The notes under the pieces were generated by a model. The model had not been told where the DNA came from. It saw nothing but the letters and a program-made list of their open reading frames with translations, and searched no databases. The position numbers were made by a program, and so were the translations under genes. Shown here piece after piece: positions 1 to 64,000 of a stretch of 64,000 bases of DNA (positions are counted from its first letter, which is position 1; the number at the start of each line of letters is the position of its first letter). The stretch is from Bacillota bacterium (GTDB lineage: Bacteria; Bacillota; Clostridia; Oscillospirales; Oscillospiraceae), in the NCBI GenBank assembly GCA_021770445.1, contig JAETQY010000005.1:62001-126000 (forward strand). The letters run 5' to 3'.

Positions 1-1
1 A

Positions 2-1234
2 CCTGCGGCTGCTGCCGCTGCCACGCCCGCTGCCGGACAGCAGCACGCCAAGGAGAGCCTGATCAGCGTCAACCTGTCCAAGCTGGACCAGCTGCTGGCA
101 GTGGTCAGCGAGATCGTCATTACCGAGTCCATGGTCACCGCCTCCCCCGACCTGAAGGGGCTGCGGCTGGACAACTTCACCAAGTCCGCCCGGGATCTGC
201 GCAAGCTCACTGACGACCTGCAGGACGTGTCCATGTCCCTGCGCATGGTGCCTGTGTCCGGCACCTTCCAGAAGATGAACCGCATCGTCCGGGACATGAG
301 CAAGAAGCTGGGCAAGCGGGCCAAGCTCACCCTCATCGGTGAGGACACCGAGGTGGATAAGACCATCGTGGACGCCATCGGCGATCCCATCATGCACATC
401 GTCCGCAACTCCATGGACCACGGCCTGGAGGAGCACGAGGCCGACCGCGTCGCCGCCGGCAAGGACCCGGTGGGCGAGGTGATCCTCTCCGCCCGGCACA
501 CCGGCAGCGAGGTCATCATCGAGATCAAGGACGACGGCCAGGGCGTCGATCTCCAGGCGGTGCTCAACAAGGCCATCCGCCAGGGCCTGGCCGCCCCCGA
601 CCACGACTACAGCCAGAAGGAGATCCTCAACTTCCTGATGATGCCCGGCTTCTCCACCAACACCGAGGTCACCGAGTACTCCGGCAGAGGCGTGGGCATG
701 GACGTGGTGAAGAAGAACGTGGCCGACGTGGGCGGCACCGTGTCCATCAGCAGCGAGTGGGGCAAGGGCATGACCACCACCCTGAAGATCCCCCTGACCA
801 TGGCCATCATGGACGGCATGGAGGTCTCGGTGGGCGGGTCCATGTTCACCATCCCCATCAACAGCATCCAGTCCTCCCTGAAAGTCACCGCTCAGGACGT
901 CATCCACGACCCCGCCCAGGGCGAGATGGTCAAGATCCGCGACAACTTCTACCCCATCATCCGGGCCAAGGAGCTCTTCCAGATGGAGAAGGGCTACGAA
1001 AACATCGAGGACGGCATCCTCATGTGGGTAGAGTCGGGCGAGCACTCCTACTGCCTGTTTGTGGATGAACTGCTGGGCGAGCAGCAGATTGTGGTAAAGC
1101 CCCTGCCCAACTACGTGAACAGCTTCGGCGTGAAGAACTACGGCATCATCGGATGTTCCATTCTGGGCGACGGCAGCATCAGCATCATTCTGGACGTGAT
1201 TAACGTGTACACCGCCGCCCACAACATCTTTTGA
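2..1234 (+). CDS. cheA: Chemotaxis histidine kinase CheA (5' partial)
   Basis: This is the C-terminal 410 residues of the chemotaxis sensor kinase, which autophosphorylates and passes phosphate to CheY and CheB. The reading frame is open to the left edge, so the start and the P1 phospho-histidine domain lie outside the window. An Ala/Pro-rich linker (residues 1-15) leads into the P3 dimerisation helices. The HATPase core follows, with an N box HIVRNSMDHG near residue 131, a G1 box DDGQGVD near 177 and a G2 region GRGVGMDVV near 228. A CheW-like P5 domain fills roughly residues 270-410. cheW starts 28 bp downstream, consistent with one che operon. Identification is secure. Confidence 0.96.
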   Translation, partial: PAAAAAATPAAGQQHAKESLISVNLSKLDQLLAVVSEIVITESMVTASPDLKGLRLDNFTKSARDLRKLTDDLQDVSMSLRMVPVSGTFQKMNRIVRDMSKKLGKRAKLTLIGEDTEVDKTIVDAIGDPIMHIVRNSMDHGLEEHEADRVAAGKDPVGEVILSARHTGSEVIIEIKDDGQGVDLQAVLNKAIRQGLAAPDHDYSQKEILNFLMMPGFSTNTEVTEYSGRGVGMDVVKKNVADVGGTVSISSEWGKGMTTTLKIPLTMAIMDGMEVSVGGSMFTIPINSIQSSLKVTAQDVIHDPAQGEMVKIRDNFYPIIRAKELFQMEKGYENIEDGILMWVESGEHSYCLFVDELLGEQQIVVKPLPNYVNSFGVKNYGIIGCSILGDGSISIILDVINVYTAAHNIF

Positions 1235-1262
1235 CCGGGCGGACAGAAGGGAGAGCTAAACT

Positions 1263-1751
1263 ATGGCACAAATGTTACAGTCTGAAGAGGTACTGTTCGC
1301 CACCGAGAGCGACGTGGACGACTACAACGACCAGCTGCCTGAAATCGCTACCGAAAAGTACCTGATCTTTTCCTCTGACGGCCTGATGTACGGCATCAAG
1401 GCCGAGCAGGTAAAGGATATTATTACCGATTACACCATCACCTACCTTCCCCGGGTGCCCGACTATGTGCGGGGCGTCATCAATCTCCGGGGCCAGATCA
1501 TTCCTGTGGTGGACATCCGTCTGCGCCTGGGCAAGCCGGAGCAGAACAACTTCTGCGGCATCGTCGTGGATGTGGACGGCAGCATGGTAGGCATTCTGGT
1601 GGATATGGTGGAGCAGATGGTGGACGTCCCGCTGGACTCCATCCTGCCCGTTCCCACCAGCACCACCCAGGCCATGGTTTCCGGTATGTGCACCCTCCAC
1701 GACGGCAACACCATGCTGGAGCTGGACTGCGGGCTGCTGCTCCACGACTGA
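1263..1751 (+). CDS. cheW: Chemotaxis coupling protein CheW
   Basis: A 162-residue adaptor that links CheA to methyl-accepting receptors at the inner face of the membrane. The CheW fold begins near residue 31 (EKYLIFSSDGLMYGI) and holds the conserved VRGVINLRGQIIPVVDIR stretch near residues 69-86. The first 30 residues are an acidic extension. The ATG follows the SD-like GGAGAG. It lies between cheA and cheR, all on the same strand with short gaps, so co-transcription is likely. Confidence 0.95.
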   Translation: MAQMLQSEEVLFATESDVDDYNDQLPEIATEKYLIFSSDGLMYGIKAEQVKDIITDYTITYLPRVPDYVRGVINLRGQIIPVVDIRLRLGKPEQNNFCGIVVDVDGSMVGILVDMVEQMVDVPLDSILPVPTSTTQAMVSGMCTLHDGNTMLELDCGLLLHD

Positions 1752-1787
1752 TTTTGACTACATCACCGAAAGGGAGGGAGCTCTGAG

Positions 1788-2594
1788 ATGATCCAGGCCA
1801 TCTCGGATGAGGATTTTAAGAAACTGACAAGCTTTATTAAGACTCAGTATGGCATTACCCTACAGGAAAAGCGCCAGCTGGTCACCAGTCGCTTGTCCTC
1901 CTTAGTGGAGGAGCAGGGCTACAATAGCTTTACACCATTTGTCACCCAGCTTCTGAAGGAGAAGGACCCTCAGAAGATTGAGCTGGTACTCAACCGGCTC
2001 ACCACCAACTACACCTTCTTCATGCGGGAACCGGAGCACTTCGAGTTTTTCACCAAGGTGGTTCTGCCTGAGCTGGTGCAGAAGTACCAGAAAAAGAAAT
2101 CTCTCGCCATTTGGAGCGCGGGCTGTTCCAGCGGTGAGGAGCCCTATAATCTATCTATGTACATCAAAGACTTTTTGGGCATGCAGGCCAGCCAGTGGGA
2201 CACCCGCATCCTGGCCACTGACATCTCCCAAAAGGCTCTGGCCAAGGCCAAGGAAGGGATCTACGAGGTGCCTGACACAGTGCCTGAGTCCTGGCGGAGG
2301 AAATACTTCCGGAAGATCGAGGGCAGTCGGTACGCTGTCACCCCCGAGATTCGCAACAACGTGATCTTCCAGACCTTCAATCTGATGGACCCCATCAAGT
2401 TCCGCACCAAGTTCGACGTCATTTTCTGCCGCAACGTGATGATCTACTTCGATCAGCCCACTAAGGACGCCCTGGTGCGCCGGTTCTACGACGCCACCGT
2501 CCCCGGCGGCTACCTGATGATCAGCCATTCTGAGAACCTGAGCAAGAACGCCCCCTACGCCACGGTGGCTCCGTCCACCTTCCAGAAAAAGTAA
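1788..2594 (+). CDS. cheR: Chemotaxis protein methyltransferase CheR
   Basis: A 268-residue SAM-dependent methyltransferase that methylates receptor glutamates during adaptation. An all-helical N-terminal CheR domain ends in TTNYTFFMREPEHF (residues 72-85), the family hallmark. The SAM-binding motif WSAGCSSGEEPYNL covers about 109-122, and FDVIFCRNVMIYFD lies near 209-222. Length is normal for the family. The gene sits between cheW and cheB, and CheB is its opposing demethylase. Confidence 0.96.
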   Translation: MIQAISDEDFKKLTSFIKTQYGITLQEKRQLVTSRLSSLVEEQGYNSFTPFVTQLLKEKDPQKIELVLNRLTTNYTFFMREPEHFEFFTKVVLPELVQKYQKKKSLAIWSAGCSSGEEPYNLSMYIKDFLGMQASQWDTRILATDISQKALAKAKEGIYEVPDTVPESWRRKYFRKIEGSRYAVTPEIRNNVIFQTFNLMDPIKFRTKFDVIFCRNVMIYFDQPTKDALVRRFYDATVPGGYLMISHSENLSKNAPYATVAPSTFQKK

Positions 2595-2599
2595 TTCCC

Positions 2600-2628
2600 T
2601 ATCCCGGCCCGGAAACCGGGCCGGGATA
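2600..2628 (+). other. Intercistronic hairpin between cheR and cheB
   Basis: A perfect 13-bp stem with an AAA loop lies 6 bp past the cheR stop and 24 bp before cheB. There is no T-run, so it does not look like an intrinsic terminator. It could stabilise or process the mRNA, setting the cheR:cheB ratio; that role is inferred. Confidence 0.5.
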
Positions 2629-2652
2629 ACGCCCATTAAAGGAGAGTTCCAT

Positions 2653-3777
2653 ATGTGGCCATCCAATAAGAAAATCCGCGTCCTGGTGGTGGACGATTCC
2701 GTCCTGGCCCGCACCCTGATCTCCAATGGCCTGAATGCCTCCCCCAGGATCGAGGTTGTGGGCACCGCCTTCAACGCCACGGATGCCCGAACCAAGATCG
2801 ACCAGGTAAAGCCTGATGTGATGACCCTGGACGTGGAAATGCCCGGGATGAACGGCATCGACTTTCTAAAGCAGCTGCTCCCCGTCGTTCCCTTGCCTGT
2901 CATCCTGGTGTCCTCCCTGGACCTGCGAGTGTTCGACGCCCTCCAGGCCGGTGCAGTGGACTTCGTCCGCAAGCCGGAGCCCGGCAAGAACGAGGCATTC
3001 ATCCAGGCCCTCACCGGCAAGGTGATCGCGGCCGCCGGCGCCCGTGTCCGTCCCCGGCCCGGCGCTCCCGCCCTGGCCCCCAGGCCCGCTCCCGGGCCCT
3101 CTGTTCCCGGTGCGGCCACCGCTCCCGGCGCCGTCAAGCTGCCCCTCACCGGCAGCAAGCCTACCTTCCCCGCCCCTCCGCTGCTGGGGAACCGCCCCTC
3201 CCTGGACAACGTCATCATTGCCCTGGGGGCCTCCACCGGCGGTACGGAGGCCACTCTGGAGGTCATGACGCGGCTGCCCGCCGACATCCCAGGCATGCTT
3301 ATTGTCCAGCACATGCCCGTGGGCTTCACCCAGATGTACGCCGACCGGCTCAACCGCCTGTGCCACATGGAGGTGCGGGAGGCCAAGGACGGCGACGAGA
3401 TCCACCGCGGGCTGGCCCTGCTGGCCCCCGCCGACTTCCAGATGCGCGTTGTCCGCTCCGGCACCCGCTACACCGTCTCCTGCAAGCCAGGGGACAAGGT
3501 CAGCGGCCACCGCCCCTCGGTGGACGCCCTGTTCTTCTCCATGGCCGAGCAGGTCAAGTGCAAGATGGCCGGCATCATCATGACCGGCATGGGCCGGGAC
3601 GGCGCTGACGGCCTACTCAAGATGCGTCAGGCCGGGGCCTACACCATCGGCCAGGATAAGGAGTCCTCCGTGGTGTACGGCATGCCCATGGTGGCCTACA
3701 ACATCGGGGCCGTCCAGATTCAGGGCTCCTGCGAGGACATCGCGGGCATCCTGCTGCGCCACCTGCAAAAGCTGTAA
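2653..3777 (+). CDS. cheB: Protein-glutamate methylesterase CheB
   Basis: A 374-residue response regulator-methylesterase that removes receptor methyl groups and deamidates glutamine. The REC domain (about 8-125) has the acidic pair DD at 14-15 and phospho-acceptor D60. A Pro/Ala-rich linker spans about 130-180, longer than usual. The CheB esterase domain carries Ser194 (GASTGG), His220 (VQHMP) and Asp316 (GMGRDGADG). The spacing of 26 and 96 residues matches the known catalytic triad. It is the last gene of the che operon and is followed by a strong terminator. Confidence 0.97.
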   Translation: MWPSNKKIRVLVVDDSVLARTLISNGLNASPRIEVVGTAFNATDARTKIDQVKPDVMTLDVEMPGMNGIDFLKQLLPVVPLPVILVSSLDLRVFDALQAGAVDFVRKPEPGKNEAFIQALTGKVIAAAGARVRPRPGAPALAPRPAPGPSVPGAATAPGAVKLPLTGSKPTFPAPPLLGNRPSLDNVIIALGASTGGTEATLEVMTRLPADIPGMLIVQHMPVGFTQMYADRLNRLCHMEVREAKDGDEIHRGLALLAPADFQMRVVRSGTRYTVSCKPGDKVSGHRPSVDALFFSMAEQVKCKMAGIIMTGMGRDGADGLLKMRQAGAYTIGQDKESSVVYGMPMVAYNIGAVQIQGSCEDIAGILLRHLQKL

Positions 3778-3780
3778 ATC

Positions 3781-3822
3781 AAAAAAATATCGCCTCGCTT
3801 GCAAGCGAGGCGATATTTTTTA
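3781..3822. terminator. Bidirectional terminator, cheB / Asp23 gene
   Basis: A perfect 20-bp inverted repeat, A-rich on one side and T-rich on the other, lies between convergent genes. It can end transcription in both directions. The Asp23-family stop codon overlaps its right edge. Confidence 0.85.
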
Positions 3823-4170
3823 TGCTTCCTTGGGCGGAAAGACGATGCCGCCCACGCTGATGTTGACGGCGGCGACCTCCAGGCCGCTCATGGACTCGAT
3901 GGCGTTCTTCACCGCCTCCTGCACGGCCTTGCCCACCTCGGGGATGGTGTGGCCGTAGGTCATCAGGACGGACATGGTGACCACCACCTTCTCCTCCTCC
4001 AGCTTGATGTGGATGCCTCGGGTGGAATTCTTCTTGCTGGGGTTGGTCAGGCTGCTGACCCCCTCCACCTCCAGCGCGGCGGCGGCGGAGATGGCCGCCA
4101 GCACCTCCTCGGAGATATGGATATTGCCCAGTTCGTCAGAGCGGGAGACGTATTCCTTGCTGTCACTCAT
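3820..4170 (-). CDS. Asp23/Gls24 family envelope stress protein (YqhY-like)
   Basis: A 116-residue Asp23/Gls24 domain protein. The family pattern is visible: GNIHISEEVLAAI near the N terminus, the EVEGVSSL segment, then VVTMSVLMTYGHTIPEV and VNISVGGIVFP. Family members occur at the cell envelope or near fatty-acid and stationary-phase functions; the molecular role is not settled. It lies just downstream of spoIIIAH, the usual place of yqhY in Firmicutes. Its own promoter-like sequence (4212-4240) suggests expression outside sporulation as well. Confidence 0.88.
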   Translation of the reverse strand: MSDSKEYVSRSDELGNIHISEEVLAAISAAAALEVEGVSSLTNPSKKNSTRGIHIKLEEEKVVVTMSVLMTYGHTIPEVGKAVQEAVKNAIESMSGLEVAAVNISVGGIVFPPKEA

Positions 4171-4211
4171 GTGATACCACTCCTGTTCCCAGTTTTCAAA
4201 ACGATAGGGTT

Positions 4212-4240
4212 ATTTTACCACACTTTTCCCCGTTTGACAA
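4212..4240 (-). promoter_or_regulatory. Promoter for the Asp23-family gene
   Basis: On the minus strand TTGTCA and TAAAAT are separated by 17 nt, about 40 bp before the start codon. This is a housekeeping-type match in the gap between spoIIIAH and the Asp23 gene. Confidence 0.6.
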
Positions 4241-4258
4241 CTGTGCAGAAGAAAAACT

Positions 4259-4894
4259 TTACTCCACCTCAATAATGCTGATCTGGTCGGCAGTAAAACC
4301 GGCGGTCCGATTGACCACATCTACGATTCGGGCGGTGTCCGCCTCAGTCAGTCCCCCCTCTGGGGCGGCCACGGCCAGGGAGAGGGTGTCCTCCCCGATG
4401 AAGGCCACACAGTCGGTATACCCCTTGGCCACCACCAGGTTCTCGATCTGAGCCTCAGTAACAGTGTAGTCGGCCATGGTCTGGATGTTGTCGTTGAGCT
4501 GGTTCTTCACTGTCTCGTCGGCGTCCTCCCGGGCGGCGGCGTCCTGGAGCAGGGACAGTGCGCTGTCCCTGGCCTGCTGCCGGTTCAGCCGGGCGGTGGC
4601 GAAGTAGGCGCTCCCCCCCGTCTCTTCGGGGGTCTGGGCGTCCGCGTTGGTCTGGGTGTCGCCGTCGGCGCTGCCCCCCGCCGTCCCGCCGGCTGTGGTC
4701 GAGCTGTCACCACCCAGCAGGGGATCCTGAGTCCTGCCTCCCACCATAGCGGACTGCCCCAGGGTCTTACCCGCGTCGGCCTCCTTGCCGTAGTTCCAGT
4801 TGAGATATACCGCCGCACATACGAACAGGGCAATGGCCGCCACCACCGCGTTGCGCTTCCACAGCTGGCTCCAGCCGGTCTTTTTTGTTCTCAT
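4259..4894 (-). CDS. spoIIIAH: Stage III sporulation protein AH
   Basis: A 211-residue mother-cell membrane protein that pairs with forespore SpoIIQ to form the feeding-tube channel. It has a basic N terminus, one transmembrane helix (about 15-31, AVVAAIALFVCAAVYL), a Gly/Thr/Ser-rich linker (about 40-85) and a YscJ/FliF-like ring-building domain near the C terminus. The linker is longer and lower in complexity than in Bacillus. It is the last gene of the spoIIIA operon, about 30 bp after spoIIIAG. Confidence 0.9.
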   Translation of the reverse strand: MRTKKTGWSQLWKRNAVVAAIALFVCAAVYLNWNYGKEADAGKTLGQSAMVGGRTQDPLLGGDSSTTAGGTAGGSADGDTQTNADAQTPEETGGSAYFATARLNRQQARDSALSLLQDAAAREDADETVKNQLNDNIQTMADYTVTEAQIENLVVAKGYTDCVAFIGEDTLSLAVAAPEGGLTEADTARIVDVVNRTAGFTADQISIIEVE

Positions 4895-4924
4895 TATAAT
4901 TCCTCCTCATTGATAATGTCGTGT

Positions 4925-5437
4925 TTATCCCCCGGCGCACACCGAGATCCGGTCGCTTCCCAGTCCGGTGAGGGCGGACACCGCCTCGATGAGCTTCAGC
5001 CGGGTGGCGGCGTTTCCGCCGCCGGGGCAGACCACCAGCGCCCCCCGAAACTCCGGGGCCACCGTCTGGATGGGGACCGCTTCCTGCTGTCCGGAGCCCT
5101 TGCCCACGGTGACCACCGTGTTGGAGGCCCCTCCGTCCCCCTCCCGGTCCTGGTTCCGGGCCAACACCTGACGGCTGCCCCCCTCCAGGGTGAGGACCAC
5201 CCGCGTCTCCCCCGCCCCCTCCACCTGGGAGAGAGCCTGTTCCAGCTTTCTCTCAAAGGCTTCCAGATCGAAAGCGCTCTCCTCCATCTGGGCCGGGGCC
5301 TCCTCCTTGGGGCTGTCCCGCCCCCCTGTGGGCAGCAGCAGAAGGACTGCCCCCACAGCGATGATCAGAAGCACATATTGATATCTCCCCAGCGCCTCCC
5401 TCCATTTCTGGGCCGTCTCCATCCATTTCCCTCTCAC
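4925..5437 (-). CDS. spoIIIAG: Stage III sporulation protein AG
   Basis: A 170-residue ring-forming component of the SpoIIIA-SpoIIQ channel. One membrane helix near the N terminus (YVLLIIAVGAVLLLLP) is followed by a ring-building domain with GETRVVLTLEGG and a C-terminal ATRLKLIEAVSALTGL segment. I chose the GTG at 5437 because it overlaps the spoIIIAF stop (GTGA) and has GGAGGAGG 7 nt upstream. A longer open frame reaching 5593 would overlap spoIIIAF and lacks an SD. Confidence 0.87.
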   Translation of the reverse strand: MRGKWMETAQKWREALGRYQYVLLIIAVGAVLLLLPTGGRDSPKEEAPAQMEESAFDLEAFERKLEQALSQVEGAGETRVVLTLEGGSRQVLARNQDREGDGGASNTVVTVGKGSGQQEAVPIQTVAPEFRGALVVCPGGGNAATRLKLIEAVSALTGLGSDRISVCAGG

Positions 5438-5928
5438 GGCACGTCCTCCTCCGTTATGTACAACTGCTCCGACTGCGGGACGCCCAGGTCCTCCTCCATC
5501 ATTTGGGCGACCTGGGTCCGCTCCCTCTCCGTCAGCGCGCCCGATACCCTGACCCGGGCCGGGAGGTACAGGCCCTCCTCTGACAGTGCGCACTCCACCT
5601 GGACAGAGCAGGCCACACCCAGCTGCGCCGCCTTGTCCACAATATATGCGGCATACTCCTGTTCTATGATGACTTTCATCTGACTGTTTACCGTCTCGGT
5701 CAGCTCCGCCTCCCGATTATCCAGGGAGGCCAAATAGTCCTCCAGCCACCGCTGGCCCCTTGACAGGTCCAGTTGGGTCAGCGGGGACAGGATGGCACCC
5801 AGCAGCACCAGCCCGCACACCAGCCGCCCCACCCGGCGCACCGGCCCCTGGGGCATGAGGGCATCGGCCAGGGCGCAGATTAGGCTGGCTCCGATGACCG
5901 TCAGCAGCCAGCTCCGCACCGCCCCCAT
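5434..5928 (-). CDS. spoIIIAF: Stage III sporulation protein AF
   Basis: A 164-residue membrane protein of the SpoIIIA complex. Two N-terminal membrane helices (SWLLTVIGASLICALADAL and LVCGLVLLGAILSPL) are followed by a soluble C-terminal domain, as in the family. The ATG at 5928 overlaps the spoIIIAE stop (ATGA), which decides the start. It overlaps spoIIIAG by 4 nt at its end, indicating translational coupling along the operon. Confidence 0.88.
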   Translation of the reverse strand: MGAVRSWLLTVIGASLICALADALMPQGPVRRVGRLVCGLVLLGAILSPLTQLDLSRGQRWLEDYLASLDNREAELTETVNSQMKVIIEQEYAAYIVDKAAQLGVACSVQVECALSEEGLYLPARVRVSGALTERERTQVAQMMEEDLGVPQSEQLYITEEDVP

Positions 5929-6989
5929 CACGGGATCACCGCCGCCACGGCGGACACCAGGCTCACCAGCAGCACCAATGCCCCTGCCCCCGTCATCCCC
6001 AGCACCAGGCCGAAGGCGGCGCCGATGTCGTCGATCAGGGCGGCCAGCCGGGGCTGGGCCACCGTGGCGCACAGGGCGGCCGCTCCCTTGTACAGCAGGT
6101 ACTGGAGGGCCAGGCGGAGGAAGGGGGTCAGACAGATGGCCAGCACCACCACGACCCCTGCCGCCCCTACCGTCCCCCGGAGGGCACCCGCCCCAGCCAG
6201 CACCGACTCGGAGGCGTCGGCCAAAATCCCCCCCACCACCGGGATAGCCCGGGAGATGGCCAGCTTGGCCGCCTTGACGGCGGCGGCGTCCACGCTGCCC
6301 GCAATGGCCCCGCTGGCGGTGAGGTAGCCCACAAAGGCCAACAGCAAGGTGGTCAGCACGAAGGTGATCGCCCCCTTCAGCAGCCCCGCCGTCTTTTTCA
6401 GCCCCGGATTACCCACCGCCGCGTGGGCACAGCTGGCCGCCACATAGGCGTAGACCAGAGGGACCAGCAGCCGGTCCATGGCGGTGATGAGCAGCTGGGA
6501 GAAGAGCACCGTGGCCCCTTGTCGAACGGCGGCGGCGGTGATCCCGCCTGTGGCCGCTGTCAGCACCGACATCACGGGCAGCAGTAGGGCGGAAAAGCTC
6601 TCCATCTTCCCCAGGGTATCCCGGCCCATCCCGATCATCACCGCCATATCCGTCATGGTCAGGGCGGTGATGGCCAGCGCCCCAGCGACGGACACCGCCT
6701 GGAGACCGTCCTCTCCCCCCTCCTTGACGCTCTGGGCCAGGGAGCACAGCAGCACCACCGCAATTAGCTTCGCCGTAGTGGAAAGGCCAGCTCGGAAGAG
6801 GCCGCCCAGCTGCTCCAGGGCCTGTCCGAACAGGTTGGACAGCCCTGCGTCCAGGGATGCGTCCTGGTCCACGCCGTACCCCTCCGCCGTCTCCCACACC
6901 TGGTCCAGTCCGGGGACGGACAGCTCCGCGGCCCGGGCGGGGGCGGCGCACAGAAGGGCCAGCACGCAGAAAATAATCGTTCTTTTCAT
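5928..6989 (-). CDS. spoIIIAE: Stage III sporulation protein AE
   Basis: A 353-residue polytopic membrane protein, the largest hydrophobic part of the SpoIIIA complex. It opens with a signal-peptide-like segment (MKRTIIFCVLALLCAAPARA), then a short exported region and about seven hydrophobic segments. The ATG at 6989 overlaps the spoIIIAD stop (ATGA). The open frame continues upstream to 7262 but only as a shadow of spoIIIAD, so it was trimmed. Confidence 0.9.
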   Translation of the reverse strand: MKRTIIFCVLALLCAAPARAAELSVPGLDQVWETAEGYGVDQDASLDAGLSNLFGQALEQLGGLFRAGLSTTAKLIAVVLLCSLAQSVKEGGEDGLQAVSVAGALAITALTMTDMAVMIGMGRDTLGKMESFSALLLPVMSVLTAATGGITAAAVRQGATVLFSQLLITAMDRLLVPLVYAYVAASCAHAAVGNPGLKKTAGLLKGAITFVLTTLLLAFVGYLTASGAIAGSVDAAAVKAAKLAISRAIPVVGGILADASESVLAGAGALRGTVGAAGVVVVLAICLTPFLRLALQYLLYKGAAALCATVAQPRLAALIDDIGAAFGLVLGMTGAGALVLLVSLVSAVAAVIP

Positions 6990-7378
6990 GTCAGCAGCTC
7001 CCCCATCAGCTGGGCCACCGCCCGGACCAGGGGCAGGGCGGCCAGCAGGGCCAGAGCAGCCCCCGCCGTCTCCACAAAGGCGGCCACGCCCCCCTCCCCC
7101 GCCGACTTGCAGATCTCCGCCGTCAGCTTGGTGAGGATGGACAGGGCCACCGCCTTGACCACCGGCTCCAGCAGCACCTCGGACACACCCGCCTGTCCGG
7201 CCAGCTCCCGCATCATGGCCACCGCCGCCCCCAGGCCGGCCGCCGCCTGGGCCAACATCCACAGCCCGGCGGCCAGGGCCAGCAGTAGGGCCAGCTCCGG
7301 GGTGTTCTTTTTCAGCACTGCGCTGAGCACCACCGCTGTCACTCCCACGGCGGCCAGTTTTGCCATGGTCTCCATCAC
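6986..7378 (-). CDS. spoIIIAD: Stage III sporulation protein AD
   Basis: A 130-residue, almost wholly hydrophobic protein with about four membrane segments, typical for SpoIIIAD. The conserved LEPVVKAVALSILTKLTAEICKSAGE region is present in the second half. Its start overlaps the end of spoIIIAC by 4 nt and its stop overlaps the spoIIIAE start, fixing its place in the operon. Confidence 0.9.
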   Translation of the reverse strand: MMETMAKLAAVGVTAVVLSAVLKKNTPELALLLALAAGLWMLAQAAAGLGAAVAMMRELAGQAGVSEVLLEPVVKAVALSILTKLTAEICKSAGEGGVAAFVETAGAALALLAALPLVRAVAQLMGELLT

Positions 7379-7569
7379 AGCCCGAACAGGTCCTTCACCA
7401 GGTCGAACAGGCTGGCGATCTCCTGCACCACCATCATCAGTACCACCACCAGCCCGGCCAGGGTGGTCATCATGGCCTGCTCGTCCCGGCCCGCCCGGCT
7501 GAGCACCTGGTTCAGCACCGCCACCAGAATCCCGATGGCCGCGATTTTAAAGATCAGATCGACTTCCAT
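7375..7569 (-). CDS. spoIIIAC: Stage III sporulation protein AC
   Basis: A 64-residue protein with two membrane helices, the usual size of SpoIIIAC. The start MEVDLIFKIAAIGILVAVLNQ is family-typical. The true ATG is at 7569; the frame continues to 7716 but that part runs through a repeat element and has no homologous look. The gap to spoIIIAB is 219 bp because of that insertion, whereas every other junction in this operon is tight or overlapping. Confidence 0.9.
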   Translation of the reverse strand: MEVDLIFKIAAIGILVAVLNQVLSRAGRDEQAMMTTLAGLVVVLMMVVQEIASLFDLVKDLFGL

Positions 7570-7616
7570 ATGGTAAACGCCCTCTTTCGTGGTCTTTCGT
7601 CCCCCGCGGGGAAGAG

Positions 7617-7756
7617 CCTTCCCCTTTAGGGGAAGGTGGCACGGCGGAGCCGTGACGGATGAGGCAGTCGCCGCAGAATGGTTACTTCGTATGTTTTGCT
7701 TCGCAAAACACCTCATCAGTCTCGCTGTGCTCGACAGCTTCCCCTAAAGGGGAAGC
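7617..7756. repeat. Inverted pair of two-hairpin repeat units inside spoIIIA
   Basis: Two imperfect copies of one unit face each other. Each has an outer hairpin (CTTCCCC-TTTA/TAAA-GGGGAAG; 7617-7636 and 7737-7756), a second short stem (CACGGC/GCCGTG at 7640-7654 in the left copy) and an inner end GATGAGG or its complement CCTCATC (7657-7663; 7711-7717). A separate TTTTGC-TTC-GCAAAA hairpin lies between them at 7694-7708. The whole block could fold into one long RNA hairpin in the spoIIIA transcript. The same unit recurs at 28472-28607. No transposase is nearby, so it resembles REP/MITE-type sequence. Confidence 0.75.
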
Positions 7757-7788
7757 CTTTTTCCGCAGCCAATAAGGATCGCTTTTAT

Positions 7789-8298
7789 TCACAGCAGTAA
7801 AATCACCAAAAATGCCCCGCCGGACAGGCCCAGGGCCTGATACACCCGGCCCCGCCTCCGGCTGTCCTCCTCCAGGCGGGCAGACAGCTCCTCCAGACGG
7901 CGGCGGGCGGCGGCCAGGGCCTCTCGCTGGCGCTCCCCGTCGTACCGCCCCAGGGTGTCCCCCAGGGGGGCCAGGACGGCCTGTCCCTCGCTCCCCAGGT
8001 CGCGGCAATCGGACACCAGCCGCCGCCACAGGGTAGAAAAGTTCTCCTGGTCCAGACGGTCCAGCCCCCGAAGGCACTCCCGAAACAGCGCTTCAGCTGG
8101 TCCCCGGCTCCGCTCCGCCCCCCGCTCCAGCAGTCGGGACAGGGGCGGGGCATTCAGCTCCAGCTCCCGCTCCAGCAGGGCCAGTCCCTGGGACATCTCC
8201 TCCAGCGCCCGCACCTGGCTCCGGAGCCCGGCCGCCGCCTGAAAGCCCAGGGCAGCCCCGCCCGCCGCCACCAGGGCGGCTCCCATCAGACGCACCAT
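7789..8298 (-). CDS. spoIIIAB: Stage III sporulation protein AB
   Basis: A 169-residue protein with a hydrophobic helix at each end and a long helical, Arg/Glu-rich middle, as in SpoIIIAB (a GspF-like membrane protein). The family-typical FSTLWRRLVSD and LAPLGDTLGRYD stretches are visible near residues 87-121. It begins immediately after the spoIIIAA stop. Downstream comes the 219-bp repeat-bearing gap before spoIIIAC. Confidence 0.88.
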   Translation of the reverse strand: MVRLMGAALVAAGGAALGFQAAAGLRSQVRALEEMSQGLALLERELELNAPPLSRLLERGAERSRGPAEALFRECLRGLDRLDQENFSTLWRRLVSDCRDLGSEGQAVLAPLGDTLGRYDGERQREALAAARRRLEELSARLEEDSRRRGRVYQALGLSGGAFLVILLL

Positions 8299-9210
8299 CT
8301 ATCTCAGCTCCTCCACATCGTAAACGCGCCGCTCCCCCTCTCGGCGGATGCGGACTAGAAATCGAAACAATCCCTCCTCCAGCAGGGGGCGGTATAGCGG
8401 CCGACGCTCCAGGTCAGCCCTCCCCTCCCCGTGGGCAGTGGCCAGCAGGGTAACGCCGCACCCCGCCGCCGCCATCATGGCCTCCACGTCCGATCGGGCG
8501 GTGATCTCGTCCACCGCCAGTACCTGGGGGTTCATGGCCCGGAGGAGGAGCATCAGCCCCTGGGCCTTGGGGCAGCCCTCCGCCACGTCGGTACGGCGGC
8601 CCACCTCCAGCTGGGGCAGGCCGTTGTACATGGCGGCCACCTCCCCACGCTCGTCGGCCAGAGAGACCCGAAGGGGCAGGCATCCCTCCCCCTCGGACAC
8701 CGACCGGATCAGGTCCCGGAGAAGGGTGGTCTTACCCAGCCCGGGGGGTGCGAGAATCAGGGTATCGGCCAGCCGGCCCCCGGGACACAGCCTGTCCAGC
8801 ACTGGACCGGCCGCCCCCTTCACCTGCCGGGCGATGCGCAGATTGGCGGAGGAAATACACCGCAGGGCGTGGATTTCCCCCTCCCGCAGCACCGCTGTGC
8901 CGCATAGGCCGATGCGGTGGCCCCCCTCAAAGGTGAGATAGCCCCGGCGCACCTGGTCCAGCACCGTGTGGACGGAGGCCCCGCTGGCGATCTCCACCAG
9001 CCGCTCCAGCTCTGTGATCTCCACCGGCTCGCCGCCCAGGGGGCGCTCCGTCCCGTCGATCAGCGCTGTCATGGGCCAACCCGCCCGCAAACGCAGCTCC
9101 TCGGTCCTGGCCCGGTCCTCCTCTGGCAGGGCGAGGGCCTCCCGCCGCAGCCGCAGAGGCAGAGCCCGGACCGCCTGGACAAAGCTGTCCGCCGCTGTCA
9201 TCTGTGTCAT
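8299..9210 (-). CDS. spoIIIAA: Stage III sporulation protein AA (ATPase)
   Basis: A 303-residue secretion-type ATPase thought to power the mother cell-forespore channel. A Walker A motif APPGLGKTT lies at about residues 154-162 and a Walker B-like QVLAVDEI near 230. The frame is open to 9312, but I chose the ATG at 9210: AAAGG lies 12 nt upstream, and the longer form would run through a terminator and promoter. The first gene of spoIIIAA-AH. No clear sigma-E promoter could be confirmed. Confidence 0.9.
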   Translation of the reverse strand: MTQMTAADSFVQAVRALPLRLRREALALPEEDRARTEELRLRAGWPMTALIDGTERPLGGEPVEITELERLVEIASGASVHTVLDQVRRGYLTFEGGHRIGLCGTAVLREGEIHALRCISSANLRIARQVKGAAGPVLDRLCPGGRLADTLILAPPGLGKTTLLRDLIRSVSEGEGCLPLRVSLADERGEVAAMYNGLPQLEVGRRTDVAEGCPKAQGLMLLLRAMNPQVLAVDEITARSDVEAMMAAAGCGVTLLATAHGEGRADLERRPLYRPLLEEGLFRFLVRIRREGERRVYDVEELR

Positions 9211-9264
9211 ACCGTTCACCAGCCTTTGCCCTATCCTATGAGGACAAGCCGGGAGGTATGACAG

Positions 9265-9306
9265 CAAAAAAATATCAGCCTTGCGACATTTGTCGAAGGC
9301 TGATAT
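9265..9306 (-). terminator. Terminator for the leftward antisense RNA
   Basis: An inverted repeat (arms about 9272-9287 and 9291-9306, one mismatched pair) is followed on the minus strand by seven T residues. It would end a leftward transcript begun near 9522. On the plus strand the same dyad spans the peptide-gene promoter, so it might also act as an operator. Confidence 0.65.
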
Positions 9307-9309
9307 AAT
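9281..9309 (+). promoter_or_regulatory. Promoter of small peptide gene 1
   Basis: TTGCGA and TATAAT with a 17-nt spacer, embedded in the inverted repeat 9272-9306. It would start an mRNA near 9316 that ends at the 9450-9487 terminator, about 170 nt long. Confidence 0.7.
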
Positions 9310-9345
9310 CATTTCGGGTCCTTCCCCTGAAAGGGGGTGAATGTC

Positions 9346-9441
9346 TTGGATATTCTAGTCAATCTCTTTGTGTCGATCGGAGCGAGCATAATTGGCAATT
9401 ATGTGAGCAAATGGCTTGACCGGCACCGCAAGGACCCGTGA
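9346..9441 (+). CDS. Small hydrophobic peptide, possible type I toxin
   Basis: A 31-residue ORF starting with TTG (LDILVNLFVSIGASIIGNYV..., then SKWLDRHRKDP). The SD AAGGGGGTG lies 6 nt upstream and can pair with the preceding CCCCT to form a hairpin (9324-9336) that would hide the SD. The product has one membrane-spanning stretch and a charged tail, the general form of type I toxins. Its own promoter, its own terminator and an opposed promoter bracket it. Not a recognised named family; the toxin role is inferred from architecture. Confidence 0.6.
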   Translation: MDILVNLFVSIGASIIGNYVSKWLDRHRKDP

Positions 9442-9449
9442 GCCTAAAT

Positions 9450-9487
9450 GGGGACCCGGAGGACGGCACTCCTCCGGGTCCCCTTTT
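9450..9487 (+). terminator. Terminator of small peptide gene 1
   Basis: A 14-bp GC-rich stem (9450-9463 with 9470-9483) followed by TTTT, 9 bp past the peptide stop codon. Confidence 0.8.
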
Positions 9488-9528
9488 GCGTGTCTGCCTT
9501 GGTTCTAGTCAAACTCTTGGCAGTGGTT

Positions 9529-9557
9529 ATTATACCACCATTCCCTAGTATACGCAA
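9529..9557 (-). promoter_or_regulatory. Antisense promoter opposite small peptide gene 1
   Basis: On the minus strand TTGCGT and TATAAT are separated by 17 nt. Transcription from here would cross the whole small peptide gene and stop at 9265-9306, giving an RNA of about 255 nt complementary to the peptide mRNA. The early part contains TTCTAGTCAA, repeated just inside the peptide ORF (9353 and 9503). Confidence 0.65.
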
Positions 9558-9565
9558 GAGATATT

Positions 9566-9832
9566 TTAAACTCTCCCGCTCTTCAAAAAATCGCTGAACG
9601 CCTTCAAATCCTTCTTTGTCTCTTCCGGGAGCTGATCGTACTCCTGACCGGTGACCGCCCCCTCCAGGACGTACAAGTGCACCAGACAGACATTAGGGAA
9701 GGTCTCCTTCAGCTTGAAAAACGCCTTCTTGGAGCCCGCCTCCACCAGCTTCTCCGGGGAGTCGATGCCCACGGCGGTCAGCTTTCTGGCCATCTCCCGG
9801 CCGATATTCCGCATGGACGTCAGGTCCGGCAT
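9566..9832 (-). CDS. TfoX C-terminal domain protein
   Basis: An 88-residue protein made only of the TfoX/Sxy C-terminal domain. It shows a helix-hairpin-helix-like start (LTSMRNIGREMARKLTAVGI) and the family's KAFFKLKETFPNVCLVHLYVLEGAVTG core. In proteobacteria TfoX controls competence. In Clostridia these short proteins have no proven role. It follows serA by 13 nt and may be read with it. Confidence 0.8.
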   Translation of the reverse strand: MPDLTSMRNIGREMARKLTAVGIDSPEKLVEAGSKKAFFKLKETFPNVCLVHLYVLEGAVTGQEYDQLPEETKKDLKAFSDFLKSGRV

Positions 9833-9845
9833 ATTCCGCTCCCCC

Positions 9846-11018
9846 TCAGTGGTTCAGCACCCGGACCCGAATCATATTGGGGATGGCCCGCAGCTCCTCC
9901 ACCGCCTCCTCGGTGAGGCGGGTGTTCACGTCCACCATGGTATAGGCGTAGTCCTTTTTGGACTTGTTGGTCAGGTTCTCCACGTTGATGTGGTCGTCGG
10001 ATAAGACCCCCATGATCTGGGTCAACATACCGGGCACATTCCGGTGGATAAGGCAGATGCGGGCGATGCCGCTCCAGTCCTGGGAGACGTTGGGCAGGTT
10101 GACCGAGTTGGTGATGTTGCCGTTGAGGAGGTAGTCCTGGAGCTGGCGGGCGGCCATAACGGCGCAGTTCTCCTCGCTCTCCGGGGTGGAGGCCCCCAGG
10201 TGGGGCAGGGCGATCACGTTTTTGACGGTGGTGATCCGCTCGTCGGGGAAGTCGGTGACATACTTGGCCACCCGGCCCGACTCCAGGGCAGCGATCATAT
10301 CGTCGTCGTTGACCAGACCGCCCCGGGCCAGGTTGAGCACCCGGACCTGGCCCTTCATCTTTCCGATGGCCTCGGCGTTGATGAAGTCCTTGGTGGAGCT
10401 GTTGTAAGGAACGTGGATGGTGACGTAGTCGGACACCTTGTACAGCTCGTCCACATCCTTTACCACATGGACATGGCGGTCCAGCCGCAGCGCGGCATCC
10501 ACCGACAGGAAGGGGTCGTAGCCGTACACATCCATCCCCAGGTCCAGGGCAATGTTGCACACCAGGGCGCCGATGGCCCCCAGGCCGATGACCCCCAGGG
10601 TCTTTTTATACAGCTCCGGCCCGGCGAAGGCGGACTTGCCCTTCTCCACGGCGGCGGCCACGTCCACCTTGGGGGTGTGAGCCTGCTCCTGCACCCAGTC
10701 GGCCCCGCCCAGGATGTCCCGGGAGGCCACCAGCATGGCGGCGATGACCAGCTCCTTTACCGCATTGGCGTTGGCGCCGGGGGTATTGAATACGACGATC
10801 CCGCTCTCAGAGCAGCGGTCAATGGGGATGTTATTGGTGCCCGCCCCCGCCCGGGCGATGGCCCGGAGGGAGTCGGGGAACTGGTACTCGTGCATGGGGG
10901 CGGACCGGACCAGGATACCGTCCTCCTTTTCCAGATCGCTGCCCGTCTGGAACCGGGTGGGGTCCAGCTTGGACAGGCCCGCGGAGGAAATTTTGTTCAA
11001 TGTTTTGATACGGTACAT
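9846..11018 (-). CDS. serA: D-3-phosphoglycerate dehydrogenase
   Basis: A 390-residue enzyme oxidising 3-phosphoglycerate to 3-phosphohydroxypyruvate, the first step of serine synthesis. The NAD-binding GLGAIG motif is near residue 145. The catalytic Arg (NLARGGLVN), Glu (PDERI) and His (LPHLGAST) are all visible. An ACT domain closes the protein (about 318-390), consistent with amino-acid control and the short PGDH type. It sits downstream of serC and an ECF S-component gene in one operon. Confidence 0.94.
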   Translation of the reverse strand: MYRIKTLNKISSAGLSKLDPTRFQTGSDLEKEDGILVRSAPMHEYQFPDSLRAIARAGAGTNNIPIDRCSESGIVVFNTPGANANAVKELVIAAMLVASRDILGGADWVQEQAHTPKVDVAAAVEKGKSAFAGPELYKKTLGVIGLGAIGALVCNIALDLGMDVYGYDPFLSVDAALRLDRHVHVVKDVDELYKVSDYVTIHVPYNSSTKDFINAEAIGKMKGQVRVLNLARGGLVNDDDMIAALESGRVAKYVTDFPDERITTVKNVIALPHLGASTPESEENCAVMAARQLQDYLLNGNITNSVNLPNVSQDWSGIARICLIHRNVPGMLTQIMGVLSDDHINVENLTNKSKKDYAYTMVDVNTRLTEEAVEELRAIPNMIRVRVLNH

Positions 11019-11033
11019 GTTAATTACCTCGAA

Positions 11034-11555
11034 TCAGTTATGAATCATCCGCTCCTTGAGGCCCACACCGTCCAGGGCGGGGGCAATCACCAGGAAGAGG
11101 GCGCCGCTGCCGATGCCCTGGACCAGGGTACCCAGGAATTGAGGGGCAAAGGCGGCCATGGTGCCGGCCATAGCGCAGTTATAGAGGGCATAGGCGGTGG
11201 GGGAAAACAGCCCGGCGATGACAATAGCCGCCAGATTGCGCCGACACAGGAGCTTTCCGCCCTTGTTGGTAAAGAACAGCACGATGGCCGCCTTGATGAC
11301 CACGGTGGCCGGCGCCCATATGGCGGCGGCGGAAAGCACATCAGCCAGCCCCGCGCCGATGGCGGCGGCCGCGGCTGCGTAGGGGACGGGGAGCAGGCAG
11401 GCCGCCAGGTAGATTAGGGTGTCCCCCAGGTGGATGTAGCCGCCGGTACCGGGGATGGGGATATGGAGCATGTAGGCCGTCATCACCGTGATGGCCGCGG
11501 CGAACAGGGCGGCAGTGACCAGATTTACGACCATCAGGTGTAATTTCCTGGACAT
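11034..11555 (-). CDS. ECF transporter S-component (substrate unknown)
   Basis: A 173-residue membrane protein with about five to six helices and the S-component pattern PGTGGYIHLGDTLIYLAACLLP, where the HLGD loop is typical of ECF substrate-binding subunits. It resembles the TIGR04002 group. No energising EcfAA'T genes are nearby, so it should use a shared ECF module. Its place between serC and serA suggests a substrate tied to serine or PLP chemistry, but that is inference only. Confidence 0.75.
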   Translation of the reverse strand: MSRKLHLMVVNLVTAALFAAAITVMTAYMLHIPIPGTGGYIHLGDTLIYLAACLLPVPYAAAAAAIGAGLADVLSAAAIWAPATVVIKAAIVLFFTNKGGKLLCRRNLAAIVIAGLFSPTAYALYNCAMAGTMAAFAPQFLGTLVQGIGSGALFLVIAPALDGVGLKERMIHN

Positions 11556-11578
11556 AGGATCGTCTTCTTTCTTTAAAA

Positions 11579-12664
11579 TCAGTTATTCTTGTCAAAGGAG
11601 CGGATAAAGTCGCACAGCTTCTCCACGCCCTCCACCGGCATGGCGTTGTAGACGGAGGCCCGCATCCCGCCAGTGAGGCGGTGGCCCTTCAGGTTGACGA
11701 AACCGGCCTGGGCGGCCTCCTGGACAAATTTGGCGTCCAGGTCCTCGTCCCCGGTACGGAAGGTGACGTTCATCCCCGACCGGGAGTCCTTGTCCGCGTG
11801 GAGGCGGAAAAGCCGGGAGTTCTCCAGGGTGTCATAGAGCATACCGGCCCGCTGCCACTTCAGCTTCTCCATCCCGGCCACCCCGCCGTTCTCGGCCACC
11901 CAGTCCAAGGTAAGGCCCAGCATGTAGATGCACCAGCAGGGAGGCGTGTTGTACATGGAGTCCTTGTCGATCATAGTCTTGTAGTTCATCATGAGGGGGG
12001 TATAGGGCAGCTCATGGCCCTGGAGGCCGTCCTTGATGATAACCACCGTCAGCCCGGCGGGGGCCATATTCTTCTGGGCCCCGGCGTAGATGATACCGAA
12101 TTTGGACACCTCCACTGGCATGGACAGGATATCGGAGGACATGTCGCATACCAGGGGGACGTCCCCCGTCTGGGGCACATAGTCCCACTCGGTGCCGAAG
12201 ATGGTGTTGTTGGCGCAGTAGTAGAAGTAGCTGGCCTCGCTGTCCAGCTTCAGCCCCTCCTGCCGGGGAATATAGCTGTGGTTGCGGTCAGCTGTGTCAC
12301 AGGCCAGGCTGATCTGGCCGTACTTCCTGGCCTCCTTGCAGGCCAGGCCGGAAAAATTGCCGGTGACGGCGTAGTTGGCCTTCCCCGTCTTGCTAATCAG
12401 GTTCAGGGGGATCATGGAGAACTGTCCAGAGGCTCCGGTCTGGAGAAACAGGATATGATAATCCTCTGGGACGTTCATCAGCCGGCGCAGCTTGTCCTGA
12501 GTCTCCTGGAAGATGTCCATAAACATCTTAGATCGGTGGCTCATCTCCATCACGGACATGCCGCAGCCCCGGTAGTTGGTGATCTCTGCTCCGGCCCGTT
12601 CCAGCACGGACAGCGGGAGCACGGAGGGCCCGGCGGCAAAGTTGTAGACGCGGGAGTTGTTCAT
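11579..12664 (-). CDS. serC: Phosphoserine aminotransferase
   Basis: A 361-residue PLP enzyme of the second serine-biosynthesis step (phosphohydroxypyruvate plus glutamate to phosphoserine). The family start VYNFAAGPSVLPLSVLERA, the MEMSHRSK motif and the PLP-lysine region YAGAQKNMAPAG are all present. The end matches the family (RASVYNAMPVEGVEKLCDFI). First gene of a serC, ECF-S, serA, tfoX-C operon; a phosphoserine phosphatase is not in the window. Confidence 0.95.
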   Translation of the reverse strand: MNNSRVYNFAAGPSVLPLSVLERAGAEITNYRGCGMSVMEMSHRSKMFMDIFQETQDKLRRLMNVPEDYHILFLQTGASGQFSMIPLNLISKTGKANYAVTGNFSGLACKEARKYGQISLACDTADRNHSYIPRQEGLKLDSEASYFYYCANNTIFGTEWDYVPQTGDVPLVCDMSSDILSMPVEVSKFGIIYAGAQKNMAPAGLTVVIIKDGLQGHELPYTPLMMNYKTMIDKDSMYNTPPCWCIYMLGLTLDWVAENGGVAGMEKLKWQRAGMLYDTLENSRLFRLHADKDSRSGMNVTFRTGDEDLDAKFVQEAAQAGFVNLKGHRLTGGMRASVYNAMPVEGVEKLCDFIRSFDKNN

Positions 12665-12691
12665 AAGAGAGAGCCCCTTTCTGCACTAAAA

Positions 12692-12731
12692 ATAGAAACT
12701 GCCGCACCACGGGGGTGTGGCAGTTTTCTAT
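12692..12731 (-). terminator. Terminator between pepD and serC
   Basis: A long inverted repeat (ATAGAAACTGCC paired with GGCAGTTTTCTAT) is followed on the minus strand by ATTTTTAG. It lies downstream of pepD and just upstream of the serC start. It may end pepD transcripts or act as a leader attenuator for serC. Confidence 0.65.
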
Positions 12732-12780
12732 TATATCCTCAGGGAGGGGGGGTGTCAATGGGCAAAGGGGGAAAAGACGC

Positions 12781-14229
12781 TCACTTGCTCCGCTTGAGCA
12801 GCTCGCAGGTCAGCTCGTAGGCTAGCTTGGTGGAGGGCACGCTCAGCCGCTCCTTGACCGAGTGGACATCGTGGAGCTCCGGTCCCATGGACACCGCGTC
12901 CAGGCCGGGGATCTTCTCAATGAACAGCCCGCACTCCAGGCCGCCGTGGGTGGCCTCGATCTTCCCCTCCCGGCCGCTCACCGCCTTCCAGGCGGCCAGC
13001 ACGTCCTCCCGCAGGGCGGACTGCCGGGCGTACTGCCAGCCGGGGTAGTCGCTCCGCTCGGACACGGTGCCGCCGCCCATCTCCAGGATGGCCCGCAGCC
13101 GCTGGACCAGCATGGCCTTCTGAGATGCGATACAGGAGCGGACCGAGATACTGAAATGCAGGCCGTCCGCCTCCATCCCCATGACTCCTAAGTTCAGGGA
13201 GGTCTGCACCAGGCCGTGGAAGTCCACGTTCATGGCCTGGACCCCCTGGGGAATGACCAGCAGGGCACGCAGGATGTGCTCCGTGGCCGCCGGGGACAGG
13301 GCCCCGTCCAGCTCCCGCTTCTCACAGCACAGGGCAATGCCGTCGTCCACCCCGGTGTACTCGTTTTTCAGCACGCCGTCAAACTCCCTGACAAAGGCCT
13401 CGAAGTCCCCCTCCCGGCCGGCGGGCACCGCCACCAGGGCGTCGTTCCGGGAGCAGATCACGTTGTCAAACTTTCCGCCCCGGATATCACTCACCCGCAG
13501 GCCAGGGACACGCTCCATGGCGCTATACAGCGCCCGGCCCATCGCCTGGTTGGCGGAGGCCCGGCCCCGGTGGATGTCGCCGCCCGAGTGGCCGCCCAGC
13601 AGGCCGGACAGGGTAAGTGTATAGCCGGTCTCGCCGCTCAGCGGCTCCTGCTTTCCGGGCAGGAAGCAGTCCAGCCGCACGCCGCCGGCGCAGGAGACGG
13701 TAAAGACTCCCTCCTCCTCCGAGTCCAGGTTGACCAGCTTCTTTCCCTTCAGGTCGGAGCAGTCCAGGGCGAAGGCCCCGTCCATGCCCACCTCCTCATC
13801 TACGGTGAACACCGCCTCCAGGGGGGGGTGGGGCAGGCTGTCGTCGGCCAGAATGGCCAGGATCATAGCCACAGCGATGCCGTTGTCCCCGCCCAGGGAG
13901 GTCCTGTCCGCCCAGACCCACTCCCCGTCGGTGCGCAGGTCCAGCCCCTCCCTGGCCATATCCTTGGGGCAGTCCTCCGTCTTGACGCACACCATGTCGA
14001 TGTGCCCCTGGAGGATCACAGCCTCCGCCCCCTCGTAGCCGGGAGAGGCCTCCTTCCAGATGACCACGTTGTTGACCTCGTCCTGCCGCCAGCGCAGGCC
14101 CAGCTCCTGGGCAAAGGAGACGCACAGGTCGCTGATCTGCTTGGTGTTGTGGCTGCCGTGGGGGACGGCGCACAGCTTCTCAAAGTAATCGAATACCGCC
14201 TTGGGCTCCAGCCCGGATAACACTGCCAT
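12781..14229 (-). CDS. pepD: Aminoacyl-histidine dipeptidase (M20)
   Basis: A 482-residue cytosolic zinc dipeptidase of the PepD type, cleaving Xaa-His and other dipeptides. Metal and catalytic motifs are in order: LQGHIDMVC (about 70-79), then the bridging Asp in LGGDNG, then DEEVGMDGA (about 143-151) with the catalytic Glu pair. The C-terminal ELHDVHSVKERL motif (near 457) supplies a further ligand. Length is typical. It has a hairpin on each side and appears monocistronic. Confidence 0.93.
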   Translation of the reverse strand: MAVLSGLEPKAVFDYFEKLCAVPHGSHNTKQISDLCVSFAQELGLRWRQDEVNNVVIWKEASPGYEGAEAVILQGHIDMVCVKTEDCPKDMAREGLDLRTDGEWVWADRTSLGGDNGIAVAMILAILADDSLPHPPLEAVFTVDEEVGMDGAFALDCSDLKGKKLVNLDSEEEGVFTVSCAGGVRLDCFLPGKQEPLSGETGYTLTLSGLLGGHSGGDIHRGRASANQAMGRALYSAMERVPGLRVSDIRGGKFDNVICSRNDALVAVPAGREGDFEAFVREFDGVLKNEYTGVDDGIALCCEKRELDGALSPAATEHILRALLVIPQGVQAMNVDFHGLVQTSLNLGVMGMEADGLHFSISVRSCIASQKAMLVQRLRAILEMGGGTVSERSDYPGWQYARQSALREDVLAAWKAVSGREGKIEATHGGLECGLFIEKIPGLDAVSMGPELHDVHSVKERLSVPSTKLAYELTCELLKRSK

Positions 14230-14247
14230 ATTGCTTCCTCCTTACTA

Positions 14248-14276
14248 AAAGCCCGCCCCGCCTGAGGCGGGGCGGG
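14248..14276 (-). terminator. Terminator of the DUF3798 ABC operon
   Basis: A 12-13-bp GC stem (GCCCGCCCCGCC and its complement) followed on the minus strand by TTTTAG, about 20 bp past the last gene of the transporter operon. Confidence 0.8.
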
Positions 14277-14295
14277 CAATTTTGCTGATTTTGTC

Positions 14296-14793
14296 TCAGG
14301 CGACGGCGTCGCCCTCCATACCCAGATCCTCGCCCATGCCGAACTCGTCGCCGATGTTGGGCTCCTCCTCGCTGGAGTCCTCCGGCTCGGGGGCGGGGAT
14401 GAACTCCGTCATCCAGGCCTCCTCGGGCAGCCCGGCCAGCAGGGCGGGCAGGTTGACGATGATGCCGTCCATATTGTAGGGCAGCTTCAGGTCAATCTCC
14501 TCCACCCGGGGCTCGTCGCCCTTCTTTTCGATGACCTCCACGGTCATGTGGAAGCTCTGGCCCATGCAGGTGGCCATGTCGCGCTCCCGCTTGGCCAGCT
14601 TGATGACCTCATCCTCTCCGGGTACGGTGATGTTGACCCGCTCAAAGGATTTGTACTCCTGGCCCTGGTAGTCCTCAATAGTCTTGTTGTCCAGATAGAT
14701 GGTATGGCCTCGGCCGACGACCATCATCACCGCGCCCAGGGCGACGCAGAGGGCCACAGCGGCCAGGCGGATCAGGAGTGCCTTCTTCTTCAC
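14296..14793 (-). CDS. Membrane-anchored protein of the DUF3798 transporter operon
   Basis: A 165-residue protein with one N-terminal membrane helix (about 8-25) and a mixed alpha/beta exported domain, ending in an acidic Glu/Asp-rich tail with Met-Gly-rich repeats. The start is GTG and overlaps the permease stop (GTGA). It resembles the DUF6672-type accessory protein often found last in DUF3798 ABC operons; the family name is from memory. Function unknown; an accessory to substrate capture is possible. Confidence 0.6.
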   Translation of the reverse strand: MKKKALLIRLAAVALCVALGAVMMVVGRGHTIYLDNKTIEDYQGQEYKSFERVNITVPGEDEVIKLAKRERDMATCMGQSFHMTVEVIEKKGDEPRVEEIDLKLPYNMDGIIVNLPALLAGLPEEAWMTEFIPAPEPEDSSEEEPNIGDEFGMGEDLGMEGDAVA

Positions 14794-15908
14794 GCCTGAA
14801 CGCCCCCTTCCTTCTGGGCCTGAGCCAGCAGCGCGCCGCCCTGGCTCTTGGCCCGGCGCTTCTTGATCTCATACATCACCAGCGCCAGGGTGATGACCCC
14901 GTAGGACACGAACACCCGGAAGTACTCGCCGATCATGGCGTCGCCGGTGATGGCGATACCCGCCCGGGGAGCCACGATGAACATGGTGTGGAACAGGATC
15001 ACGCCCAGGAACACGTTTCCAATGGAGGCCTTCTCCACGCTGGCCCCTCCCACCAGCAGGGCGGCGATGCAGAACATGCCGGTCTGGGTGTGGGCGGTGT
15101 AGGTGGCGAAGTTGCCTAAATTCTGCAGGTAGATGATCTGGCCAAAGCCTGCGAATACGGTGGAAATGATAATGGAAATGATGCGGGTCCGGTCCACATT
15201 GATACCCGCGGCCCGGGCCACCTCCATGTCCTGGCCCACCGCCCGCATGTCCTGGCCCAGCTTGGTGCGCCGGAACCAGATGATGAACAGGCACAGCACG
15301 GCGATGATAATGAAGTTCAGCACCGGGATCTTCACACCGTAGGGCCTGGGGGCGATCAGGTTGTCCAGGCACTGGCGCATACTGGTCAGGTTCACGGTGG
15401 TGCGGATGCCGAAGCCTCTGGGCAGGCGGACGGAGGCGTGTATAATGGGGATAACGGAACCCATCAGGAAGAGCACCACCAGCTGATAAAGGCCGCCCAC
15501 AAAGTAGTTCATCATATAGCCCAGGATCATCTCACGGCCCTTTGCCATATTCATCAGCTTGCCGCACATCAGGCCCAGCAGGACGGACAGGGGGATGGAC
15601 AGGAGCATGGCAAGCACCACGCCGGGGATGCCCCAGATCTGCCAGTCGGTGACGAAGATCAGGGCGATCTGTCCGGCCATGGCCCCCAGGGTCATGCCGA
15701 AGTTCAGGCCCATACCCGCCATGATGGGGATGAGCAGGCTGAGGATCAGGAAAATGTTCCGGCCCATACGGTTGACGATCTCGTTGAGCAGGTGGCCGGG
15801 GGAAAGGTCGGCCAGAGGGTAGCAGATCACGCAGATGATAATGAACATCAGCGGCACCAGGTTGTTCTGCAGGAAGTCGAAACCGTTAAAACTCTTTTTC
15901 ATCTTCAT
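14790..15908 (-). CDS. ABC transporter permease (BPD_transp_2 type)
   Basis: A 372-residue permease with about eight to ten membrane helices, of the branched-chain amino acid/ribose type. The MAGMGLNFGMTLGAMAGQIA segment and the EAA-like region AAGINVDRTRIISIIIST are visible. It overlaps the upstream permease gene by 4 nt and the downstream accessory gene by 4 nt. It should pair with the neighbouring permease as a heterodimeric channel. Confidence 0.87.
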   Translation of the reverse strand: MKMKKSFNGFDFLQNNLVPLMFIIICVICYPLADLSPGHLLNEIVNRMGRNIFLILSLLIPIMAGMGLNFGMTLGAMAGQIALIFVTDWQIWGIPGVVLAMLLSIPLSVLLGLMCGKLMNMAKGREMILGYMMNYFVGGLYQLVVLFLMGSVIPIIHASVRLPRGFGIRTTVNLTSMRQCLDNLIAPRPYGVKIPVLNFIIIAVLCLFIIWFRRTKLGQDMRAVGQDMEVARAAGINVDRTRIISIIISTVFAGFGQIIYLQNLGNFATYTAHTQTGMFCIAALLVGGASVEKASIGNVFLGVILFHTMFIVAPRAGIAITGDAMIGEYFRVFVSYGVITLALVMYEIKKRRAKSQGGALLAQAQKEGGVQA

Positions 15909-16975
15909 TTCGCTCCCTCCGTCTTTCTGGTCAGGGCGTAGACCACCATGCCGTTGGAGACGATGATCCGGATGACCTCGCTCACGTCAGTGTGGATCAG
16001 GGCGGTGATTACGGTGGGCGTCATGGTGACCAGGCCCTGGAACAGGATGGTTCCGATAACCACGTTGCTGATCGACGCCTTGTTCACCGACGCGCCGCCG
16101 ATGAGGACGGCCGCTACCGCGGGCATGGTCATATTCATGGGGGCCGTGTAGAGCTGCACGAAGCCGAAGCCCTGCTGGTAGACCAGAACGCCCACAGCGC
16201 CCAGCCAGGTGGACAAAATCACCGACAGCATCCGGATCCGGTCCACATTGATGCCGGAGGCCTTGGCGAAGGTGGGATTGGAGCCCACAGCGGTCATCGC
16301 CGTGCCGGTCTTGGTGTGGAGGAAGGCCCACATCAGAAAGGCCAGCAGGGCGAAGAACAGGATGGACCCTGTGGGGATCACCAGATTGATCCCCAAGGGA
16401 TTCAGGTCGATTTTCAGGAAGTCGGCGAGGACGCCCGCGTAGAAGCTGTCCAGAGCGAACATGTTCCGCAGTCCCACGCCGGTGTAGGCCATGACGATAG
16501 AGGGGTGCTTGTAGGGGATCACCAGCCACATGATACACATGAAGGACACGGAGGAGAGGCCCACATAGGTGGCCACCATCATCTCGCCGCCCTTGATTTT
16601 GTTCAGCAGCGCGCCGTAGCCGCCGCCGAAGAGGATGGCGAAGGGGGTGGACACCACAATAGCCATCACAAAGCTCATGGGCCCGGTAAAGCCCATCTCA
16701 ATGGCCAGCGTGCCCCCCAGCAGGCCCGCCAGAACGCCCAGAGGGATGCCGAAGTTCAGTCCGCAGCCCGAGTGGATCATGGGCACCATGGCCAGCACCA
16801 ACACGGCGTTCCAGCTGAAGCGGTTGACCACATTTGTAAACTGGGTGGTCAGGTCGGACCCGGTAAGCGGAGCCATGATAAACAGGACCAGGAGGAAGCC
16901 GCCGATAATCAGCCGGGGATAGCCCATCTTTTTGAGCCAGTATTGCAATCCGATTGCATACGCAGGTTGCTCCAT
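15905..16975 (-). CDS. ABC transporter permease (BPD_transp_2 type)
   Basis: A 356-residue polytopic permease related to its downstream partner (compare SGCGLNFGIPLGVLAGLLGG and ASGINVDRIRMLSVILST with the partner's equivalents). The parallel motifs point to an old duplication. It starts 14 bp after the ATPase gene. Substrate unknown; neighbours imply uptake rather than export. Confidence 0.87.
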   Translation of the reverse strand: MEQPAYAIGLQYWLKKMGYPRLIIGGFLLVLFIMAPLTGSDLTTQFTNVVNRFSWNAVLVLAMVPMIHSGCGLNFGIPLGVLAGLLGGTLAIEMGFTGPMSFVMAIVVSTPFAILFGGGYGALLNKIKGGEMMVATYVGLSSVSFMCIMWLVIPYKHPSIVMAYTGVGLRNMFALDSFYAGVLADFLKIDLNPLGINLVIPTGSILFFALLAFLMWAFLHTKTGTAMTAVGSNPTFAKASGINVDRIRMLSVILSTWLGAVGVLVYQQGFGFVQLYTAPMNMTMPAVAAVLIGGASVNKASISNVVIGTILFQGLVTMTPTVITALIHTDVSEVIRIIVSNGMVVYALTRKTEGAK

Positions 16976-16989
16976 ATCGTCTCTCCTCC

Positions 16990-18594
16990 TTATATAACCT
17001 TGCTGACCATCAGCGCGCCGAAGCTCTCTGAGGGGTCCGTGGCCGGACGGATGCCCGCCACCTGCCCGCCGGAGATGATGGCAATCCGGTCGCAGGTCTG
17101 CCGCAGTTCCTCCAGCTCAGAGGAGATCATCACCACCGTGACCCCGCTCTCTCGGTTGAACTGCTTCAGCGCGTCCAGCACCAGGGCCTTGGCGCCCACG
17201 TCGATGCCCCGGGTGGGCTCGGACACGAACAGGAACTTGGGCTCCAGGGCGAAGGCCTTGGCCAGGCACACCTTCTGCTGGTTGCCGCCAGACAGTTCCC
17301 TGGCGTTCTGCTTGGAGCTGGTGCACTTGATCTCCAGCGCGTCGATATATTTCTGCGTGACGTCGTGGATGGCCTTCTCGTCCCGCCACTTGATCAGGCC
17401 ACCGAACATCTTTTTCAGGAACTTGTTCTGGATCTGCATGGCAGAAAAGGCCACGTTCCACTCCAGGCTCTCGTCCAGCAGCAGGCCCACCTCCCGCCGG
17501 TCCTCCGACACAAAGGCCAGGGCGGAGTCCAGGCATTTCCTGGGGCTGTTCAGGGGGATGCTCCGGCCATCAAACTCCACGGTACCGCCCGCCTCGTACA
17601 GGCCCATCACACCGTTGGGAATGCCCAGCTTGCCCTGGCCGGCCAGGCCGCCGATGCCCAGGATCTCGCCCTCCCGCACATCCAGAGAGACGTCGCGCAC
17701 CGTCTCGCCAGGCATGTCCACCCAGAGATTCTTGATGGACATGATGATTCTGGCATCTGCCTTCTCCGCCTTCGCCTCCTGGGGGGTGACGGCGCTTTGC
17801 ACATCCCGACCCACCATCCAGCGGGTGATGTCGTCCACACTGGTCTGGCTGGTGGGCACGTCCCGGACCACATGGCCGTCCCGCATGACCACCACCTGGT
17901 CGCATACCGCCAAAATCTCATGGAGGCGGTGGGTAATGAAAATGACGGAGATGCCCCGGGCTGCCATTCCCCGGATGGAGTCCAGCAGGGCTTCGGCCTC
18001 CTTCTCGGTCAGCACAGCGGTGGGCTCGTCCAGGATCAGCAGCTTCAGCTGCTCCTTGCTCAGCTCCCGGGCGATCTCAGTGAACTGCTTGTGACCCACG
18101 GGCATGCTGCTGATGACCATTTTGGCGTCAATCTCCACGCCCATCTTCTCGATGGCCGCGGTGGCCCGTCGGTCCATCTCCTTATAATCCAGAGTATTCA
18201 GCCGCTGGCCGAACACCTCTGAAATAACATTCTTCTTTTGGGGCTCCCGATTCAGGAGGATATTTTCCGTGGCGGTGAAGCCGGGGATCAGAGAGAACTC
18301 CTGATGCACCATGCCGATGCCCGCCGTCAGGGCGTCGAAGGGGGTGTTGAACGTCACCTTCTCGCCGTTGATGAGGATGTCGCCGCTGTAGCCGCCGGTC
18401 TCCCGGATGACATCCATGCCAAAGAGTATTTTCATCAGCGTGGACTTGCCCGCGCCGTTCTCACCGCACAGGCCCAGGACCTGGCCTGCGCCCAGGGTGA
18501 AATTGATGTCAGTAAGGACCTGGTTTCCGAAAAAGTCCTTTTTGATGCCTCTCATTTCCAACAGAGGAGCAGTTGAAGTAGCTATCGAAATCAC
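16990..18594 (-). CDS. Sugar-type ABC transporter ATP-binding protein (two domains)
   Basis: A 534-residue fused ATPase like RbsA/MglA. The first domain has a full Walker A (GENGAGKST, near 42-50) and Walker B (LLILDEPT). The second has a degenerate Walker A (GGLAGQGKLG) but a good signature LSGGNQQK, the usual asymmetry in this class. It is preceded by an 83-bp gap with a strong hairpin that separates it from the binding-protein gene. Confidence 0.92.
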   Translation of the reverse strand: MISIATSTAPLLEMRGIKKDFFGNQVLTDINFTLGAGQVLGLCGENGAGKSTLMKILFGMDVIRETGGYSGDILINGEKVTFNTPFDALTAGIGMVHQEFSLIPGFTATENILLNREPQKKNVISEVFGQRLNTLDYKEMDRRATAAIEKMGVEIDAKMVISSMPVGHKQFTEIARELSKEQLKLLILDEPTAVLTEKEAEALLDSIRGMAARGISVIFITHRLHEILAVCDQVVVMRDGHVVRDVPTSQTSVDDITRWMVGRDVQSAVTPQEAKAEKADARIIMSIKNLWVDMPGETVRDVSLDVREGEILGIGGLAGQGKLGIPNGVMGLYEAGGTVEFDGRSIPLNSPRKCLDSALAFVSEDRREVGLLLDESLEWNVAFSAMQIQNKFLKKMFGGLIKWRDEKAIHDVTQKYIDALEIKCTSSKQNARELSGGNQQKVCLAKAFALEPKFLFVSEPTRGIDVGAKALVLDALKQFNRESGVTVVMISSELEELRQTCDRIAIISGGQVAGIRPATDPSESFGALMVSKVI

Positions 18595-18608
18595 ACCCTT
18601 TTATCTAA

Positions 18609-18645
18609 GGAAACAGGGGAGAGGATGAACCTCACCCCTGTTTCC
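18609..18645 (-). other. Intercistronic hairpin after the binding-protein gene
   Basis: A long stem (GGAAACAGGGG then GAGG, paired with CCTC then CCCCTGTTTCC, one A-A mismatch) lies between the DUF3798 gene and its ATPase. It has no strong T-run. Such hairpins often protect the binding-protein mRNA so that it is made in excess over the membrane parts; this is inferred. Confidence 0.65.
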
Positions 18646-18677
18646 ATCATTGATTACCAGTAAATTGCGCAGCTAAA

Positions 18678-19958
18678 TTACTTCACGGTGAAGTACTTCT
18701 CAGGCACCTCAACGTCAGTGACGCCCATGAACTTGCCGGGGTCGCCCATGATATAGGTATCCTGGTAGATCAGGAAGACGTTGTCCTCCTTGACGCCGGT
18801 GTCGGCGTTGGTGTAGCCGGAGCCGTTCCAGGTAGCCTTGGGGGAATACTCCTGCAGGGCGGAGGCCACGGCGTCCATGTCGGCGATGTCGATCGCGCCA
18901 TTGCTCTCGATCACGTTGATGGCGTGCTGAGCCAGGCCGGCGGACAGGCAGTAGCCATAGGAGTAAGCCCAGGTGCCGAAGCGGCCAGCGCCGCCGGCGT
19001 CCACGACGGCCTGCTCCACCTTGGCCAGAATCTTCTCAAAGTCGCCGGCCTCAGCGGTCAGGTCCAGGTCGCCCAGGGCGTTGGGGTAGCCCATCAGAGG
19101 AGAGGGCAGGTCGGCCTCGATGAAGTAGCCGCCCAGCTCCAGCAGGCGCTGCAGCAGGGGAGCGGTGTGGGCGTCGTTGGTGCAGAAGTAGGCGGAATTC
19201 TGGCCGTACTTCTGGATCCACTCGGGGGCCTTCTCCAGCACGTAGGCCTGAGCGCCGGTGATGCCCACGTCAGTGGTGGGATCGGGAGCGGTCTCCTGCA
19301 CGAAGGTCATGCCGAACTCCTTGCAGGCCTCGGTCATAACCGCAACACGGCGGCTCATGGTCTCATAGGACATGTGCCGGGGGAAGGAGATGTGCACGAA
19401 GGTGTCGCAGCCCAGGTCGTGAGCGGTCTTGATGATCAGGTAGCCGCGGGAGACGAAGTCGTTGTTGCAGACCAGGTCGGCGGTGGCGCCCACAACGGGC
19501 AGGTCCTCGTGGGCCTCACCAGCGATGCACAGGATGTCGGGGCGGCGCTCCTTGATCTGGCGGAAGGCCTCGGCGGTGCCGGGGACGGACTGGTTGACGA
19601 TGACGGCCTTCATCAGGGGGTCGTCGGACATGTTGACGATGCTCTGGATGGTGGTCTCAGTCTCCTCGGTGAAGTTGTCGGGGTAGGTGGCCAGCTTGAC
19701 CTTGTCCTTGCCGTACTTGGCCTGGATGGCCTCAGCGCCGCGCAGGTCGTCCTCAGACTGGGAGACGGTGCCGGTGATGATGCCAATGTGCCAGTCCTCA
19801 GCGGCATCGCCGCCGGCGTTGGACTGGCTGGCGCTGGTATTGCTCTGATTTCCGGGGTTGTTCTGGCTGCCGGTGCTGGGAGTGTTGGTCTTGTTGCCAC
19901 AGCTCACCAGGGTGAGCATCATGGCAGCAGCCAGCAGCATGCTAATCCTCTTTTTCAT
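18678..19958 (-). CDS. DUF3798 substrate-binding lipoprotein
   Basis: A 426-residue exported lipoprotein. The signal peptide ends in a lipobox LVSC with Cys20, followed by an Asn/Ser/Thr-rich linker to about residue 50. The body begins WHIGIITGTVSQSEDDLRGAE and looks like a periplasmic-binding-protein fold of the DUF3798 family. It is the first gene of the operon with a two-domain ATPase and two permeases, so it should capture the transported substrate. The substrate is unknown. Confidence 0.88.
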   Translation of the reverse strand: MKKRISMLLAAAMMLTLVSCGNKTNTPSTGSQNNPGNQSNTSASQSNAGGDAAEDWHIGIITGTVSQSEDDLRGAEAIQAKYGKDKVKLATYPDNFTEETETTIQSIVNMSDDPLMKAVIVNQSVPGTAEAFRQIKERRPDILCIAGEAHEDLPVVGATADLVCNNDFVSRGYLIIKTAHDLGCDTFVHISFPRHMSYETMSRRVAVMTEACKEFGMTFVQETAPDPTTDVGITGAQAYVLEKAPEWIQKYGQNSAYFCTNDAHTAPLLQRLLELGGYFIEADLPSPLMGYPNALGDLDLTAEAGDFEKILAKVEQAVVDAGGAGRFGTWAYSYGYCLSAGLAQHAINVIESNGAIDIADMDAVASALQEYSPKATWNGSGYTNADTGVKEDNVFLIYQDTYIMGDPGKFMGVTDVEVPEKYFTVK

Positions 19959-20010
19959 TATATACCTCCTAAAAAAGTACCTTGCGTCTTAAGGTCATAC
20001 GAACTGGATC

Positions 20011-20062
20011 TTCTTTTTCGCTTTGCCTCTGCAAAGCGAAAAAAGGCGTACGCCTTTTCGAC
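20011..20062 (-). promoter_or_regulatory. Two-hairpin leader of the DUF3798 operon
   Basis: Right after the predicted start site (near 20064) the transcript holds a hairpin AAAAGGCG-TA-CGCCTTTT with a T-run (20041-20058). A second stem CGCTTTGC/GCAAAGCG follows (20018-20038), then about 50 nt to the start codon. The first hairpin can end the upstream repair operon, and may also attenuate the transporter operon. No known riboswitch class was recognised. Confidence 0.5.
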
Positions 20063-20070
20063 TGTCTACC

Positions 20071-20098
20071 ATTTTAGCAAAAATCACCGTTTTGTCAA
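20071..20098 (-). promoter_or_regulatory. Promoter of the DUF3798 ABC operon
   Basis: On the minus strand consensus TTGACA and TAAAAT with a 16-nt spacer, about 110 bp upstream of the binding-protein start codon. Confidence 0.7.
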
Positions 20099-20197
20099 CC
20101 TTAAATTGCTGCCCAGCCTCTATTTTTTGTGTATTTTCTCAATAAAATTCTCTCAATTTTCCCGTTTTCTTCTGTGTCTTTTGATGGAATTCGCCCT

Positions 20198-20992
20198 TTA
20201 TCGCCCCCGTACCTCCGGCAGGGCGGTCTCCCAGTCCTTCTGAAATTCGGTCATCATGGCCCAGTATCGCTTGGGCATGTGGGTCATGCGGCACCGGGGA
20301 TTGTACCGCCCCTCGATGGCAATGGTGTCGTAAAAAGCCCGCCACAGCTCCCGGTATTGTAGCTCAGTTCGATCGGCGGGGCCCAAAGAAAAATCCTCCA
20401 CCGGCAGGATGGCCCAGCCGTGGGGCCCGGGCTGATGGAACAGGGCCTCGTGGTGGGTGCGGTCGTGGAGGACAAAGCGCTCCTGGGGATACCGGGAGCA
20501 GAAGTGGGGCCGCAGCAGTGGGAGGACCCGGTTTTTGGGCTCGATCTCCCCTGCCAGCACCCCATCAAGCTCAGAGAAACGAGTGAAGCCCTTATACATG
20601 TGGGCCTCATGCTCCAGATGCCACACCGCCTTGCGCACCTTGTCCACCGTGGGGTCGGTGAGATTTCGGCCGATGCCCGGCCCCTGGTCATAGGCCAGGC
20701 GGAGAAAGCGCCACAGCCAAAGCTCCTTGTCGGGCAGGCAGGTGAGGAAGGTGCGCACCGCCAGCCGCTCCCCCTCCGCCCCGAACTTGGCGAAGGACCG
20801 GTACACCCGCATGGCGTGCTCCTGGTCAGTGGCCACCGCCCGCAGGGGGTAAAGGGAGCAGCACATGTCCTCCGGGGTGTGGAACTCCACCGGCTCCTCC
20901 CGGTTGACGTAGCAGTCGAACACACAGGACAAAAAGCCGGGGTAGCTGCCGTCATATTGACAGGAAATCTGGGTCCAGGACATGGGACGCAC
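20198..20992 (-). CDS. TIGR03915-type putative DNA repair protein (DUF4130)
   Basis: A 264-residue protein of the TIGR03915/DUF4130 family, always paired with a TIGR03916 radical SAM protein. Family segments are clear: YDGSYPGFLSCVFDCYVNR at the start, then DPTVDKVRKAVWHLEHEAHMYKGFTRF and HFCSRYPQERFVLHDRTHHEAL. The C-terminal half resembles uracil-DNA-glycosylase-like families in annotation. Chemistry is unproven. It begins 3 bp after its partner. Confidence 0.88.
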   Translation of the reverse strand: MRPMSWTQISCQYDGSYPGFLSCVFDCYVNREEPVEFHTPEDMCCSLYPLRAVATDQEHAMRVYRSFAKFGAEGERLAVRTFLTCLPDKELWLWRFLRLAYDQGPGIGRNLTDPTVDKVRKAVWHLEHEAHMYKGFTRFSELDGVLAGEIEPKNRVLPLLRPHFCSRYPQERFVLHDRTHHEALFHQPGPHGWAILPVEDFSLGPADRTELQYRELWRAFYDTIAIEGRYNPRCRMTHMPKRYWAMMTEFQKDWETALPEVRGR

Positions 20993-20995
20993 CTC

Positions 20996-22261
20996 CTATA
21001 CGGCGCTGTCAAACAGGGAGAGCTGCTCCGGCACGGGCCCGGCCAGGGCGGGGGCCTCCAGGGCCACCAGATGGCGCAGCAGGCCGTCCTCGCTGACGTG
21101 GAGACCGGTCATCATCCGCCCGGAGCAGGTGACGAAATACTGGGCCCGCTTGAGAACCACCCCCAGCCGCTTCAGCCCCTCGAAGTTCAGCGGCCCCACC
21201 CGTCGCGCCCGCAGGATGCGCCTGGCCGACCGCACCCCCAGTCCGGGCACCCGGAGCAGGGCCTCGTAGTCCGCCTTGTTCACCTCCACTGGGAAGAACT
21301 CCAGGTGGCGCAGGGCCCAACAGCACTTGGGGTCCATCCGGGGGTCCAGGTCGGGCTGGGACTCGTCCAGGATCTCCTCCGCCCGGAAGTGGTAGTAGCG
21401 CAGCAGCCAGTCGGCCTGATACAGCCGGTGCTCCCGGAGCAGGGGCGGCTTGAAGGTCTCCGCCACCGGCAGCAGGGGGCTGGAGGAGACGGGCATATAG
21501 GCGGAGTAGAACACCCGCTTCAACTGGTAGCGGTCGTACAGCGCCTGGGTGAGGGTGAGGATGTGCCGGTCGCTCTCCGGGGTGGCCCCCACGATCATCT
21601 GGGTGGACTGCCCCGCCGGGGCGAACCGGGGGGCGTGGCGGTACACCGCCAGCTCCTGTTTGGAGGCGGCGATGCCCTGGCTGATCTGCCCCATGGGGGT
21701 GAGGATGGCCTCCTTTTTCTTGTCCGGGGCCAGCAGGGACAGGCTGGAGGAGGAGGGCAGCTCGATGTTGACGCTCAGCCGGTCGGCCAGCAGGCCCAGC
21801 CGGCGGGTGAGGAGAGGGTCGGCCCCCGGGATGGCCTTGGCGTGGATATAGCCCCCGAAGCGGCGCTCCTCCCGGAGGATGCGCAGGGTGCGGATCATCA
21901 GCTCGGTGGTGTAGTCTGGGTTCCGGATCACCGCCGAGGACAGGAACAGCCCCTCGATATAGTTGCGGCGGTAGAAGCCCATGGTCAGCTCGCACAGCTC
22001 CTCCGGGGTAAAGGCCGCCCGGGGCACGTCGTTGGACCGGCGGTTGACGCAGTATTGACAGTCGTAGACACACACGTTGGTCTGGAGCACCTTCAGCAGG
22101 GAGATGCACCGCCCGTCGGCGGAGAAGGAGTGGCAGCAGCCGGCCAGGGTGGTGCTGCCGATGGTCCCCGGCCGGCCGGAGCGGTCCAGCCCGCTGGAGG
22201 TGCAGGCCGCGTCATACTTGGCGGCGTCGGCGAGAATATTCAGCTTGTCCAGCAGCTCCAT
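20996..22261 (-). CDS. TIGR03916-type DNA modification/repair radical SAM protein
   Basis: A 421-residue radical SAM protein. The iron-sulfur cluster motif is CVYDCQYC (Cys64, Cys68, Cys71), in which the spacing CxxxCxxC is canonical. A helix-hairpin-helix DNA-binding motif (LLRVPGLGVRSARRILRAR) lies near 330-350. This combination is named putative DNA modification/repair in the family. A perfect TGTTC-N4-GAACA dyad lies between its promoter and start. Its substrate is not known. Confidence 0.9.
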   Translation of the reverse strand: MELLDKLNILADAAKYDAACTSSGLDRSGRPGTIGSTTLAGCCHSFSADGRCISLLKVLQTNVCVYDCQYCVNRRSNDVPRAAFTPEELCELTMGFYRRNYIEGLFLSSAVIRNPDYTTELMIRTLRILREERRFGGYIHAKAIPGADPLLTRRLGLLADRLSVNIELPSSSSLSLLAPDKKKEAILTPMGQISQGIAASKQELAVYRHAPRFAPAGQSTQMIVGATPESDRHILTLTQALYDRYQLKRVFYSAYMPVSSSPLLPVAETFKPPLLREHRLYQADWLLRYYHFRAEEILDESQPDLDPRMDPKCCWALRHLEFFPVEVNKADYEALLRVPGLGVRSARRILRARRVGPLNFEGLKRLGVVLKRAQYFVTCSGRMMTGLHVSEDGLLRHLVALEAPALAGPVPEQLSLFDSAV

Positions 22262-22283
22262 AGGGGGCCTCCTTGCGAAAGTA

Positions 22284-22297
22284 TGTTCTATCGAACA
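22284..22297. promoter_or_regulatory. Dyad operator candidate before the radical SAM operon
   Basis: A perfect palindrome TGTTC-N4-GAACA sits just downstream of the predicted start site of the repair operon. Its half-sites are those of the Gram-positive LexA box (GAAC-N4-GTTC) but in the opposite order, so LexA binding is doubtful. Some repressor binding here is likely. Confidence 0.45.
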
Positions 22298-22308
22298 ATT
22301 GTACTATT

Positions 22309-22336
22309 ATTATAGCGCAAAAAGGCCCCCTGTCAA
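22309..22336 (-). promoter_or_regulatory. Promoter of the radical SAM repair operon
   Basis: On the minus strand TTGACA and TATAAT, both consensus, with a 16-nt spacer, about 50 bp before the radical SAM start codon. Confidence 0.75.
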
Positions 22337-22362
22337 GGGGGAATTTTCAGGAAAAGAGGGGC

Positions 22363-22410
22363 TTGTCCCAATTGCCGCTCCTGTGTTATATTATTGGAGC
22401 AAGAGGGGAA
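22363..22410 (+). promoter_or_regulatory. Promoter of small peptide gene 2
   Basis: TTGTCC and TATATT with an 18-nt spacer (about 22364-22393) lie roughly 45 bp upstream of the peptide start codon. Confidence 0.5.
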
Positions 22411-22417
22411 CGGCTCG

Positions 22418-22433
22418 ACCTCCGCGAGGAGGT
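22418..22433 (+). promoter_or_regulatory. SD-sequestering hairpin of small peptide gene 2
   Basis: ACCTCC-GCGA-GGAGGT is a perfect 6-bp stem closed by a GNRA tetraloop. The 3' arm is the Shine-Dalgarno of the peptide gene, so the hairpin would block ribosome entry, a common feature of type I toxin mRNAs. Confidence 0.65.
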
Positions 22434-22439
22434 GACAAC

Positions 22440-22523
22440 ATGACAGCGTTAGAAGTCTTAGCGCTACTTAACCTGTTAGCCGTTGTTATCTTTGGCGTTA
22501 TCAACATAACGAAAAAGAAATAA
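22440..22523 (+). CDS. Small hydrophobic peptide, holin-like type I toxin candidate
   Basis: A 27-residue ORF, MTALEVLALLNLLAVVIFGV then INITKKK. One membrane helix plus a lysine tail matches the form of the short putative holin-like toxins of Firmicutes. A strong SD (GGAGGTG) lies 6 nt upstream but is locked in a hairpin. An antisense RNA with a fully consensus promoter (22623-22651) should overlap its 3' end. The toxin role is inferred. Confidence 0.7.
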   Translation: MTALEVLALLNLLAVVIFGVINITKKK

Positions 22524-22550
22524 CCGGCCCCCCGTGTAAGGAAACCGGCT
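22511..22550 (-). terminator. Terminator of antisense RNA 2
   Basis: On the minus strand AGCCGGTTTCC pairs with GGGGGCCGGTT (with G-T pairs) and is followed by ATTTCTTTTT. It would end the leftward antisense RNA after about 105 nt, at the end of the peptide ORF. Confidence 0.55.
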
Positions 22551-22551
22551 C

Positions 22552-22616
22552 TTTCTACAGATTCTAAATCTTACGAGGAAGGGCTGTGTGACCTGTAGCA
22601 CCAGGTCGCCCCTCTT
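22552..22616 (-). ncRNA. Predicted antisense RNA to small peptide gene 2
   Basis: This is the part of the predicted leftward transcript before its terminator hairpin. It starts near 22616, under the consensus promoter at 22623-22651, and runs to the terminator at 22511-22550. It would pair with the 3' region of the peptide mRNA. On the plus strand the stem GACCTG/CAGGTC (22590-22607) lies in the same segment and may end the peptide mRNA. Confidence 0.5.
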
Positions 22617-22622
22617 GCGTTT

Positions 22623-22651
22623 ATTATAGCAAAGGAGATTTGGTTTGTCAA
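22623..22651 (-). promoter_or_regulatory. Consensus antisense promoter
   Basis: TTGACA and TATAAT with a 17-nt spacer, perfect on both hexamers, reading leftward. It overlaps the SD and start codon of the NSS transporter gene, so RNA polymerase here could also hinder transporter expression. Confidence 0.8.
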
Positions 22652-24036
22652 TGGAGAAGAGAGAGACATTTTCCTCCCGTCTGGGCTTTGTGCTCATCTC
22701 GGCGGGCTGCGCCATCGGCTTAGGCAACGTGTGGCGCTTCCCCTACATCACGGGGAAATACGGCGGGGCGGCCTTCGTGCTGCTCTACCTGCTGTTCCTG
22801 GTCATCCTGGGCCTGCCCGTCATGGTGATGGAGCTGGCGGTGGGCCGGGCCAGCCAGCGGAGCATCGCCCTGTCCTTCCAGCGGCTGGAGCCCAAGGGCT
22901 CCCGGTGGCACTGGTACAGCTATGTGGGCCTTGCGGGCAACTACCTTCTCATGATGTTCTACACCGTCATCGCCGGGTGGCTGCTGTACTACTTTGTGGA
23001 GATGCTCCGGGGCGGCTTCGGGGGGCTGGACGCCGACGGCGTGGCCGGAAAATTCGGCGACCTGCTCAGCCGTCCGGGGACCATGACCTTCTACATGGCG
23101 GTGGTGGTGGTCCTGGGTATGCTGGTGTGCGCCCAGGGCCTGCGCAACGGCGTGGAGCGGGTCAATAAGGTGATGATGCTCTGCCTGCTGGCCCTGATGG
23201 TGGTGCTGGCGGTCAATTCCGTCCTGCTCCCTGGGGCGGGCGAGGGCCTGCGGTTCTACCTCCGGCCCAACTTCCGCAACCTGGTCTACGACGCTGAGGG
23301 CAACTGGATCCTAGGCGAGGCGGTCTTCGCCGCCATGGGCCAGGCCTTCTTTACCCTGTCCTTGGGCATCGGGGCCATCGCCATCTTCGGCAGCTATATC
23401 GGCAAGGAACACCGGCTGGCCGGCGAGGCCCTGCGCATCGGCGTGCTGGACACCTGCGTGGCCTTTGTGGCGGGCCTCATCATCTTCCCCGCCTGCTCTA
23501 CCTACGGCGTGTCCACCGTGGAGGGCTCCTCCCTGGTCTTTCTCACCCTGCCCAACATCTTTAACCACATGCCCATGGGTCGGCTGTGGGGCGGGGCCTT
23601 CTTCCTGTTTCTGTCCTGCGCCGCCCTGTCCACGGTGATTGCTGTGTTCGAGAACATCATCTCCTTCACTATGGACCGGTGGGGCCTCTCCCGGAAGCGG
23701 GCGGTGCTGGTCAACTTTGTGGGCATCTTCCTGCTGTCTATGCCCTGTGTGCTGGGGTGCAACCTGTGGTCCGGCTTCACCGTGCTGGGGATGGATATCT
23801 CCGGGATCGAAGACTTCCTGGTGTCCCAGAACATCCTGCCTCTGGGCTCGCTGGTCTATGTGCTGTTCTGCACCAGCAAAAAGGGCTGGGGCTGGAACCG
23901 CTTCCTGGCCGAGGCCAACGAGGGCCAGGGACTGGCCTTCCCCAAGGGGGTACGGTTCTATGTCAGCTACATCCTGCCCCTGATCGTCCTGTCCGTCTTT
24001 GTCCTGGGCTACTGGGACAAGTTCAGCCCCCAGTAA
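22645..24036 (+). CDS. NSS family sodium-dependent transporter
   Basis: A 463-residue neurotransmitter:sodium symporter (LeuT fold) for an amino acid or amine. The hallmark first helix is SAGCAIGLGNVWRFPYITGK near residue 20. About eleven to twelve membrane segments follow. The TTG at 22645 lies 7 nt after AGGAG and is favoured over the ATG at 22651, which is 13 nt away. No separate promoter is obvious; read-through from the peptide locus is possible. Confidence 0.92.
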   Translation: MSMEKRETFSSRLGFVLISAGCAIGLGNVWRFPYITGKYGGAAFVLLYLLFLVILGLPVMVMELAVGRASQRSIALSFQRLEPKGSRWHWYSYVGLAGNYLLMMFYTVIAGWLLYYFVEMLRGGFGGLDADGVAGKFGDLLSRPGTMTFYMAVVVVLGMLVCAQGLRNGVERVNKVMMLCLLALMVVLAVNSVLLPGAGEGLRFYLRPNFRNLVYDAEGNWILGEAVFAAMGQAFFTLSLGIGAIAIFGSYIGKEHRLAGEALRIGVLDTCVAFVAGLIIFPACSTYGVSTVEGSSLVFLTLPNIFNHMPMGRLWGGAFFLFLSCAALSTVIAVFENIISFTMDRWGLSRKRAVLVNFVGIFLLSMPCVLGCNLWSGFTVLGMDISGIEDFLVSQNILPLGSLVYVLFCTSKKGWGWNRFLAEANEGQGLAFPKGVRFYVSYILPLIVLSVFVLGYWDKFSPQ

Positions 24037-24043
24037 ACAGTTA

Positions 24044-24082
24044 CCCCCGGCCTGCCTCAGAAGGGCGGGCCGGGGGTTTTTT
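24044..24082. terminator. Terminator of the NSS transporter gene
   Basis: A GC stem (CCCCCGGCC with GGCCGGGGG) followed by TTTTTT. The stop codon of the opposing ECF gene overlaps its right edge. Confidence 0.85.
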
Positions 24083-24590
24083 AGATCATGGAATTTCTGA
24101 GCTTCGTCAGTAGGGTGTACAGCGGCCGCTCCAGGGCCAGGGTCAGGCAGAAATTTCCGGCGCAGTGGAGCAGGTCGAAGGGGATGCCCGAGGTCCAGTA
24201 GGCGAAGGCAGCCCAGGGGCCCCCCGCCAGATAGGGCAGGGCGCACAGCGCCCCAAAGCTCAGCCCGAAGGCCCCGCTGGCCGCCGCCCACAGCAGGGGG
24301 CCGCGTTCCCTCCCCCGGCTAATCAAAAGAACGGCCAGGGCCCACAGAGTCCAGATGTACAGGTAGGTCACCCACCACAGGTGGAAGCCGTAGAGCAAGC
24401 CCTCCAGCAGGACAAAGGTATAGATGATGTAAAACACGTCCCGGCCGAAGACCAGGGCGTACACCAGAACCAGCAGCGACACAGGCTCGATGTTGGGCAG
24501 AGGGGCCATGGCCGCCTGGAGGGCGGTCATAAGGGCGGCCAGCGTGGCGCACAGCACTACCCGCCGGCTTTGGGACTTTCTTCCGTCCAC
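24081..24590 (-). CDS. ECF transporter S-component, probably for cobalamin or a precursor
   Basis: A 169-residue membrane protein with about five to six helices and a basic N terminus (GTG start, GAGG upstream). It is the second gene behind a cobalamin riboswitch and a DUF4430 gene, which is the main reason to propose corrinoid uptake. No ATPase or T-component is adjacent. Substrate assignment rests on context. Confidence 0.72.
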   Translation of the reverse strand: MDGRKSQSRRVVLCATLAALMTALQAAMAPLPNIEPVSLLVLVYALVFGRDVFYIIYTFVLLEGLLYGFHLWWVTYLYIWTLWALAVLLISRGRERGPLLWAAASGAFGLSFGALCALPYLAGGPWAAFAYWTSGIPFDLLHCAGNFCLTLALERPLYTLLTKLRNSMI

Positions 24591-24597
24591 GGCGGCC

Positions 24598-24990
24598 TCA
24601 GTAGGTGGACATGGTCAGCTCAAAGTGGTCGCCGTCAGCGATGGGAGTGGTGTCCGCCCCGGTGTCCACCCGCTCGCCCCCCTTGGTGATGCACCACCAC
24701 TGCCGCAGGCTGTCCTGGGCGGTCTCCCCGTCCACGGTGGTGATGAACAGGCCGTAGGGCCCCTCTTCCCCCTCCACCAGCTTTTCTTCCAGCAGCAGCG
24801 CCCCCAGGTACTCCTCATCGGTCTGATAGGTAAACTCCCGGCTGTTTCCGTCGCCGTGGATTACCTCCACCGCCACGGTCTTGTCCCCCGCCTGAGTCTC
24901 GGGCCTGGTAAAGTACCACAGCCCCAGCATCAGGGCCGCCACCACCGCCAGGGCGGCCACGGCAAACAGTGTCTTTTTGTTTCCTCTCAT
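24598..24990 (-). CDS. DUF4430 domain protein, predicted corrinoid-binding partner
   Basis: A 130-residue protein with one N-terminal membrane helix (about 7-26) and an exported DUF4430 domain (YLGALLLEEKLVEGEEGPYG... QWWCITKGGERVDTGADTTPI). DUF4430 is related to the C-terminal domain of animal transcobalamin and intrinsic factor. With the riboswitch and ECF gene, this suggests surface capture of a corrinoid. It has an anchor helix, not a lipobox. Confidence 0.78.
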   Translation of the reverse strand: MRGNKKTLFAVAALAVVAALMLGLWYFTRPETQAGDKTVAVEVIHGDGNSREFTYQTDEEYLGALLLEEKLVEGEEGPYGLFITTVDGETAQDSLRQWWCITKGGERVDTGADTTPIADGDHFELTMSTY

Positions 24991-25029
24991 AGGTAAATCC
25001 TCCTTGCTGTCACTCGCAGCAGTTGTTGA

Positions 25030-25185
25030 TGTCCCCAGGCAGGTCTTCTGACTTGAGGATCACCGCCCGGCTTCGCCTTCCCGGTCTCTCAGTGGCGTAT
25101 TGAAGCCCGGCTCCCCTCTCACAGCGGCGGGACCGTGGATTTCTTCCCTATTCTTCCGGATTTTCCCATCCGGACACCTGGAGCG
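25030..25185 (-). promoter_or_regulatory. Cobalamin riboswitch
   Basis: Read on the minus strand, the element shows the conserved blocks in order. GGTGTCCGG leads, then the GGGAAAA...AATAGGGAA region, then CCGCTGTGAGAGG, then CGCCACTGAGAGACCGGGAAGG, and finally the B12 box AAGTCAGAAGACCTGC (25039-25054). It ends about 40 bp before the DUF4430 start. It should repress the DUF4430-ECF operon when cobalamin is plentiful. Confidence 0.92.
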
Positions 25186-25190
25186 GAGTT

Positions 25191-25219
25191 ATCATACCAC
25201 ACTCGGGCCAAAAAAGAAA
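25191..25219 (-). promoter_or_regulatory. Promoter of the cobalamin-riboswitch operon
   Basis: On the minus strand TTTCTT and TATGAT with a 17-nt spacer, placing the start site just before the riboswitch. Confidence 0.5.
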
Positions 25220-25264
25220 GCCCGGAATCCTTGCGTGCGTGTCCGCCGGAAAGATATCTATCGC

Positions 25265-25294
25265 GTGTTTCCCCGCCGGAGGCGGGGGAAACAC
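25265..25294. other. Hairpin between divergent promoters
   Basis: GTGTTTCCCCGCC pairs with GGCGGGGGAAACAC (one bulged G). It lies between the divergent riboswitch and T-box promoters and belongs to neither transcript. The 25220-25328 stretch holds nothing else I can name. Confidence 0.5.
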
Positions 25295-25328
25295 AGCTAA
25301 AATCTTTTTGTTTCGGACGTTTCGATAC

Positions 25329-25357
25329 TTGACACGCGCCGGGCAAGATGCTAATAT
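25329..25357 (+). promoter_or_regulatory. Promoter of the cysE-VOC-cysS operon
   Basis: Consensus TTGACA and TAATAT with a 17-nt spacer, just upstream of the T-box leader. Confidence 0.78.
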
Positions 25358-25364
25358 ACTATAC

Positions 25365-25590
25365 TATCAGCGCAAAGAACGGAAAAGTAGCGTCCCACCC
25401 AACGGACAGAGAGAGCCCCTCACCGGCTGCAAGGGGGCTTACAGCGGGGGGTTGTGAAGTGCGTCCGGGAGCGCGGCGGGTAATGCCGCCCGGCTTGGCC
25501 CCGATAGCGGCCAGTTGAGCAATAAATGAGAGTGGAACCGCGAGAAGATCGCCTCTTATGCCCATGCGGGCGTAGGAGGTTTTTTGTTTC
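25365..25590 (+). promoter_or_regulatory. T-box leader, cysteine specifier
   Basis: Stem I includes the AGAGAG bulge region (near 25410) and a specifier candidate TGC (Cys) at 25460-25462 in GTGAAGTGCGTCC. The T-box GAGTGGAACCGCG is at 25529-25542. The terminator is a 12-bp stem (25552-25563 with 25568-25579) and a T-run. Uncharged tRNA-Cys should favour read-through into cysE and cysS. The genes it controls support the Cys reading. Confidence 0.9.
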
Positions 25591-25609
25591 CACCCGGAAG
25601 AGGTATCCT

Positions 25610-26281
25610 ATGTTCAAAGCCTTAAACGAAACTCTGGAGGCCTACCAGCGCCGGGACCCGGCGGCTCGGTCCAAGCTGGAGATTTTACTACTCTACCAGG
25701 GGGTCCACGCCACCCTGTATCACCGACTGGCCCACTGGCTATACTGTCACAAGTGGAAATTCCTGGCCCGAGTGATTTCCCAGTGGTCCCGGTTTTGGAC
25801 GGGCATCGAGATCCACCCTGGGGCCAAAATCGGCCGGCGGTTTGTCATCGACCACGGCATGGGCATCGTCATCGGCGAGACCGCCGAGGTGGGGGACGAT
25901 GTGCTCATCTACCACGGTGTCACCCTGGGGGGCACCGGCAAGGACCAGGGCAAGCGCCACCCCACCATCGGCAACAACGTGCTGATCTCCTGCGGGGCCA
26001 AGGTGCTGGGGCCCTTCAAGGTGGGGGACAACGCCCGCATCGCCGCCAACGCCGTGGTGCTCTCCGAGGTCCCGGAGGACGCCACCGCCGTGGGCATCCC
26101 CGCCCAGATCGTCCGCATCGCCGGCCGCTCCACCCGCTACGCCGACGACGTAGACCAGATCAGCGTCAACAACCCCACCCTGGAGAAGATCAGCGCCCTC
26201 AACGCCCGCCTGGAGCTGGTGGAGAAGCTGCTGGACGAGAAATACCTTGCCGCCCGAAAGGAGGGGGAAAATGCTGTTTGA
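25610..26281 (+). CDS. cysE: Serine O-acetyltransferase
   Basis: A 223-residue acetyltransferase making O-acetylserine for cysteine synthesis. A short N-terminal helical part leads to left-handed beta-helix hexapeptide repeats (IEIHPGAKIGRRFVIDHGMGIVIGE...), with the catalytic DHG and the YHGVTLGG loop. The frame extends upstream to 25526 through the T-box, so the ATG at 25610 with GAGG upstream is the start. It overlaps the VOC gene by 11 nt. Confidence 0.94.
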   Translation: MFKALNETLEAYQRRDPAARSKLEILLLYQGVHATLYHRLAHWLYCHKWKFLARVISQWSRFWTGIEIHPGAKIGRRFVIDHGMGIVIGETAEVGDDVLIYHGVTLGGTGKDQGKRHPTIGNNVLISCGAKVLGPFKVGDNARIAANAVVLSEVPEDATAVGIPAQIVRIAGRSTRYADDVDQISVNNPTLEKISALNARLELVEKLLDEKYLAARKEGENAV

Positions 26282-26651
26282 TCAGATGCACCATGTGGCC
26301 ATCATTGTCTCCGACTATGAGAAGGCGAAGGAGTTTTATGTGAAGAAGCTGGGCTTTCCGGTCCTGCGGGAGAACTTTCGGGAGGACCGGGGGGACTGGA
26401 AGCTGGACCTGAAATTCGGGGACAGCGAGCTGGAGATTTTCGCCATTCCCGGTGCGCCGCCCCGGCCCAGCTACCCGGAGGCCCAGGGCCTGCGCCACCT
26501 GGCCTTCCGGGTGGACGACGTGGCGCGGGCCGTTCAGAAACTGGAGGCGCTGGGCATCCCCTGCGAGCCCATCCGCTGGGACGACTGCACCCAGCGGCGC
26601 ATGGCCTTTTTTCACGACCCCGACGGCCTGCCCCTGGAGCTGCACGAATGA
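26271..26651 (+). CDS. VOC (glyoxalase/bleomycin-resistance) family protein
   Basis: A 126-residue vicinal-oxygen-chelate fold protein. The first half begins MHHVAIIVSDYEKAKEFYVKKLGF. The second ends in the family form MAFFHDPDGLPLELHE, with GLRHLAFRVDD between. The ATG at 26271 has a strong AGGAGGGGG upstream, overlapping the end of cysE. Specific substrate unknown. Its place between cysE and cysS under a Cys T-box is notable and suggests thiol-linked detoxification, but this is inferred. Confidence 0.85.
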   Translation: MLFDQMHHVAIIVSDYEKAKEFYVKKLGFPVLRENFREDRGDWKLDLKFGDSELEIFAIPGAPPRPSYPEAQGLRHLAFRVDDVARAVQKLEALGIPCEPIRWDDCTQRRMAFFHDPDGLPLELHE

Positions 26652-26669
26652 AAAGAAGGAGGACTTTTT

Positions 26670-28115
26670 ATGTATCTCTATAATTCCGCCACCCACAAGA
26701 AGGAAGAATTCACCACCCACACCCCCGGCCATGTGGAGATGTACACCTGCGGCCCCACGGTGTACCACTTCGCCCACATCGGCAACCTGCGGTCCTACAT
26801 CATGGAGGACGTGCTGGAGAAGTTCCTGCGCTATGACGGCTACGACGTGAACCGAGTCATGAATATCACCGACGTGGGCCACCTGTCCAGCGACGCCGAC
26901 ACCGGCGAGGACAAGATGCTCAAGGGGGCCAAGCGGGAGCACAAGACGGTGATGGAGATCGCCCAGTACTACACCGACGCCTTCTTTGACGACTGCCGTA
27001 AGCTGAACATCAAGACCCCCGACGTGGTCCAGCCCGCCACCGGGCTCATCGACGAGTTCATCAAGCTGGTGGAGGGCCTGCTGGACAAGGGTTACGCCTA
27101 CGTGGCGGGGGGCAACGTGTACTTCGACACCTCCAAGCTGGAGCGGTACTACATCTTCAACGACCACGACGAGGAGGACCTGGCGGTGGGCGTCCGAGAG
27201 GGCGTGGAGGAGGACCAGAACAAGCGCAACAAGAACGACTTTGTCCTCTGGTTCACCAAATCCAAGTTCGAGGACCAGGCTCTGAAGTGGGACTCCCCCT
27301 GGGGCGTCGGCTACCCCGGCTGGCACATCGAGTGCTCGGGCATCTCCCTGAAGTACAACGGGGAGTACCTGGACCTGCACTGCGGCGGCGTCGACAACGC
27401 CTTCCCCCACCACACCAACGAGATCGCCCAGTCCGAGGCCTACATCGGCCACCCCTGGTGCAGGCAGTGGTTCCATGTCCACCACCTGAACACAAATTCC
27501 GGCAAGATGTCCAAGTCCAAGGGGGAGTTTCTCACTGTCTCCCTGCTGGAGGAGAAGGGCTACGACCCCATTGTCTACCGCTTCTTCTGCCTCCAGAGCC
27601 ACTACCGCAAGGGGCTGGTGTTCTCCTGGGAGAACCTGGACAACGCCGCCGGGGCGTTCACCAAGCTCATCGCCAAAATTGCCGCCCTGGACCCGGCGGA
27701 TGGCCCGGTGGACGAGGCTGTAGTGGCGGAGTACAAGGAGAAGTTCCGCGCCCAGGTGGGCAACGACCTGAACACCGCCCTGGGAGTCACCGCCCTGTAC
27801 GACGCCCTCAAGGCCAAGACCAACGGCGCCACCCGGCTGGCCATCCTGGACAGCTTTGACCAGGTGCTGTCCCTGTCCCTGCTGGACAAGGCGGCCAAGG
27901 TGCGGGAGGAGCAGAAAAAGCAAAAGACCGCCTCCCAGGGCGGCTATGCCATCACTGGCGAGGGCGACAGCGCCGTGGACGCGCTGGTCCTCCAGCGGTA
28001 CGAGGCCAAGAAGGCCAAAAACTTCGCCGAGGCCGACCGCATCCGGGATGAGCTCAAGGCCCAGGGCATCGAGATCACCGACCTGCCCGGCGGGGCCAGC
28101 TGGAAGAGGGTATGA
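26670..28115 (+). CDS. cysS: Cysteinyl-tRNA synthetase
   Basis: A 481-residue class I synthetase charging tRNA-Cys. The zinc-site cysteine and HIGH-like motif appear as TCGPTVYHFAHIGN near residue 27. IECSGIS and the GGVDNAFPHHTNE segment follow, and KMSKSKGE is near 278. Length is normal. The end, LPGGASWKRV, is unusual only in that its coding sequence is present twice: the second copy lies 0.5 kb downstream beyond an inserted DUF559 cassette. Confidence 0.96.
   Translation: MYLYNSATHKKEEFTTHTPGHVEMYTCGPTVYHFAHIGNLRSYIMEDVLEKFLRYDGYDVNRVMNITDVGHLSSDADTGEDKMLKGAKREHKTVMEIAQYYTDAFFDDCRKLNIKTPDVVQPATGLIDEFIKLVEGLLDKGYAYVAGGNVYFDTSKLERYYIFNDHDEEDLAVGVREGVEEDQNKRNKNDFVLWFTKSKFEDQALKWDSPWGVGYPGWHIECSGISLKYNGEYLDLHCGGVDNAFPHHTNEIAQSEAYIGHPWCRQWFHVHHLNTNSGKMSKSKGEFLTVSLLEEKGYDPIVYRFFCLQSHYRKGLVFSWENLDNAAGAFTKLIAKIAALDPADGPVDEAVVAEYKEKFRAQVGNDLNTALGVTALYDALKAKTNGATRLAILDSFDQVLSLSLLDKAAKVREEQKKQKTASQGGYAITGEGDSAVDALVLQRYEAKKAKNFAEADRIRDELKAQGIEITDLPGGASWKRV
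28083..28115 (+). repeat. Direct repeat, left copy (cysS 3' end)
   Basis: 33 bp covering the last ten codons and stop of cysS. It matches 28612-28644 at 31 of 33 positions and both copies encode LPGGASWKRV plus a stop (TGA here, TAA in the right copy). Confidence 0.88.
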
Positions 28116-28525
28116 TTCACGAGACACAAAATCCGACACTGAAACCTGCTGCCCAGAAGCTACGAAAAGATATGACGAAGGAAGAGCGCCACCTGTGGTA
28201 TGATTTTTTGAAAACTCTTCCGGTAAATGTCCACCGGCAAAAAGTGATCGGCCCCTATATTGTAGATTTCTATATTTCTCGGGCAAAAATTGTCGTCGAG
28301 TTGGATGGTTCCCAACACTATGAACCTGAACACAGACAGATGGATGCTGCTAGGGACGAGTATTTAGCAGCTTTGGGATTACGGGTCTTGCGCTACTCCA
28401 ATGCAGATGTCCGAGATCGGTTTTCTGCAACGTGTACGGATATATGGAACCATGTTTTCCCTACGGGGGGACCTCATCCGTCATTTGCTCCGCAAATGCC
28501 ACCTTCCCCTAAAGGGGAAGGCTAA
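28112..28525 (+). CDS. DUF559 endonuclease-like protein
   Basis: A 137-residue protein with the DUF559 domain, a Vsr/restriction-endonuclease-like fold. Visible motifs are LRKDMTKEERHLWYDFLK, then the presumed catalytic core GPYIVDFYISRAKIVVELDGSQH and LRVLRYSNADV. The start overlaps the cysS stop (ATGA), so translation is coupled. The last 18 or so residues are encoded by a repeat unit (28472-28522). It lies in a cassette between duplicated cysS ends. Its biological target is unknown. Confidence 0.82.
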   Translation: MIHETQNPTLKPAAQKLRKDMTKEERHLWYDFLKTLPVNVHRQKVIGPYIVDFYISRAKIVVELDGSQHYEPEHRQMDAARDEYLAALGLRVLRYSNADVRDRFSATCTDIWNHVFPTGGPHPSFAPQMPPSPKGEG

Positions 28526-28611
28526 AGGTGGTGCAACCAGCCATAGCGCAGCAAAAAAGGCTTCCCCTTTAGGGGAAGCTGGCACGGCGAAGCCGTGACT
28601 GATGAGGCCGA
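28116..28611 (+). mobile_element. DUF559/repeat cassette inserted at the cysS 3' end
   Basis: About 496 bp bounded by two near-identical 33-bp copies of the cysS end. It holds the DUF559 gene and a divergent pair of repeat units. The right copy is followed by a terminator, the likely original cysS terminator. The simplest reading is insertion with a target duplication or a gene-end-restoring recombination; it carries no recognisable transposase or integrase. Confidence 0.65.
28472..28607. repeat. Divergent pair of two-hairpin repeat units
   Basis: Left unit 28472-28522 (reverse orientation) and right unit 28559-28607 share the outer CCCCTTTAGGGG hairpin, a second short stem and a GATGAGG end with the pair at 7617-7756. 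Here the CCCCTTTAGGGG hairpins face inward, while in spoIIIA they face outward. The left unit encodes the C terminus of DUF559. Confidence 0.78.
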
Positions 28612-28644
28612 CTGCCCGGCGGGGCAAGCTGGAAGAGGGTATAA
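28612..28644 (+). repeat. Direct repeat, right copy (orphan cysS 3' end)
   Basis: Matches 28083-28115 at 31 of 33 positions and still reads LPGGASWKRV then TAA. It is not joined to any ORF in that frame. The conserved coding sense points to a recent duplication. Confidence 0.88.
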
Positions 28645-28646
28645 AA

Positions 28647-28676
28647 AAAGAGGCTCCTCAGTGCGGGAGCCTCTTT
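28647..28676. terminator. Bidirectional terminator after the cassette
   Basis: An 11-bp stem AAAGAGGCTCC/GGAGCCTCTTT with a T-run on the minus strand. It probably served cysS before the insertion and now ends the DUF559 transcript and the opposing gene. Confidence 0.75.
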
Positions 28677-28681
28677 CCATG

Positions 28682-29170
28682 TCAGGAAGCAATTGGCCGG
28701 AAGCCCAACCCGGTCTGAATGGCCTCCATGGTGTCGTAGTCGAACCGGTAGCTCAGGTCCCGGATTCCAATGGTAGAGCCTTTCTTGCGGTACAGCCACA
28801 GCACGGCGGAATTGCGCATTCTCTGCTTTGGCGTGATAGATACCGCACCGGGATTTCCGGGGATAAAGACCACGTCCTTCAAATTTTCGTAGGACGTACG
28901 CTTGCCGTTGACGACAAAGCCCTCCCGGTAGAATTGTACCCCGACCGCTCCGGACTTTTTGGGTATCTCCACCAGCAGTTCTCCAAATTCCTGATCTGCC
29001 GCTCCCTGGGCCTTGGGGCCGGTCCACTCCAATACGATCTTACCGCCGTTGCGTGCCCGCTGGGCCTCCGCCCCGGCCTGACGGCTGTTCATGCCTTTGT
29101 TCCAGGTACGGGTAATGCCCACGGTGATCGCAACGATCAGGACAACGAGGACAATTAAACCAATAACCAT
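28682..29170 (-). CDS. Membrane-anchored protein of unknown function
   Basis: A 162-residue protein with one N-terminal helix (MVIGLIVLVVLIVAITVGI), then a soluble domain. The latter part (VGVQFYREGFVVNGKRTSYENLKDVVFIPGN) looks like a small beta-rich, PH-like or membrane-associated domain, but I cannot name it. The start at 29170 has GGAGGG upstream; the open frame to 29383 is unsupported. Monocistronic between a terminator and a region with two overlapping RNAs. Confidence 0.65.
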   Translation of the reverse strand: MVIGLIVLVVLIVAITVGITRTWNKGMNSRQAGAEAQRARNGGKIVLEWTGPKAQGAADQEFGELLVEIPKKSGAVGVQFYREGFVVNGKRTSYENLKDVVFIPGNPGAVSITPKQRMRNSAVLWLYRKKGSTIGIRDLSYRFDYDTMEAIQTGLGFRPIAS

Positions 29171-29289
29171 AAAAATCCCTCCGCTTTGTTTGAGTTTGAT
29201 TTCCGCTTGAGGTTTAAGAAAGTTCACCTCCCCCTTGAAGTCTGAAAAACCGCCGCCGCGCCGGAGGGATGGCCCCCCGGGCGTTGGCG

Positions 29290-29328
29290 GAAAAACAAAA
29301 ACACTGCGCAGGCAAGTCTGCACAGTGT
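29290..29328 (-). terminator. Terminator of a leftward small transcript
   Basis: ACACTG-c-GCAG pairs with CTGC-a-CAGTGT (29301-29328) and is followed on the minus strand by TTTTTGTTTTT. It would end a transcript started near 29518. Confidence 0.65.
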
Positions 29329-29385
29329 GAGAAGCATATTCCACCCAACAAAAAATAGCAGGAAACAGATACGGCAAAGGCACCC

Positions 29386-29415
29386 TTTACAAACAAGGGT
29401 GGAATGTCGTATAAT
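29386..29415 (+). promoter_or_regulatory. Rightward promoter of a small RNA
   Basis: TTTACA and TATAAT with an 18-nt spacer, reading toward the terminator at 29471-29517. Confidence 0.6.
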
Positions 29416-29421
29416 ATCCCA

Positions 29422-29517
29422 TGCGGATACGGTTGGTTGCCGTTGTATAGGTGGGGTTTTCACCTGTGCAGGCTTGCGGGTGCGCCAACACCCGTAAGCC
29501 GCCGCATTTTTGTTTTT
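29422..29517 (+). ncRNA. Predicted small RNA (about 95 nt)
   Basis: Bounded by the promoter at 29386-29415 and a 12-bp hairpin (29471-29500) followed by a T-rich run. The only ORF is nine codons with no SD. It lies wholly inside the opposing transcript (29518 to 29290), giving an antisense pair. Function unknown. Confidence 0.45.
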
Positions 29518-29524
29518 CGTGTCG

Positions 29525-29553
29525 ATTATACCATGGAATTCCCGGCAATACAA
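29525..29553 (-). promoter_or_regulatory. Leftward promoter opposing the small RNA
   Basis: On the minus strand TTGTAT and TATAAT with a 17-nt spacer. It drives a transcript of about 230 nt to the terminator at 29290-29328. Confidence 0.6.
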
Positions 29554-29621
29554 TAGAGAATTTACCGTCTCCTGGAAAACTCTTTGTGTTCTGTCCGTTC
29601 CAAAGGGCAGCGGCAGACAGT

Positions 29622-29652
29622 AAAAGAGACCGCCAACAGGCGGTCTCTTTTT
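29622..29652 (-). terminator. Terminator of the gene at 29665-30051
   Basis: AAAGAGACCGCC/GGCGGTCTCTTT with an AACA loop, 12 bp past the stop codon. Confidence 0.75.
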
Positions 29653-29664
29653 GCGCTTTTTTAA

Positions 29665-30051
29665 TCAGTCCTGCTTCTCCTCGGGCTGGGCGGGGGTCTC
29701 CTCGGGAGCGGCAGGGGCAGCCTCGATCTCCACGGCCTCGGCCTCTACCTCCACCTCGGGATCGCCGGGCTGTTTCAGCTCCGCGAGGCGCTCGTTGTTG
29801 GTCTCGATGACCGCCTTGGAGGCAGTGATCTTCTCGCAGGCTGCGGCGTAGGCCCCGTCGGGGGTGGCACCCTTCTCGGCATAATAGAGCTTGCCAATCT
29901 CAATATAGGCCTTCTTGATGGCGTCCTCCTCGGCCATATTGGCAGTCTTTAGCTTGGCGATTTCGGCCAGCCGCTTGGACTGGGCCACACCCGCCTGGGC
30001 CAGATCGGTGGCTCTATCCTTCAAATTCTCAAAGGTGCTTTTAAAATCCAT
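29665..30051 (-). CDS. Small coiled-coil protein of unknown function
   Basis: A 128-residue soluble, Ala/Glu/Lys-rich protein. The N-terminal 90 residues look helical and coiled-coil (FENLKDRATDLAQAGVAQSKRLAEIAKLK), with EIGKLYYAEKG in the middle. The tail is acidic and Pro/Glu-rich. This resembles the helical part of small Firmicutes proteins that otherwise carry a zinc ribbon; no ribbon is present here. A promoter lies at 30096-30124. Function unknown. Confidence 0.65.
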   Translation of the reverse strand: MDFKSTFENLKDRATDLAQAGVAQSKRLAEIAKLKTANMAEEDAIKKAYIEIGKLYYAEKGATPDGAYAAACEKITASKAVIETNNERLAELKQPGDPEVEVEAEAVEIEAAPAAPEETPAQPEEKQD

Positions 30052-30095
30052 GGTAGTAACCTCCTTTAAAATACGGTCTCCCGCTTGGTGCCTCT

Positions 30096-30124
30096 ATTCT
30101 ATCTAATTTTTCCCCTGGGCGCAA
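30096..30124 (-). promoter_or_regulatory. Promoter of the small coiled-coil gene
   Basis: On the minus strand TTGCGC and TAGAAT with a 17-nt spacer, about 45 bp before the start codon. Confidence 0.55.
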
Positions 30125-30183
30125 GGGGCTTTAAACTTATTTAATGATTTTTTCATCAGAAGTATATGACCCTTTCAGAATGA

Positions 30184-30214
30184 AACGGACCCCTGGCTGT
30201 GCCAGAGGTCCGTT
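30184..30214 (-). terminator. Terminator of the uracil permease gene
   Basis: AACGGACC pairs with GGTCCGTT, with an inner GGC/GCC stem, about 10 bp past the permease stop. The T-run is short. Confidence 0.6.
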
Positions 30215-30224
30215 CGACAATATT

Positions 30225-31571
30225 TTAATAGCGCCCGAAGTCGCCGGAGCGGCCCTGGGTCACATCGGAGCCAAACTCGTAGTCCTTGCCGGGGAGGATG
30301 GCGTTGAGGAGGATGCCGGCGATGGCGGCGATGGCCAGGGAGGTGAGGGTGATGGAGGTGCCGCCGATGGTAAAGGTGAGGCCGGAGAACTCATTGCTGT
30401 AGCCCCAGATCTTGAAGCCCAGGCCGCACACCATGATAACGGCGGCGATAATCAGGTTCCGGGAGTTGGTGAAGTCCACCCGGTTCTCCACTACGTTGCG
30501 CACGCCGATGGCGGAGATCATGCCGTAGAGGATGAAGGACACCCCGCCGATGATGGCAGTGGGGATGGAGTTGATGACGGCGGCGAATTTGGGAGAGAAG
30601 GAGAGCACCACCGCGTAGACGGCAGCCAGCCGGACCACCTTGGGGTCAAAGACCCGGGACAGCTCCAGCACGCCGGTGTTCTCGCCGTAGGTGGTGTTGG
30701 CGGGGCCGCCGAACAGGCCGGCCAGGGAGGTGGCGATGCCGTCGCCGATGAGGGTGCGGTGCAGGCCCGGGTCCTCGATGAAGTTCTCCTCCACGGTGGC
30801 GGAGATGGCGGACATGTCGCCGATATGCTCCATCATGGCGGCCAGGGCGATGGGGGCCATCACCAGGATGGAGGTCAGGTCAAACTTGGCCAGTACGAAG
30901 GGCTGGATGCCCACCAGCTTCTCGGCAGCCACGCCGGAGAAGTCCACCTGACCGGTGACCAGGGCCACGACGTAGGGGATCAGCACACCCAGCAGGATGG
31001 GGATAATTTTCACCATGCCCTTGCCCCAGATATTGGCCGCAATGATGACGGCCATAGCCAGAATGGCCAGCCACCAGTTGGTAGAGGCGTTGTTGATGGC
31101 GCTGGGGGCCAGGGACAGGCCAATCAAAATGATGATGGGGCCGGTGACCACCGGGGGCAGGAAGCGCATCACCTTATGAACGCCCACCGCCTTGATGAGC
31201 CCAGCCAGCACCAGGTAGAGCAGGCCGGCCACCACGATGCCGCCCAGGGCGTAGGGCAGCTTCTCCTCGCCGGTCATACCGGCGTAGATGCCGGAGTCCA
31301 GCTCGGCCACGGCGGCGAAGCCGCCCAGGTAGGCGAAGGAGGAGCCCAGAAAGGCGGGGATCTTAAACTTGGTGCAGACATGGAAAAACAGGGTGCCGAT
31401 GCCGGCAAAGAACAGAGTGGTCTGGATGCTGAGGGGCAGACCGTAGCCGTTGACCAGGATAGGCACCAGCACAGTGGCCCCAAACATGGCGAACATGTGC
31501 TGCAAGCCTAGAATCAGCATCTTGGGCAGACCCAGCTGTCGGGCGTCGCGGATGGGTTGGTTGTTGTTCAT
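30225..31571 (-). CDS. Uracil-xanthine permease (NCS2)
   Basis: A 448-residue nucleobase:cation symporter-2 protein, UraA-like, with about 12-14 membrane segments. Family marks include MLILGLQHMFAMFGATVLVPILV near the N terminus and MMEHIGDMSAISATVEENF near 260, where the conserved Glu of the substrate site lies. The start at 31571 follows GAAAGGAGAACG; the open frame to 31664 is leader. Control is probably through the leader peptide and attenuator at 31608-31689. Confidence 0.9.
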   Translation of the reverse strand: MNNNQPIRDARQLGLPKMLILGLQHMFAMFGATVLVPILVNGYGLPLSIQTTLFFAGIGTLFFHVCTKFKIPAFLGSSFAYLGGFAAVAELDSGIYAGMTGEEKLPYALGGIVVAGLLYLVLAGLIKAVGVHKVMRFLPPVVTGPIIILIGLSLAPSAINNASTNWWLAILAMAVIIAANIWGKGMVKIIPILLGVLIPYVVALVTGQVDFSGVAAEKLVGIQPFVLAKFDLTSILVMAPIALAAMMEHIGDMSAISATVEENFIEDPGLHRTLIGDGIATSLAGLFGGPANTTYGENTGVLELSRVFDPKVVRLAAVYAVVLSFSPKFAAVINSIPTAIIGGVSFILYGMISAIGVRNVVENRVDFTNSRNLIIAAVIMVCGLGFKIWGYSNEFSGLTFTIGGTSITLTSLAIAAIAGILLNAILPGKDYEFGSDVTQGRSGDFGRY

Positions 31572-31607
31572 TTCGTTCTCCTTTCTCTCCAGTGGCGGGA
31601 AGGCCAT

Positions 31608-31635
31608 AAAAAAACGACCACCAATGCGGCCGTCA
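31608..31635 (-). terminator. Attenuator-like hairpin before the uracil permease
   Basis: On the minus strand GACGGCC-GCATT-GGTGGTC (one mismatch, one G-T pair) is followed by seven T residues, 37 bp before the permease start. The leader ORF stop codon overlaps its first bases. Confidence 0.55.
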
Positions 31636-31689
31636 ACACAAAATAGAAACAGAGAGACTGTCAAGCGTCAAGCACAAAACTGTCAGCAT
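31633..31689 (-). CDS. Leader peptide of the uracil permease gene
   Basis: An 18-residue ORF (MLTVLCLTLDSLSVSILC) with GGAGGG upstream, starting about 20 nt after the predicted transcript start. It ends exactly where the attenuator hairpin begins, and the coding RNA is U-rich. This layout resembles the UTP-sensing pyrBI/pyrE leaders of enterobacteria, where translation close behind polymerase prevents termination. Experimental support is lacking. Confidence 0.45.
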   Translation of the reverse strand: MLTVLCLTLDSLSVSILC

Positions 31690-31716
31690 AACAATCCCTC
31701 CCTTCCTATCCGGGGC

Positions 31717-31745
31717 ATTATACCAGAAACCGCCCGGTTCCGCAA
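31717..31745 (-). promoter_or_regulatory. Promoter of the uracil permease gene
   Basis: On the minus strand TTGCGG and TATAAT with a 17-nt spacer. It overlaps a hairpin (AACCGCCCGGT/ACCGGGCGGTT) whose T-run is on the plus strand. Confidence 0.65.
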
Positions 31746-31789
31746 GAGGCACCGGGCGGTTTTTTCAGTTTTAGCATTTATCACAAATT

Positions 31790-32452
31790 TCAGTCCCTTT
31801 TCCCCCTGTTTCCCGCCCACAGGTCGGCCCCGATCAGGCAGCCGCACCAGACCAGCAGCAGCGCCAGGATGAGCAGGGCGCAGTTGCGGAAGAAGTCCTG
31901 GGGGAGGAAAAGGATGATGGGGTCCATGCTCCAGTCGAAGATCCAGTTGTCCTTCCCGGGGAAAAAGATGCTGTGGAAGATGACAAAGGCCCGGTCGAAA
32001 TCCAGGGCGGCCAGACCTCCGATGACCAGAAAGGCGGTTCCCAGTCCCGCCGCCGCCCAGAAGCCGGGGCCCCGGCCCAGGAAGCGGTGAGGACGCAGGT
32101 TTTTCATCTTGCAGACAACCAGCGCCGCCAGCAGCAGGGCCAGTGAGGCCCTCAGCACCCGCAGATCCAGCAGGAACAGCCCCCGCACGTCGGCGAAGTG
32201 GTCCGCCCCGGACTGGGAGAAGGCCAGCACTCCGGCGGAGAAATCCTCACGCTTCCCCAGACAGAAATCCATCATCTGGTTGTAGGCGGTCTCGATCTGC
32301 TCCCGGCTCAGGTAGTACTCCTCCAGGCCCATGGGGCCAATGTGGGCGTAGTAGAAGGGCCGGCACAGCAGGGGCACGGCGATGGAGCCTGTCAGCACCG
32401 CCAGGGCGATGAGCACGGACAGGAGCACGGACAATGGCTTGCTGGTTTTCAT
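31790..32452 (-). CDS. TIGR01906/DUF1461 family membrane protein
   Basis: A 220-residue integral membrane protein with four hydrophobic helices and a large loop after the first (YYLSREQIETAYNQMMDFCLG, then FSQSGADHFADVRGLF), the family pattern. The pair DRAFVIFHSIFFPGKDNWIFD near the third helix is also typical. Function is unknown for the family as a whole. Flanked by cstA upstream and the permease leader downstream. Confidence 0.82.
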   Translation of the reverse strand: MKTSKPLSVLLSVLIALAVLTGSIAVPLLCRPFYYAHIGPMGLEEYYLSREQIETAYNQMMDFCLGKREDFSAGVLAFSQSGADHFADVRGLFLLDLRVLRASLALLLAALVVCKMKNLRPHRFLGRGPGFWAAAGLGTAFLVIGGLAALDFDRAFVIFHSIFFPGKDNWIFDWSMDPIILFLPQDFFRNCALLILALLLVWCGCLIGADLWAGNRGKRD

Positions 32453-32477
32453 AGCCTCACCTTTCTGTATTCAGAAA

Positions 32478-32501
32478 GCGGGCCCGGAGTACCGGACCCG
32501 C
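32478..32501 (-). terminator. Terminator of cstA
   Basis: GCGGGTCCGG pairs with CCGGGCCCGC (one G-T), followed by TTTC, about 30 bp past the cstA stop. Confidence 0.65.
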
Positions 32502-32532
32502 CTTTTGCTCTGTTTGGATGGAACAGGGAAAT

Positions 32533-34263
32533 TTAAGCCTTTTTCTTCTTGAAGAAGATGGTCTGGATGCCCTCCCAGGCCAGCACCAGGGCCAGGACGA
32601 TGAGGATGGCGCCCAGGATAGCCTGAGCGTAGGTGCCCCAGTCCACCTTGGCCAGCACCTCGGGGTTGTTGCTGGTAATCATGCCGATACGGCCGGTGAC
32701 AGTCTGGAACAGGGAGCAGATGGTGACCACCATCATGAAAATCATGGGGATATAGAACATCTTGTTGTTCCGGCCGATGTTGCCCAGCCAGGCGCAGACG
32801 GTGAGCAGCGCCAGTCCGGCCAGCAGCTGGTTGGCGGCGCCGAACAGGGGCCAGATTTTGCCGTAGCCGGTCATGCCCAGGCCGACGCCCAGCACCACGG
32901 TGATGGCGGTGGCGACCAGGGGGTTGCACAGGGTGGCCTTGACGCCGGTGACGTCCTTATAGGTCTCGCCGGGCTTAAGCCAGAACTCCTGGAACATATA
33001 CCGGGCCAGACGGGTGGCGGTGTCCAGAGAGGTCAGGCAGAAGGCGGAGACAGTGAGCACCAGCAGAGCGCTGACGGTGGACTGAGTGGCCTCCAGGCCG
33101 GGGATGGAAGCGACCATCTTGGAAATGCCGGTGGCGAACACCTGAGTGGGGGTGCGCAGGCCGTCCAGATAGTCCTGCCAGATGAAGGAGACGGCGGCCA
33201 GGGAAATCAGGGCCAGGGCGCACTCAATGAGCATACCGCCGTAGGCGATGGGCTTGGCGTCCCGCTCGTGGTCCAGCTGCTTGGCGGTGGTGCCGGAGCC
33301 CACCAGGGAGTGGAAGCCGGAGATGGCGCCGCAGGCGATGGTGACGAACAGGGCGGGGAACATGGTGCCCAGGGAGGTGGCGCTGATGGTGTCCACCCAG
33401 CCGGTAAAGGCGGGCATGTCCATGTGGGCGGCGTCCGCGCCGGTGAGGCCGGCGCCAATCACGCCGACAGCGGCGATGACCATCATGCCGTAGAGCAGGA
33501 AGGAGCTGAGGTAGTCACGGGGCTGGAGCAGAATCCACACCGGGGCCACCGAGGCGATGAGGATATACACGCCGATAATCCACATCCAGGTGGAGTTGGA
33601 CAGGTAGACGGGGTGGAAGTTCAGGCCGATGACCAGGCAGATGATGATGCCGATGACGCCCACGACGGTGGCCACCGACAGGGGTGCGCCCCGGCGGTAC
33701 ACAGCCAGGCCGAAGATGATGGCCATGAGGATGAACAGAATGGAGATCATGGCCACGGCGGCGTTGGTATCGTTGGCGGTGCCGTCGGCGTTGAAGCCGT
33801 TGAAGGTGCTGGCCACGATGGAGGCGAAAGCGGCCACCACCAGCACCAGGGTCAGGTAAGAGAAGACCAGGAAGAGCTTCTTGGCCCGCTCGCCGATGTT
33901 GACGGCCACCACCTCGCCCAGGGACTGGCCCTTGTGGCGGATAGAGGCGAACAGGGCGCCGTAGTCATGGACGGCGCCGAAGAAGATGCCGCCGATGAGC
34001 ACCCACAGCACCACAGGCACCCAGCCGAAGACGGCCGCCTGAATGGGGCCGTTAATGGGGCCGGCGCCGGCGATGGAGGAAAAGTGGTGTCCCATCAGGA
34101 CGGGGGCCTTGGCGGGGACGTAGTCCATGCCGTCCTCCAGCTCATGGGCCGGGGTGACCTTGGTGTCGTCCACCCCCCACTGCTTGGCAAGCCAGCCGCC
34201 GTAGAAAATGTATCCCACGATCAGGATGGCAATGCCAACGATGACAACTAACATTGCATTCAT
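32533..34263 (-). CDS. cstA: Carbon starvation protein CstA (pyruvate/peptide transporter family)
   Basis: A 576-residue polytopic membrane protein. The family start (GWLAKQWGVDDTKVTPAHELEDGMDYVPAKAPVLMGHHFSSIAGAGPI) is unmistakable. CstA-type proteins import pyruvate or peptides on carbon limitation. The ATG at 34263 overlaps the stop of the upstream 180-residue gene (ATGA), so translation is coupled. It is shorter than E. coli CstA (about 700), as is usual for Gram-positive forms. Confidence 0.93.
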   Translation of the reverse strand: MNAMLVVIVGIAILIVGYIFYGGWLAKQWGVDDTKVTPAHELEDGMDYVPAKAPVLMGHHFSSIAGAGPINGPIQAAVFGWVPVVLWVLIGGIFFGAVHDYGALFASIRHKGQSLGEVVAVNIGERAKKLFLVFSYLTLVLVVAAFASIVASTFNGFNADGTANDTNAAVAMISILFILMAIIFGLAVYRRGAPLSVATVVGVIGIIICLVIGLNFHPVYLSNSTWMWIIGVYILIASVAPVWILLQPRDYLSSFLLYGMMVIAAVGVIGAGLTGADAAHMDMPAFTGWVDTISATSLGTMFPALFVTIACGAISGFHSLVGSGTTAKQLDHERDAKPIAYGGMLIECALALISLAAVSFIWQDYLDGLRTPTQVFATGISKMVASIPGLEATQSTVSALLVLTVSAFCLTSLDTATRLARYMFQEFWLKPGETYKDVTGVKATLCNPLVATAITVVLGVGLGMTGYGKIWPLFGAANQLLAGLALLTVCAWLGNIGRNNKMFYIPMIFMMVVTICSLFQTVTGRIGMITSNNPEVLAKVDWGTYAQAILGAILIVLALVLAWEGIQTIFFKKKKA

Positions 34264-34802
34264 TGGGTTTTCTCCTCTCCTATTTGATTTGCAGAGATGA
34301 CGCGGTCCGTCAGCCGTTTCAGGTCCTTTCCCAGGGCTTTCCCGGCCCGGTTGACGGTGATCTCGCCGTTGGACAGGTCCACGGCGGCTATTCTGAACTC
34401 CATCCATCCATGGAGCGATAGCTTAAATTCCCGACGCTTTTTCAGCTTTCTCAGCCGCTCCAAAGCCTCCGGTTGGGCACTGTCACACAGCACCACGGCG
34501 GTGAGGTAGGTGTACATGTGCTGGGAGTGGGGCTTTACTCGGGGCTCACCGTCGTCCAGCGTGCGGCGGAAGATCTCCTCCACTCCGGCGCAGTCCAGAT
34601 GGCCTGCGTCCCACAGATAGAGGTACTCGTGGCTCTCCGCCGCCCACAGCTCGGCCTTTTTCACCAGCACATACTGGCTGTCCCGCATGTGGTAGTCGCA
34701 CCGGGCCTTCAGAGCCGTGCCGTCGTCGATCTCCTCAATATCAAAATAGGCGGTGTAGGCCTTCTTCAACCCTTCTAAGACCTGTTCACTGAACTGGGAC
34801 AC
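34260..34802 (-). CDS. Conserved protein translationally coupled to cstA
   Basis: A 180-residue soluble protein without membrane segments or signal. It shows no motif I can name; it has aromatic-rich stretches (LWAAESHEYLYLWDAG, HSQHMYTYLTAVVLC) and a basic region (LRKLKKRREFKLSLHGW). The gene overlaps cstA by 4 nt, so its product probably works with or controls the transporter. It is not the small YbdD/YjiX partner known from proteobacteria. Confidence 0.65.
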   Translation of the reverse strand: MSQFSEQVLEGLKKAYTAYFDIEEIDDGTALKARCDYHMRDSQYVLVKKAELWAAESHEYLYLWDAGHLDCAGVEEIFRRTLDDGEPRVKPHSQHMYTYLTAVVLCDSAQPEALERLRKLKKRREFKLSLHGWMEFRIAAVDLSNGEITVNRAGKALGKDLKRLTDRVISANQIGEEKTQ

Positions 34803-34861
34803 TCCCGCTCCTCGCTTTCTCCCCCCTCAGGGGATTTGTGAATAAATTATGAAGCAGAGTT

Positions 34862-34890
34862 ATCATACCAGATTCCCCCACTTTTTTCAA
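34862..34890 (-). promoter_or_regulatory. Promoter of the cstA operon
   Basis: On the minus strand TTGAAA and TATGAT with a 17-nt spacer, about 60 bp before the first gene. Between it and the divergent sulfatase promoter lies a GTACTA-N5-TAGTAC dyad (near 34946). Confidence 0.6.
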
Positions 34891-34978
34891 GGAAATTCAT
34901 TGGTGGATATGCACAAAATATGGCCGGCCGCACGGCGCTTTTCCGTACTAATACATAGTACTGCTAAAGTCCCCGCCG

Positions 34979-35007
34979 TTGACAAGCGCGGGTCAATCCA
35001 GTACAAT
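34979..35007 (+). promoter_or_regulatory. Promoter of the sulfatase gene
   Basis: TTGACA and TACAAT with a 17-nt spacer. The start site would be near 35013, so any start codon at 35016 would be nearly leaderless. This supports the later SD-linked CTG start. Confidence 0.75.
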
Positions 35008-35063
35008 AGCCAGGAGTGGAGGCCGGTCTCTGCGCCGCCCCACAGCACAAGGAGGTGATCCCC

Positions 35064-37130
35064 CTGGACAACGGAACATCCGCCCTTTGGGCAAAATGGC
35101 GGCGGCTGGCCGCCCCCTCCCTCTTCCTGATGGGGGTCATCTGCTATGAGGAGCTGTTTTTAAAGCTCTACTGCTTTCGCTCCCTGTCGGTGGCAGGGGC
35201 CTTTTTCACCTGTCTGTTTACCCTCCCGCTGGCTCTTCTGTTGGGCCTGCTGTGCGGCGGGACGCCTCCCCGCTGGGGACGGCTCCTACTGCCCGCCTGT
35301 ACGGCCCTGGCCTCCCTGTGGATCGGCTCTCAGCTGGTGTACTACCACATGTTCAAGGTCTTTCTCTCCATCTTTTCCCTGACCAAGATGGTCATGGTGG
35401 CCAAGTCCTTCGGGGAGATGGCGGTGGGTAACGTACTGGCAAGCTGGTTCCCTATTCTGGCGATGTGCGTGCCCACCGTTCTGGCCATTTTGCTGCGAAG
35501 GCGGCTGATCCCCGATCGGGAGGGTGACCCGCCCCGGGAGGGACGGCCCCTTCTGCGCTGGGCGGCCATGGCCGCCGTTGTCCAGCTGCTGGCCATGGGG
35601 CTGGTGCTGCTGTGCGGCGGCGGGACCCTCTCCCTGCGGTACATCTACTACCGGGCCGCCTCCCCGGAGCTGGAGGTACAGAACTTTGGCGTGTTCACCC
35701 AGACCCAGCTGGAGCTGTGCCGGGTGCTCTTTGGCATCAAGCCGGACGCCCCCGACCTGAGCGAGGAGCCCGAACCCGACAAGGCGCCCCCCGACCTGGA
35801 ACCCACCCTCCCCCCTAAGGACGACCCGCCTCCCAGCGGCACCGTCTTTCACCCGGAGGTCATCCCCGGCTACCACACCCTGCCCATCGACTTCGACAGT
35901 CTGATCGCCCAGGAGGAGGACGAGGGGCTTAAGAGCGCCCACCAGTGGTTCTCCCAGCGCAAGCCCACCCCGGAAAACCTGTGGACAGGCTACTTTGAGG
36001 GCAAAAATCTCATCTGGATTGTGGCCGAGGGCTTCTCTACTCTGGCCATGGACCCCCAGCGCACCCCCACCCTGTGGAAGCTGTCCCATCAGGGCTTCGT
36101 CTTTGACAACTTCTATACCCCGCTGTGGGGGGTGTCCACCTCCGACGGAGAGTATGTCACCACCACCGGCCTGATCCCCAAATCCGGGGTGTGGAGCTAC
36201 TCCCTGTCCTCCGGCAACTACATGCCCTTCGCCCTGGGCAATCAGTTCCGGAAGGAGGGGTACAAGACCTTCGCCTTCCACGACTACCTCTACGACTACT
36301 ACGACCGGGACAGCTCCCACCCCAACATGGGCTACGACTACTACGCCCTGGGTCAGGGGCTGGAGCTGGAGTCGGGAGACGCCTTTCCCGCCTCCGACCT
36401 GGAGATGATGGAGAAGATCGTCCCCATGTTCGTGAACGAGGACAAATTTTCCGTCTACTGCCTCACGGTCAGCGGCCACCTCACCTACACCCTGGACACC
36501 AACGCCATGGCCCGGCGCCACTGGGACGCGGTGGCCGACCTGCCCTACAGTGAGGAGGTGCGGTGCTACCTGGCCTGCCAAATGGAGTTGGAGCTGGCCG
36601 TGGAGAGCCTCCTCAATCAGCTGGAGGAGGCCGGCAAGCTGAAGGACACGGTGATCGTTCTGTCCGCCGACCACTACCCCTATGGCCTCACCGACGAGCA
36701 GTACAGCGAGCTGCTGGGCCACCAGGTGGACCCGGTGTTTGAGATCTTCAAAAATACCCTGATCCTCTGGAGCGGCGACATGGAGGGCGCCGCCGTCCGC
36801 GTGGATAAATACTGCTCCAGCCTGGACGTGATGCCCACCCTGTCCAACCTCTTTGGCCTGGACTACGACTCCCGGCTCATTATGGGCTCGGATATCCTGT
36901 CCGCGGAGGACCCGCTGGTCATCTTCGCCAATTACAGCTTCATCAATCGGTCGGGCTACTACAACTCCATCCTGGACCAGTTTACCCGCTGGGACGGGGA
37001 GGACCCCGACCCTGCGGAGGTGGCGGCCATGGTGGCCGAGGTGCAGAACCGGGTGGCCTACTCCGCCACCATTCTGGATACCGATTACTACCGTCTGGTT
37101 CTGGAGTGGGCCGGGATGATCGGGCCCTGA
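35064..37130 (+). CDS. LTA synthase-like sulfatase-family membrane enzyme
   Basis: A protein of about 688 residues with five N-terminal membrane helices (about 1-200), a Pro/Asp-rich linker and an extracellular alkaline-phosphatase/sulfatase domain. The domain has LIWIVAEGFSTLA, the STSDGEY segment that matches the catalytic-Thr region of LtaS, and VIVLSADHYPYG. It likely transfers phosphoglycerol-type groups to a surface polymer. The start is odd: CTG at 35064, 8 nt after AAGGAGG. The in-frame GTG at 35055 overlaps the SD, and GTG at 35016 lacks one. Confidence 0.82.
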   Translation: MDNGTSALWAKWRRLAAPSLFLMGVICYEELFLKLYCFRSLSVAGAFFTCLFTLPLALLLGLLCGGTPPRWGRLLLPACTALASLWIGSQLVYYHMFKVFLSIFSLTKMVMVAKSFGEMAVGNVLASWFPILAMCVPTVLAILLRRRLIPDREGDPPREGRPLLRWAAMAAVVQLLAMGLVLLCGGGTLSLRYIYYRAASPELEVQNFGVFTQTQLELCRVLFGIKPDAPDLSEEPEPDKAPPDLEPTLPPKDDPPPSGTVFHPEVIPGYHTLPIDFDSLIAQEEDEGLKSAHQWFSQRKPTPENLWTGYFEGKNLIWIVAEGFSTLAMDPQRTPTLWKLSHQGFVFDNFYTPLWGVSTSDGEYVTTTGLIPKSGVWSYSLSSGNYMPFALGNQFRKEGYKTFAFHDYLYDYYDRDSSHPNMGYDYYALGQGLELESGDAFPASDLEMMEKIVPMFVNEDKFSVYCLTVSGHLTYTLDTNAMARRHWDAVADLPYSEEVRCYLACQMELELAVESLLNQLEEAGKLKDTVIVLSADHYPYGLTDEQYSELLGHQVDPVFEIFKNTLILWSGDMEGAAVRVDKYCSSLDVMPTLSNLFGLDYDSRLIMGSDILSAEDPLVIFANYSFINRSGYYNSILDQFTRWDGEDPDPAEVAAMVAEVQNRVAYSATILDTDYYRLVLEWAGMIGP

Positions 37131-37141
37131 CATCACAAAGC

Positions 37142-37176
37142 GCGCCCGCCGGCTCAGCCGGCGGGCGCTTCCTTTT
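37142..37176 (+). terminator. Terminator of the sulfatase gene
   Basis: A 13-bp perfect stem (GCGCCCGCCGGCT and complement) followed by TTCCTTTT, 11 bp past the stop codon. Confidence 0.85.
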
Positions 37177-37183
37177 AAGACAA

Positions 37184-37219
37184 CATCAAAACCCCCGGCC
37201 TAGGCCGGGGGTTTTGATG
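37184..37219 (-). terminator. Second terminator-like palindrome
   Basis: A perfect 17-bp inverted repeat with a TA loop, its arms ending in TTTTGATG. The sulfatase terminator already lies before it, so it more likely ends the leftward structured RNA at 37224-37460. Confidence 0.6.
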
Positions 37220-37223
37220 AAAA

Positions 37224-37460
37224 GAAGAGGGAGGTATATTATGATAAACCGTCCGCAGACGGGGGCTTTTGGTCTGCCGCGCCGGAGTGCGGGACCCGCG
37301 GGGCGGCAGTGGGGCGCATACCCTGCGCCGGGAGGGCTCTGAGAAACCAGATATGTCCGGAGTATACTGCCGGACCGTGGGGCTGCCTTTGCCGCCCCGG
37401 GAGTTCAGATCAGTTCCTTGATCTGCCCACAGGATACCACATACCCCTCTCCTATTCTTC
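37224..37460 (-). ncRNA. Large structured RNA candidate
   Basis: At least six short hairpins (37249-37262, 37274-37309, 37313-37329, 37355-37375, 37379-37398, 37407-37424) are enclosed by a long-range stem pairing 37227-37237 with 37441-37451, extended by GAAG/CTTC. Loops are purine-rich and one is a cUGCGg (UNCG) tetraloop only on the minus strand, which favours that strand, with termination at 37184-37219. It is not RNase P, SRP or tmRNA by sequence. Size and form recall the raiA class, but I could not confirm this. Confidence 0.5.
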
Positions 37461-37504
37461 ACCAGAGTTGGAACTTTTTGTGAAGAATATGTAAATAGAG
37501 CCGG

Positions 37505-37530
37505 GACAGCCTCCGCCGTCCCGGTCACTT
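37505..37530 (-). terminator. Terminator of the small basic protein gene
   Basis: CCGGGAC pairs with GTCCCGG around an AGCCTCCGCC loop, at the 3' end of the 55-residue gene. Confidence 0.55.
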
Positions 37531-37698
37531 TTACATATCGTGTCCTTCCCGCTTCATCCGCATCTCCAGGGGATCGGCCATGGGGTCCTGGGCGTTGGTG
37601 GCGGTGTCGGTGCGGTTCTGGCCGGCAATGGGGGCGGAGCCCCGCAGGTCCCGGCCGGTCCTGGGATCGCGGGCCTGCTGCTTTTTCTGCTTGCTCAT
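37531..37698 (-). CDS. Small hydrophilic protein of unknown function
   Basis: A 55-residue, highly charged protein (MSKQKKQQARDPRTGRDLRG..., ending MRMKREGHDM) with no membrane segment, probably unstructured. The start at 37698 has AAGGAGG 9 nt upstream, a strong reason to call it real. It stands alone between the structured-RNA region and the FAD protein gene. No function can be given; small DNA- or RNA-associated proteins can look like this. Confidence 0.55.
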   Translation of the reverse strand: MSKQKKQQARDPRTGRDLRGSAPIAGQNRTDTATNAQDPMADPLEMRMKREGHDM

Positions 37699-37800
37699 GG
37701 GGATGACCTCCTTGTTTGGGATGGCCTTAGTATGTCCCCAGGCCCGGAAAATATTCCAACGCAATCCCCGTTCCCAAACCGCAGCCCGGCGGAGCGGACT

Positions 37801-39384
37801 TTACGTCGACGACGCGACCGACTCGGCCACCCGGATGCCGTCCACGGCGGCGGAGGCGATGCCCCCGGCATACCCCGCCCCCTCGCCGCAGGGGTAGAGG
37901 CCCCGCAATGACGACTGGTAATCTTCTCCCCGGAGAATACGCACCGGAGAGGAGGACCGGGTCTCCACCCCGGTGAGAACGGCGTCGGGGGCAGCAAAGC
38001 CGTGGAGCTTCCGGTCCATCAGGGGAATGGCCTGGGCCAGGGTGTCCGTCACATAACCGGGCAGGCAGGGCCGCAGCTCCGTCCAGGCCACGCCGGGGCG
38101 GTAGGTGGGCGCCACCGCCCCCGGGCCCTCCGAGGGCCGGCTCTGGAGAAAATCCCCCACCCGCTGGGCCGGGGCCCGGAAGGAGCCGCCCCCCAACTGA
38201 TAGGCCGCCCGCTCCCAGCGCTCCTGGAACCGGACGCCGGCAAGCACATCCTCCTCCGGGAAGTCCTCGGGGCCCACACCCACCAGCAGACCGCCGTTGA
38301 TGTTCTCCCCGTCCCGGCTGCGATAGCTCATGCCGTTGGTGACCACGCCCCCCTGTTCCGAGGCGGCGGCCACCACCTGTCCCCCGGGACAGACGCAGAA
38401 GGTGAAGGCCGACCGGCCGTCAGGCAGGTGGCAGGCCAGCTTGTAGTCGGAGGGGGGCAGCTTCTCCCAGGCGGGGCCGTACTGGCTCAGGCTGATGTCC
38501 CGCTGCCGGTGCTCGATGCGCACGCCGACGGCGAATTTTTTCTTTTCCATGGGCACCCCCGCCGCCCGGAGCATGGCGAAGGTGTCCCGGGCGGAGTGGC
38601 CAGGGGCCAGGATCACCGTGTCGGCGGCCAGGGCGTACCGCCCCTCCGGGCCCTCCGCCTCCACCCCCGTTATCCCGCCCCCGCTCACCGTCAGATCGGT
38701 GAGCTTGTGGCCGAAACGGATATCACAGCCCAGAGAGATGAGCTCCTTCCGGATGGTCTTTACCACCTCCCGCAGCACATCGGTGCCGATGTGGGGCCTG
38801 TGGGAGTATTTCACGTCGGCGGGGGCTCCCGCCTCCACCAGGGCGTCCAGCACGGCGGAGATGCGCCGGTCGTGGGTGCCGGTGGTGAGCTTGCCGTCAG
38901 AGAAGGTGCCCGCGCCCCCCTCACCAAACTGGACATTGGAGCCCTCATCCAGCATCCCTGTGTTCCAGAAGTTTTCCACATCAGCGGTGCGCTTGTCGAT
39001 GTCCTGCCCCCGCTCCAGAATGACACAGGGCAGGCCGTTCCTGGCCAGGAACAGGGCGGCGAACAGCCCCGCCGGACCCATTCCCACTACCACCGGGGGC
39101 AGTGGGGACTTCCGCGTCACTGCCGGGAAGGTGTAAGGCTCCCGCTCTACCAGGGTGACGCCCCGTCCGGGGGCGGACCGCACCACCGTCGCCTCATTGG
39201 GCAAGGTGGTCTCCACCGTATAGATATAGCGGACGTCCCCCTTGTTCCGGGCGTCGATAGACTGCCGGACAATCTCCAACTCCCCCAGCACCCCGGGGCG
39301 CACCCCCAGGGCCCGGGCGGCCCGGCGGCGCAGCAAGTGGATGTCCCCATCCAGGGGCAGGGACAGATTTCCGATCCGTATCAT
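37801..39384 (-). CDS. FAD-dependent oxidoreductase (COG2509-like)
   Basis: A 527-residue flavoprotein. An N-terminal domain of about 95 residues (YTVETTLPNEATVVR) precedes the dinucleotide-binding motif VVGMGPAGLFAALFLARNG. The family-specific NVQFGEGGAGTFSDGKLTTG and YSHRPHIGTDVLREVV segments follow, and the protein ends YPCGEGAGYAGGIASAAVDG. Members are annotated as NAD(FAD)-utilising dehydrogenases; the substrate is not established. Monocistronic. Confidence 0.87.
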   Translation of the reverse strand: MIRIGNLSLPLDGDIHLLRRRAARALGVRPGVLGELEIVRQSIDARNKGDVRYIYTVETTLPNEATVVRSAPGRGVTLVEREPYTFPAVTRKSPLPPVVVGMGPAGLFAALFLARNGLPCVILERGQDIDKRTADVENFWNTGMLDEGSNVQFGEGGAGTFSDGKLTTGTHDRRISAVLDALVEAGAPADVKYSHRPHIGTDVLREVVKTIRKELISLGCDIRFGHKLTDLTVSGGGITGVEAEGPEGRYALAADTVILAPGHSARDTFAMLRAAGVPMEKKKFAVGVRIEHRQRDISLSQYGPAWEKLPPSDYKLACHLPDGRSAFTFCVCPGGQVVAAASEQGGVVTNGMSYRSRDGENINGGLLVGVGPEDFPEEDVLAGVRFQERWERAAYQLGGGSFRAPAQRVGDFLQSRPSEGPGAVAPTYRPGVAWTELRPCLPGYVTDTLAQAIPLMDRKLHGFAAPDAVLTGVETRSSSPVRILRGEDYQSSLRGLYPCGEGAGYAGGIASAAVDGIRVAESVASST

Positions 39385-39614
39385 GTCGCGTCATCTCCTT
39401 GCCGGGCGGGGCCCGGTCTTTTTCCTGTATTTTACCACAAACCGGGCCGTTCCGGAAGTCCCATCCCTCCCGCCGCCCCAAATTTTTACTTTTTTCGACA
39501 TTTTTTGACGAAATTTCTTGTCCTCAGCCCCCATATGCTCCATATTCTTTATCAGGGTAAATTTTTTCCAGTTCCGGGAAAAATACCCACACTAAAGATA
39601 TGGAGGTCAAAACT

Positions 39615-40745
39615 ATGGCAAGAAAGACTGTGGAGCGCAACATTTCCTATGACGACGTCCGGAGAATCTACTATGTGAGCATGGACCTGGGCAAGGACAA
39701 GGACGGCAAGCGGATCAAGCGGTACCAGACCTACCGCACCCTCTACGCCGCCCGTATGGGTCTGCGCAGCTTCCTGACCCACCGGGAGGAGGAGATCAAC
39801 ACCCCCAAGCATGACCTGACCCTGGCCGACTGGCTGGAGAGCTGGATGGATAACATCGTCCGGCCCACCCGGGCGGAGACCACCGTGTACGGCTATCAGA
39901 AGATCATTGAAAACCACCTCGTCCCCGCCCTGGGGCACGTTCCGCTGCTCAAGCTCACCCCCATGGACATCCAGCAGTACTATATTCAGGTCCAGCAGAC
40001 TGCCAACCTGTCCTCCAACACCCTGCGCCGGCACCACGACCTGCTCTCCTCTGCCCTGCGGTCGGCGGTGCGGCAGGACAAGCTGCTGGTCTCCCCCATG
40101 GACAAGGTGGAGCCCCCCCGGGCCAAGCAGAAGGAGGCCTCCTACTACCGCCCGGAGGAGCTGAAACGGCTGTATACTCTGGTGGAGGGCCACCCCCTGG
40201 AGCTGTGCGTCAAGCTGGCAGGCAGCCTGGGGATGCGCCGGGAGGAAATCTGCGGTCTGAAATGGGAGTGCGTGGATCTCCAGCGGCAGCTTCTCTCCAT
40301 CCGGGAGGCCCGCACCGCCTACGGGGCCACCGTGGTTCAGAAGGAGACCAAGAACCGCTCCTCGGTGCGCACCCTGTTCCTTCCCGACGACCTGGCCCGC
40401 CTGCTCCACATGGAGCAGGCCCGGCAGGCGGACTGGCTGCGGCAGGGTAAACTGAAGGAGCCCAGCCAGTTCGTGGTGTTAAACTACCAGGGAGTGCCCT
40501 ACTCCCCCAACGCCCTGTCAGTGGCTTTCACCCGGTTCGTGCGCAACAACGACCTGCCCCGGGTCACACTCCACGGCCTGCGCCACTCCTTCGCCACCGT
40601 GGCCTCCTTCCAGGGGGTGCCCCTCTTCGACATCGGCAAAGCCCTGGGCCACGCCACCCCCGCCACCACCGGCAAAATTTACACCCACCTGGTGGACCAG
40701 ACCCATGAGGACACCCTCCTCAAGGTGTCCGACGCACTGAAATAA
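39615..40745 (+). CDS. Tyrosine-type site-specific integrase
   Basis: A 376-residue phage/ICE-type integrase with an N-terminal arm-binding region (about 1-60), a SAM-like core-binding domain (about 65-165) and a catalytic domain. The catalytic residues are visible: Arg in GMRREEICGLKW, Lys in KETKNRSS, HGLRHS (His, Arg), LGHA (His) and Tyr in KIYTHL. The ATG at 39615 follows GGAGG; the ATG at 39600 overlaps the SD. No excisionase, phage or ICE gene and no att repeats are nearby, so it is a lone or remnant integrase. Confidence 0.9.
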   Translation: MARKTVERNISYDDVRRIYYVSMDLGKDKDGKRIKRYQTYRTLYAARMGLRSFLTHREEEINTPKHDLTLADWLESWMDNIVRPTRAETTVYGYQKIIENHLVPALGHVPLLKLTPMDIQQYYIQVQQTANLSSNTLRRHHDLLSSALRSAVRQDKLLVSPMDKVEPPRAKQKEASYYRPEELKRLYTLVEGHPLELCVKLAGSLGMRREEICGLKWECVDLQRQLLSIREARTAYGATVVQKETKNRSSVRTLFLPDDLARLLHMEQARQADWLRQGKLKEPSQFVVLNYQGVPYSPNALSVAFTRFVRNNDLPRVTLHGLRHSFATVASFQGVPLFDIGKALGHATPATTGKIYTHLVDQTHEDTLLKVSDALK

Positions 40746-40750
40746 GACGG

Positions 40751-40780
40751 CAAAACCCCCGCCCGATGGGCGGGGGTTTG
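40751..40780. terminator. Bidirectional terminator, integrase / mtlD
   Basis: CAAAACCCCCGCCC pairs with GGGCGGGGGTTTG between the convergent genes. Confidence 0.85.
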
Positions 40781-40784
40781 CAAA

Positions 40785-41945
40785 TTACTTCTTGGCGATG
40801 GCCAGGGCGCGGTACACGTCCAGGATGCGGGTAAACAGGGCGTCCTCGGGCTTCAGGCCAGTGTACTTCTCCAGCGCCTTCTCCACGCCCTCGTCCTGGA
40901 TGGCCTTCATCAGCTCCACGCTCTGCTCGTCCTCGGGGCAGTCGAAGTGGAGGGCGGCGGCCGCGCCGAAGATCAGGTGGTCAACAGGCAGTCCGTAGCC
41001 GTAGGCGGTCATCAGGGGCTTCATCAGCCGGTCGGAGGGAGCCAACTTGCGGATGGGCTCCCGGGCCACCCGGGAGGTCTCGTCAGCCAGGAAGGGGTTC
41101 TGGAAACGGGCAAAGATACGCTCGATATAGGCGTGGTGGGCGTCGGGGTCGAAGCCAAACTTTTTAATGAGCCCCTCGCCGCTCTCCCACATGGCCTGGT
41201 GGACCAGGGCGCCGATGGCGGGGTCGGCGATGCTCTCCACGATGGTCTTGTAGCCCTTCAGGGTACCCAGGTAGGCGCAGATAGCGTGGCCACTGTTCAG
41301 GGTGAACAGCTTGCGCTCCAGGTAGGCATCCAGGTTGTCCACCCAGCCCAGGCCCTCGATCTCAGGCCGCTCTCCCTTCCAGCCACCCTTCTCTACGTCC
41401 CACTCGGTGTACTGCTCCACCGCCACGTCCAGAGGGTTCTCAAAGGAGGCCTTGGGGACAATGCGGTCCACGGCGCAGTCGGCAAAGCCCACATACTCCT
41501 TGGCGTAGTCCAGGTCCGCCCCGTCCAGGTTGGCGTAGACGGCGTCCCGCAGCTGGCTGGTGCCCCGGATGGCGTTCTCACAGGCCACCACGTTGAGGAT
41601 CTGCTTGCTCCCTGCCGCCTTCCGGGCCTTGATGCCGGCGGCGATGGGCTTGGCCACGATGGGCAGGATGCGCAGGCCCACGGCGGTGGTGATGAGCTCG
41701 CAGTCGCCGGCGATGGCGTCCACCAGCTCCTGGTTGGCCGAGGAGATGCCGCTGATATTGGTGACGGTCCACTCAGCGCACTCCTTGTCCTGGATGTGGA
41801 CGGTGTAGCTCTTGCGCTGATTGATGGCGGAGATCAGGTTCTCCGCCACGTCGGCGAAGGTGACATGGTAGCCGCTCTTCTCCAGCAGGGCGCCGATAAA
41901 GCCTCGGCCGATGTTGCCCGCACCGATCATGATTGCCTGTTTCAT
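40785..41945 (-). CDS. mtlD: Mannitol-1-phosphate 5-dehydrogenase
   Basis: A 386-residue NAD-dependent enzyme converting mannitol-1-phosphate to fructose-6-phosphate. The Rossmann motif GAGNIGRGFIGALLEKSGY is at the N terminus and the catalytic Lys region (NSGHAICAYLGTLKGY) lies near residues 218-233. It is divergent from the DeoR regulator and PTS gene, and together they form a mannitol uptake and use locus. Confidence 0.94.
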   Translation of the reverse strand: MKQAIMIGAGNIGRGFIGALLEKSGYHVTFADVAENLISAINQRKSYTVHIQDKECAEWTVTNISGISSANQELVDAIAGDCELITTAVGLRILPIVAKPIAAGIKARKAAGSKQILNVVACENAIRGTSQLRDAVYANLDGADLDYAKEYVGFADCAVDRIVPKASFENPLDVAVEQYTEWDVEKGGWKGERPEIEGLGWVDNLDAYLERKLFTLNSGHAICAYLGTLKGYKTIVESIADPAIGALVHQAMWESGEGLIKKFGFDPDAHHAYIERIFARFQNPFLADETSRVAREPIRKLAPSDRLMKPLMTAYGYGLPVDHLIFGAAAALHFDCPEDEQSVELMKAIQDEGVEKALEKYTGLKPEDALFTRILDVYRALAIAKK

Positions 41946-42002
41946 AGTCCGATTCCGCTCCTTTTATAATAATTTTGTGTGGTTCCGGGTCTCGTTGCCT
42001 AC

Positions 42003-42031
42003 AGTATAGCACCCGTGTCCGTACTCCGCAA
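42003..42031 (-). promoter_or_regulatory. Promoter of mtlD
   Basis: On the minus strand TTGCGG and TATACT with a 17-nt spacer. An imperfect dyad GTCATTATC/GATTATGAC (42067-42096) lies just upstream and may bind the regulator. Confidence 0.65.
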
Positions 42032-42245
42032 GACGGGAAAATACCGAAAATTTCCGATAAAAACCAGTCATTATCCGTCAAATGAGCGATTATGACCGTT
42101 TCGGACTCCCCGTTGCTTTTTTTCACCGCTCCAGAACGTCTGACCCATTCGGCCTTTTTCTATCTTTTTCTGAATCTTTCTCTTTTTATACGGATTATAC
42201 AAAAATTAGCCCGTCTTTTTGTCTACAAAGCGAATGAAAATCGGG

Positions 42246-42274
42246 TTGACAACCCAGTTGGCCTGTGGTAATAT
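42246..42274 (+). promoter_or_regulatory. Promoter of the regulator-mtlA operon
   Basis: TTGACA and TAATAT with a 17-nt spacer, about 60 bp before the DeoR-family start. The stretch 42100-42240 is pyrimidine-rich and otherwise empty. Confidence 0.72.
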
Positions 42275-42283
42275 TTTGTCAGT

Positions 42284-42313
42284 CAAAATCAATCATAACT
42301 CCAAAATCAATCA
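42284..42313 (+). promoter_or_regulatory. Tandem CAAAATCAATCA repeats (operator candidate)
   Basis: Two exact 12-bp direct repeats, CAAAATCAATCA at 42284-42295 and 42302-42313, spaced 18 bp apart, in the leader between promoter and SD. DeoR-family repressors often bind such tandem sites, so autoregulation is likely. Confidence 0.55.
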
Positions 42314-42331
42314 AATAGGAGGTGAAACATT

Positions 42332-43081
42332 ATGTTGGCTGAGCAGCGCGCCCGAGCGATTTTGCAGGAGCTCTCTCAGCACCAGACCGTCAGCGTCGCC
42401 GACCTGTGCCAGGCCACCGGCGCCTCGGAGGCCACCATCCGCCGGGACCTGAACGCTCTGGCCCGTCAGGGCCGGCTGGTAAAGATCCACGGCGGGGCCA
42501 CTAGCCTGGAGGAGGAGGAGTTCCTGGCAAGGGAGCCCGACCTGGCCACCAAGCAGCGCTACGCCCGAGAGAAGGAGCGCATCGCCCGCTACGCCGCTGG
42601 CCTGGTGGGGGAGGACGACGTGGTCTTTTTGGACACGGGGACCACGGTGCTCCACATCGCCGACCATCTGAAGGGCTCCAAGGCCCTGTTTGTCACCAGC
42701 AGCATCGACCTGGCCGCCCGGCTCACCGAGCACAGCCTCCACGTCTACGTCCTGGGGGGCACGCTGAAGGTGGGCACGGTGGACATTGTGGGTGCGGAGG
42801 CGCTGGACGCCCTGCGGCGGTACAACTTTACCAAGGCCTTTTTGGGCACCAGCGGCGTCAGCGTCAGTCAGGGCTTTACCACCCCGGACCCGGAGGCGGC
42901 GGCGCTGAAAATCCTGGCCGCCTCCAAGGCCCAGTCGGTGTACATGCTGGCTGACTCCAGCAAATTTGGCCGGGTCACCGCCGCCACCATCCTGCCTCTG
43001 GAGGAGGCACGGATCATTACCGACCGCCAGCCCGACCGGAAGTACCTGGACTGCACGGAGGTTATCACAGTATCCCCCTGA
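42332..43081 (+). CDS. DeoR/GlpR family transcriptional regulator
   Basis: A 249-residue repressor. The N-terminal winged helix (VSVADLCQATGASEATIRRDLNALARQGRL) is followed by a sugar-phosphate sensor domain with DTGTTVLHIA and FLGTSGVS. The effector is probably a mannitol-pathway sugar phosphate. It is read with the PTS gene 34 bp downstream and faces mtlD, so it likely controls both. The usual PRD-type MtlR is not seen here. Confidence 0.9.
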   Translation: MLAEQRARAILQELSQHQTVSVADLCQATGASEATIRRDLNALARQGRLVKIHGGATSLEEEEFLAREPDLATKQRYAREKERIARYAAGLVGEDDVVFLDTGTTVLHIADHLKGSKALFVTSSIDLAARLTEHSLHVYVLGGTLKVGTVDIVGAEALDALRRYNFTKAFLGTSGVSVSQGFTTPDPEAAALKILAASKAQSVYMLADSSKFGRVTAATILPLEEARIITDRQPDRKYLDCTEVITVSP

Positions 43082-43115
43082 TCCCCTGTCACTAATACAG
43101 AAAGGACGATCCAAA

Positions 43116-45023
43116 TTGAAAGAACGTGTACAAAAATTCGGGCGGTTCCTCAGCGGCATGGTCATGCCCAACATCGGAGCCTTCATCGCCTGGGGCCTGA
43201 TCGCCGCCCTGTTCATCCCCGCCGGCTGGCTGGGCAAGTGGGGCCCCAGCGCCACCATCGCCCAGATGGTGGACCCCATGCTGAAATACCTGCTGCCCAT
43301 CCTCATCGCCTACACCGGCGGCAAGATGGTGGGTGGGCAGAAGGGCGCGGTGGCCGGCGCGCTGGCCGCCCTGGGTGCCATCGCCTCCTACCCCCAAGGC
43401 GCCATGTTCATCGGCGCCATGATCTGCGGCCCTCTGGGCGGCTGGTGCATCAAGAGGTTTGACAAAGCCATGGAGGGGCACATCCCCGCCGGCTTCGAGA
43501 TGGTGGTCAACAACTTCTCCGTGGGCATCATCGGCGGCATCCTGGCCGTGCTGTCCATCTTCGTCATCGGCCCGGCCTGCGTGCAGCTCACCGCCATTCT
43601 GGGCAGCGGCGTGGACTTCCTGGTCAACAACGGCCTGCTGCCCCTCACCGCCGTACTGGTGGAGCCCGCCAAGGTCCTCTTCCTGAACAACGCCATCAAC
43701 CACGGTGTCTTTACCCCCATCGGCACCGAGCAGGCCCTGGAGGCCGGCAAGTCCATCCTGTTCATGATCGAGTCCAACCCCGGCCCCGGCTTAGGGCTGC
43801 TGCTGGCCTACTGCGTGGCCGGCAAGGGTGAGACCCGCTCCTCCGCCGGCGCCGCCGCCGTCATCCAGTTCGTGGGCGGCATCCACGAGATCTACTTCCC
43901 CTATGTGCTGATGAACCCCATCGTCATCCTGGGCCCCATGATCGGCAACATCTGCGGCATCTTCACCCTGTCCGCCCTGGGCGGCGGCCTGGTCTCCGCC
44001 GCCTCCCCCGGCTCCATCATCGCCGAGCTGTTCATGACCCCTCAGGGGGGCTATGTAGCCAACATCGCCGGCATCGGCGTGGCCGCCGTGGTCAGCTTCG
44101 CCATCTCCGTCTTCCTGCTGAAGTTCTTCGGCAAGGACGCCAGCCTGGCTGAGGCCCAGGCCCAGGTGGCCGCCTCCAAGGCCGCCAGTAAGGGCCAGAC
44201 CGTCAGCGCCGACGCCCCCACCGGCGCCTCCGTGGACCTCAAGTCCGTGAAGAAGATTGTCTTCGCCTGCGACGCCGGCATGGGCTCCTCCGCCATGGGC
44301 GCCACCATGCTGCGCAACAAGCTGAAGGACGCCGGCATCACCGACATTGAGGTGGTCCACGCCCCGGTCAGCGAGATTCCCAAGGACTGCCAGATCGTCG
44401 TCACCCACCACGAGCTGGCCCACCGGGCGGTGGCCAGCAACCCCAGCGCCCGTGTAATTCCCATCCAGAACTTCATGGGCGCCCCCGAGTACGCCGTGCT
44501 GGTCGACGAACTGACAGCCGCCCGCAGCGGCAAGGCCGCTCCCGCCGCCCCCGCCGTCACCGCCGCTGAAGCCTCCTCCGCCCCCGGCGCCATCCTGCTG
44601 GAGAAGAAGAACATCGTCCTGAACTGCAAGAGCGTCACCCCCGAGGAGGCCATCACTGCCTGCGGCAGGCTGATGGTGGACAGCGGCTACTGCACCGAGG
44701 GCTACGTCCAGGGCATGATCGAGCGCAACGCCGGCTTCCCCGTGGCCATCGGCAGCCATGTGGCCATCCCCCACGGCACCAACGAGTCCCGGGAGTTCAT
44801 CCAAAAGACCGGCCTGGTGGTCATGACCTACCCCGAGGGCATCGTCTGGGGCGAGGACGAGGAGCTGGTCCGTCTGGTTATCGGCATCGCCTCCCAGGGT
44901 GAGGAGCACCTGGACATCCTCAACCGCATTGTCGAGGTCTGCGAGACCGAGGAGGACACCGACGCCCTGGTGGACAACGCCACCGTAGAGGACCTGTACA
45001 AGAAGCTGAACGGTCTGTCCTGA
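43116..45023 (+). CDS. mtlA: PTS mannitol transporter EIICBA
   Basis: A 635-residue fused mannitol permease that imports and phosphorylates mannitol. The EIIC membrane domain (about 1-340) has GGIHEIYFPYV with Glu258. An Ala-rich linker leads to EIIB with phospho-Cys385 (FACDAGMGSS). A second Ala-rich linker (about 470-490) leads to EIIA with His553 (VAIPHGT). The start is TTG at 43116, 8 nt after AAAGGA, where the MKERVQKFGRFLS start matches the family. All three domains look intact. Confidence 0.93.
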   Translation: MKERVQKFGRFLSGMVMPNIGAFIAWGLIAALFIPAGWLGKWGPSATIAQMVDPMLKYLLPILIAYTGGKMVGGQKGAVAGALAALGAIASYPQGAMFIGAMICGPLGGWCIKRFDKAMEGHIPAGFEMVVNNFSVGIIGGILAVLSIFVIGPACVQLTAILGSGVDFLVNNGLLPLTAVLVEPAKVLFLNNAINHGVFTPIGTEQALEAGKSILFMIESNPGPGLGLLLAYCVAGKGETRSSAGAAAVIQFVGGIHEIYFPYVLMNPIVILGPMIGNICGIFTLSALGGGLVSAASPGSIIAELFMTPQGGYVANIAGIGVAAVVSFAISVFLLKFFGKDASLAEAQAQVAASKAASKGQTVSADAPTGASVDLKSVKKIVFACDAGMGSSAMGATMLRNKLKDAGITDIEVVHAPVSEIPKDCQIVVTHHELAHRAVASNPSARVIPIQNFMGAPEYAVLVDELTAARSGKAAPAAPAVTAAEASSAPGAILLEKKNIVLNCKSVTPEEAITACGRLMVDSGYCTEGYVQGMIERNAGFPVAIGSHVAIPHGTNESREFIQKTGLVVMTYPEGIVWGEDEELVRLVIGIASQGEEHLDILNRIVEVCETEEDTDALVDNATVEDLYKKLNGLS

Positions 45024-45039
45024 GACGCATCATTTCCCA

Positions 45040-45076
45040 CCCCGCCGCGGGCTTTTCCCGCGGCGGGGCCTTCTTT
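45040..45076 (+). terminator. Terminator of the mtlA operon
   Basis: A 12-bp GC stem (CCCCGCCGCGGG and complement) with a CTTTT loop, followed by CCTTCTTTT. Confidence 0.8.
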
Positions 45077-45101
45077 TGCCTCAGAGCCGCCATAAATCCC
45101 C

Positions 45102-45130
45102 TTGCCTTTCTGTCCGACATTCGATATAAT
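45102..45130 (+). promoter_or_regulatory. Promoter of the aminotransferase gene
   Basis: TTGCCT and TATAAT with a 17-nt spacer, about 50 bp before the start codon. Confidence 0.65.
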
Positions 45131-45183
45131 ATACTGCGAAATGTGGTACTAATGAAAGTTAGCGGTTAAAAGGAGGCAATCCG

Positions 45184-46461
45184 ATGAAACAGTATCAGGA
45201 AATGACCCGTGAGGAGCTCCAGGCCCAGCGGGAGGGGCTGGAGCAGACCTATTCCCAGCTAAAGGCCAAGGGCCTCAAGCTGAACATGGCCCGGGGCAAG
45301 CCGGGGGCCGACCAGCTGGAGCTGTCCCTGCCCATGCTGGATACCCTGAACTCCAAGAGCGACTGCCACGACGCCAGCGGCGTGGACTGCCGCAACTACG
45401 GCGAGCTGCTGGGCATTCCGGAGGCCCGGAAGCTCTTCGGCGAATATATGGGCGTTACCCCCGAGGAGACCATCGTGGTGGGCTCCGCCTCCCTCACCTT
45501 TATGTACGACTGTATGGCCCGGGCCATGCTGCTGGGGGTGCTGGGGGGAGACAAGCCCTGGAGCAAGTACGACAAGGTAAAGTTTCTCTGCCCCGTCCCG
45601 GGCTACGACCGCCACTTCACCATCTGCGAGACCCTGGGCATCGAGATGATCAACATCCCCCTCACCGAGTGGGGCCCGGACATGGACCTGGTGGAGAAGC
45701 TGGTGGCTGAGGACGAGACCGTCAAGGGCATGTGGTGCGTGCCCAAGTACACCAACCCCCTGGGCGGCTCCTACTCCGACGAGGCGGTGCGCCGCCTGGC
45801 CGCTCTCAAGCCCGCCGCCAAGGACTTCCGCATCTTCTGGGACAACGCCTACGCCGCCCACTACGTCTACGAGGATACCCCGGTGCTCAATATCCTGGAG
45901 GAGTGCAAGAAGGCGGGCAGCCCCGACATGGTGTATATGTTCGGCTCCACCTCCAAGATCACCTTCCCCGGGGCGGGGGTGGCCTTCTTCGCCGCCTCCA
46001 AGGCCAACGTGGCCTTCACCGCTAAGCAGCTGGATGCCCAGGCCATCAGCTGGGACAAGATGAACATGCTGCGCCACGTGCGCTACTTTAAGGATGTGGA
46101 TGGCATCAAGGCCCAGATGGACAAGCACGCCGCCATCCTCCGCCCCAAGTTCGACGCGGTGCTGTCCACCCTGGAGGCGGAGATTGGCTCCACCGGGGCG
46201 GGCTCCTGGGTGAAGCCCAAGGGGGGCTACTTCGTCACCTACATGTCCATGCCCGGCTGCGCCAAGCGGATCGTCTCTCTGTGCAAGGAGGCCGGCGTGG
46301 TCCTCACCGGTGCCGGGGCCACCCACCCCTACCACAAGGACCCGGAGGACAGCTATATCCGGCTGGCTCCCTCCTTCCCCTCCCCCGCCGAGCTGGCCCA
46401 GGCGATGGAGGTCTTCTGCACCGCCGCCAAGCTGGCCGCTGTGGAGAAACTGCTGGCCTGA
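45184..46461 (+). CDS. Aminotransferase class I, Aminotran_MocR (AspAT Id-like)
   Basis: A 425-residue PLP enzyme. It begins LNMARGKPGADQLELS, the N-terminal mark of the Aminotran_MocR/aspartate aminotransferase Id group. It has WCVPKYTNPLGGSYSDE, the PLP-binding Asp-Tyr area FWDNAYAAHY, and the Schiff-base Lys258 in GSTSKITFPG. There is no GntR DNA-binding domain, so it is an enzyme, not a MocR regulator. Likely reaction: aspartate/2-oxoglutarate transamination. Monocistronic. Confidence 0.87.
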   Translation: MKQYQEMTREELQAQREGLEQTYSQLKAKGLKLNMARGKPGADQLELSLPMLDTLNSKSDCHDASGVDCRNYGELLGIPEARKLFGEYMGVTPEETIVVGSASLTFMYDCMARAMLLGVLGGDKPWSKYDKVKFLCPVPGYDRHFTICETLGIEMINIPLTEWGPDMDLVEKLVAEDETVKGMWCVPKYTNPLGGSYSDEAVRRLAALKPAAKDFRIFWDNAYAAHYVYEDTPVLNILEECKKAGSPDMVYMFGSTSKITFPGAGVAFFAASKANVAFTAKQLDAQAISWDKMNMLRHVRYFKDVDGIKAQMDKHAAILRPKFDAVLSTLEAEIGSTGAGSWVKPKGGYFVTYMSMPGCAKRIVSLCKEAGVVLTGAGATHPYHKDPEDSYIRLAPSFPSPAELAQAMEVFCTAAKLAAVEKLLA

Positions 46462-46474
46462 CCTGATGGATCAC

Positions 46475-46513
46475 ATGGCCGGTTTTGGCGCTGGGAGCGC
46501 CAAAACCGGCCAT
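46475..46513 (+). terminator. Terminator of the aminotransferase gene
   Basis: A perfect 17-bp stem with a TGGGA loop, 13 bp past the stop codon; the T-run is weak (ATTTG). Confidence 0.7.
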
Positions 46514-46636
46514 ATTTGAAGGGAAATTTCATCAAATCTTAATATCCTACAGTGGTATCCCTGTGCTATAATACCCACATATGCGGCTGAACCGCCGCTC
46601 TGCCCTGCCCCGCAGGGCCGGAAAGGATGGACAACA

Positions 46637-47797
46637 ATGGCAAAACAGTACGACGTCTGGGTGGCGGGGGCCGGCTACGCCGGCGCGGTGTCCGCCCGGG
46701 CTCTGGCGGAAAAGGGAAAAAAGGTGCTGGTGCTGGAGCGCCGGGACCACATCGGCGGCAACGCCTACGACTGCCTGGACGGGCACGGGGTGCTGATCCA
46801 CAAGTACGGCCCCCACATCTTCCACACCAACGATAAACGTGTCTTTGATTTCCTGTCCCGGTTCACCCGGTGGCGGCGCTACCAGCACCGGGTGATCGCC
46901 AACATCCCCCGGGACAACCCAGAGGCGGTTCCGGCCCATAAAAAGACGGACGGGCGCTTTTTCTTCCCGGTGCCCTTCAATCTGGACTCCCTGAAGAACG
47001 TCTTCGGCATGACGGAGGGAACCCGGCTGGGCCAGAAGCTGCTGGACGCCTACCCCGCCCAGAGCCAGGTGACCATCCTGGAGCTGCGCCAGAACCCCGA
47101 CCCGGAGATCGCCGCCATCGCCGACTATGTGTACGAGCACGTCTTTGTCCACTACACCATGAAGCAGTGGGGCCAGACCCCGGAGGAGATCGACCCCAAC
47201 ACCACCGCCCGGGTGCCGGTGCGCCTGTCTCAGGACGACCGCTACTTCCAGGACGCCTACCAGGGGATGCCGGCGGAGGGCTACACCAAAATGTTTGAGC
47301 GGATGCTGGACCACCCCAACATCGAGGTGCGGCTGGGGGTGGATGCCCGGCCCATTTTGAAGGAGGCGGAGGGACCTGTCATCTACACCGGTCAGGTGGA
47401 CGAGCTCTTCGACTTCAAATTCGGCCCCCTGCCCTACCGGACCCTGGACTTCACCTTTGAAACTCTGCCCCGGGACTGCTTCCAGACCCACGCCACGGTG
47501 AACTACACCGTGGACGAGGACTTCACCCGGATCACCGAGTTCAAGCACCTCACCGGCCAGGTGCTTCCCGGGGTGACCACCATCGTGAAGGAGTACTCCC
47601 GGGCCTATACCGGCACAGAGGGCGAGATTCCCTACTACGCCATCATCAACCGGTCAAACAACGCCCTCTACGCCAAATACAAGGCGGAGGCGGACAAGCA
47701 GCCCAATCTTCATCTGCTGGGCCGTCTGGCCGAATACAAGTACTACAACATGGACGCCATCGCCGCCCGGGCTCTGGAATTGGCGGATAGGCTGTAA
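46637..47797 (+). CDS. glf: UDP-galactopyranose mutase
   Basis: A 386-residue flavoenzyme making UDP-galactofuranose, a surface glycan precursor. The FAD motif VAGAGYAGAVSARALAEKG is followed by LERRDHIGGNAYD. The conserved YGPHIFHTN, FTRWRRYQHRV and MKQWGQTPEEID segments are all present. An extended -10 (TGCTATAAT near 46564) lies upstream. A family 2 glycosyltransferase follows by 11 bp, so a galactofuranose-containing glycan is likely. Confidence 0.95.
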   Translation: MAKQYDVWVAGAGYAGAVSARALAEKGKKVLVLERRDHIGGNAYDCLDGHGVLIHKYGPHIFHTNDKRVFDFLSRFTRWRRYQHRVIANIPRDNPEAVPAHKKTDGRFFFPVPFNLDSLKNVFGMTEGTRLGQKLLDAYPAQSQVTILELRQNPDPEIAAIADYVYEHVFVHYTMKQWGQTPEEIDPNTTARVPVRLSQDDRYFQDAYQGMPAEGYTKMFERMLDHPNIEVRLGVDARPILKEAEGPVIYTGQVDELFDFKFGPLPYRTLDFTFETLPRDCFQTHATVNYTVDEDFTRITEFKHLTGQVLPGVTTIVKEYSRAYTGTEGEIPYYAIINRSNNALYAKYKAEADKQPNLHLLGRLAEYKYYNMDAIAARALELADRL

Positions 47798-47808
47798 AGG
47801 AGAAAACA

Positions 47809-48837
47809 ATGGAGAAATTGATTACCTTCGCCGTCCCCTGCTACAACTCGGCGGCCTATATGGAGCACTGTGTGGACACCCTGCTCCAGGGGGGCGACGA
47901 CATCGAGATTATCCTGGTGGATGACGGCTCCACCAAGGACGACACCCCTGCCATCTGCGACCGGTACGCCGAGCAGTATCCCGACATCGTCCGGGCCATC
48001 CATCAGGAGAACGGCGGCCACGGCGAGGGGGTGAACCAGGGCATCCGCAACGCCCGGGGCATCTATTATAAGGTGGTGGACTCCGACGACTGGGTGGACG
48101 TGGACGCCCTGCATCAGGTGCTGGACAAGCTGCGCCAGTTCGTTCGGGACAACAAGCTGGTGGACCTGATGATCGCCAACTACGTCTATGAGCACGTGGA
48201 GGACAACACCCAGCGGCCGGTGAACTACCGCAACGTGTTCCCGGTGGGCCGGGTGTTCAACTGGAGGCACATCGGCCGGTTCAAGCCGGGGCAGTACCTG
48301 CTGATGCACTCTGTCATCTATCGCACCCAAATTTTGCGGGACTGCGGGATGGAGCTGCCCAAGCACACCTTCTATGTGGACAACATCTTTGTGTACGAAC
48401 CCCTGCCCTACGTGAAGAACATCTATTATATGGACGTGGACCTGTACCGCTACTTCATCGGCCGGGCGGACCAGTCCGTCAACGAGAGCGTGATGATGGG
48501 CCGGGTGGACCAGCAGCTCCGGGTGAACTACCACATGATCGACTGCTGGGACCTGGGGGAGGTGGCCAAAAAGGACAAGAAGCTGGCCCGGTATATGTAC
48601 AACTATCTGGCTATTATGATGTCCATCTCCTCTATCTTCCTCACCATGGAGGGCAGCCCTGAGTCCCTGGGTAAGCGGACCCGGCTCTGGGAGTACCTGC
48701 GGACGGTAAGCCCCAAACTGTATACCCGGATGCGCTATTTCGCCATCCCCGCCGCCACCAACCTGCCCACCCTTCCCGGGCGGAAGCTGTCGGTGGCCCT
48801 GTATCGGCTGGCCCGGAAGATCTACAAGTTCAACTAG
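47809..48837 (+). CDS. Family 2 glycosyltransferase
   Basis: A 342-residue GT-A fold transferase. The N-terminal pattern FAVPCYNSAAYMEHCVDTLL and DDGSTKDDTP binds the nucleotide sugar, and DSDDW holds the metal ligands (near residue 88). There is no membrane helix, so it acts at the cytosolic face. Co-transcribed with glf; a galactofuranosyl or related transfer is a reasonable guess, but the acceptor is unknown. Confidence 0.9.
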   Translation: MEKLITFAVPCYNSAAYMEHCVDTLLQGGDDIEIILVDDGSTKDDTPAICDRYAEQYPDIVRAIHQENGGHGEGVNQGIRNARGIYYKVVDSDDWVDVDALHQVLDKLRQFVRDNKLVDLMIANYVYEHVEDNTQRPVNYRNVFPVGRVFNWRHIGRFKPGQYLLMHSVIYRTQILRDCGMELPKHTFYVDNIFVYEPLPYVKNIYYMDVDLYRYFIGRADQSVNESVMMGRVDQQLRVNYHMIDCWDLGEVAKKDKKLARYMYNYLAIMMSISSIFLTMEGSPESLGKRTRLWEYLRTVSPKLYTRMRYFAIPAATNLPTLPGRKLSVALYRLARKIYKFN

Positions 48838-48854
48838 AGCCATTCCGAAATATG

Positions 48855-48888
48855 ACCGCCCCGGTGCTGAGCACCGGGGCGGTTTTTT
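48855..48888 (+). terminator. Terminator of the glf operon
   Basis: A 13-bp stem (ACCGCCCCGGTGC and complement) and TTTTTT. Confidence 0.88.
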
Positions 48889-48946
48889 GCAGCAGACGGG
48901 CCCCTCGGGCCGCACTAATAGGTCGTATCTCTTAAGGAAAAAAGAA

Positions 48947-48975
48947 TTGATTTCGGAAAACCTTGGTGCTAAACT
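48947..48975 (+). promoter_or_regulatory. Promoter of the membrane protein-Sel1 pair
   Basis: TTGATT and TAAACT with a 17-nt spacer, about 40 bp before the 432-residue gene. Confidence 0.5.
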
Positions 48976-49011
48976 AGGAATGAAAGCATCCGGAAAAGGA
49001 GTGTGCGAGGG

Positions 49012-50310
49012 ATGGACCAGGGAAACGGCAGATTCCGTCTGAAATGGCCTTGGAACTGGGTGGTCTGCGGTGTGTTCGTGGTAGTAGCCGGGTATTTTAT
49101 CGGCTACCTGTGGAGTGCGCTGCTGGCCGCCCTGTTTTTATGGTGGCAGAGGAAGCGCCACCCGGAGGAGACGCCCCAGGGGGGCTACTGTCTGGATCGG
49201 ACCCGGAAGCGGCTGGCCCGGCTGCTGTGGTCGCTGCTGTACCTGCTGCTGGCCGCCGGCTGCGGCGTGGTGTTCTTCATGGGCTTCGGGGAGGAAAAAA
49301 CGGAGATCTCCGACTGGGCCGTCTGGATCGTCAGTGGCGGCGGCTTCGCCGTTTTTGCGGTCTGCTTTGTGATCGAAACCTACACCGACCTGCGGGACGC
49401 CCTCTTCCCCGCCAGGAGTAAGCTGGCCAGGTCCATCCGCTCCCAGCTGCCCTACCCCGACGAGGCCCCGCCCCTGGAGGAGCTGTTCGCCATGGTGGAC
49501 AGGGACATCGAGGCCAACGGCCAGTGGTTCGACCGCCTTGCCATCGGCAGGGAGTGGGTCTTTGGGGACGAGGTGACCTCCATCGCCCGCATCCGGGGGG
49601 TGTTCCCCCGGGACGAGATCAAGGTCCATTACACCAACGGCCGCCGGCAGTCCGCCCGAATTGTCGAGCTGTACATTGTGGACGACCGCCGGCAGATCCA
49701 GGCCACCGGCCTGCGCAAGCCGGCGGAGCTGGAGGCGGCGGTAAGCTGCCTGCGGCTGCGGGCCCCCGAGGCCTTCTTCGACAGCTACGCCCACATGTCC
49801 GACTTTACCGGCCAGTCCGAGGAGGAGTGGCAGGCGGTGGAGCGGTCTTTCCAGCGCCGCCGGGAGCAGCGGCTGGCCCAGAGGGAGGAACAGGAGCGGC
49901 TGCGGGACCGGTCGGGAGCGGTCTATGTCCCGCCCGTTCAGCAGCAGGTCCGGCAGCAGTCCCGGGCCAAGCTGGTCTACTCTGACCGCACCGGCGCCAC
50001 TCGGGACTACGAGTCCTTCAGCCGCCGAGATGTGGAGCTGGCCGGGGAGGGCCTGGCCGAGGGGAAATACACCGTAGTGGCCCTATTCGCCGGACCCCGG
50101 TATCTGTACTTAAAGGCGGGGGATAAGCTGGACGGCCGGGTGACTGTCAACGCCAGCCGCCCCGACCCGGATAAGCTGCGGGTGTTCGAGACCAAGTGTA
50201 TCGACCACCAGGCCCAGGAGTGGCTGCTGGAGATGTTCGAGGGCCTCTTTGATCCGGATTTCTCCCAGTGGAAGGATATTACCAAGCAGTTGGAGAAAAA
50301 GACAAAATAA
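49012..50310 (+). CDS. Membrane protein of unknown function (432 residues)
   Basis: Three to four membrane helices occupy roughly residues 13-125 (the second pair around WSLLYLLLAAGCGVVFFMG and WIVSGGGFAVFAVCFVI). A long cytoplasmic part follows, including an Arg/Glu/Gln-rich segment (about 265-305, RSFQRRREQRLAQREEQER) that looks coiled-coil. No enzyme motif is seen. The ATG at 49012 lies 10 nt after AGGAG. The Sel1 gene follows by 19 bp, suggesting a functional pair. Confidence 0.6.
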   Translation: MDQGNGRFRLKWPWNWVVCGVFVVVAGYFIGYLWSALLAALFLWWQRKRHPEETPQGGYCLDRTRKRLARLLWSLLYLLLAAGCGVVFFMGFGEEKTEISDWAVWIVSGGGFAVFAVCFVIETYTDLRDALFPARSKLARSIRSQLPYPDEAPPLEELFAMVDRDIEANGQWFDRLAIGREWVFGDEVTSIARIRGVFPRDEIKVHYTNGRRQSARIVELYIVDDRRQIQATGLRKPAELEAAVSCLRLRAPEAFFDSYAHMSDFTGQSEEEWQAVERSFQRRREQRLAQREEQERLRDRSGAVYVPPVQQQVRQQSRAKLVYSDRTGATRDYESFSRRDVELAGEGLAEGKYTVVALFAGPRYLYLKAGDKLDGRVTVNASRPDPDKLRVFETKCIDHQAQEWLLEMFEGLFDPDFSQWKDITKQLEKKTK

Positions 50311-50329
50311 CAAAAAGGAGCGGATGATT

Positions 50330-51580
50330 ATGGGCAAGTATTTCAGCGATGCGGTAGACAGCGCGTTAGAGGCCATTTATTACAGCTACGACCGGGAGCG
50401 GGCGGCGGCCGCCCTCCAGCCCCTGGCCGACGCGGCCAACGCCGGGGACGGCGACGCGGCCTATATCCTGTCCCGGTGTGTCTCCGGCCCCCAGTACAGC
50501 TGGGACTACCACCCCTTCCAGGCCAACGACGAGGCGGTAGAGAAGCTCATCCGCCAAAGCATCATCAACGGCAGCGCCATGGGCGTGCTGGGGGCCATGC
50601 GGTGCGGGATGCTCACCCCCGAGATGGAGGAGGCCATGAAGGCCCACTACCCCAGCCTGAAAGAGGTCTGGAACGCGGTGTATGAGAAGGCCCAGGCGGG
50701 CTGCCTGTTCGCCATGAACATGATCGGCAACACCTACTTCTGGCTGGACATCGTGCGCATCGAGGGCAAGGGCCCGGAGGACTTCCCCTCCAAGGCAGCC
50801 TTCGGCCAGTGGCTGCGGGAGAATGAGCTGAAGTGTCTGCCCTGGTTCGAGAAGGCCTTTGAGGGCGGCATGGGCTTTGCCGGCCGGAACATGTACAATC
50901 TGTACAACGACGGCGAGGAGGGGGTCATGGAGCCCGACAAGTCCAAGGCGGAGGCCATCGCCCGGCGGGGCGCCGAGCTGGGCTACCCCGACTGGCAGGA
51001 GCGGTACGCCGGCTTCCTCCTGGATCGGGAGGGCCGGACCCAGGAGGCCCTGGACCTGTACTTCGCCGCCGCCAAGCAGGGCCAGCTGTCCAGCTGGTTC
51101 TACATCGGCAAGACCTTCCAGGAGGGCAAGCTGGTGCCCAAGGACTGCCAGCAGGCCATGAAATGCTACGAGCTGGGCCTCCAGGACCCCAATGCCATCG
51201 GATGCGCCAACCGGGCGGGCGAGCTGCTGTTTTTGGGTAAGGACGGCGTCCCCCAGGACTACGCCCGGGCCGTCCAGCTCTTCGAGCAGGCCCGCGCCCA
51301 CAAGAACACCTGGGGCAACGACATGCTGGGGACCTGCTACCTCTTCGGCTACGGCTGCCAGAAGGACCCCGCCCGGGCCCTCCAGCTCTTCCAGGAGGTG
51401 GACTACAGCACCAACCTGCTGAATTACGGCCTGGGCACCATCTACACCGAGGGCCTGGGCGTGCCCGAGGACATCAAGAAGGGCGTGGAATACTTTCAAA
51501 AGTGCAAGAACTACGCCCCCGCCCAGGAAGCCCTCCTGAAATTTAAGAAGACCCTCTTCGGCAAGTGGGTCCGCCGGTAA
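50330..51580 (+). CDS. Sel1-like repeat protein
   Basis: A 416-residue soluble solenoid of Sel1-type (TPR-like) helical repeats. Clear units include AQAGCLFAMNMIGNTYF, AKQGQLSSWFYIGKTFQEGKLV, YARAVQLFEQARAHKNTWGNDMLGTCYLFGYG and NYGLGTIYTEGLGVPEDIKKGVEYF. There is no signal peptide, so it is cytosolic. Sel1 proteins act as adaptors. The start at 50330 has AAAGGAG 9 nt upstream. Partner is probably the preceding membrane protein. Confidence 0.83.
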   Translation: MGKYFSDAVDSALEAIYYSYDRERAAAALQPLADAANAGDGDAAYILSRCVSGPQYSWDYHPFQANDEAVEKLIRQSIINGSAMGVLGAMRCGMLTPEMEEAMKAHYPSLKEVWNAVYEKAQAGCLFAMNMIGNTYFWLDIVRIEGKGPEDFPSKAAFGQWLRENELKCLPWFEKAFEGGMGFAGRNMYNLYNDGEEGVMEPDKSKAEAIARRGAELGYPDWQERYAGFLLDREGRTQEALDLYFAAAKQGQLSSWFYIGKTFQEGKLVPKDCQQAMKCYELGLQDPNAIGCANRAGELLFLGKDGVPQDYARAVQLFEQARAHKNTWGNDMLGTCYLFGYGCQKDPARALQLFQEVDYSTNLLNYGLGTIYTEGLGVPEDIKKGVEYFQKCKNYAPAQEALLKFKKTLFGKWVRR

Positions 51581-51589
51581 AGACGTTCC

Positions 51590-51620
51590 GCCTTCCCCCT
51601 CAATGGGGGAAGGCTTTTTT
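51590..51620. terminator. Terminator, Sel1 gene / XRE gene
   Basis: GCCTTCCCCC-TCAAT-GGGGGAAGGC and TTTTTT. It resembles the outer hairpin of the repeat units but has a different loop and no second stem, so it is treated as a terminator only. Confidence 0.82.
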
Positions 51621-51837
51621 ATCGAAACAGCTCCGCAAGCTCACAGCCAAAAACTTTCGACAGCCTCCAGGCGTCGTCTACCATCATGCTCTCAGGAACT
51701 ACGCCCCGGTCCAGCTCCTCCAACATGGTCAGCGGGACCCCGCTGCGCCGGGCCAGCTCCGGCAAAATAAGACCATGTTCCATGCGCAGGGCAAGAATTT
51801 TTTCACAGAATTGTAATTTCATCTCTAAAACGCCCAT
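51619..51837 (-). CDS. XRE-family helix-turn-helix protein
   Basis: A 72-residue single-domain regulator. The helix-turn-helix is LILPELARRSGVPLTMLEELDRG. I chose the ATG at 51837 with GAGGTGG 5 nt upstream. It is divergent from a second 72-residue XRE protein, and both share a palindromic control region. No metabolic or toxin genes are adjacent in its direction. Confidence 0.75.
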   Translation of the reverse strand: MGVLEMKLQFCEKILALRMEHGLILPELARRSGVPLTMLEELDRGVVPESMMVDDAWRLSKVFGCELAELFR

Positions 51838-51858
51838 TTTAACCACCTCTCAATCAAT

Positions 51859-51902
51859 ATGCCAGAATTTATGCCAAAAGCCAATGGCATAATTTCTGGC
51901 AT
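51859..51902. promoter_or_regulatory. Shared operator of the divergent XRE genes
   Basis: Two 18-bp arms (51859-51876 and 51885-51902) are inverted repeats with one mismatch, separated by 8 bp. Each arm itself holds two ATGCCA-type half-sites. A TATAAT (51904-51909) touches it on the right, and TTGGCT-N17-CATATT on the minus strand lies inside it, so binding should block both promoters. Confidence 0.78.
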
Positions 51903-51927
51903 TTATAATGAAATCGAGGTGGATACT

Positions 51928-52146
51928 ATGATTTATTACAATATTCGCAATCTTAGAGAGGATAACGACTGGACGCAGCAATATGTAGCGGATTTTCTGG
52001 GTGTCAACCGCCGCACCTACTCCGCCTATGAGACAGGGACCAACTCTATGACCCCTGAAACATTGATCCGACTGGCGGAGCTGTACAATACCAGCGTGGA
52101 CTATCTGCTGGGCTTGACAAAAGAACGTTTACCCTATCCCAGGTAG
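51928..52146 (+). CDS. XRE-family helix-turn-helix protein
   Basis: A 72-residue Cro/CI-type protein with the motif DWTQQYVADFLGVNRRTYSAYETG and the common end TLIRLAELYNTSVDYLLGLT. The start at 51928 has GAGGTGG upstream. It faces the other XRE gene across the shared operator. Such pairs can be remnants of phage or mobile-element switches, but no such genes remain here. Confidence 0.85.
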   Translation: MIYYNIRNLREDNDWTQQYVADFLGVNRRTYSAYETGTNSMTPETLIRLAELYNTSVDYLLGLTKERLPYPR

Positions 52147-52154
52147 GCTGTAAG

Positions 52155-52198
52155 GTAAGAAAAAATCCGGTTCCGACAGGAACCGGATTTTTTCTTAC
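52155..52198. terminator. Bidirectional terminator, XRE / deacetylase
   Basis: A 20-bp stem (GTAAGAAAAAATCCGGTTCC with its complement) and a GACA loop; it overlaps the deacetylase stop codon. Confidence 0.85.
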
Positions 52199-53535
52199 AT
52201 CAACGGTGCGGCCAGCAGGAAGAACTCCCCGTGGGTGAGGGACTGGGGGACCACCTCTGGAGCTCTGCCCAGCCGGGCGGAGAGGAACTGCTTCACTTCC
52301 TCCCCGGTGACGGGGGCGTCAACGCCGGCCTTGCCGTTCCAGTCGGACAGGCACCCGGCCCGGACGGCCAGCAGCAGGGGGGCGGCATAGGGGTGGCCGG
52401 GCTTGAGGTCGGCCCAGGGCAGCTTCTCCTCCCCCCGAACCAGGGCGATGCGGGTGTCTACGGCCTCCCAGCCGAAGGCCATCATAGCCAGCTCCCCCCG
52501 GGTGAGGGGGCTGTCTGGCCGGAGGGAGTTGTCCCGGTAGGCGGGGCACCAGCCCGCCTCCAGCAGCTTCTTCGCCGCCGCCCCCCGGGGGTCGCTCTGG
52601 GGCACGTCCAGGAAGGGGGACAGCGCCATCAGTTGGGAGACAGTCACCACCTTGTACCCCTGGGCGGCCAGCAGCTCCAGCTGCCTGTCCAGCCCGTGGG
52701 CGATGGGGGACCGGCGGCCCATGTTGTAGCCGTCCTTCTGGAAGATGATCTGGCCACAGAAGTAGTCGGGGTTTTCCGCCAGCCTCTGGGCGATGGGCTT
52801 CCAGGTGGCCTCCACCTCCGCCTCGTAGGTGGACAGGGGGAGCCAGCCCGCCCCGTCGAAGCTGGCCGCCATGTACTGGTAGCCCAGCTTGGCGTAGGCG
52901 TCGTAGCTGGAAAAGCCTCCGGCGATGCCGTCCACATAGTGGGGGGGCCGGGAGAGGCGGATTTCGTAGTTGTGGCGGTCCCGCACCAGGGCGTGGAGCT
53001 TCTCCAGGTCGGCCACCACCTCATCCAGACCGGCCAGGGTGTGCCGCTTGCCGTAGACCAGGTTTTTCTTGCCGAAGAGGACGTGGGAGTAGGTGTGGCT
53101 GGTGATCTCGTGTCCCCCCTGGAGCAGCCGGTCCACCAGCTCCGGGCAGTGGAGGACGCCGCCGTCAGCGTCCTTGCCGAAGTCGGGGTAGTGGTCGTAG
53201 GCGATCCCGCCCCAGGAGGCCTCCCCCTCCTTCCCCGGCTGGTCTGGGTAGTTGCCCGAGGTGTCCCCCACCACGTCGAAGGTGCCCTCGGCGCCGTACT
53301 TCTCCAGGGTCTCCGCCAGCACCAGGGTGAGGGGCTTGCCGCCGAACTCGTCCGGATTGGCGGGCAGCCGGCAGGGGCCGTCGTCAAAGGTCATGGCGCA
53401 GATGCGCTCATTCAGCGCCACCTGCTCGATGCGCCGGACAGGGGAGAGATACACCGGGGTGCGCTCCCGAAGCTGATCCTGATAGCGGTGCTTCACCTTT
53501 TTGGCGACGCCGATTGCTTTTGTCATAAGGGACAT
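52195..53535 (-). CDS. Polysaccharide deacetylase-SLH fusion protein
   Basis: A 446-residue protein. The NodB domain (about 30-300) has MTFDDGP (catalytic Asp and metal Asp), HEITSHTYSH (metal His) and RPPHYVDG. It is followed by an SLH-like region (about 306-430: FLDVPQSDPRGAAAKKLLEAG, YRDNSLRPDSPLTRGE). SLH domains normally bind cell-wall polymer, yet there is no signal peptide; the N terminus is only basic. It ends a three-gene operon with a PHP and an ATP-grasp gene. Confidence 0.82.
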   Translation of the reverse strand: MSLMTKAIGVAKKVKHRYQDQLRERTPVYLSPVRRIEQVALNERICAMTFDDGPCRLPANPDEFGGKPLTLVLAETLEKYGAEGTFDVVGDTSGNYPDQPGKEGEASWGGIAYDHYPDFGKDADGGVLHCPELVDRLLQGGHEITSHTYSHVLFGKKNLVYGKRHTLAGLDEVVADLEKLHALVRDRHNYEIRLSRPPHYVDGIAGGFSSYDAYAKLGYQYMAASFDGAGWLPLSTYEAEVEATWKPIAQRLAENPDYFCGQIIFQKDGYNMGRRSPIAHGLDRQLELLAAQGYKVVTVSQLMALSPFLDVPQSDPRGAAAKKLLEAGWCPAYRDNSLRPDSPLTRGELAMMAFGWEAVDTRIALVRGEEKLPWADLKPGHPYAAPLLLAVRAGCLSDWNGKAGVDAPVTGEEVKQFLSARLGRAPEVVPQSLTHGEFFLLAAPLM

Positions 53536-53549
53536 GTCAGTTCCTCCTA

Positions 53550-54278
53550 CTATCGTAAAATATCCTTCCCGGCGCAGTAGGCCACATAGGCCGCGCCCAC
53601 GGCCAGGTTTTTCAGCCCGCCCTTCCGCCTGCGCTGGGCGAACTGGGACAGCCCCTTACGCAGATGGGAGGTGTTCCTCACCAGCACGGGGACGCAGTCC
53701 CCCGCCAGGATGGCGGCCTTCAACTCGGGCAGGGTGAGCCCGCCGGCCTCGATTTGGGTATAGGCGTTCCCCACCTCATGGCGGGAGTGGGCGTCGCTCC
53801 CCCCCACAGCGGGCAGACCCCAGGTCCGGGCCAGGGCAGCGGCCTTTTCGTTGGCCTCCCTCACCTTGAGGGCGGCCCGAGCGTTGGCCCCCTCCACGCA
53901 GTCGGGGCGGAACGCAAAGCCCTCGGGCGCGGCCCCCGGAGACTGGTAGGGGTGGGCCAGGACGGCCACCCCGCCCCGGCGGTGAATTTCCTCTATCGCC
54001 GCGCCGCCCTGGGGCAGTCCGTCCTTCCGCAGGCCCTCCAGGTCCAGGGGCTCCTCCAGAAACAGGCCGGTGATGTGGCCCTGGCGGGTGGACACTTCAC
54101 AGCCGGGGATGAGGAGCACCCCGTTCAACCGCTGGGGGACGGGGGTACAGAGGTTGTGGTCGGTGACGGCGATGGCGTCCAGCCCCGCCGCCCTGGCCGC
54201 TGTAGATAGCTCCTCCAGGGAGGACAGGCCGTCCAACGAGGCGGCGGTGTGGACGTGGAGGTCTATTTTGTAGGTCAT
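53550..54278 (-). CDS. PHP domain phosphoesterase
   Basis: A 242-residue PHP-family metal phosphoesterase. The four motifs are visible: DLHVHTAAS (start), VTDHN, the GCEVSTRQGHITGLF glutamate/His region, and VLAHP followed by GSDAHS. The ATG at 54278 overlaps the ATP-grasp stop (ATGA). Substrate unknown; PHP proteins of this size act on phosphorylated sugars or nucleotides. A basic C-terminal segment (QFAQRRRKGGLK) may bind membrane or nucleic acid. Confidence 0.85.
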   Translation of the reverse strand: MTYKIDLHVHTAASLDGLSSLEELSTAARAAGLDAIAVTDHNLCTPVPQRLNGVLLIPGCEVSTRQGHITGLFLEEPLDLEGLRKDGLPQGGAAIEEIHRRGGVAVLAHPYQSPGAAPEGFAFRPDCVEGANARAALKVREANEKAAALARTWGLPAVGGSDAHSRHEVGNAYTQIEAGGLTLPELKAAILAGDCVPVLVRNTSHLRKGLSQFAQRRRKGGLKNLAVGAAYVAYCAGKDILR

Positions 54279-55453
54279 GGCTTCTCCTTTTTCAGCAGGG
54301 AGCGGTAGTACATCAGCCCCGGCTTGGGGTCGCTCCACTCCCACAGGCCGTCCTTGACCGCCGGGTTGAGGAAGTCACCCAGCGCCCCCAGGGCCTTGCC
54401 GGGCTGTCCCCGTTTCAAATAACCCAGGCCGGCCATCAGGTCGGAGGCCCCGAACTGCATTTTACAGGGCCGGAAGGGGGACACCGGCGGCAGGGGCTCG
54501 GGCTCCTTCCCGGGATTGCCCCGGTTCCGGGACAGGGTATACCACAGCAGAGGGATACCGCTCTTTGAGGTCCGGGTCAGGGGGAAGGTGCCCCATACCC
54601 GGGGGTTGACCTCCAGCAGGCGGGGCTGTCCGTCCGCCCCCTCCTTGAACTCGAACATAGCCAGGCCGGTATAGCCCGCCTCCTGTACCAGCCGGGCGGC
54701 GTACTCCTCCAGATCGGGTCGATCGGTTCGGACACAGCAGGAGGAGGGCCCCCCGGACACCGGGTACTCCCGCACCCGGCGGTGACACAGGGCGGCCCGG
54801 ACCGTCCCCTCCTCCGCCAGGACGGAGCAGCCCAGCCCACCGCCGGGCAGGTACTCCTGGACCATGGGGGCCTGGCCGGTCAGCTCCGAAAAGCGGTGGA
54901 AAGCCGCCGCCCCCTGCTCCGGGGTCCGGGCAATCACATACCGCTGGGCGGCGGACAGGCCGAATTTCTCCCCGCACAGGGGTTTCACCACACAGGGCAG
55001 CGAAATTCTCCCGAAAAAGGCGGGAATATCCTCCCCCGCCCCGGGGACAAACCGCTTGGGCACAGGGACGCCCAGCTTCTCCCCCATCTCCGCCACGGCC
55101 TCCTTGCTGTTGAAGGCGTCCAGCTGTTCCGGAGTGGGGATACACAGCCCGCACACCGCCTCGAAACGCTCCCGCTCCTCCGACAGGACGGCCAGGGTGG
55201 ACGCTCCCACAGGCAGCAGGGCGGGATGCTCCCCCTCCCGCGACCCCAGTTGGGCGCACAGGTCATAGAGGGCGTCCGCCCAGCCCTCCCGGGGCAGAAA
55301 GACGGTCTCGGCCGTATATTTAGACGAGAAACCCAGGGGGGCGGTTACCCCCTCTCGCTCACAGCACACTGTCCGGACTCCGGCCTGAGCCAGGTCCCGG
55401 ATCAGGGCCAGGGACATGCGGTAGTGTACGTCGGTAATAACGGCAGTCACCAT
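54275..55453 (-). CDS. ATP-grasp ligase-like protein
   Basis: A 392-residue ATP-grasp enzyme like carbamoyl-phosphate-synthetase-type ligases. It has a preATP-grasp N-terminal domain (about 1-105), the nucleotide-binding LPCVVKPLCGEKFGLSAAQ, and the metal-binding FEFKEGADGQPRLLEVNPRVWGTF near 265-290. Such orphan ligases join an acid to an amine. First gene of the ATP-grasp, PHP, deacetylase operon; surface-polymer modification is a plausible common theme. Confidence 0.85.
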   Translation of the reverse strand: MVTAVITDVHYRMSLALIRDLAQAGVRTVCCEREGVTAPLGFSSKYTAETVFLPREGWADALYDLCAQLGSREGEHPALLPVGASTLAVLSEERERFEAVCGLCIPTPEQLDAFNSKEAVAEMGEKLGVPVPKRFVPGAGEDIPAFFGRISLPCVVKPLCGEKFGLSAAQRYVIARTPEQGAAAFHRFSELTGQAPMVQEYLPGGGLGCSVLAEEGTVRAALCHRRVREYPVSGGPSSCCVRTDRPDLEEYAARLVQEAGYTGLAMFEFKEGADGQPRLLEVNPRVWGTFPLTRTSKSGIPLLWYTLSRNRGNPGKEPEPLPPVSPFRPCKMQFGASDLMAGLGYLKRGQPGKALGALGDFLNPAVKDGLWEWSDPKPGLMYYRSLLKKEKP

Positions 55454-55515
55454 TCTCCCCCCTTTGCGCTACAATATAGCATGTTTTCCCACAAATTGCA
55501 ACGGGAAGAAAAGGC

Positions 55516-55544
55516 TTGACATACCTAGATATTCCAGGTATACT
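55516..55544 (+). promoter_or_regulatory. Promoter of the PadR operon
   Basis: TTGACA and TATACT with a 17-nt spacer, overlapped by the operator pair at 55521-55565. Confidence 0.75.
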
Positions 55545-55565
55545 ATACCTAGAACAGCAAGGTAT
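55521..55565 (+). promoter_or_regulatory. Tandem PadR operators ATACCT-N9-AGGTAT
   Basis: Two copies of the same dyad, at 55521-55541 and 55545-55565, lie exactly over the -10 and start site. The match of both arms and spacing in two copies is strong evidence of a repressor site, most likely for the PadR protein encoded next. Confidence 0.8.
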
Positions 55566-55675
55566 CAAATAAAGTGATTCCCGCTCCCTGTGGGGGCGGG
55601 AACAGGGAAAGTTTCGCCCGCCTTTTCAAAGGCGGCGGGGTCCGGGGCAGAGCCCCGGGACAGAAAGGATGGTCA

Positions 55676-56023
55676 ATGATGAAATTTGACAAGGGTCTGA
55701 TGGCAGGGAGCGGGACCATGTTGGTCCTGTCTCTGCTGGAGAAGGGCGACATGTACGGCTACCAGATGATCGAGGAGCTCTCCCGCCGGTCCAGCGACCT
55801 GTTCCAGATGAAGGAGGGGACGCTCTACCCCATTCTCCATGCCCTGGAGAAGGACAAGTGCCTGTCCTCCTACCAGCAGGAGGCCCCCACGGGGCGGGTG
55901 CGGAAATACTACAGAATCACCCGGCGGGGGAAGCAGCTGTTGGATGACAAGCGGGCGGAGTGGGCGGCCTTCCACCAGGGGGTGGAGCAGGTGCTGTCGG
56001 GCGGGGCGAACGCCCTGGCGTGA
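55676..56023 (+). CDS. PadR family transcriptional regulator
   Basis: A 115-residue winged-helix repressor. Family marks: LVLSLLEKGDMYGYQMIEELSRRS, then MKEGTLYPILHALEKDKCLSSYQQE and GRVRKYYRITRRGKQLLDDKRAEW. The ATGATG at 55676 has AAAGGA upstream. It is the first gene of the operon and the tandem operators imply autorepression. In Firmicutes PadR with HAAS-type membrane proteins typically senses envelope stress or antimicrobial agents. Confidence 0.92.
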   Translation: MMKFDKGLMAGSGTMLVLSLLEKGDMYGYQMIEELSRRSSDLFQMKEGTLYPILHALEKDKCLSSYQQEAPTGRVRKYYRITRRGKQLLDDKRAEWAAFHQGVEQVLSGGANALA

Positions 56024-56033
56024 GGAGCTTGCC

Positions 56034-56816
56034 ATGAAACACATTATGGGGATGTACTCCTGGCTGAGCATCGCCACCTCCGGTATCCGGTTCGGGCCGG
56101 ACCGGGAGGCGGTGCGGTGTGAGCTGATGGAGCACATGGAGGACAAGGCAGCCGACCTCATGCGTATCTTTCCAGACATCCCGGAGGAGGAGGCCCAGGA
56201 GCGGGCCCTGGCGGGCATGGGGGACGCCTGGGAGCTGAAAAAGGAGCTGGCCAAGGTGCATAAGCCCTGGCTGGGCTGGCTGTGGCGGTGTACCCAGGTG
56301 CTGGTGTGGGGCCTGCTGGCCCTGTGCCTCATCACCGTCCTGGGCAGCGCCGGGGGCCTCCTGGAAAACCAAAAATACCGCTGGGAGGACGCCCAGCAGT
56401 CCCGGGCGGTGGGCCAGGCCCTGTACGAGGACGGTACCCCCGACTGGGAGGGGGAGCGGCTGGCCGTCCTCCAGGTGGACGGGGAGGCCCGGCTGGGCGG
56501 AGCGACCATCTCCGTGTCCAAGGGGGCCCGGTGGCGGGAGCCCGAGGGGAACCGTCTTTTTCTCCGGCTGCGGATCACCTGGGACCGGCCCTGGGAGGTC
56601 AACGATATAGCCATTAACTATCTGTGGGCGGAGGACGACCTGGGCAATACCTATGAGATCAATGCCTCCCGGGCCATGGCGGAGGGCTGGAACTGGTGCC
56701 AGCGGGACCTGAGCCTGAAGGACGTCCCCCTTGAGGCGAAGGAACTGCGCATCCACCACGTCCTGCGGGATGAGCTGGACCTGGCGGTAGACCTGACGAG
56801 GGAGGTGGTCCCATGA
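56034..56816 (+). CDS. HAAS/permease-prefix domain membrane protein, copy 1
   Basis: A 260-residue protein. The first 80 residues (SGIRFGPDREAVRCELMEHMEDKAADLM... ERALAGMGDAWELKKELAKVH) form the helical HAAS/permease-prefix domain common next to PadR. One membrane helix (WLWRCTQVLVWGLLALCLITVLG) and an exported beta-rich domain with LFLRLRITWDRP follow. It starts 11 bp after padR and overlaps the next gene by 4 nt. Paralogue of 57632-58417. Confidence 0.75.
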   Translation: MKHIMGMYSWLSIATSGIRFGPDREAVRCELMEHMEDKAADLMRIFPDIPEEEAQERALAGMGDAWELKKELAKVHKPWLGWLWRCTQVLVWGLLALCLITVLGSAGGLLENQKYRWEDAQQSRAVGQALYEDGTPDWEGERLAVLQVDGEARLGGATISVSKGARWREPEGNRLFLRLRITWDRPWEVNDIAINYLWAEDDLGNTYEINASRAMAEGWNWCQRDLSLKDVPLEAKELRIHHVLRDELDLAVDLTREVVP

Positions 56817-57583
56817 GAACACCGGATTTTGTGAAAAAAGGATGGGGCCGGGTGAAAAGCTGGTGGGACCGCCTGCCCAAGCTGCCCCGGCGGTGGCGGA
56901 TCGTCCGCAACCTGGCCGCGGCGGCGGTGCTGGCGGTGCTGGTTCTGACGCTGCTGGAGTGGCCCGCCCTCAGCTCCTATGCCTCCTTCCGGCGGCTGGA
57001 GGGGGCCTATCTCCTCACCCCCTCCCGGCTGGTTTTCCAGGTGGGGGACGGCTGGTCTGCCGGCTATCTCTCCGAGGGGGACAGCTGGATCACAGTGGGC
57101 AGCGTGTCCAAATTTAAGAGTTCTGGCAAGCCCCTGAATCTGGACCGGAACTACGCCTTGCTCCACTATATCCTGCCCAAGGAGGGGATCGTGGCGGTGC
57201 TCCTCCCGGCGAAGAACGAGGACGGCGGCGCGGTTGCCGCCGTGTGGGGCGCTCCGGAGGAGGCCGTCTCCGGGACCATGGAGCTGGACCTGAAGGGGAT
57301 CAAGAACCCCTTTCCGGGCACCTTTACCATACAGAGGCGGGAAACCTTCTCCGCCCAGGCCCAGCGGCGGGAGGACGGCTGGTTCATCTTCCAGTTCGTC
57401 CCCCACGACGACCATGGGGAGCACACCAGCTGCGCCATGGAGATGCTGCTGTGGAGCGGGCCGGCGTTCCGCTGGGCCGAGATGGAGCAGCCCTACCGGC
57501 TCACCCTGACCGACGGGCAGGGGAACACCGTGGCTGAGCAGTCGGCCACCCTGCCCCCGGCCCAGCGGCTGCCGCAGTGGTAG
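56813..57583 (+). CDS. Single-pass exported-domain protein, copy 1
   Basis: A 256-residue protein with a basic cytoplasmic start (KKGWGRVKSWWDRLPKLPRRW), one membrane helix (about 34-50) and a large outside domain. The segment YASFRRLEGAYLLTPSRLVFQVGDGW matches FRRMERTHLLPASELQGVFRRENEW in the gene at 58414. Function unknown. Translationally coupled to the HAAS protein (ATGA overlap), so the two probably form a complex. Confidence 0.65.
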   Translation: MRTPDFVKKGWGRVKSWWDRLPKLPRRWRIVRNLAAAAVLAVLVLTLLEWPALSSYASFRRLEGAYLLTPSRLVFQVGDGWSAGYLSEGDSWITVGSVSKFKSSGKPLNLDRNYALLHYILPKEGIVAVLLPAKNEDGGAVAAVWGAPEEAVSGTMELDLKGIKNPFPGTFTIQRRETFSAQAQRREDGWFIFQFVPHDDHGEHTSCAMEMLLWSGPAFRWAEMEQPYRLTLTDGQGNTVAEQSATLPPAQRLPQW

Positions 57584-57631
57584 TGGTAGTAGGGGCCGCC
57601 CCCCTGGGCGGCCCGCAGAGAGGAGAACGAC

Positions 57632-58417
57632 ATGGATCGAACAAGCTGGCTGGACACGGCTGTCTCCGGCATCCGCTTCGGCCCCGACCGGAAGGCGGTG
57701 CGGGCGGAGCTGGAGGGCCACATCGAGGATAAGACCGCCGATTTGCAGCGCATCTTCCCCGACATTCCTGAGGGTGAGGCCCGGGAGCGGGCGCTGGCCG
57801 GCATGGGGGACCCGGAGGAGCTGAAAATCTCTCTGGCCAAGGTCCACCGGCCCTGGCTGGGCTGGCTGTGGACGGCCAGCCGGTGGGCGCTGTGGGTCAC
57901 GCTGCTGGCGCTGAACCTGGTCGCCCTGGGAACCAGGACCGACTATGACAACTCCCTCCGGGGCCGGAGCGGGACGGAGGTCTACGGCCCCGTCCGGGAC
58001 GGGGAGCAGGCCAAACTGGGCCAGTACACCTTCCGGATCACGGCGGCGGCGTACCTGGACGTCCCCGAGGACGGCGTCCAGGAGGACACCCTCCAGCTGG
58101 TGCTGCGGGCCTCCTCCCCCCGGTTCTGGGAGCGGCTGAGCTGGGATGGGTTTTATGACAGCCTCACCGCCGTCGGTCCCGACGGCACCCGATATCCCAT
58201 GGACCGGCAGGATGTTCGGATGGACGAAAGCAAGGGTATTTATCAGGTGTACACCGGCGCGGTGGGGTGCCGGTGGGGTATCTTCTGGCGGGAGGTGGCG
58301 GTGCATCTCCCGGCGGAGGGCTGGCAGCCCGGCGATCAGGTGACCCTGGAGCTGGAGAGCCCGGCGGGGAGAATTTCCCTGTCCGCGCCGGTGACGGAGA
58401 AGGTGGAGGTACCGTGA
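57632..58417 (+). CDS. HAAS/permease-prefix domain membrane protein, copy 2
   Basis: A 261-residue paralogue of the gene at 56034. The N-terminal SGIRFGPDRKAVRAELEGHIEDKTADL and ERALAGMGDPEELKISLAKVH nearly repeat copy 1, and the membrane helix and exported domain are in the same order. The exported halves differ much more than the HAAS halves, suggesting they face different ligands. It starts 48 bp after the first pair. Confidence 0.75.
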   Translation: MDRTSWLDTAVSGIRFGPDRKAVRAELEGHIEDKTADLQRIFPDIPEGEARERALAGMGDPEELKISLAKVHRPWLGWLWTASRWALWVTLLALNLVALGTRTDYDNSLRGRSGTEVYGPVRDGEQAKLGQYTFRITAAAYLDVPEDGVQEDTLQLVLRASSPRFWERLSWDGFYDSLTAVGPDGTRYPMDRQDVRMDESKGIYQVYTGAVGCRWGIFWREVAVHLPAEGWQPGDQVTLELESPAGRISLSAPVTEKVEVP

Positions 58418-59145
58418 AAAAGTGGTGGAAAAAGCTGGAGCGCGCTTTGGAGCGGATCAGCCGGGGGAAGAAGCTGGCCGTCAACCTGGCCCTGTGCGCC
58501 TTTCTGCTGGTGCTGATCTGGTCCCGGTTCGGCTACCCTCTGCCCACAGCGGAGCTGGAGTTCCGCCGTATGGAGCGCACCCATCTGCTGCCGGCCTCGG
58601 AGCTCCAGGGGGTGTTCCGGCGGGAAAACGAGTGGGTCGTGGTGGGTCTCCAGGAGGACAGCGTGCTCTTCTCGGAGGACCGCTCCCTCGACCGCTGGCC
58701 CCGAAGCGTGGCGGGCCCCGCCCTTGTCCCCATCGGACGCTTCGTTTGGACGGAGCTGTCCGTAATTGCGGTGGACGTCCCCCAGGGGACCGCCTCCGCC
58801 CGGCTGGACCTATCAATGGACTGCTGGTACTATCTCCGCGGCGACGGCTGGAGCGCCAGCGGAGAGAGAGGCGGCTCACTGGGGGAAAACATGGACGACT
58901 GGAAACCCTGGGCAAAGGATTTCCACATTGAGGGGGAGCCGCTGAAGGAGGGCGGCATCCTGTTTCGGGTCCCTGTTGGGGACCGTGAGTCCATGGAGTA
59001 CGAGCTGCTCCGACTGCTGACTAAACAGAACACCTACCAGCAATCCGCCAAGCAGCGGGGCCTCAACTGTCACATGGAGGCCGTCTTTTACGGGCAGGAC
59101 GGCCGGGAGCTGGGCCGGACCGCGCTGAGCACTTTGGAGGAATAA
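58414..59145 (+). CDS. Single-pass exported-domain protein, copy 2
   Basis: A 243-residue paralogue of the gene at 56813, with a basic start (KKWWKKLERALERISRGKK), one membrane helix (about 22-39) and an exported domain. It starts with GTG at 58414, overlapping the preceding stop (GTGA), just as copy 1 does. Both copies share an exported-domain GGWF/GDGW-type aromatic pattern and a near-C-terminal TLEE/TLPP end. Function unknown. Confidence 0.65.
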   Translation: MKKWWKKLERALERISRGKKLAVNLALCAFLLVLIWSRFGYPLPTAELEFRRMERTHLLPASELQGVFRRENEWVVVGLQEDSVLFSEDRSLDRWPRSVAGPALVPIGRFVWTELSVIAVDVPQGTASARLDLSMDCWYYLRGDGWSASGERGGSLGENMDDWKPWAKDFHIEGEPLKEGGILFRVPVGDRESMEYELLRLLTKQNTYQQSAKQRGLNCHMEAVFYGQDGRELGRTALSTLEE

Positions 59146-59155
59146 AGTAAAGAGA

Positions 59156-59184
59156 GGGACGCCGGGCAAACCGGCGTCCCTTTT
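59156..59184. terminator. Terminator, PadR operon / deacetylase
   Basis: GGGACGCCGG and complement with TTTT, between convergent genes. Confidence 0.82.
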
Positions 59185-59193
59185 GCTGTCCAA

Positions 59194-59970
59194 CTACGCC
59201 GGGCACTGCCGGCCGGTGTGGTCGATGGTGTACTCCCCCGACAGGATGATCTGGGAGATGGGCACGAAGGTGTACCCCTCCTGGAGGAGTGTCTGGATGA
59301 TGGTGGGCAGGGCCTCCGGGGTGTGGAGGGCGGCGTTGTGGAACAGGACGATGGACCCGGGCTGCACCTTGGAGGTCACCCGCTTGGTGATCTCCCCCGC
59401 CGACAGATCCTTCCAGTCCAGGCTGTCCACGTCCCACTGGATGGGCTCCATACCGATGGAGCGCACGGCGTTGATGGACTTGTCGTCGTAGTCGCCGTAG
59501 GGCAGCCGCACCAGAGTGGGGCGCTCCCCGGTGACCGCCTCGATCTTGTCGTTGCAGGCGTTCAAGTCGGCGGTCACCTCGTCGGCGGACAGCTGGGGGT
59601 AGTGGGCGTGGGTGTTGGAGTGGTTCATCACCTCATGGCCCGCGTCATGGAGGGCCTTCACCGACTCGGGGTATTTGTCCACCCACTCCCCCACCACAAA
59701 GAAGGTGGCCGGCACCTTGTACTGCCCCAAAATGTCGATGAGCTGCTGGGTATCCTCATTGCCCCAGGCGGCGTCAAAGCTGATGGCCACCAGCTTCTGG
59801 TCTCGCTGGACGCAGTAGATGGGCAGCTGCCGGGCGGAGGCGGAGGCCCCCACGGCAGCGGGGTAATTGACCACATAGAACATCACCGCTGCCAGGCAGA
59901 GGCAGGCGCAGGCCGACCACCACCTCCTCCCGATAAACCATATTTTAATACTCTCCCGCTCTTTTACCAT
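59194..59970 (-). CDS. Polysaccharide deacetylase, PdaB-like
   Basis: A 258-residue exported or membrane-anchored NodB-family protein. A membrane helix (about 17-40) precedes the catalytic domain. Motif 1 reads SFDAAWGNEDT, the variant seen in sporulation deacetylases of the PdaB group. Further motifs are HEVMNHSNTHAHYPQL, RLPYGDYD, and WDVDSLDW. It probably works on cortex or spore peptidoglycan; this fits the spore-forming setting but is inferred from similarity. Confidence 0.85.
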   Translation of the reverse strand: MVKERESIKIWFIGRRWWSACACLCLAAVMFYVVNYPAAVGASASARQLPIYCVQRDQKLVAISFDAAWGNEDTQQLIDILGQYKVPATFFVVGEWVDKYPESVKALHDAGHEVMNHSNTHAHYPQLSADEVTADLNACNDKIEAVTGERPTLVRLPYGDYDDKSINAVRSIGMEPIQWDVDSLDWKDLSAGEITKRVTSKVQPGSIVLFHNAALHTPEALPTIIQTLLQEGYTFVPISQIILSGEYTIDHTGRQCPA

Positions 59971-60088
59971 ATTGCAACACTCCCGCTTTCAAATGACTGT
60001 CCCTCGCGGGGGACCTGGGTGCTGCTAAACTATATGAGCGACTGTCCCAAAACATGAGCGGCCACCACCGGTAAAAAAGCACTTTTCC

Positions 60089-60117
60089 TTTACGGACCCG
60101 CCCTTCTGTGGTACAAT
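60089..60117 (+). promoter_or_regulatory. Promoter of the glgX-like gene
   Basis: TTTACG and TACAAT with a 17-nt spacer, about 30 bp before the start codon. Confidence 0.65.
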
Positions 60118-60147
60118 AGTGGTATCTTTTTAAGGAGGGAACCGCCC

Positions 60148-62223
60148 ATGGCACAAGCCCCCATCTCCCGTTCCATCCATCTGGTCCCCCTGGACCACAT
60201 CGCCGGCTTTGATGTCCGGCCCGGCTTCTACGACAGCAACGGCGCCACTGCCATCCCTGGCGGTGTCAACTTCACTGTCCACTCCCACGGGGCCAGCTCC
60301 ATCGAGCTGCTCCTCTTCCACCGGGAACAGGACGAGCCCTTTGCCGTCCTCCCCTTCCCCCCCCACTACCGCATCGGCAACGTCTACTCCATGATCGTGT
60401 TCAAGCTGGACATCGAGGAGTTTGAGTACGCCTATCGGGTGGACGGCCCCTACGACCCCAAGCGGGGGTTGATCTTCGACCGGACCAAGTACCTACTGGA
60501 CCCCTACGCCAAGGCGGTCACCGGCCAGAGCAAGTGGGGGGCCACCTCCCCCCGGGGCCAGCACTACAAGGCCCGGGTGGTGAAGGACGACTTCGACTGG
60601 GGAAATATGGCCCAGCCCCTCATCCCCATGGAGGACTTGGTCATCTACGAGCTCCATGTCCGGGGCTTTACCAGGGACCCCTCCTCTGGGGTGGCCCACC
60701 CCGGCACCTTCGCCGGCTTGATGGAGAAGCTGGACTACCTGGAGAAGCTGGGGGTCAATGCCATCGAGCTGATGCCCATCTTCGAGTTTGACGAGATGCA
60801 GGACTACCGGGAGGTGGATGGAAAATCCCTTTACAACTACTGGGGCTACAGCACCGTGGGCTTTTTCGCCCCCAACACCAGCTACGCCGCCTCCACCGAA
60901 TTCAACCGGGAGGGCAACGAGCTCAAGCGGCTGATCCAGGCCTGCAACCGCCGGGGTATCGAGGTATACCTGGACGTGGTGTTCAACCACACCGCCGAGG
61001 GCAACGAGAAGGGCCCCTTCTTCTCCTTCAAGGGCTTTGACAACAACATCTACTACCTGCTCACCCCCGACGGGCAGTATTACAACTTCTCCGGCTGCGG
61101 CAACACCATGAACTGCAACCACCCCATCGTCCGGCAGATGATTCTGGACTGCCTGCGCTATTGGGTGACCACCTACCGGATCGACGGCTTCCGCTTCGAT
61201 CTGGCCTCCATCCTGGGCCGCAGCGAGGACGGCTCCCCCATGGGGGCGCCCCCTCTGCTCCAGTCCCTGGCCTTCGACCCCATCCTGGGCAACGTGAAGC
61301 TCATCGCCGAGGCCTGGGACGCCGGCGGGCTGTACCAGGTGGGCACCTTCCCCTCCTGGAACCGGTGGGCGGAGTGGAACGGCCGCTACCGGGACGATAT
61401 CCGCCGCTACCTCAAGGGGGACGAGGGCTTTGCCCAGGGGGCCGCCCTGCGGCTGACCGGCTCTCCGGACCTGTACGCCACCCAGGGGCGGGACAACGCC
61501 TCGGTGAACTTTGTCACCTGTCACGACGGCTTCCCTCTGTGGGACCTGTACTGCTACAACGACAAGCACAACCTGGCCAACGGCTGGAACAACACCGACG
61601 GGGCCAACGACAACAACAGCTGGAACTGCGGCGTGGAGGGAGAGACGGACGACCCTGCGGTGAACGAGCTGCGCAAGCGGATGTGCCGCAACGCCTTCGC
61701 CCTACTCATGTGCTCCCGGGGCACCCCCATGTTCCTAGCGGGGGACGAGTTCTGCAACACCCAGTTCGGCAATAACAACGCCTACTGCCAGGACAATATC
61801 ATCTCCTGGCTGGACTGGAACCGGCTGGAACAAAACCGGGATATGTTCCAGTTTTTCCAGTTTATGATCGCCTTCCGCAAGCAGCACCGGGTCCTGCGGG
61901 CCAGCACCGGCGACGGCGCCTGCGGCTTCCCCGACGTCAGCTTCCACGGCGTGACCCCCTGGCGGGACCGGCCCTTCGAGAGCCATGAGCGGTATGTGGG
62001 GGTTATGTTTGCCGGCTGGGAGCGGGACGCCGGCCCCCAGGTGGTCTATGTGGCCTCCAACGCCTGGTGGGAGGACCTAAATGTCACCCTGCCCCAGCTA
62101 CCCGCCTCCATGTACTGGGAGAAGGCGGTGGATACCTGGACAGCGGAGCAGAATGAAGCTCCCGTCGCCGGTACACAGGCCGTTGTCCGGGGACGGAGCG
62201 TGGCAGTATTTGTCGCCCGATAA
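60148..62223 (+). CDS. glgX: Glycogen debranching enzyme / isoamylase-type (GH13)
   Basis: A 691-residue alpha-1,6-glucosidase-type enzyme. An N-terminal CBM48-like domain (about 20-150) precedes the GH13 barrel. The GH13 regions are visible: DVVFNHTAEG (I), DGFRFDLAS with the nucleophile Asp (II), LIAEAWDAGG with the acid Glu (III) and VTCHDGF (IV). It acts on glycogen or starch branch points in the cytosol. Strong SD (AAGGAGGG). No other glycogen genes lie within the window. Confidence 0.9.
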   Translation: MAQAPISRSIHLVPLDHIAGFDVRPGFYDSNGATAIPGGVNFTVHSHGASSIELLLFHREQDEPFAVLPFPPHYRIGNVYSMIVFKLDIEEFEYAYRVDGPYDPKRGLIFDRTKYLLDPYAKAVTGQSKWGATSPRGQHYKARVVKDDFDWGNMAQPLIPMEDLVIYELHVRGFTRDPSSGVAHPGTFAGLMEKLDYLEKLGVNAIELMPIFEFDEMQDYREVDGKSLYNYWGYSTVGFFAPNTSYAASTEFNREGNELKRLIQACNRRGIEVYLDVVFNHTAEGNEKGPFFSFKGFDNNIYYLLTPDGQYYNFSGCGNTMNCNHPIVRQMILDCLRYWVTTYRIDGFRFDLASILGRSEDGSPMGAPPLLQSLAFDPILGNVKLIAEAWDAGGLYQVGTFPSWNRWAEWNGRYRDDIRRYLKGDEGFAQGAALRLTGSPDLYATQGRDNASVNFVTCHDGFPLWDLYCYNDKHNLANGWNNTDGANDNNSWNCGVEGETDDPAVNELRKRMCRNAFALLMCSRGTPMFLAGDEFCNTQFGNNNAYCQDNIISWLDWNRLEQNRDMFQFFQFMIAFRKQHRVLRASTGDGACGFPDVSFHGVTPWRDRPFESHERYVGVMFAGWERDAGPQVVYVASNAWWEDLNVTLPQLPASMYWEKAVDTWTAEQNEAPVAGTQAVVRGRSVAVFVAR

Positions 62224-62228
62224 TCAAA

Positions 62229-62264
62229 CAGTTCCCCGCCAGTGGGCGGGGAACTGCTGCTGTT
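62229..62264. terminator. Terminator, glgX / dehydrogenase
   Basis: CAGTTCCCCGCC-AGT-GGGCGGGGAACTG, then a T-rich stretch, between convergent genes. Confidence 0.78.
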
Positions 62265-63197
62265 TTAGCGGACCAGGTTGCGCAGGGGCTCTCCCGCCAT
62301 ATAGCGGCGCAGGTTGTCCAGCGCCATCTCCACACACTTCCGGCGGGTGATCTCCAGCCGCATCCCCCCGGCCACGTGGGGGGTAAGGAGCAGCCTGGGC
62401 GTATCCCACAGGGGGCTGTCCTTGGGCAGGGGCTCCGGGTCGGTGACGTCCAGGGCCGCCCCCCACAGCTTGCCCGCCCTCATGGCTTGGGCCAGGGCCT
62501 CCTGATCCAGGACGGTCCCCCGCCCGGCGCTGAGGAGGATGGCGTCGTCCTTCATCAGGGACAGGCGGTGGGCGTCCATCAGCCCCGCCGTCTGGGGGGA
62601 GTGGGGCAGGACCAGCGCCGCCACGTCGGCCTGGGGCAGCAGATCGTCCAGCTCCTCCATGGGGTATACCTCGTCAAAGCCCTCCACCGGCCCGTTTACC
62701 CTCCGTTTCAGGCCGATGGTCTTCGCCCCCAGCCCTTGGCACAGCTTGGCGAAGTCGCTGCCCACGTGGCCCGCCCCCGCCACCAGCACGGTGGCGCCCA
62801 GGATGGTCTTCATAGCCCCCTCGTCCTTCCAGACGTGGGCTCGCTGGCTGTCCACATAGGTGGGCAGGCGGCGGCACAGGGCCAGCAGGCAGGTGAGCAT
62901 GTGCTCGGCCACGCTGCGGCTGTTGGAGCCGCTGGAGGAGGTAAACAGCACCCCGGAGGGCAGCATCCCGTCGTACTCCTCGGTGCCCGCCCACATGGTC
63001 TGGAACCATTTCAAGCTGGCCGCCCCCTTCATCATCTCCGGCCGGGGCCAGCCGAACATGACGGTGGCGGCGGCGATCTGCTCTGGGGTTACCGTGCTGC
63101 TGCGGGCGTAAACGTGTTTCGCCTTCGGGGCGACAATTTCAAATTCCTCCCGTTCCCCCTCCTTCAGGGGGAGCAGATTCAAAATATATTCCTGCAT
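62265..63197 (-). CDS. D-2-hydroxyacid dehydrogenase family protein
   Basis: A 310-residue NAD(P)-dependent dehydrogenase. The cofactor motif GAGHVGSDFAKLCQGLG is central, with catalytic Arg (SAGRGTVLD), Glu (DVTDPEPLP) and His (LTPHVAGG). The substrate-binding half has SGSNSRSVAEHML. This set resembles the GhrA/hydroxypyruvate-type group; the exact substrate is unclear. The ATG at 63197 is preferred over the open frame to 63278. A promoter lies at 63243-63271. Confidence 0.88.
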   Translation of the reverse strand: MQEYILNLLPLKEGEREEFEIVAPKAKHVYARSSTVTPEQIAAATVMFGWPRPEMMKGAASLKWFQTMWAGTEEYDGMLPSGVLFTSSSGSNSRSVAEHMLTCLLALCRRLPTYVDSQRAHVWKDEGAMKTILGATVLVAGAGHVGSDFAKLCQGLGAKTIGLKRRVNGPVEGFDEVYPMEELDDLLPQADVAALVLPHSPQTAGLMDAHRLSLMKDDAILLSAGRGTVLDQEALAQAMRAGKLWGAALDVTDPEPLPKDSPLWDTPRLLLTPHVAGGMRLEITRRKCVEMALDNLRRYMAGEPLRNLVR

Positions 63198-63242
63198 GGC
63201 GGCGCTCCTTTCCAATTTCGGGCGGCCAAGGGCCGCCCCTAT

Positions 63243-63271
63243 ATTATACCGGACCTCGTTCCGGGTGACAA
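63243..63271 (-). promoter_or_regulatory. Promoter of the hydroxyacid dehydrogenase gene
   Basis: On the minus strand TTGTCA and TATAAT with a 17-nt spacer. Confidence 0.7.
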
Positions 63272-63286
63272 GTCCCATTCTTCGCC

Positions 63287-63315
63287 TTTACTCCCCTGGA
63301 AAGGTGTGGTAAAAT
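63287..63315 (+). promoter_or_regulatory. Promoter of recG
   Basis: TTTACT and TAAAAT with a 17-nt spacer, about 35 bp before the recG start codon. Confidence 0.6.
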
Positions 63316-63348
63316 AGGGTATATTTCAATCGAAAGGAGGCCTTCCCC

Positions 63349-64000
63349 ATGGAGATCACCCGCAGAACGCCCCTCACCGACTTCCCCGGCGTGGGGGAGG
63401 CCCGGGCCAAAAAGCTGGAAAAGCTGGGGCTGACCGCCGCCGGGGACCTGCTCACCTGGTACCCCCGGGACTACGAGGACCGCAGGAAAATTTACACCAT
63501 CCGGGACGCCCCTCTGGAGGGAAAAGTGTGCGTAGCCGCCATGGCGGCGGAGCACCCCCGGCTGTCCCGCATCCGGAAGGGATTGGAACTGGTTCAGGTG
63601 AAGGTGGTTGACGATACTGGAGCCCTCCATCTCACTTTTTTCAACCAGAGCTACCTGGAGCGGGCCATCAAAGCGGGGGAAGAGTACATCTTTTACGGTT
63701 CTGTGGAGGTTCAGGGCCGGCGAAGGGCTATAGTAAACCCGATTTTCGAGCGTGTTGACAAGCAATCGTTTACTGGTTGCATCATGCCGGTTTACCGGTT
63801 GACAGCGGGAATTTCCAACCATCTGCTGGCCTCTCTCACCCGTCAGGCCCTGTCCTGCGCCGGGGAGATGCCTGAGACCCTGCCCCAGCACATCCGTCAG
63901 GACCACAACCTGGCCGCGGCGGAGTTTTCTCTGAACAACATCCACTTCCCGGAGAACGAGGAGGCTCTGGCCCTGGCTCGGCGGCGGCTGGCCTTCGAGG
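63349..64000 (+). CDS. recG: ATP-dependent DNA helicase RecG (3' partial)
   Basis: The first 217 codons of RecG, cut by the window edge. RecG reverses stalled replication forks. The visible part is the N-terminal region and wedge/OB domain: PLTDFPGVGEARAKKLEKLGL, then DLLTWYPRDYEDR and the OB segment VKVVDDTGALHLTFFNQSYL. The helicase motifs lie beyond the edge. The SD AAAGGAGG lies 9 nt before the ATG. Frame is open to the end with no stop. Confidence 0.93.
   Translation, partial: MEITRRTPLTDFPGVGEARAKKLEKLGLTAAGDLLTWYPRDYEDRRKIYTIRDAPLEGKVCVAAMAAEHPRLSRIRKGLELVQVKVVDDTGALHLTFFNQSYLERAIKAGEEYIFYGSVEVQGRRRAIVNPIFERVDKQSFTGCIMPVYRLTAGISNHLLASLTRQALSCAGEMPETLPQHIRQDHNLAAAEFSLNNIHFPENEEALALARRRLAFE

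Follow-up and report, generated by a model that had tools for sequence, protein, structure and literature searches.

The systems closest to the one analysed here are the REPtrons, in which REP/REPIN sequences are combined with a RAYT (TnpA-REP). Their features, compared from the consulted sections of PMC3116915, PMC8049555, PMC8266576 and PMC3733652, include tagged palindromic units that are dispersed between genes and often form inverted doublets, cognate units on either side of a small enzyme gene, higher unit numbers in enzyme-bearing genomes, and tandem clusters including flanking sequence; all of these are shared by the system described below. For many families of bacterial palindromic repeats no enzyme is known, and in the consulted sections of PMC3733652 the CGTC REPs appear as a large class that apparently lacks a dedicated transposase. 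A second point of reference is the EDxHD family, as described in the consulted part of PMC3943268. In Pfam, DUF559 is a family without an assigned function; in this analysis its genes were found in Clostridia, Pseudomonadota, Deinococcota and Cyanobacteriota. In our literature searches, no description of DUF559 paired with palindromic repeats was found.

The window, i.e. the whole stretch of 64,000 nucleotides that was analysed, contains a DUF559 gene at the 3' end of cysS, together with the following features:

26670..28115, plus strand: cysS, cysteinyl-tRNA synthetase, the host gene (ORF and Pfam tRNA-synt_1e)
28083..28115, plus strand: cysS 3' end, copy 1, in frame and in use
28112..28525, plus strand: DUF559 endonuclease gene (PF04480, E 3.3e-27; Vsr/EDxHD fold)
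28472..28479, plus strand: left unit, 5' tag CCTCATCC
28482..28498, plus strand: left unit, hairpin 1
28502..28521, plus strand: left unit, polypyrimidine hairpin 2 (CCTTCCCCTAAAGGGGAAGG)
28560..28579, minus strand: right unit, hairpin 2
28583..28597, minus strand: right unit, hairpin 1
28600..28607, minus strand: right unit, tag (CCTCATCA on the minus strand)
28612..28644, plus strand: cysS 3' end, copy 2, out of use; probably the native end
28650..28674, plus strand: inverted repeat, the probable original cysS terminator (read by eye; a similar repeat follows the single cysS end in locus L048)
7612..7760, unstranded: second inverted pair of the unit subtype found at cysS, dispersed, with inward-facing tags and no adjoining DUF559

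In agreement with an earlier note on this DNA, the last 33 nt of cysS are present twice around DUF559 and its inverted units, at 28083-28115 and 28612-28644, with 31 of 33 positions identical, and either copy is able to close the cysS reading frame. In the cysS downstream regions of 54 genomes of the genus (380,409 nt in total), the best match of the reversed-sequence control to any cysS end was 23/33 and one apparently unrelated forward place scored 24/33, so that the identity of 31/33 lies beyond chance. DUF559, accompanied by an inverted pair of two-hairpin units, is the sole gene read between both ends; this cassette contains neither an integrase or recombinase gene nor a cytosine methyltransferase gene, and the locus showed neither intron nor intein. 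The inverted repeat after copy 2, with its counterpart in L048, speaks for the original terminator that had been proposed to follow there, but it was not flagged by the terminator scan; its T run is short.

The DUF559 ORF of the window encodes 137 aa, of which the last ~17 residues (from ~121 on) are encoded by the left repeat unit. Its ATG overlaps the cysS stop codon as ATGA, an arrangement from which translational coupling had been suggested; the overlap is seen in the DNA of genomes G000, G022 and G007, but is absent in G030 and G058. In Pfam the window protein matches only DUF559, MTES_1575 and DUF2726, and no HUH (Y1) tyrosine transposase was found beside the units. The AF2 model (mean pLDDT 83.8) and profile comparison place DUF559 in the Vsr-like EDxHD/PD-(D/E)XK catalytic fold, the fold matches being NGO0050, I-Bth0305I (3r3p; profile E 0.003, Foldseek E 1e-4) and Vsr (1vsr; Foldseek E 0.007). 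Across 50 DUF559 sequences 18 columns are invariant, and the conserved residues D52 and E63 are candidate active-site positions. Searches of PADLOC and PHROGs returned weak matches only.

DUF559 genes adjoin many different genes and recur at cysS. Two-hairpin units adjoin 83 of the 99 standalone DUF559 genes of the genus and family, a count without L042, L044 and L045, which are shorter copies of L115, L114 and L107; they sit on one or both sides of the gene, upstream as well as downstream. The density of double hairpins is 1.9-3.7 per kb in 100-nt bins up to 200 nt from DUF559 and 0-0.45 per kb beyond 500 nt. A second, independent set of named Clostridia showed units beside 54/79 DUF559 genes, and most of the 18 misses inspected (out of 25) have, by eye, units with shorter or broken stems. 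HicA loci served as control: none of 25 was flanked by two-hairpin units, compared to 37/43 DUF559 loci of the same genus (p 2.8e-13), the control having been narrowed from 37 places to 30 loci and 25 full-length ones, some of them below the curated cut-off. No units were found at the three DUF559 domains located inside very large ORFs. Pyrimidine hairpins occur within 300 nt of 18/21 DUF559 genes, 20 of these 21 being from other phyla (3.1 vs 0.26 per kb; 21 of 23 loci used, without L345, a phage contig, and L350, where DUF559 lies inside a long ORF). A strict double-hairpin detector found only 3/14 loci in the first other-phyla batch, where hairpin 1 is mostly absent. A correlation links the sequence of the unit arm to that of DUF559 (Mantel r 0.31, at most 0.08 in 300 permutations), and it persists for pairs below 70% identity (r 0.28, at most 0.09 when permuted); in these association statistics the loci are partly dependent, as orthologous sites recur, and host phylogeny is uncorrected. 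DUF559 and the palindromic repeats are, by strong statistics, a linked system, as the earlier note had surmised. That DUF559 is instead passive cargo, with unit pairs that settle beside whichever small gene lies in a variable intergenic spot or that act as its terminators, is highly improbable: units do occupy hot spots without DUF559 and some hairpins are terminator-like, but the unflanked HicA loci largely refute this explanation, and neither the units upstream as well as downstream of DUF559 nor the correlation between arm and protein sequence agree with it.

At cysS the two units, 28472-28521 (+) and 28560-28607 (-), form an inverted pair with arms of 27 nt that are 93% complementary. The tags found are of the types CCTCATC, CTCCCTC, CCCTCTC, AATCCTC and AATCCCC, not a fixed GTAG tetranucleotide. 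The four matches to Rfam fell well short of its gathering scores. Some unit hairpins resemble terminators. Inside each unit, the sequence of the 5' tag varies with that of the hairpin arm, read in mirror order and in register. The mirror match was 0.81 compared to 0.71 for shuffled pairs and was reached by none of 200 shuffles, with the table for the last tag base derived from a search word that allows only A or C there. Tag/arm identity was 0.70 in register and 0.40-0.48 when shifted (units with linkers of 1-4 nt, 278/302 used, 92 distinct). A direct, non-mirror comparison also exceeded the shuffles, more weakly (z 5.0, 0/200), and on the 3' side the mirror match in the second set had a z of 2.2. 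The unoriented mirror test was uninformative, since palindromic hairpins are found on both strands, and geometric orientation was used; the Fisher test left out 18 further units in which the first hairpin base is A or T.

The hairpin core is present in 47 exact copies in the 2.64 Mb genome of the window, compared to none for the reversed-pattern control. They were counted as 19 close pairs and 9 singles, i.e. mainly as inverted doublets. For each of three DUF559 types, all five carrier genomes have at least 9 cognate cores, vs 3/59, 6/59 and 3/59 of the others; this cut was chosen after the counts were seen, and genomes were assigned to types by our own judgement (the G003 gene, L114, is too short for the tree). 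The counts themselves, which include a few units beside DUF559 itself and, for the CCCCCTTT pattern, average forward and reverse counts, differ between carriers and others with Mann-Whitney p values of 1.5e-5, 1.2e-4 and 5.7e-6. Generally, enzyme-bearing genomes thus hold more units, with exceptions. G007, whose cysS-type DUF559 has an internal deletion, has one core, and G051, with a DUF559 relic only, has none. Many CTTCCCCT cores without the matched DUF559 type are present in G062 (108), G006 (26) and G060 (10), of which G006 and G060 carry DUF559 genes beside related CTTCCCCC units. The same holds for CCCCCTTT cores in G002, G010, G011, G058, G061 and G062, and for CTCCTTT cores in G007 (42), G010 (34) and G027 (12); in G010, G027 and G061 no match to DUF559 was found, and in G002, which was counted among the CTCCTTT-type carriers, the DUF559 gene is interrupted by a stop. 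Orthologous sites are found filled or empty: two relatives have 6 nt in place of the unit pair at L302:5804-5955, and the sister genome has a pair of another unit subtype there. At this sole clean empty site no clear target duplication was found.

The adjacency of gene and repeats might also reflect a host-protective or repair nuclease, which resolves cruciforms or stalled forks at repeats mobilised by something else and adjoins them because it acts there. The Vsr-like fold is in line with such a role, as is the SOS link of a Vsr-like DUF559 protein of Caulobacter, given in the consulted part of PMC12907096. Repair alone would leave unexplained the copy number that rises with the cognate gene, the matching of arm and DUF559 subtypes, and the flanking hairpins in several phyla, and we consider it unlikely.

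The cysS ends were compared in 54 of 55 genomes; G049, in which the contig ends inside cysS, was left out. Empty sites with a single cysS end and terminator, which the earlier note had expected in relatives, are present, e.g. at L048 and at L095, the sister of the filled L093. A duplicated end (at least 27/33) occurs in 4/54 genomes, with DUF559 in G000, G022 and G030 and with a HicA/HicB-like pair in G020, an 80% complete genome in which no DUF559 match was found. No second copy was detected beside DUF559 in G003, G012 and G007, the latter with the deletion. G058 matches its own cysS end at 18/33 and that of another genome at 24/33, which is not above chance in the test; judged from the neighbouring bases only, it is taken to be a decayed copy. 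An origin of the cysS sites from one ancestral insertion was considered and found unsupported: the states are patchy on the cysS tree, and DUF559 of G030 and G058 share 71.9% of nucleotides vs 92.0% for cysS. Independent arrivals or replacement would fit better.

According to an earlier proposal, gene ends are targeted by DUF559, which would itself create the duplication; it would act on gene 3' ends as a free-standing homing endonuclease and bring a replacement end. The duplicated end accompanies DUF559 in three genomes, the copies begin at about one codon, I-Bth0305I is among the nearest folds, and at least two DUF559 types are present at one gene end (G000-like and G012; G003 by unit subtype). 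However, G020, the one relative that carries both copies without DUF559, a case named in advance as speaking against the proposal, led us to demote DUF559 as maker of the duplication, and three genomes carry DUF559 at cysS with no duplication detected. Direct duplications are indeed enriched around DUF559 (52/159 loci vs 7/120 control positions; 159 of 178 loci had enough flank), but those read are mostly duplications of sequence that contains units and not of gene ends. A site-specific gene-end element is therefore quite improbable.

The 33-nt duplicated end is probably a by-product of insertion. For its origin, homology-facilitated illegitimate recombination, in which a donor cysS end and cargo are joined and the native end is left downstream, has somewhat the better chance of being correct; it forms part of the best explanation and needs no DUF559 activity. 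In G030, copy 2 is followed by terminator sequence identical to that of the empty sister G006 (L093, L095), copy 2 has decayed in G022, and the G020 junction has a short similarity between the hicB end GATGTGCCCTG and cysS GACGTGCCTGG, with unrelated cargo. Against it, the copies of three genomes start at nearly one codon, an agreement that random joining at short homologies would not necessarily produce, and the copies are more alike within than between genomes, which could also reflect independent site-specific events.

The cassette is likely to be one copy of a REPIN/RAYT-like system that is run by an unrelated nuclease of the Vsr/EDxHD fold, DUF559, and we infer that DUF559 mobilises the units. 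As the presumed dedicated processing enzyme of a tagged palindromic repeat family, it may recognise the folded unit with its tag docked on the hairpin, comparable to IS200/IS605 and perhaps to REP guide sequences, and would cut at or beside it. Repair or replication at the break would copy paired units to new intergenic sites and might often duplicate neighbouring DNA. cysS is a hot spot for small insertions, and the cassette presumably arrived downstream of this gene; the extra end would most simply be the recipient's native one, left when a donor cysS end with cargo was joined at short homology. More tentatively, DUF559 could be the missing mobilising nuclease of palindromic repeats across the four groups Clostridia, Pseudomonadota, Deinococcota and Cyanobacteriota, read by a new tag/arm code: the 5' polypyrimidine tag would run parallel to the purine arm of the hairpin and match it, C on G:C and T on A:T, in the manner of a pyrimidine-motif triple helix whose connecting loop is hairpin 1 or a short linker. 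If so, new tag/arm pairs evolving with the enzyme would yield orthogonal repeat populations in one genome, and the mirror code, if real, would represent an uncommon way of recognising DNA that can be put to the test.

The match between DUF559 and the units assigns the domain a function that can be tested and offers orphan repeats a candidate engine that does not depend on RAYT; it suggests that DUF559 is the overlooked driver behind a widespread class of mobile repeats in bacteria. It also accounts for apparent gene chimeras such as DUF559 proteins with a repeat-encoded C terminus. Compared to the known systems, the units resemble MITEs and insertion sequences as short, non-autonomous elements with inverted repeats whose orthologous sites are filled or empty; they differ in that DUF559 is the only gene of the window cassette and that no clear target duplication was read at the one clean empty site. 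The EDxHD homing endonuclease I-Bth0305I and the Vsr mismatch nucleases resemble DUF559 in fold and sequence, whereas DUF559 is a stand-alone domain of ~120 aa that appears tied to dispersed palindromes rather than to one target gene. RAYT is an HUH tyrosine transposase with a fixed GTAG tag, while the enzyme here is a Vsr/EDxHD-fold protein, the tag consists of 7-8 mostly pyrimidine bases that vary and mirror the hairpin arm, and the units in Clostridia, unlike REP/REPIN, are built from two hairpins.

Downstream of cysS, the window holds a gene of the small nuclease family DUF559 (PF04480; 137 aa) and an inverted pair of tagged palindromic repeats, here called units, each with a 5' tag, hairpin 1 and a polypyrimidine hairpin 2.

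26670-28115: cysS, followed by the DUF559 gene, whose ATG overlaps the cysS stop
28112-28525: DUF559 gene, directly after cysS
28472-28521 and 28560-28607: inverted pair of two-hairpin units, the left one overlapping the end of the DUF559 ORF
28612-28644: repeat of the 33-nt cysS end (copy 2), 3' of the unit pair
After the second cysS-end copy: terminator-like inverted repeat
7612-7760: further unit pair in the window

In agreement with the earlier note, which had described a duplicated cysS end around DUF559 and the repeats, the two copies are identical at 31 of 33 positions. The genome (2.64 Mb) contains 47 copies of the hairpin motif of the units, the core CTTCCCCTNNAGGGGAAG, compared to 0 for a reversed-pattern control; by manual count, these cores form 19 close pairs and 9 singles. 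The genome's only other DUF559 match adjoins a Mg-chelatase-type gene, which we take to be comM/yifB-like, and has two-hairpin units on either side, their subtype differing from that of the cysS cassette. At 55618-55658, the window carries a double hairpin of another kind (GGGGTCCGGGGCAGAGCCCCGG), outside the DUF559 unit pattern.

The cysS tail was matched in 55 of the 64 genomes of the genus, and the gene end was reached in 54. Most of these have a single cysS end, in many cases with a terminator-like repeat after it (locus L048, for example); such empty sites in relatives are what the earlier note had proposed to look for. A DUF559 gene or a large piece of it follows cysS in the window genome (G000), G022, G030, G058, G012, G003, where it is shortened, and G007, where it has an internal deletion. 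In G051, a genome with 0 cores of the cysS-cassette unit type, a short DUF559 relic is fused directly to the cysS end (L116, 1796-1890), the repeats and the second copy being lost. In G062 and, up to the contig end, in G045, cysS is followed by units but not by DUF559. In the cysS tree, the filled and duplicated G030 is sister to the empty G006, and filled states are patchy. In the tree order (support values not considered), the DUF559 of G012 falls among genes from other genera; hence, more than one DUF559 type has reached this site. The 3' end of cysS is therefore a hot spot for insertions.

A second cysS end with at least 27/33 identity was observed in G000, G022, G030 and G020 among the 54 gene ends compared. 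G058 scored 18/33 against its own cysS end and 24/33 against that of another genome, the latter not exceeding the 24/33 of a place in G054 that seems unrelated, with a maximum of 23/33 in the reversed-sequence control. In G020 (L077, 1724-2430), a HicA-like/HicB-like pair, both matches just under the Pfam cut-offs, lies between the cysS end and a second end identical at 27 of 33 positions, with a terminator-like repeat; no DUF559 match was found in this genome, which is 80% complete. A relative with both copies and no DUF559 is what the earlier note had named as speaking against its linked element that restores the coding end, and the duplicated cysS end is not a DUF559-specific product. A simple account would be that a donor cysS end with its downstream cargo recombines into a recipient cysS, and that the right side is joined illegitimately, which would leave the recipient's native end and terminator downstream.

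G020 weakens this part of the first interpretation, which is partly supported; the linkage between DUF559 and the repeats stands. DUF559 matches are present in 29 of the 64 genus genomes and, at the family level, in 55 of 150 genomes and 41 of 72 genera. After removal of three shorter duplicates, 109 genus and family loci show a density of tandem double hairpins of 1.9-3.7 per kb in 100-nt bins up to 200 nt from the DUF559 domain, compared to 0-0.45 per kb beyond 500 nt. A double hairpin lies between -300 and +400 at 83 of 99 full-length standalone DUF559 genes, at 0 of 3 domains embedded in very large ORFs, and at 1 of 7 weak or related matches. In an independent set of 79 named Clostridia-type loci, from the best 80 of at least 572 relatives, the strict double-hairpin detector was positive at 54; 18 of the 25 misses were viewed, and most of them, by eye, have units whose stems are shorter or interrupted. 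With a looser detector for pyrimidine hairpins, 174 of 178 loci were positive within 500 nt (5.2 vs 0.35 per kb). In a same-genus matched control, HicA loci were positive in 0/25 and DUF559 loci in 37/43 cases (p 2.8e-13). Of 159 DUF559 genes, 52 are flanked by direct repeats of 30 nt or more, as are 7 of 120 same-locus control positions (p 1.7e-8); many of these repeats are largely made of units, which makes this result overlap with the unit enrichment and not independent of it. Locus L144 shows a duplicated gene start beside DUF559: the start of the downstream gene also occurs upstream (217 nt, 83% identical; relative to the DUF559 domain, the copies lie at ~500-717 nt on the upstream and 25-240 nt on the downstream side).

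Outside this class, 23 loci were fetched from plasmid-collection records, phage records and E. coli K-12, and 21 were used, 20 from other phyla and one from Bacilli (Thermoactinomyces). Pyrimidine hairpins within 300 nt were detected at 18 of the 21 (3.1 vs 0.26 per kb), namely one Azospirillum, Synechocystis, Photobacterium, four Deinococcus, Shinella, two Sinorhizobium, Picosynechococcus, Pseudanabaena, two Sphingomonas, Sphingobium, Qipengyuania, Methylobacterium and, with one short hairpin, E. coli ycjD. None was detected within this distance at Thermoactinomyces, Novosphingobium and the other Azospirillum (3/21), similar repeats being visible by eye at the missed Azospirillum locus. The strict detector was positive at 3 of 14 loci of the first other-phyla batch, because a short linker mostly replaces hairpin 1 there. 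In D. psychrotolerans, the repeats build a long inverted repeat around the DUF559 gene. Rhizobial RIME and cyanobacterial repeats presumably resemble the DUF559-associated units.

In three Deinococcus species (L336, L337, L353), the hydroxyphenylacetate (hpa) gene cluster carries DUF559, each time in a different intergenic gap. In Sphingomonas parapaucimobilis, DUF559 genes interrupt operons: one separates transhydrogenase subunit genes, another sufB from sufC (L342, 1477-1872; L348, 1465-1875). The gut phage contig MT835749 (L345, labelled bacteriophage) carries a DUF559 gene with a double hairpin nearby, a possible transfer route.

Across 135 loci, DUF559 identity correlates with hairpin-arm similarity (Mantel r 0.31, maximum of 300 permutations 0.08), also among pairs below 70% identity (r 0.28, permutation maximum 0.09). 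For three unit types, at least nine cores were counted in 5/5, 5/5 and 5/5 genomes assigned the matching DUF559 type and in 3/59, 6/59 and 3/59 other genomes, with the cut of nine set after the counts were seen; the cut-free Mann-Whitney p values are 1.5e-5, 1.2e-4 and 5.7e-6. DUF559 type and cognate units are linked in copy number, with exceptions that reach nine cores without the matched type: G062, G006 and G060 for CTTCCCCT, G002, G010, G011, G058, G061 and G062 for CCCCCTTT, and G007, G010 and G027 for CTCCTTT. No DUF559 match of any type was found in the unit-rich G010, G027 and G061. The exceptions may stem from loss of the enzyme after the units had spread, from missing contigs or from the action of a related enzyme.

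Six relatives were compared with G007 over a 20-kb stretch. Both flanks of the unit pair at L302:5804-5955 were recovered in three of the six; G055 and G009 have 6 nt in its place, and in G054, the sister genome, this point is occupied by a pair of another subtype. The intergenic site L302 13437-13620 holds one subtype in G007 and G009, another in G062, and other sequence in G054, G055 and G063. The unit pairs are therefore polymorphic and re-use sites, and this intergenic site with its orthologues is a hot spot for units.

Units were oriented by geometry alone, hairpin 1 lying directly 5' of the pyrimidine-rich hairpin 2; the 302 units of this kind, from 146 of 178 loci, comprise 162 distinct combinations of tag and arm. 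Sequence 5' of hairpin 1 agrees with the hairpin 2 arm in reverse, not in reverse complement (0.81 vs 0.71 shuffled), a value reached by 0 of 200 arm shuffles; the second set alone gave z 8.3. The direct, non-mirror comparison was weaker (z 5.0, also 0/200), complement-type comparisons gave no signal, and mirror comparison on the 3' side gave z 1.8 (9/200) for all units and z 2.2 (3/200) for the second set. Anchored by geometry alone, tag and arm agree in register, with an identity of 0.70 compared to 0.40-0.48 at shifts of 1-3 (0.59 vs 0.38-0.45 for 23 units of the second set). The last tag base co-varies with the first hairpin base (C-C 69, A-G 52, A-C 5, C-G 1); the p value of 1.4e-28 refers to these four classes, with a search word admitting only A or C in the tag and 18 further units with A or T in the hairpin standing outside the table. 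The geometric anchor gave C-C 36, A-G 24, T-C 20 and few others, with a mutual information of 0.71 (maximum of 500 permutations 0.18). Mirror matching in the other-phyla set exceeded all 500 shuffles (z 5.3), while 20 of 500 shuffles reached the direct match. For a parallel pyrimidine-motif triple helix to form on the hairpin, the tag would have to equal the pyrimidine arm read in reverse; judged from sequence, tag and hairpin 2 arm could form such a helix.

The model of the window DUF559 protein (mean pLDDT 83.8) has NGO0050 (3hrl) and the catalytic domain of the homing endonuclease I-Bth0305I (3r3p) as nearest solved folds, Vsr (1vsr, 1cw0) being a weaker match. Among 50 DUF559 sequences, 18 columns are invariant; they include acidic residues and histidines, as would be expected for a nuclease, and the catalytic residues probably lie among them. 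A Caulobacter DUF559 protein was proposed as a Vsr-like repair enzyme (PMC12907096).

The wider finding is a DUF559-repeat system, marked by association, sequence-to-arm correlation, a copy-number link with exceptions, presence/absence polymorphism and mirror covariation, with DUF559 as a candidate mobiliser or cutter of the units. Open-licence PMC papers on DUF559, REPIN/RAYT, Clostridia REP, Vsr with palindromes, F. prausnitzii repeats and RIME (including PMC2267715) gave no DUF559-repeat link, which is not proof of its absence in print. The direct repeats around DUF559 resemble the tandem REPIN clusters including flanks described in PMC3116915. In IS200/IS605, and perhaps REPs, guide tetranucleotides 5' of palindromes select cleavage sites (PMC8266576) and may be a functional parallel to the unit tags.
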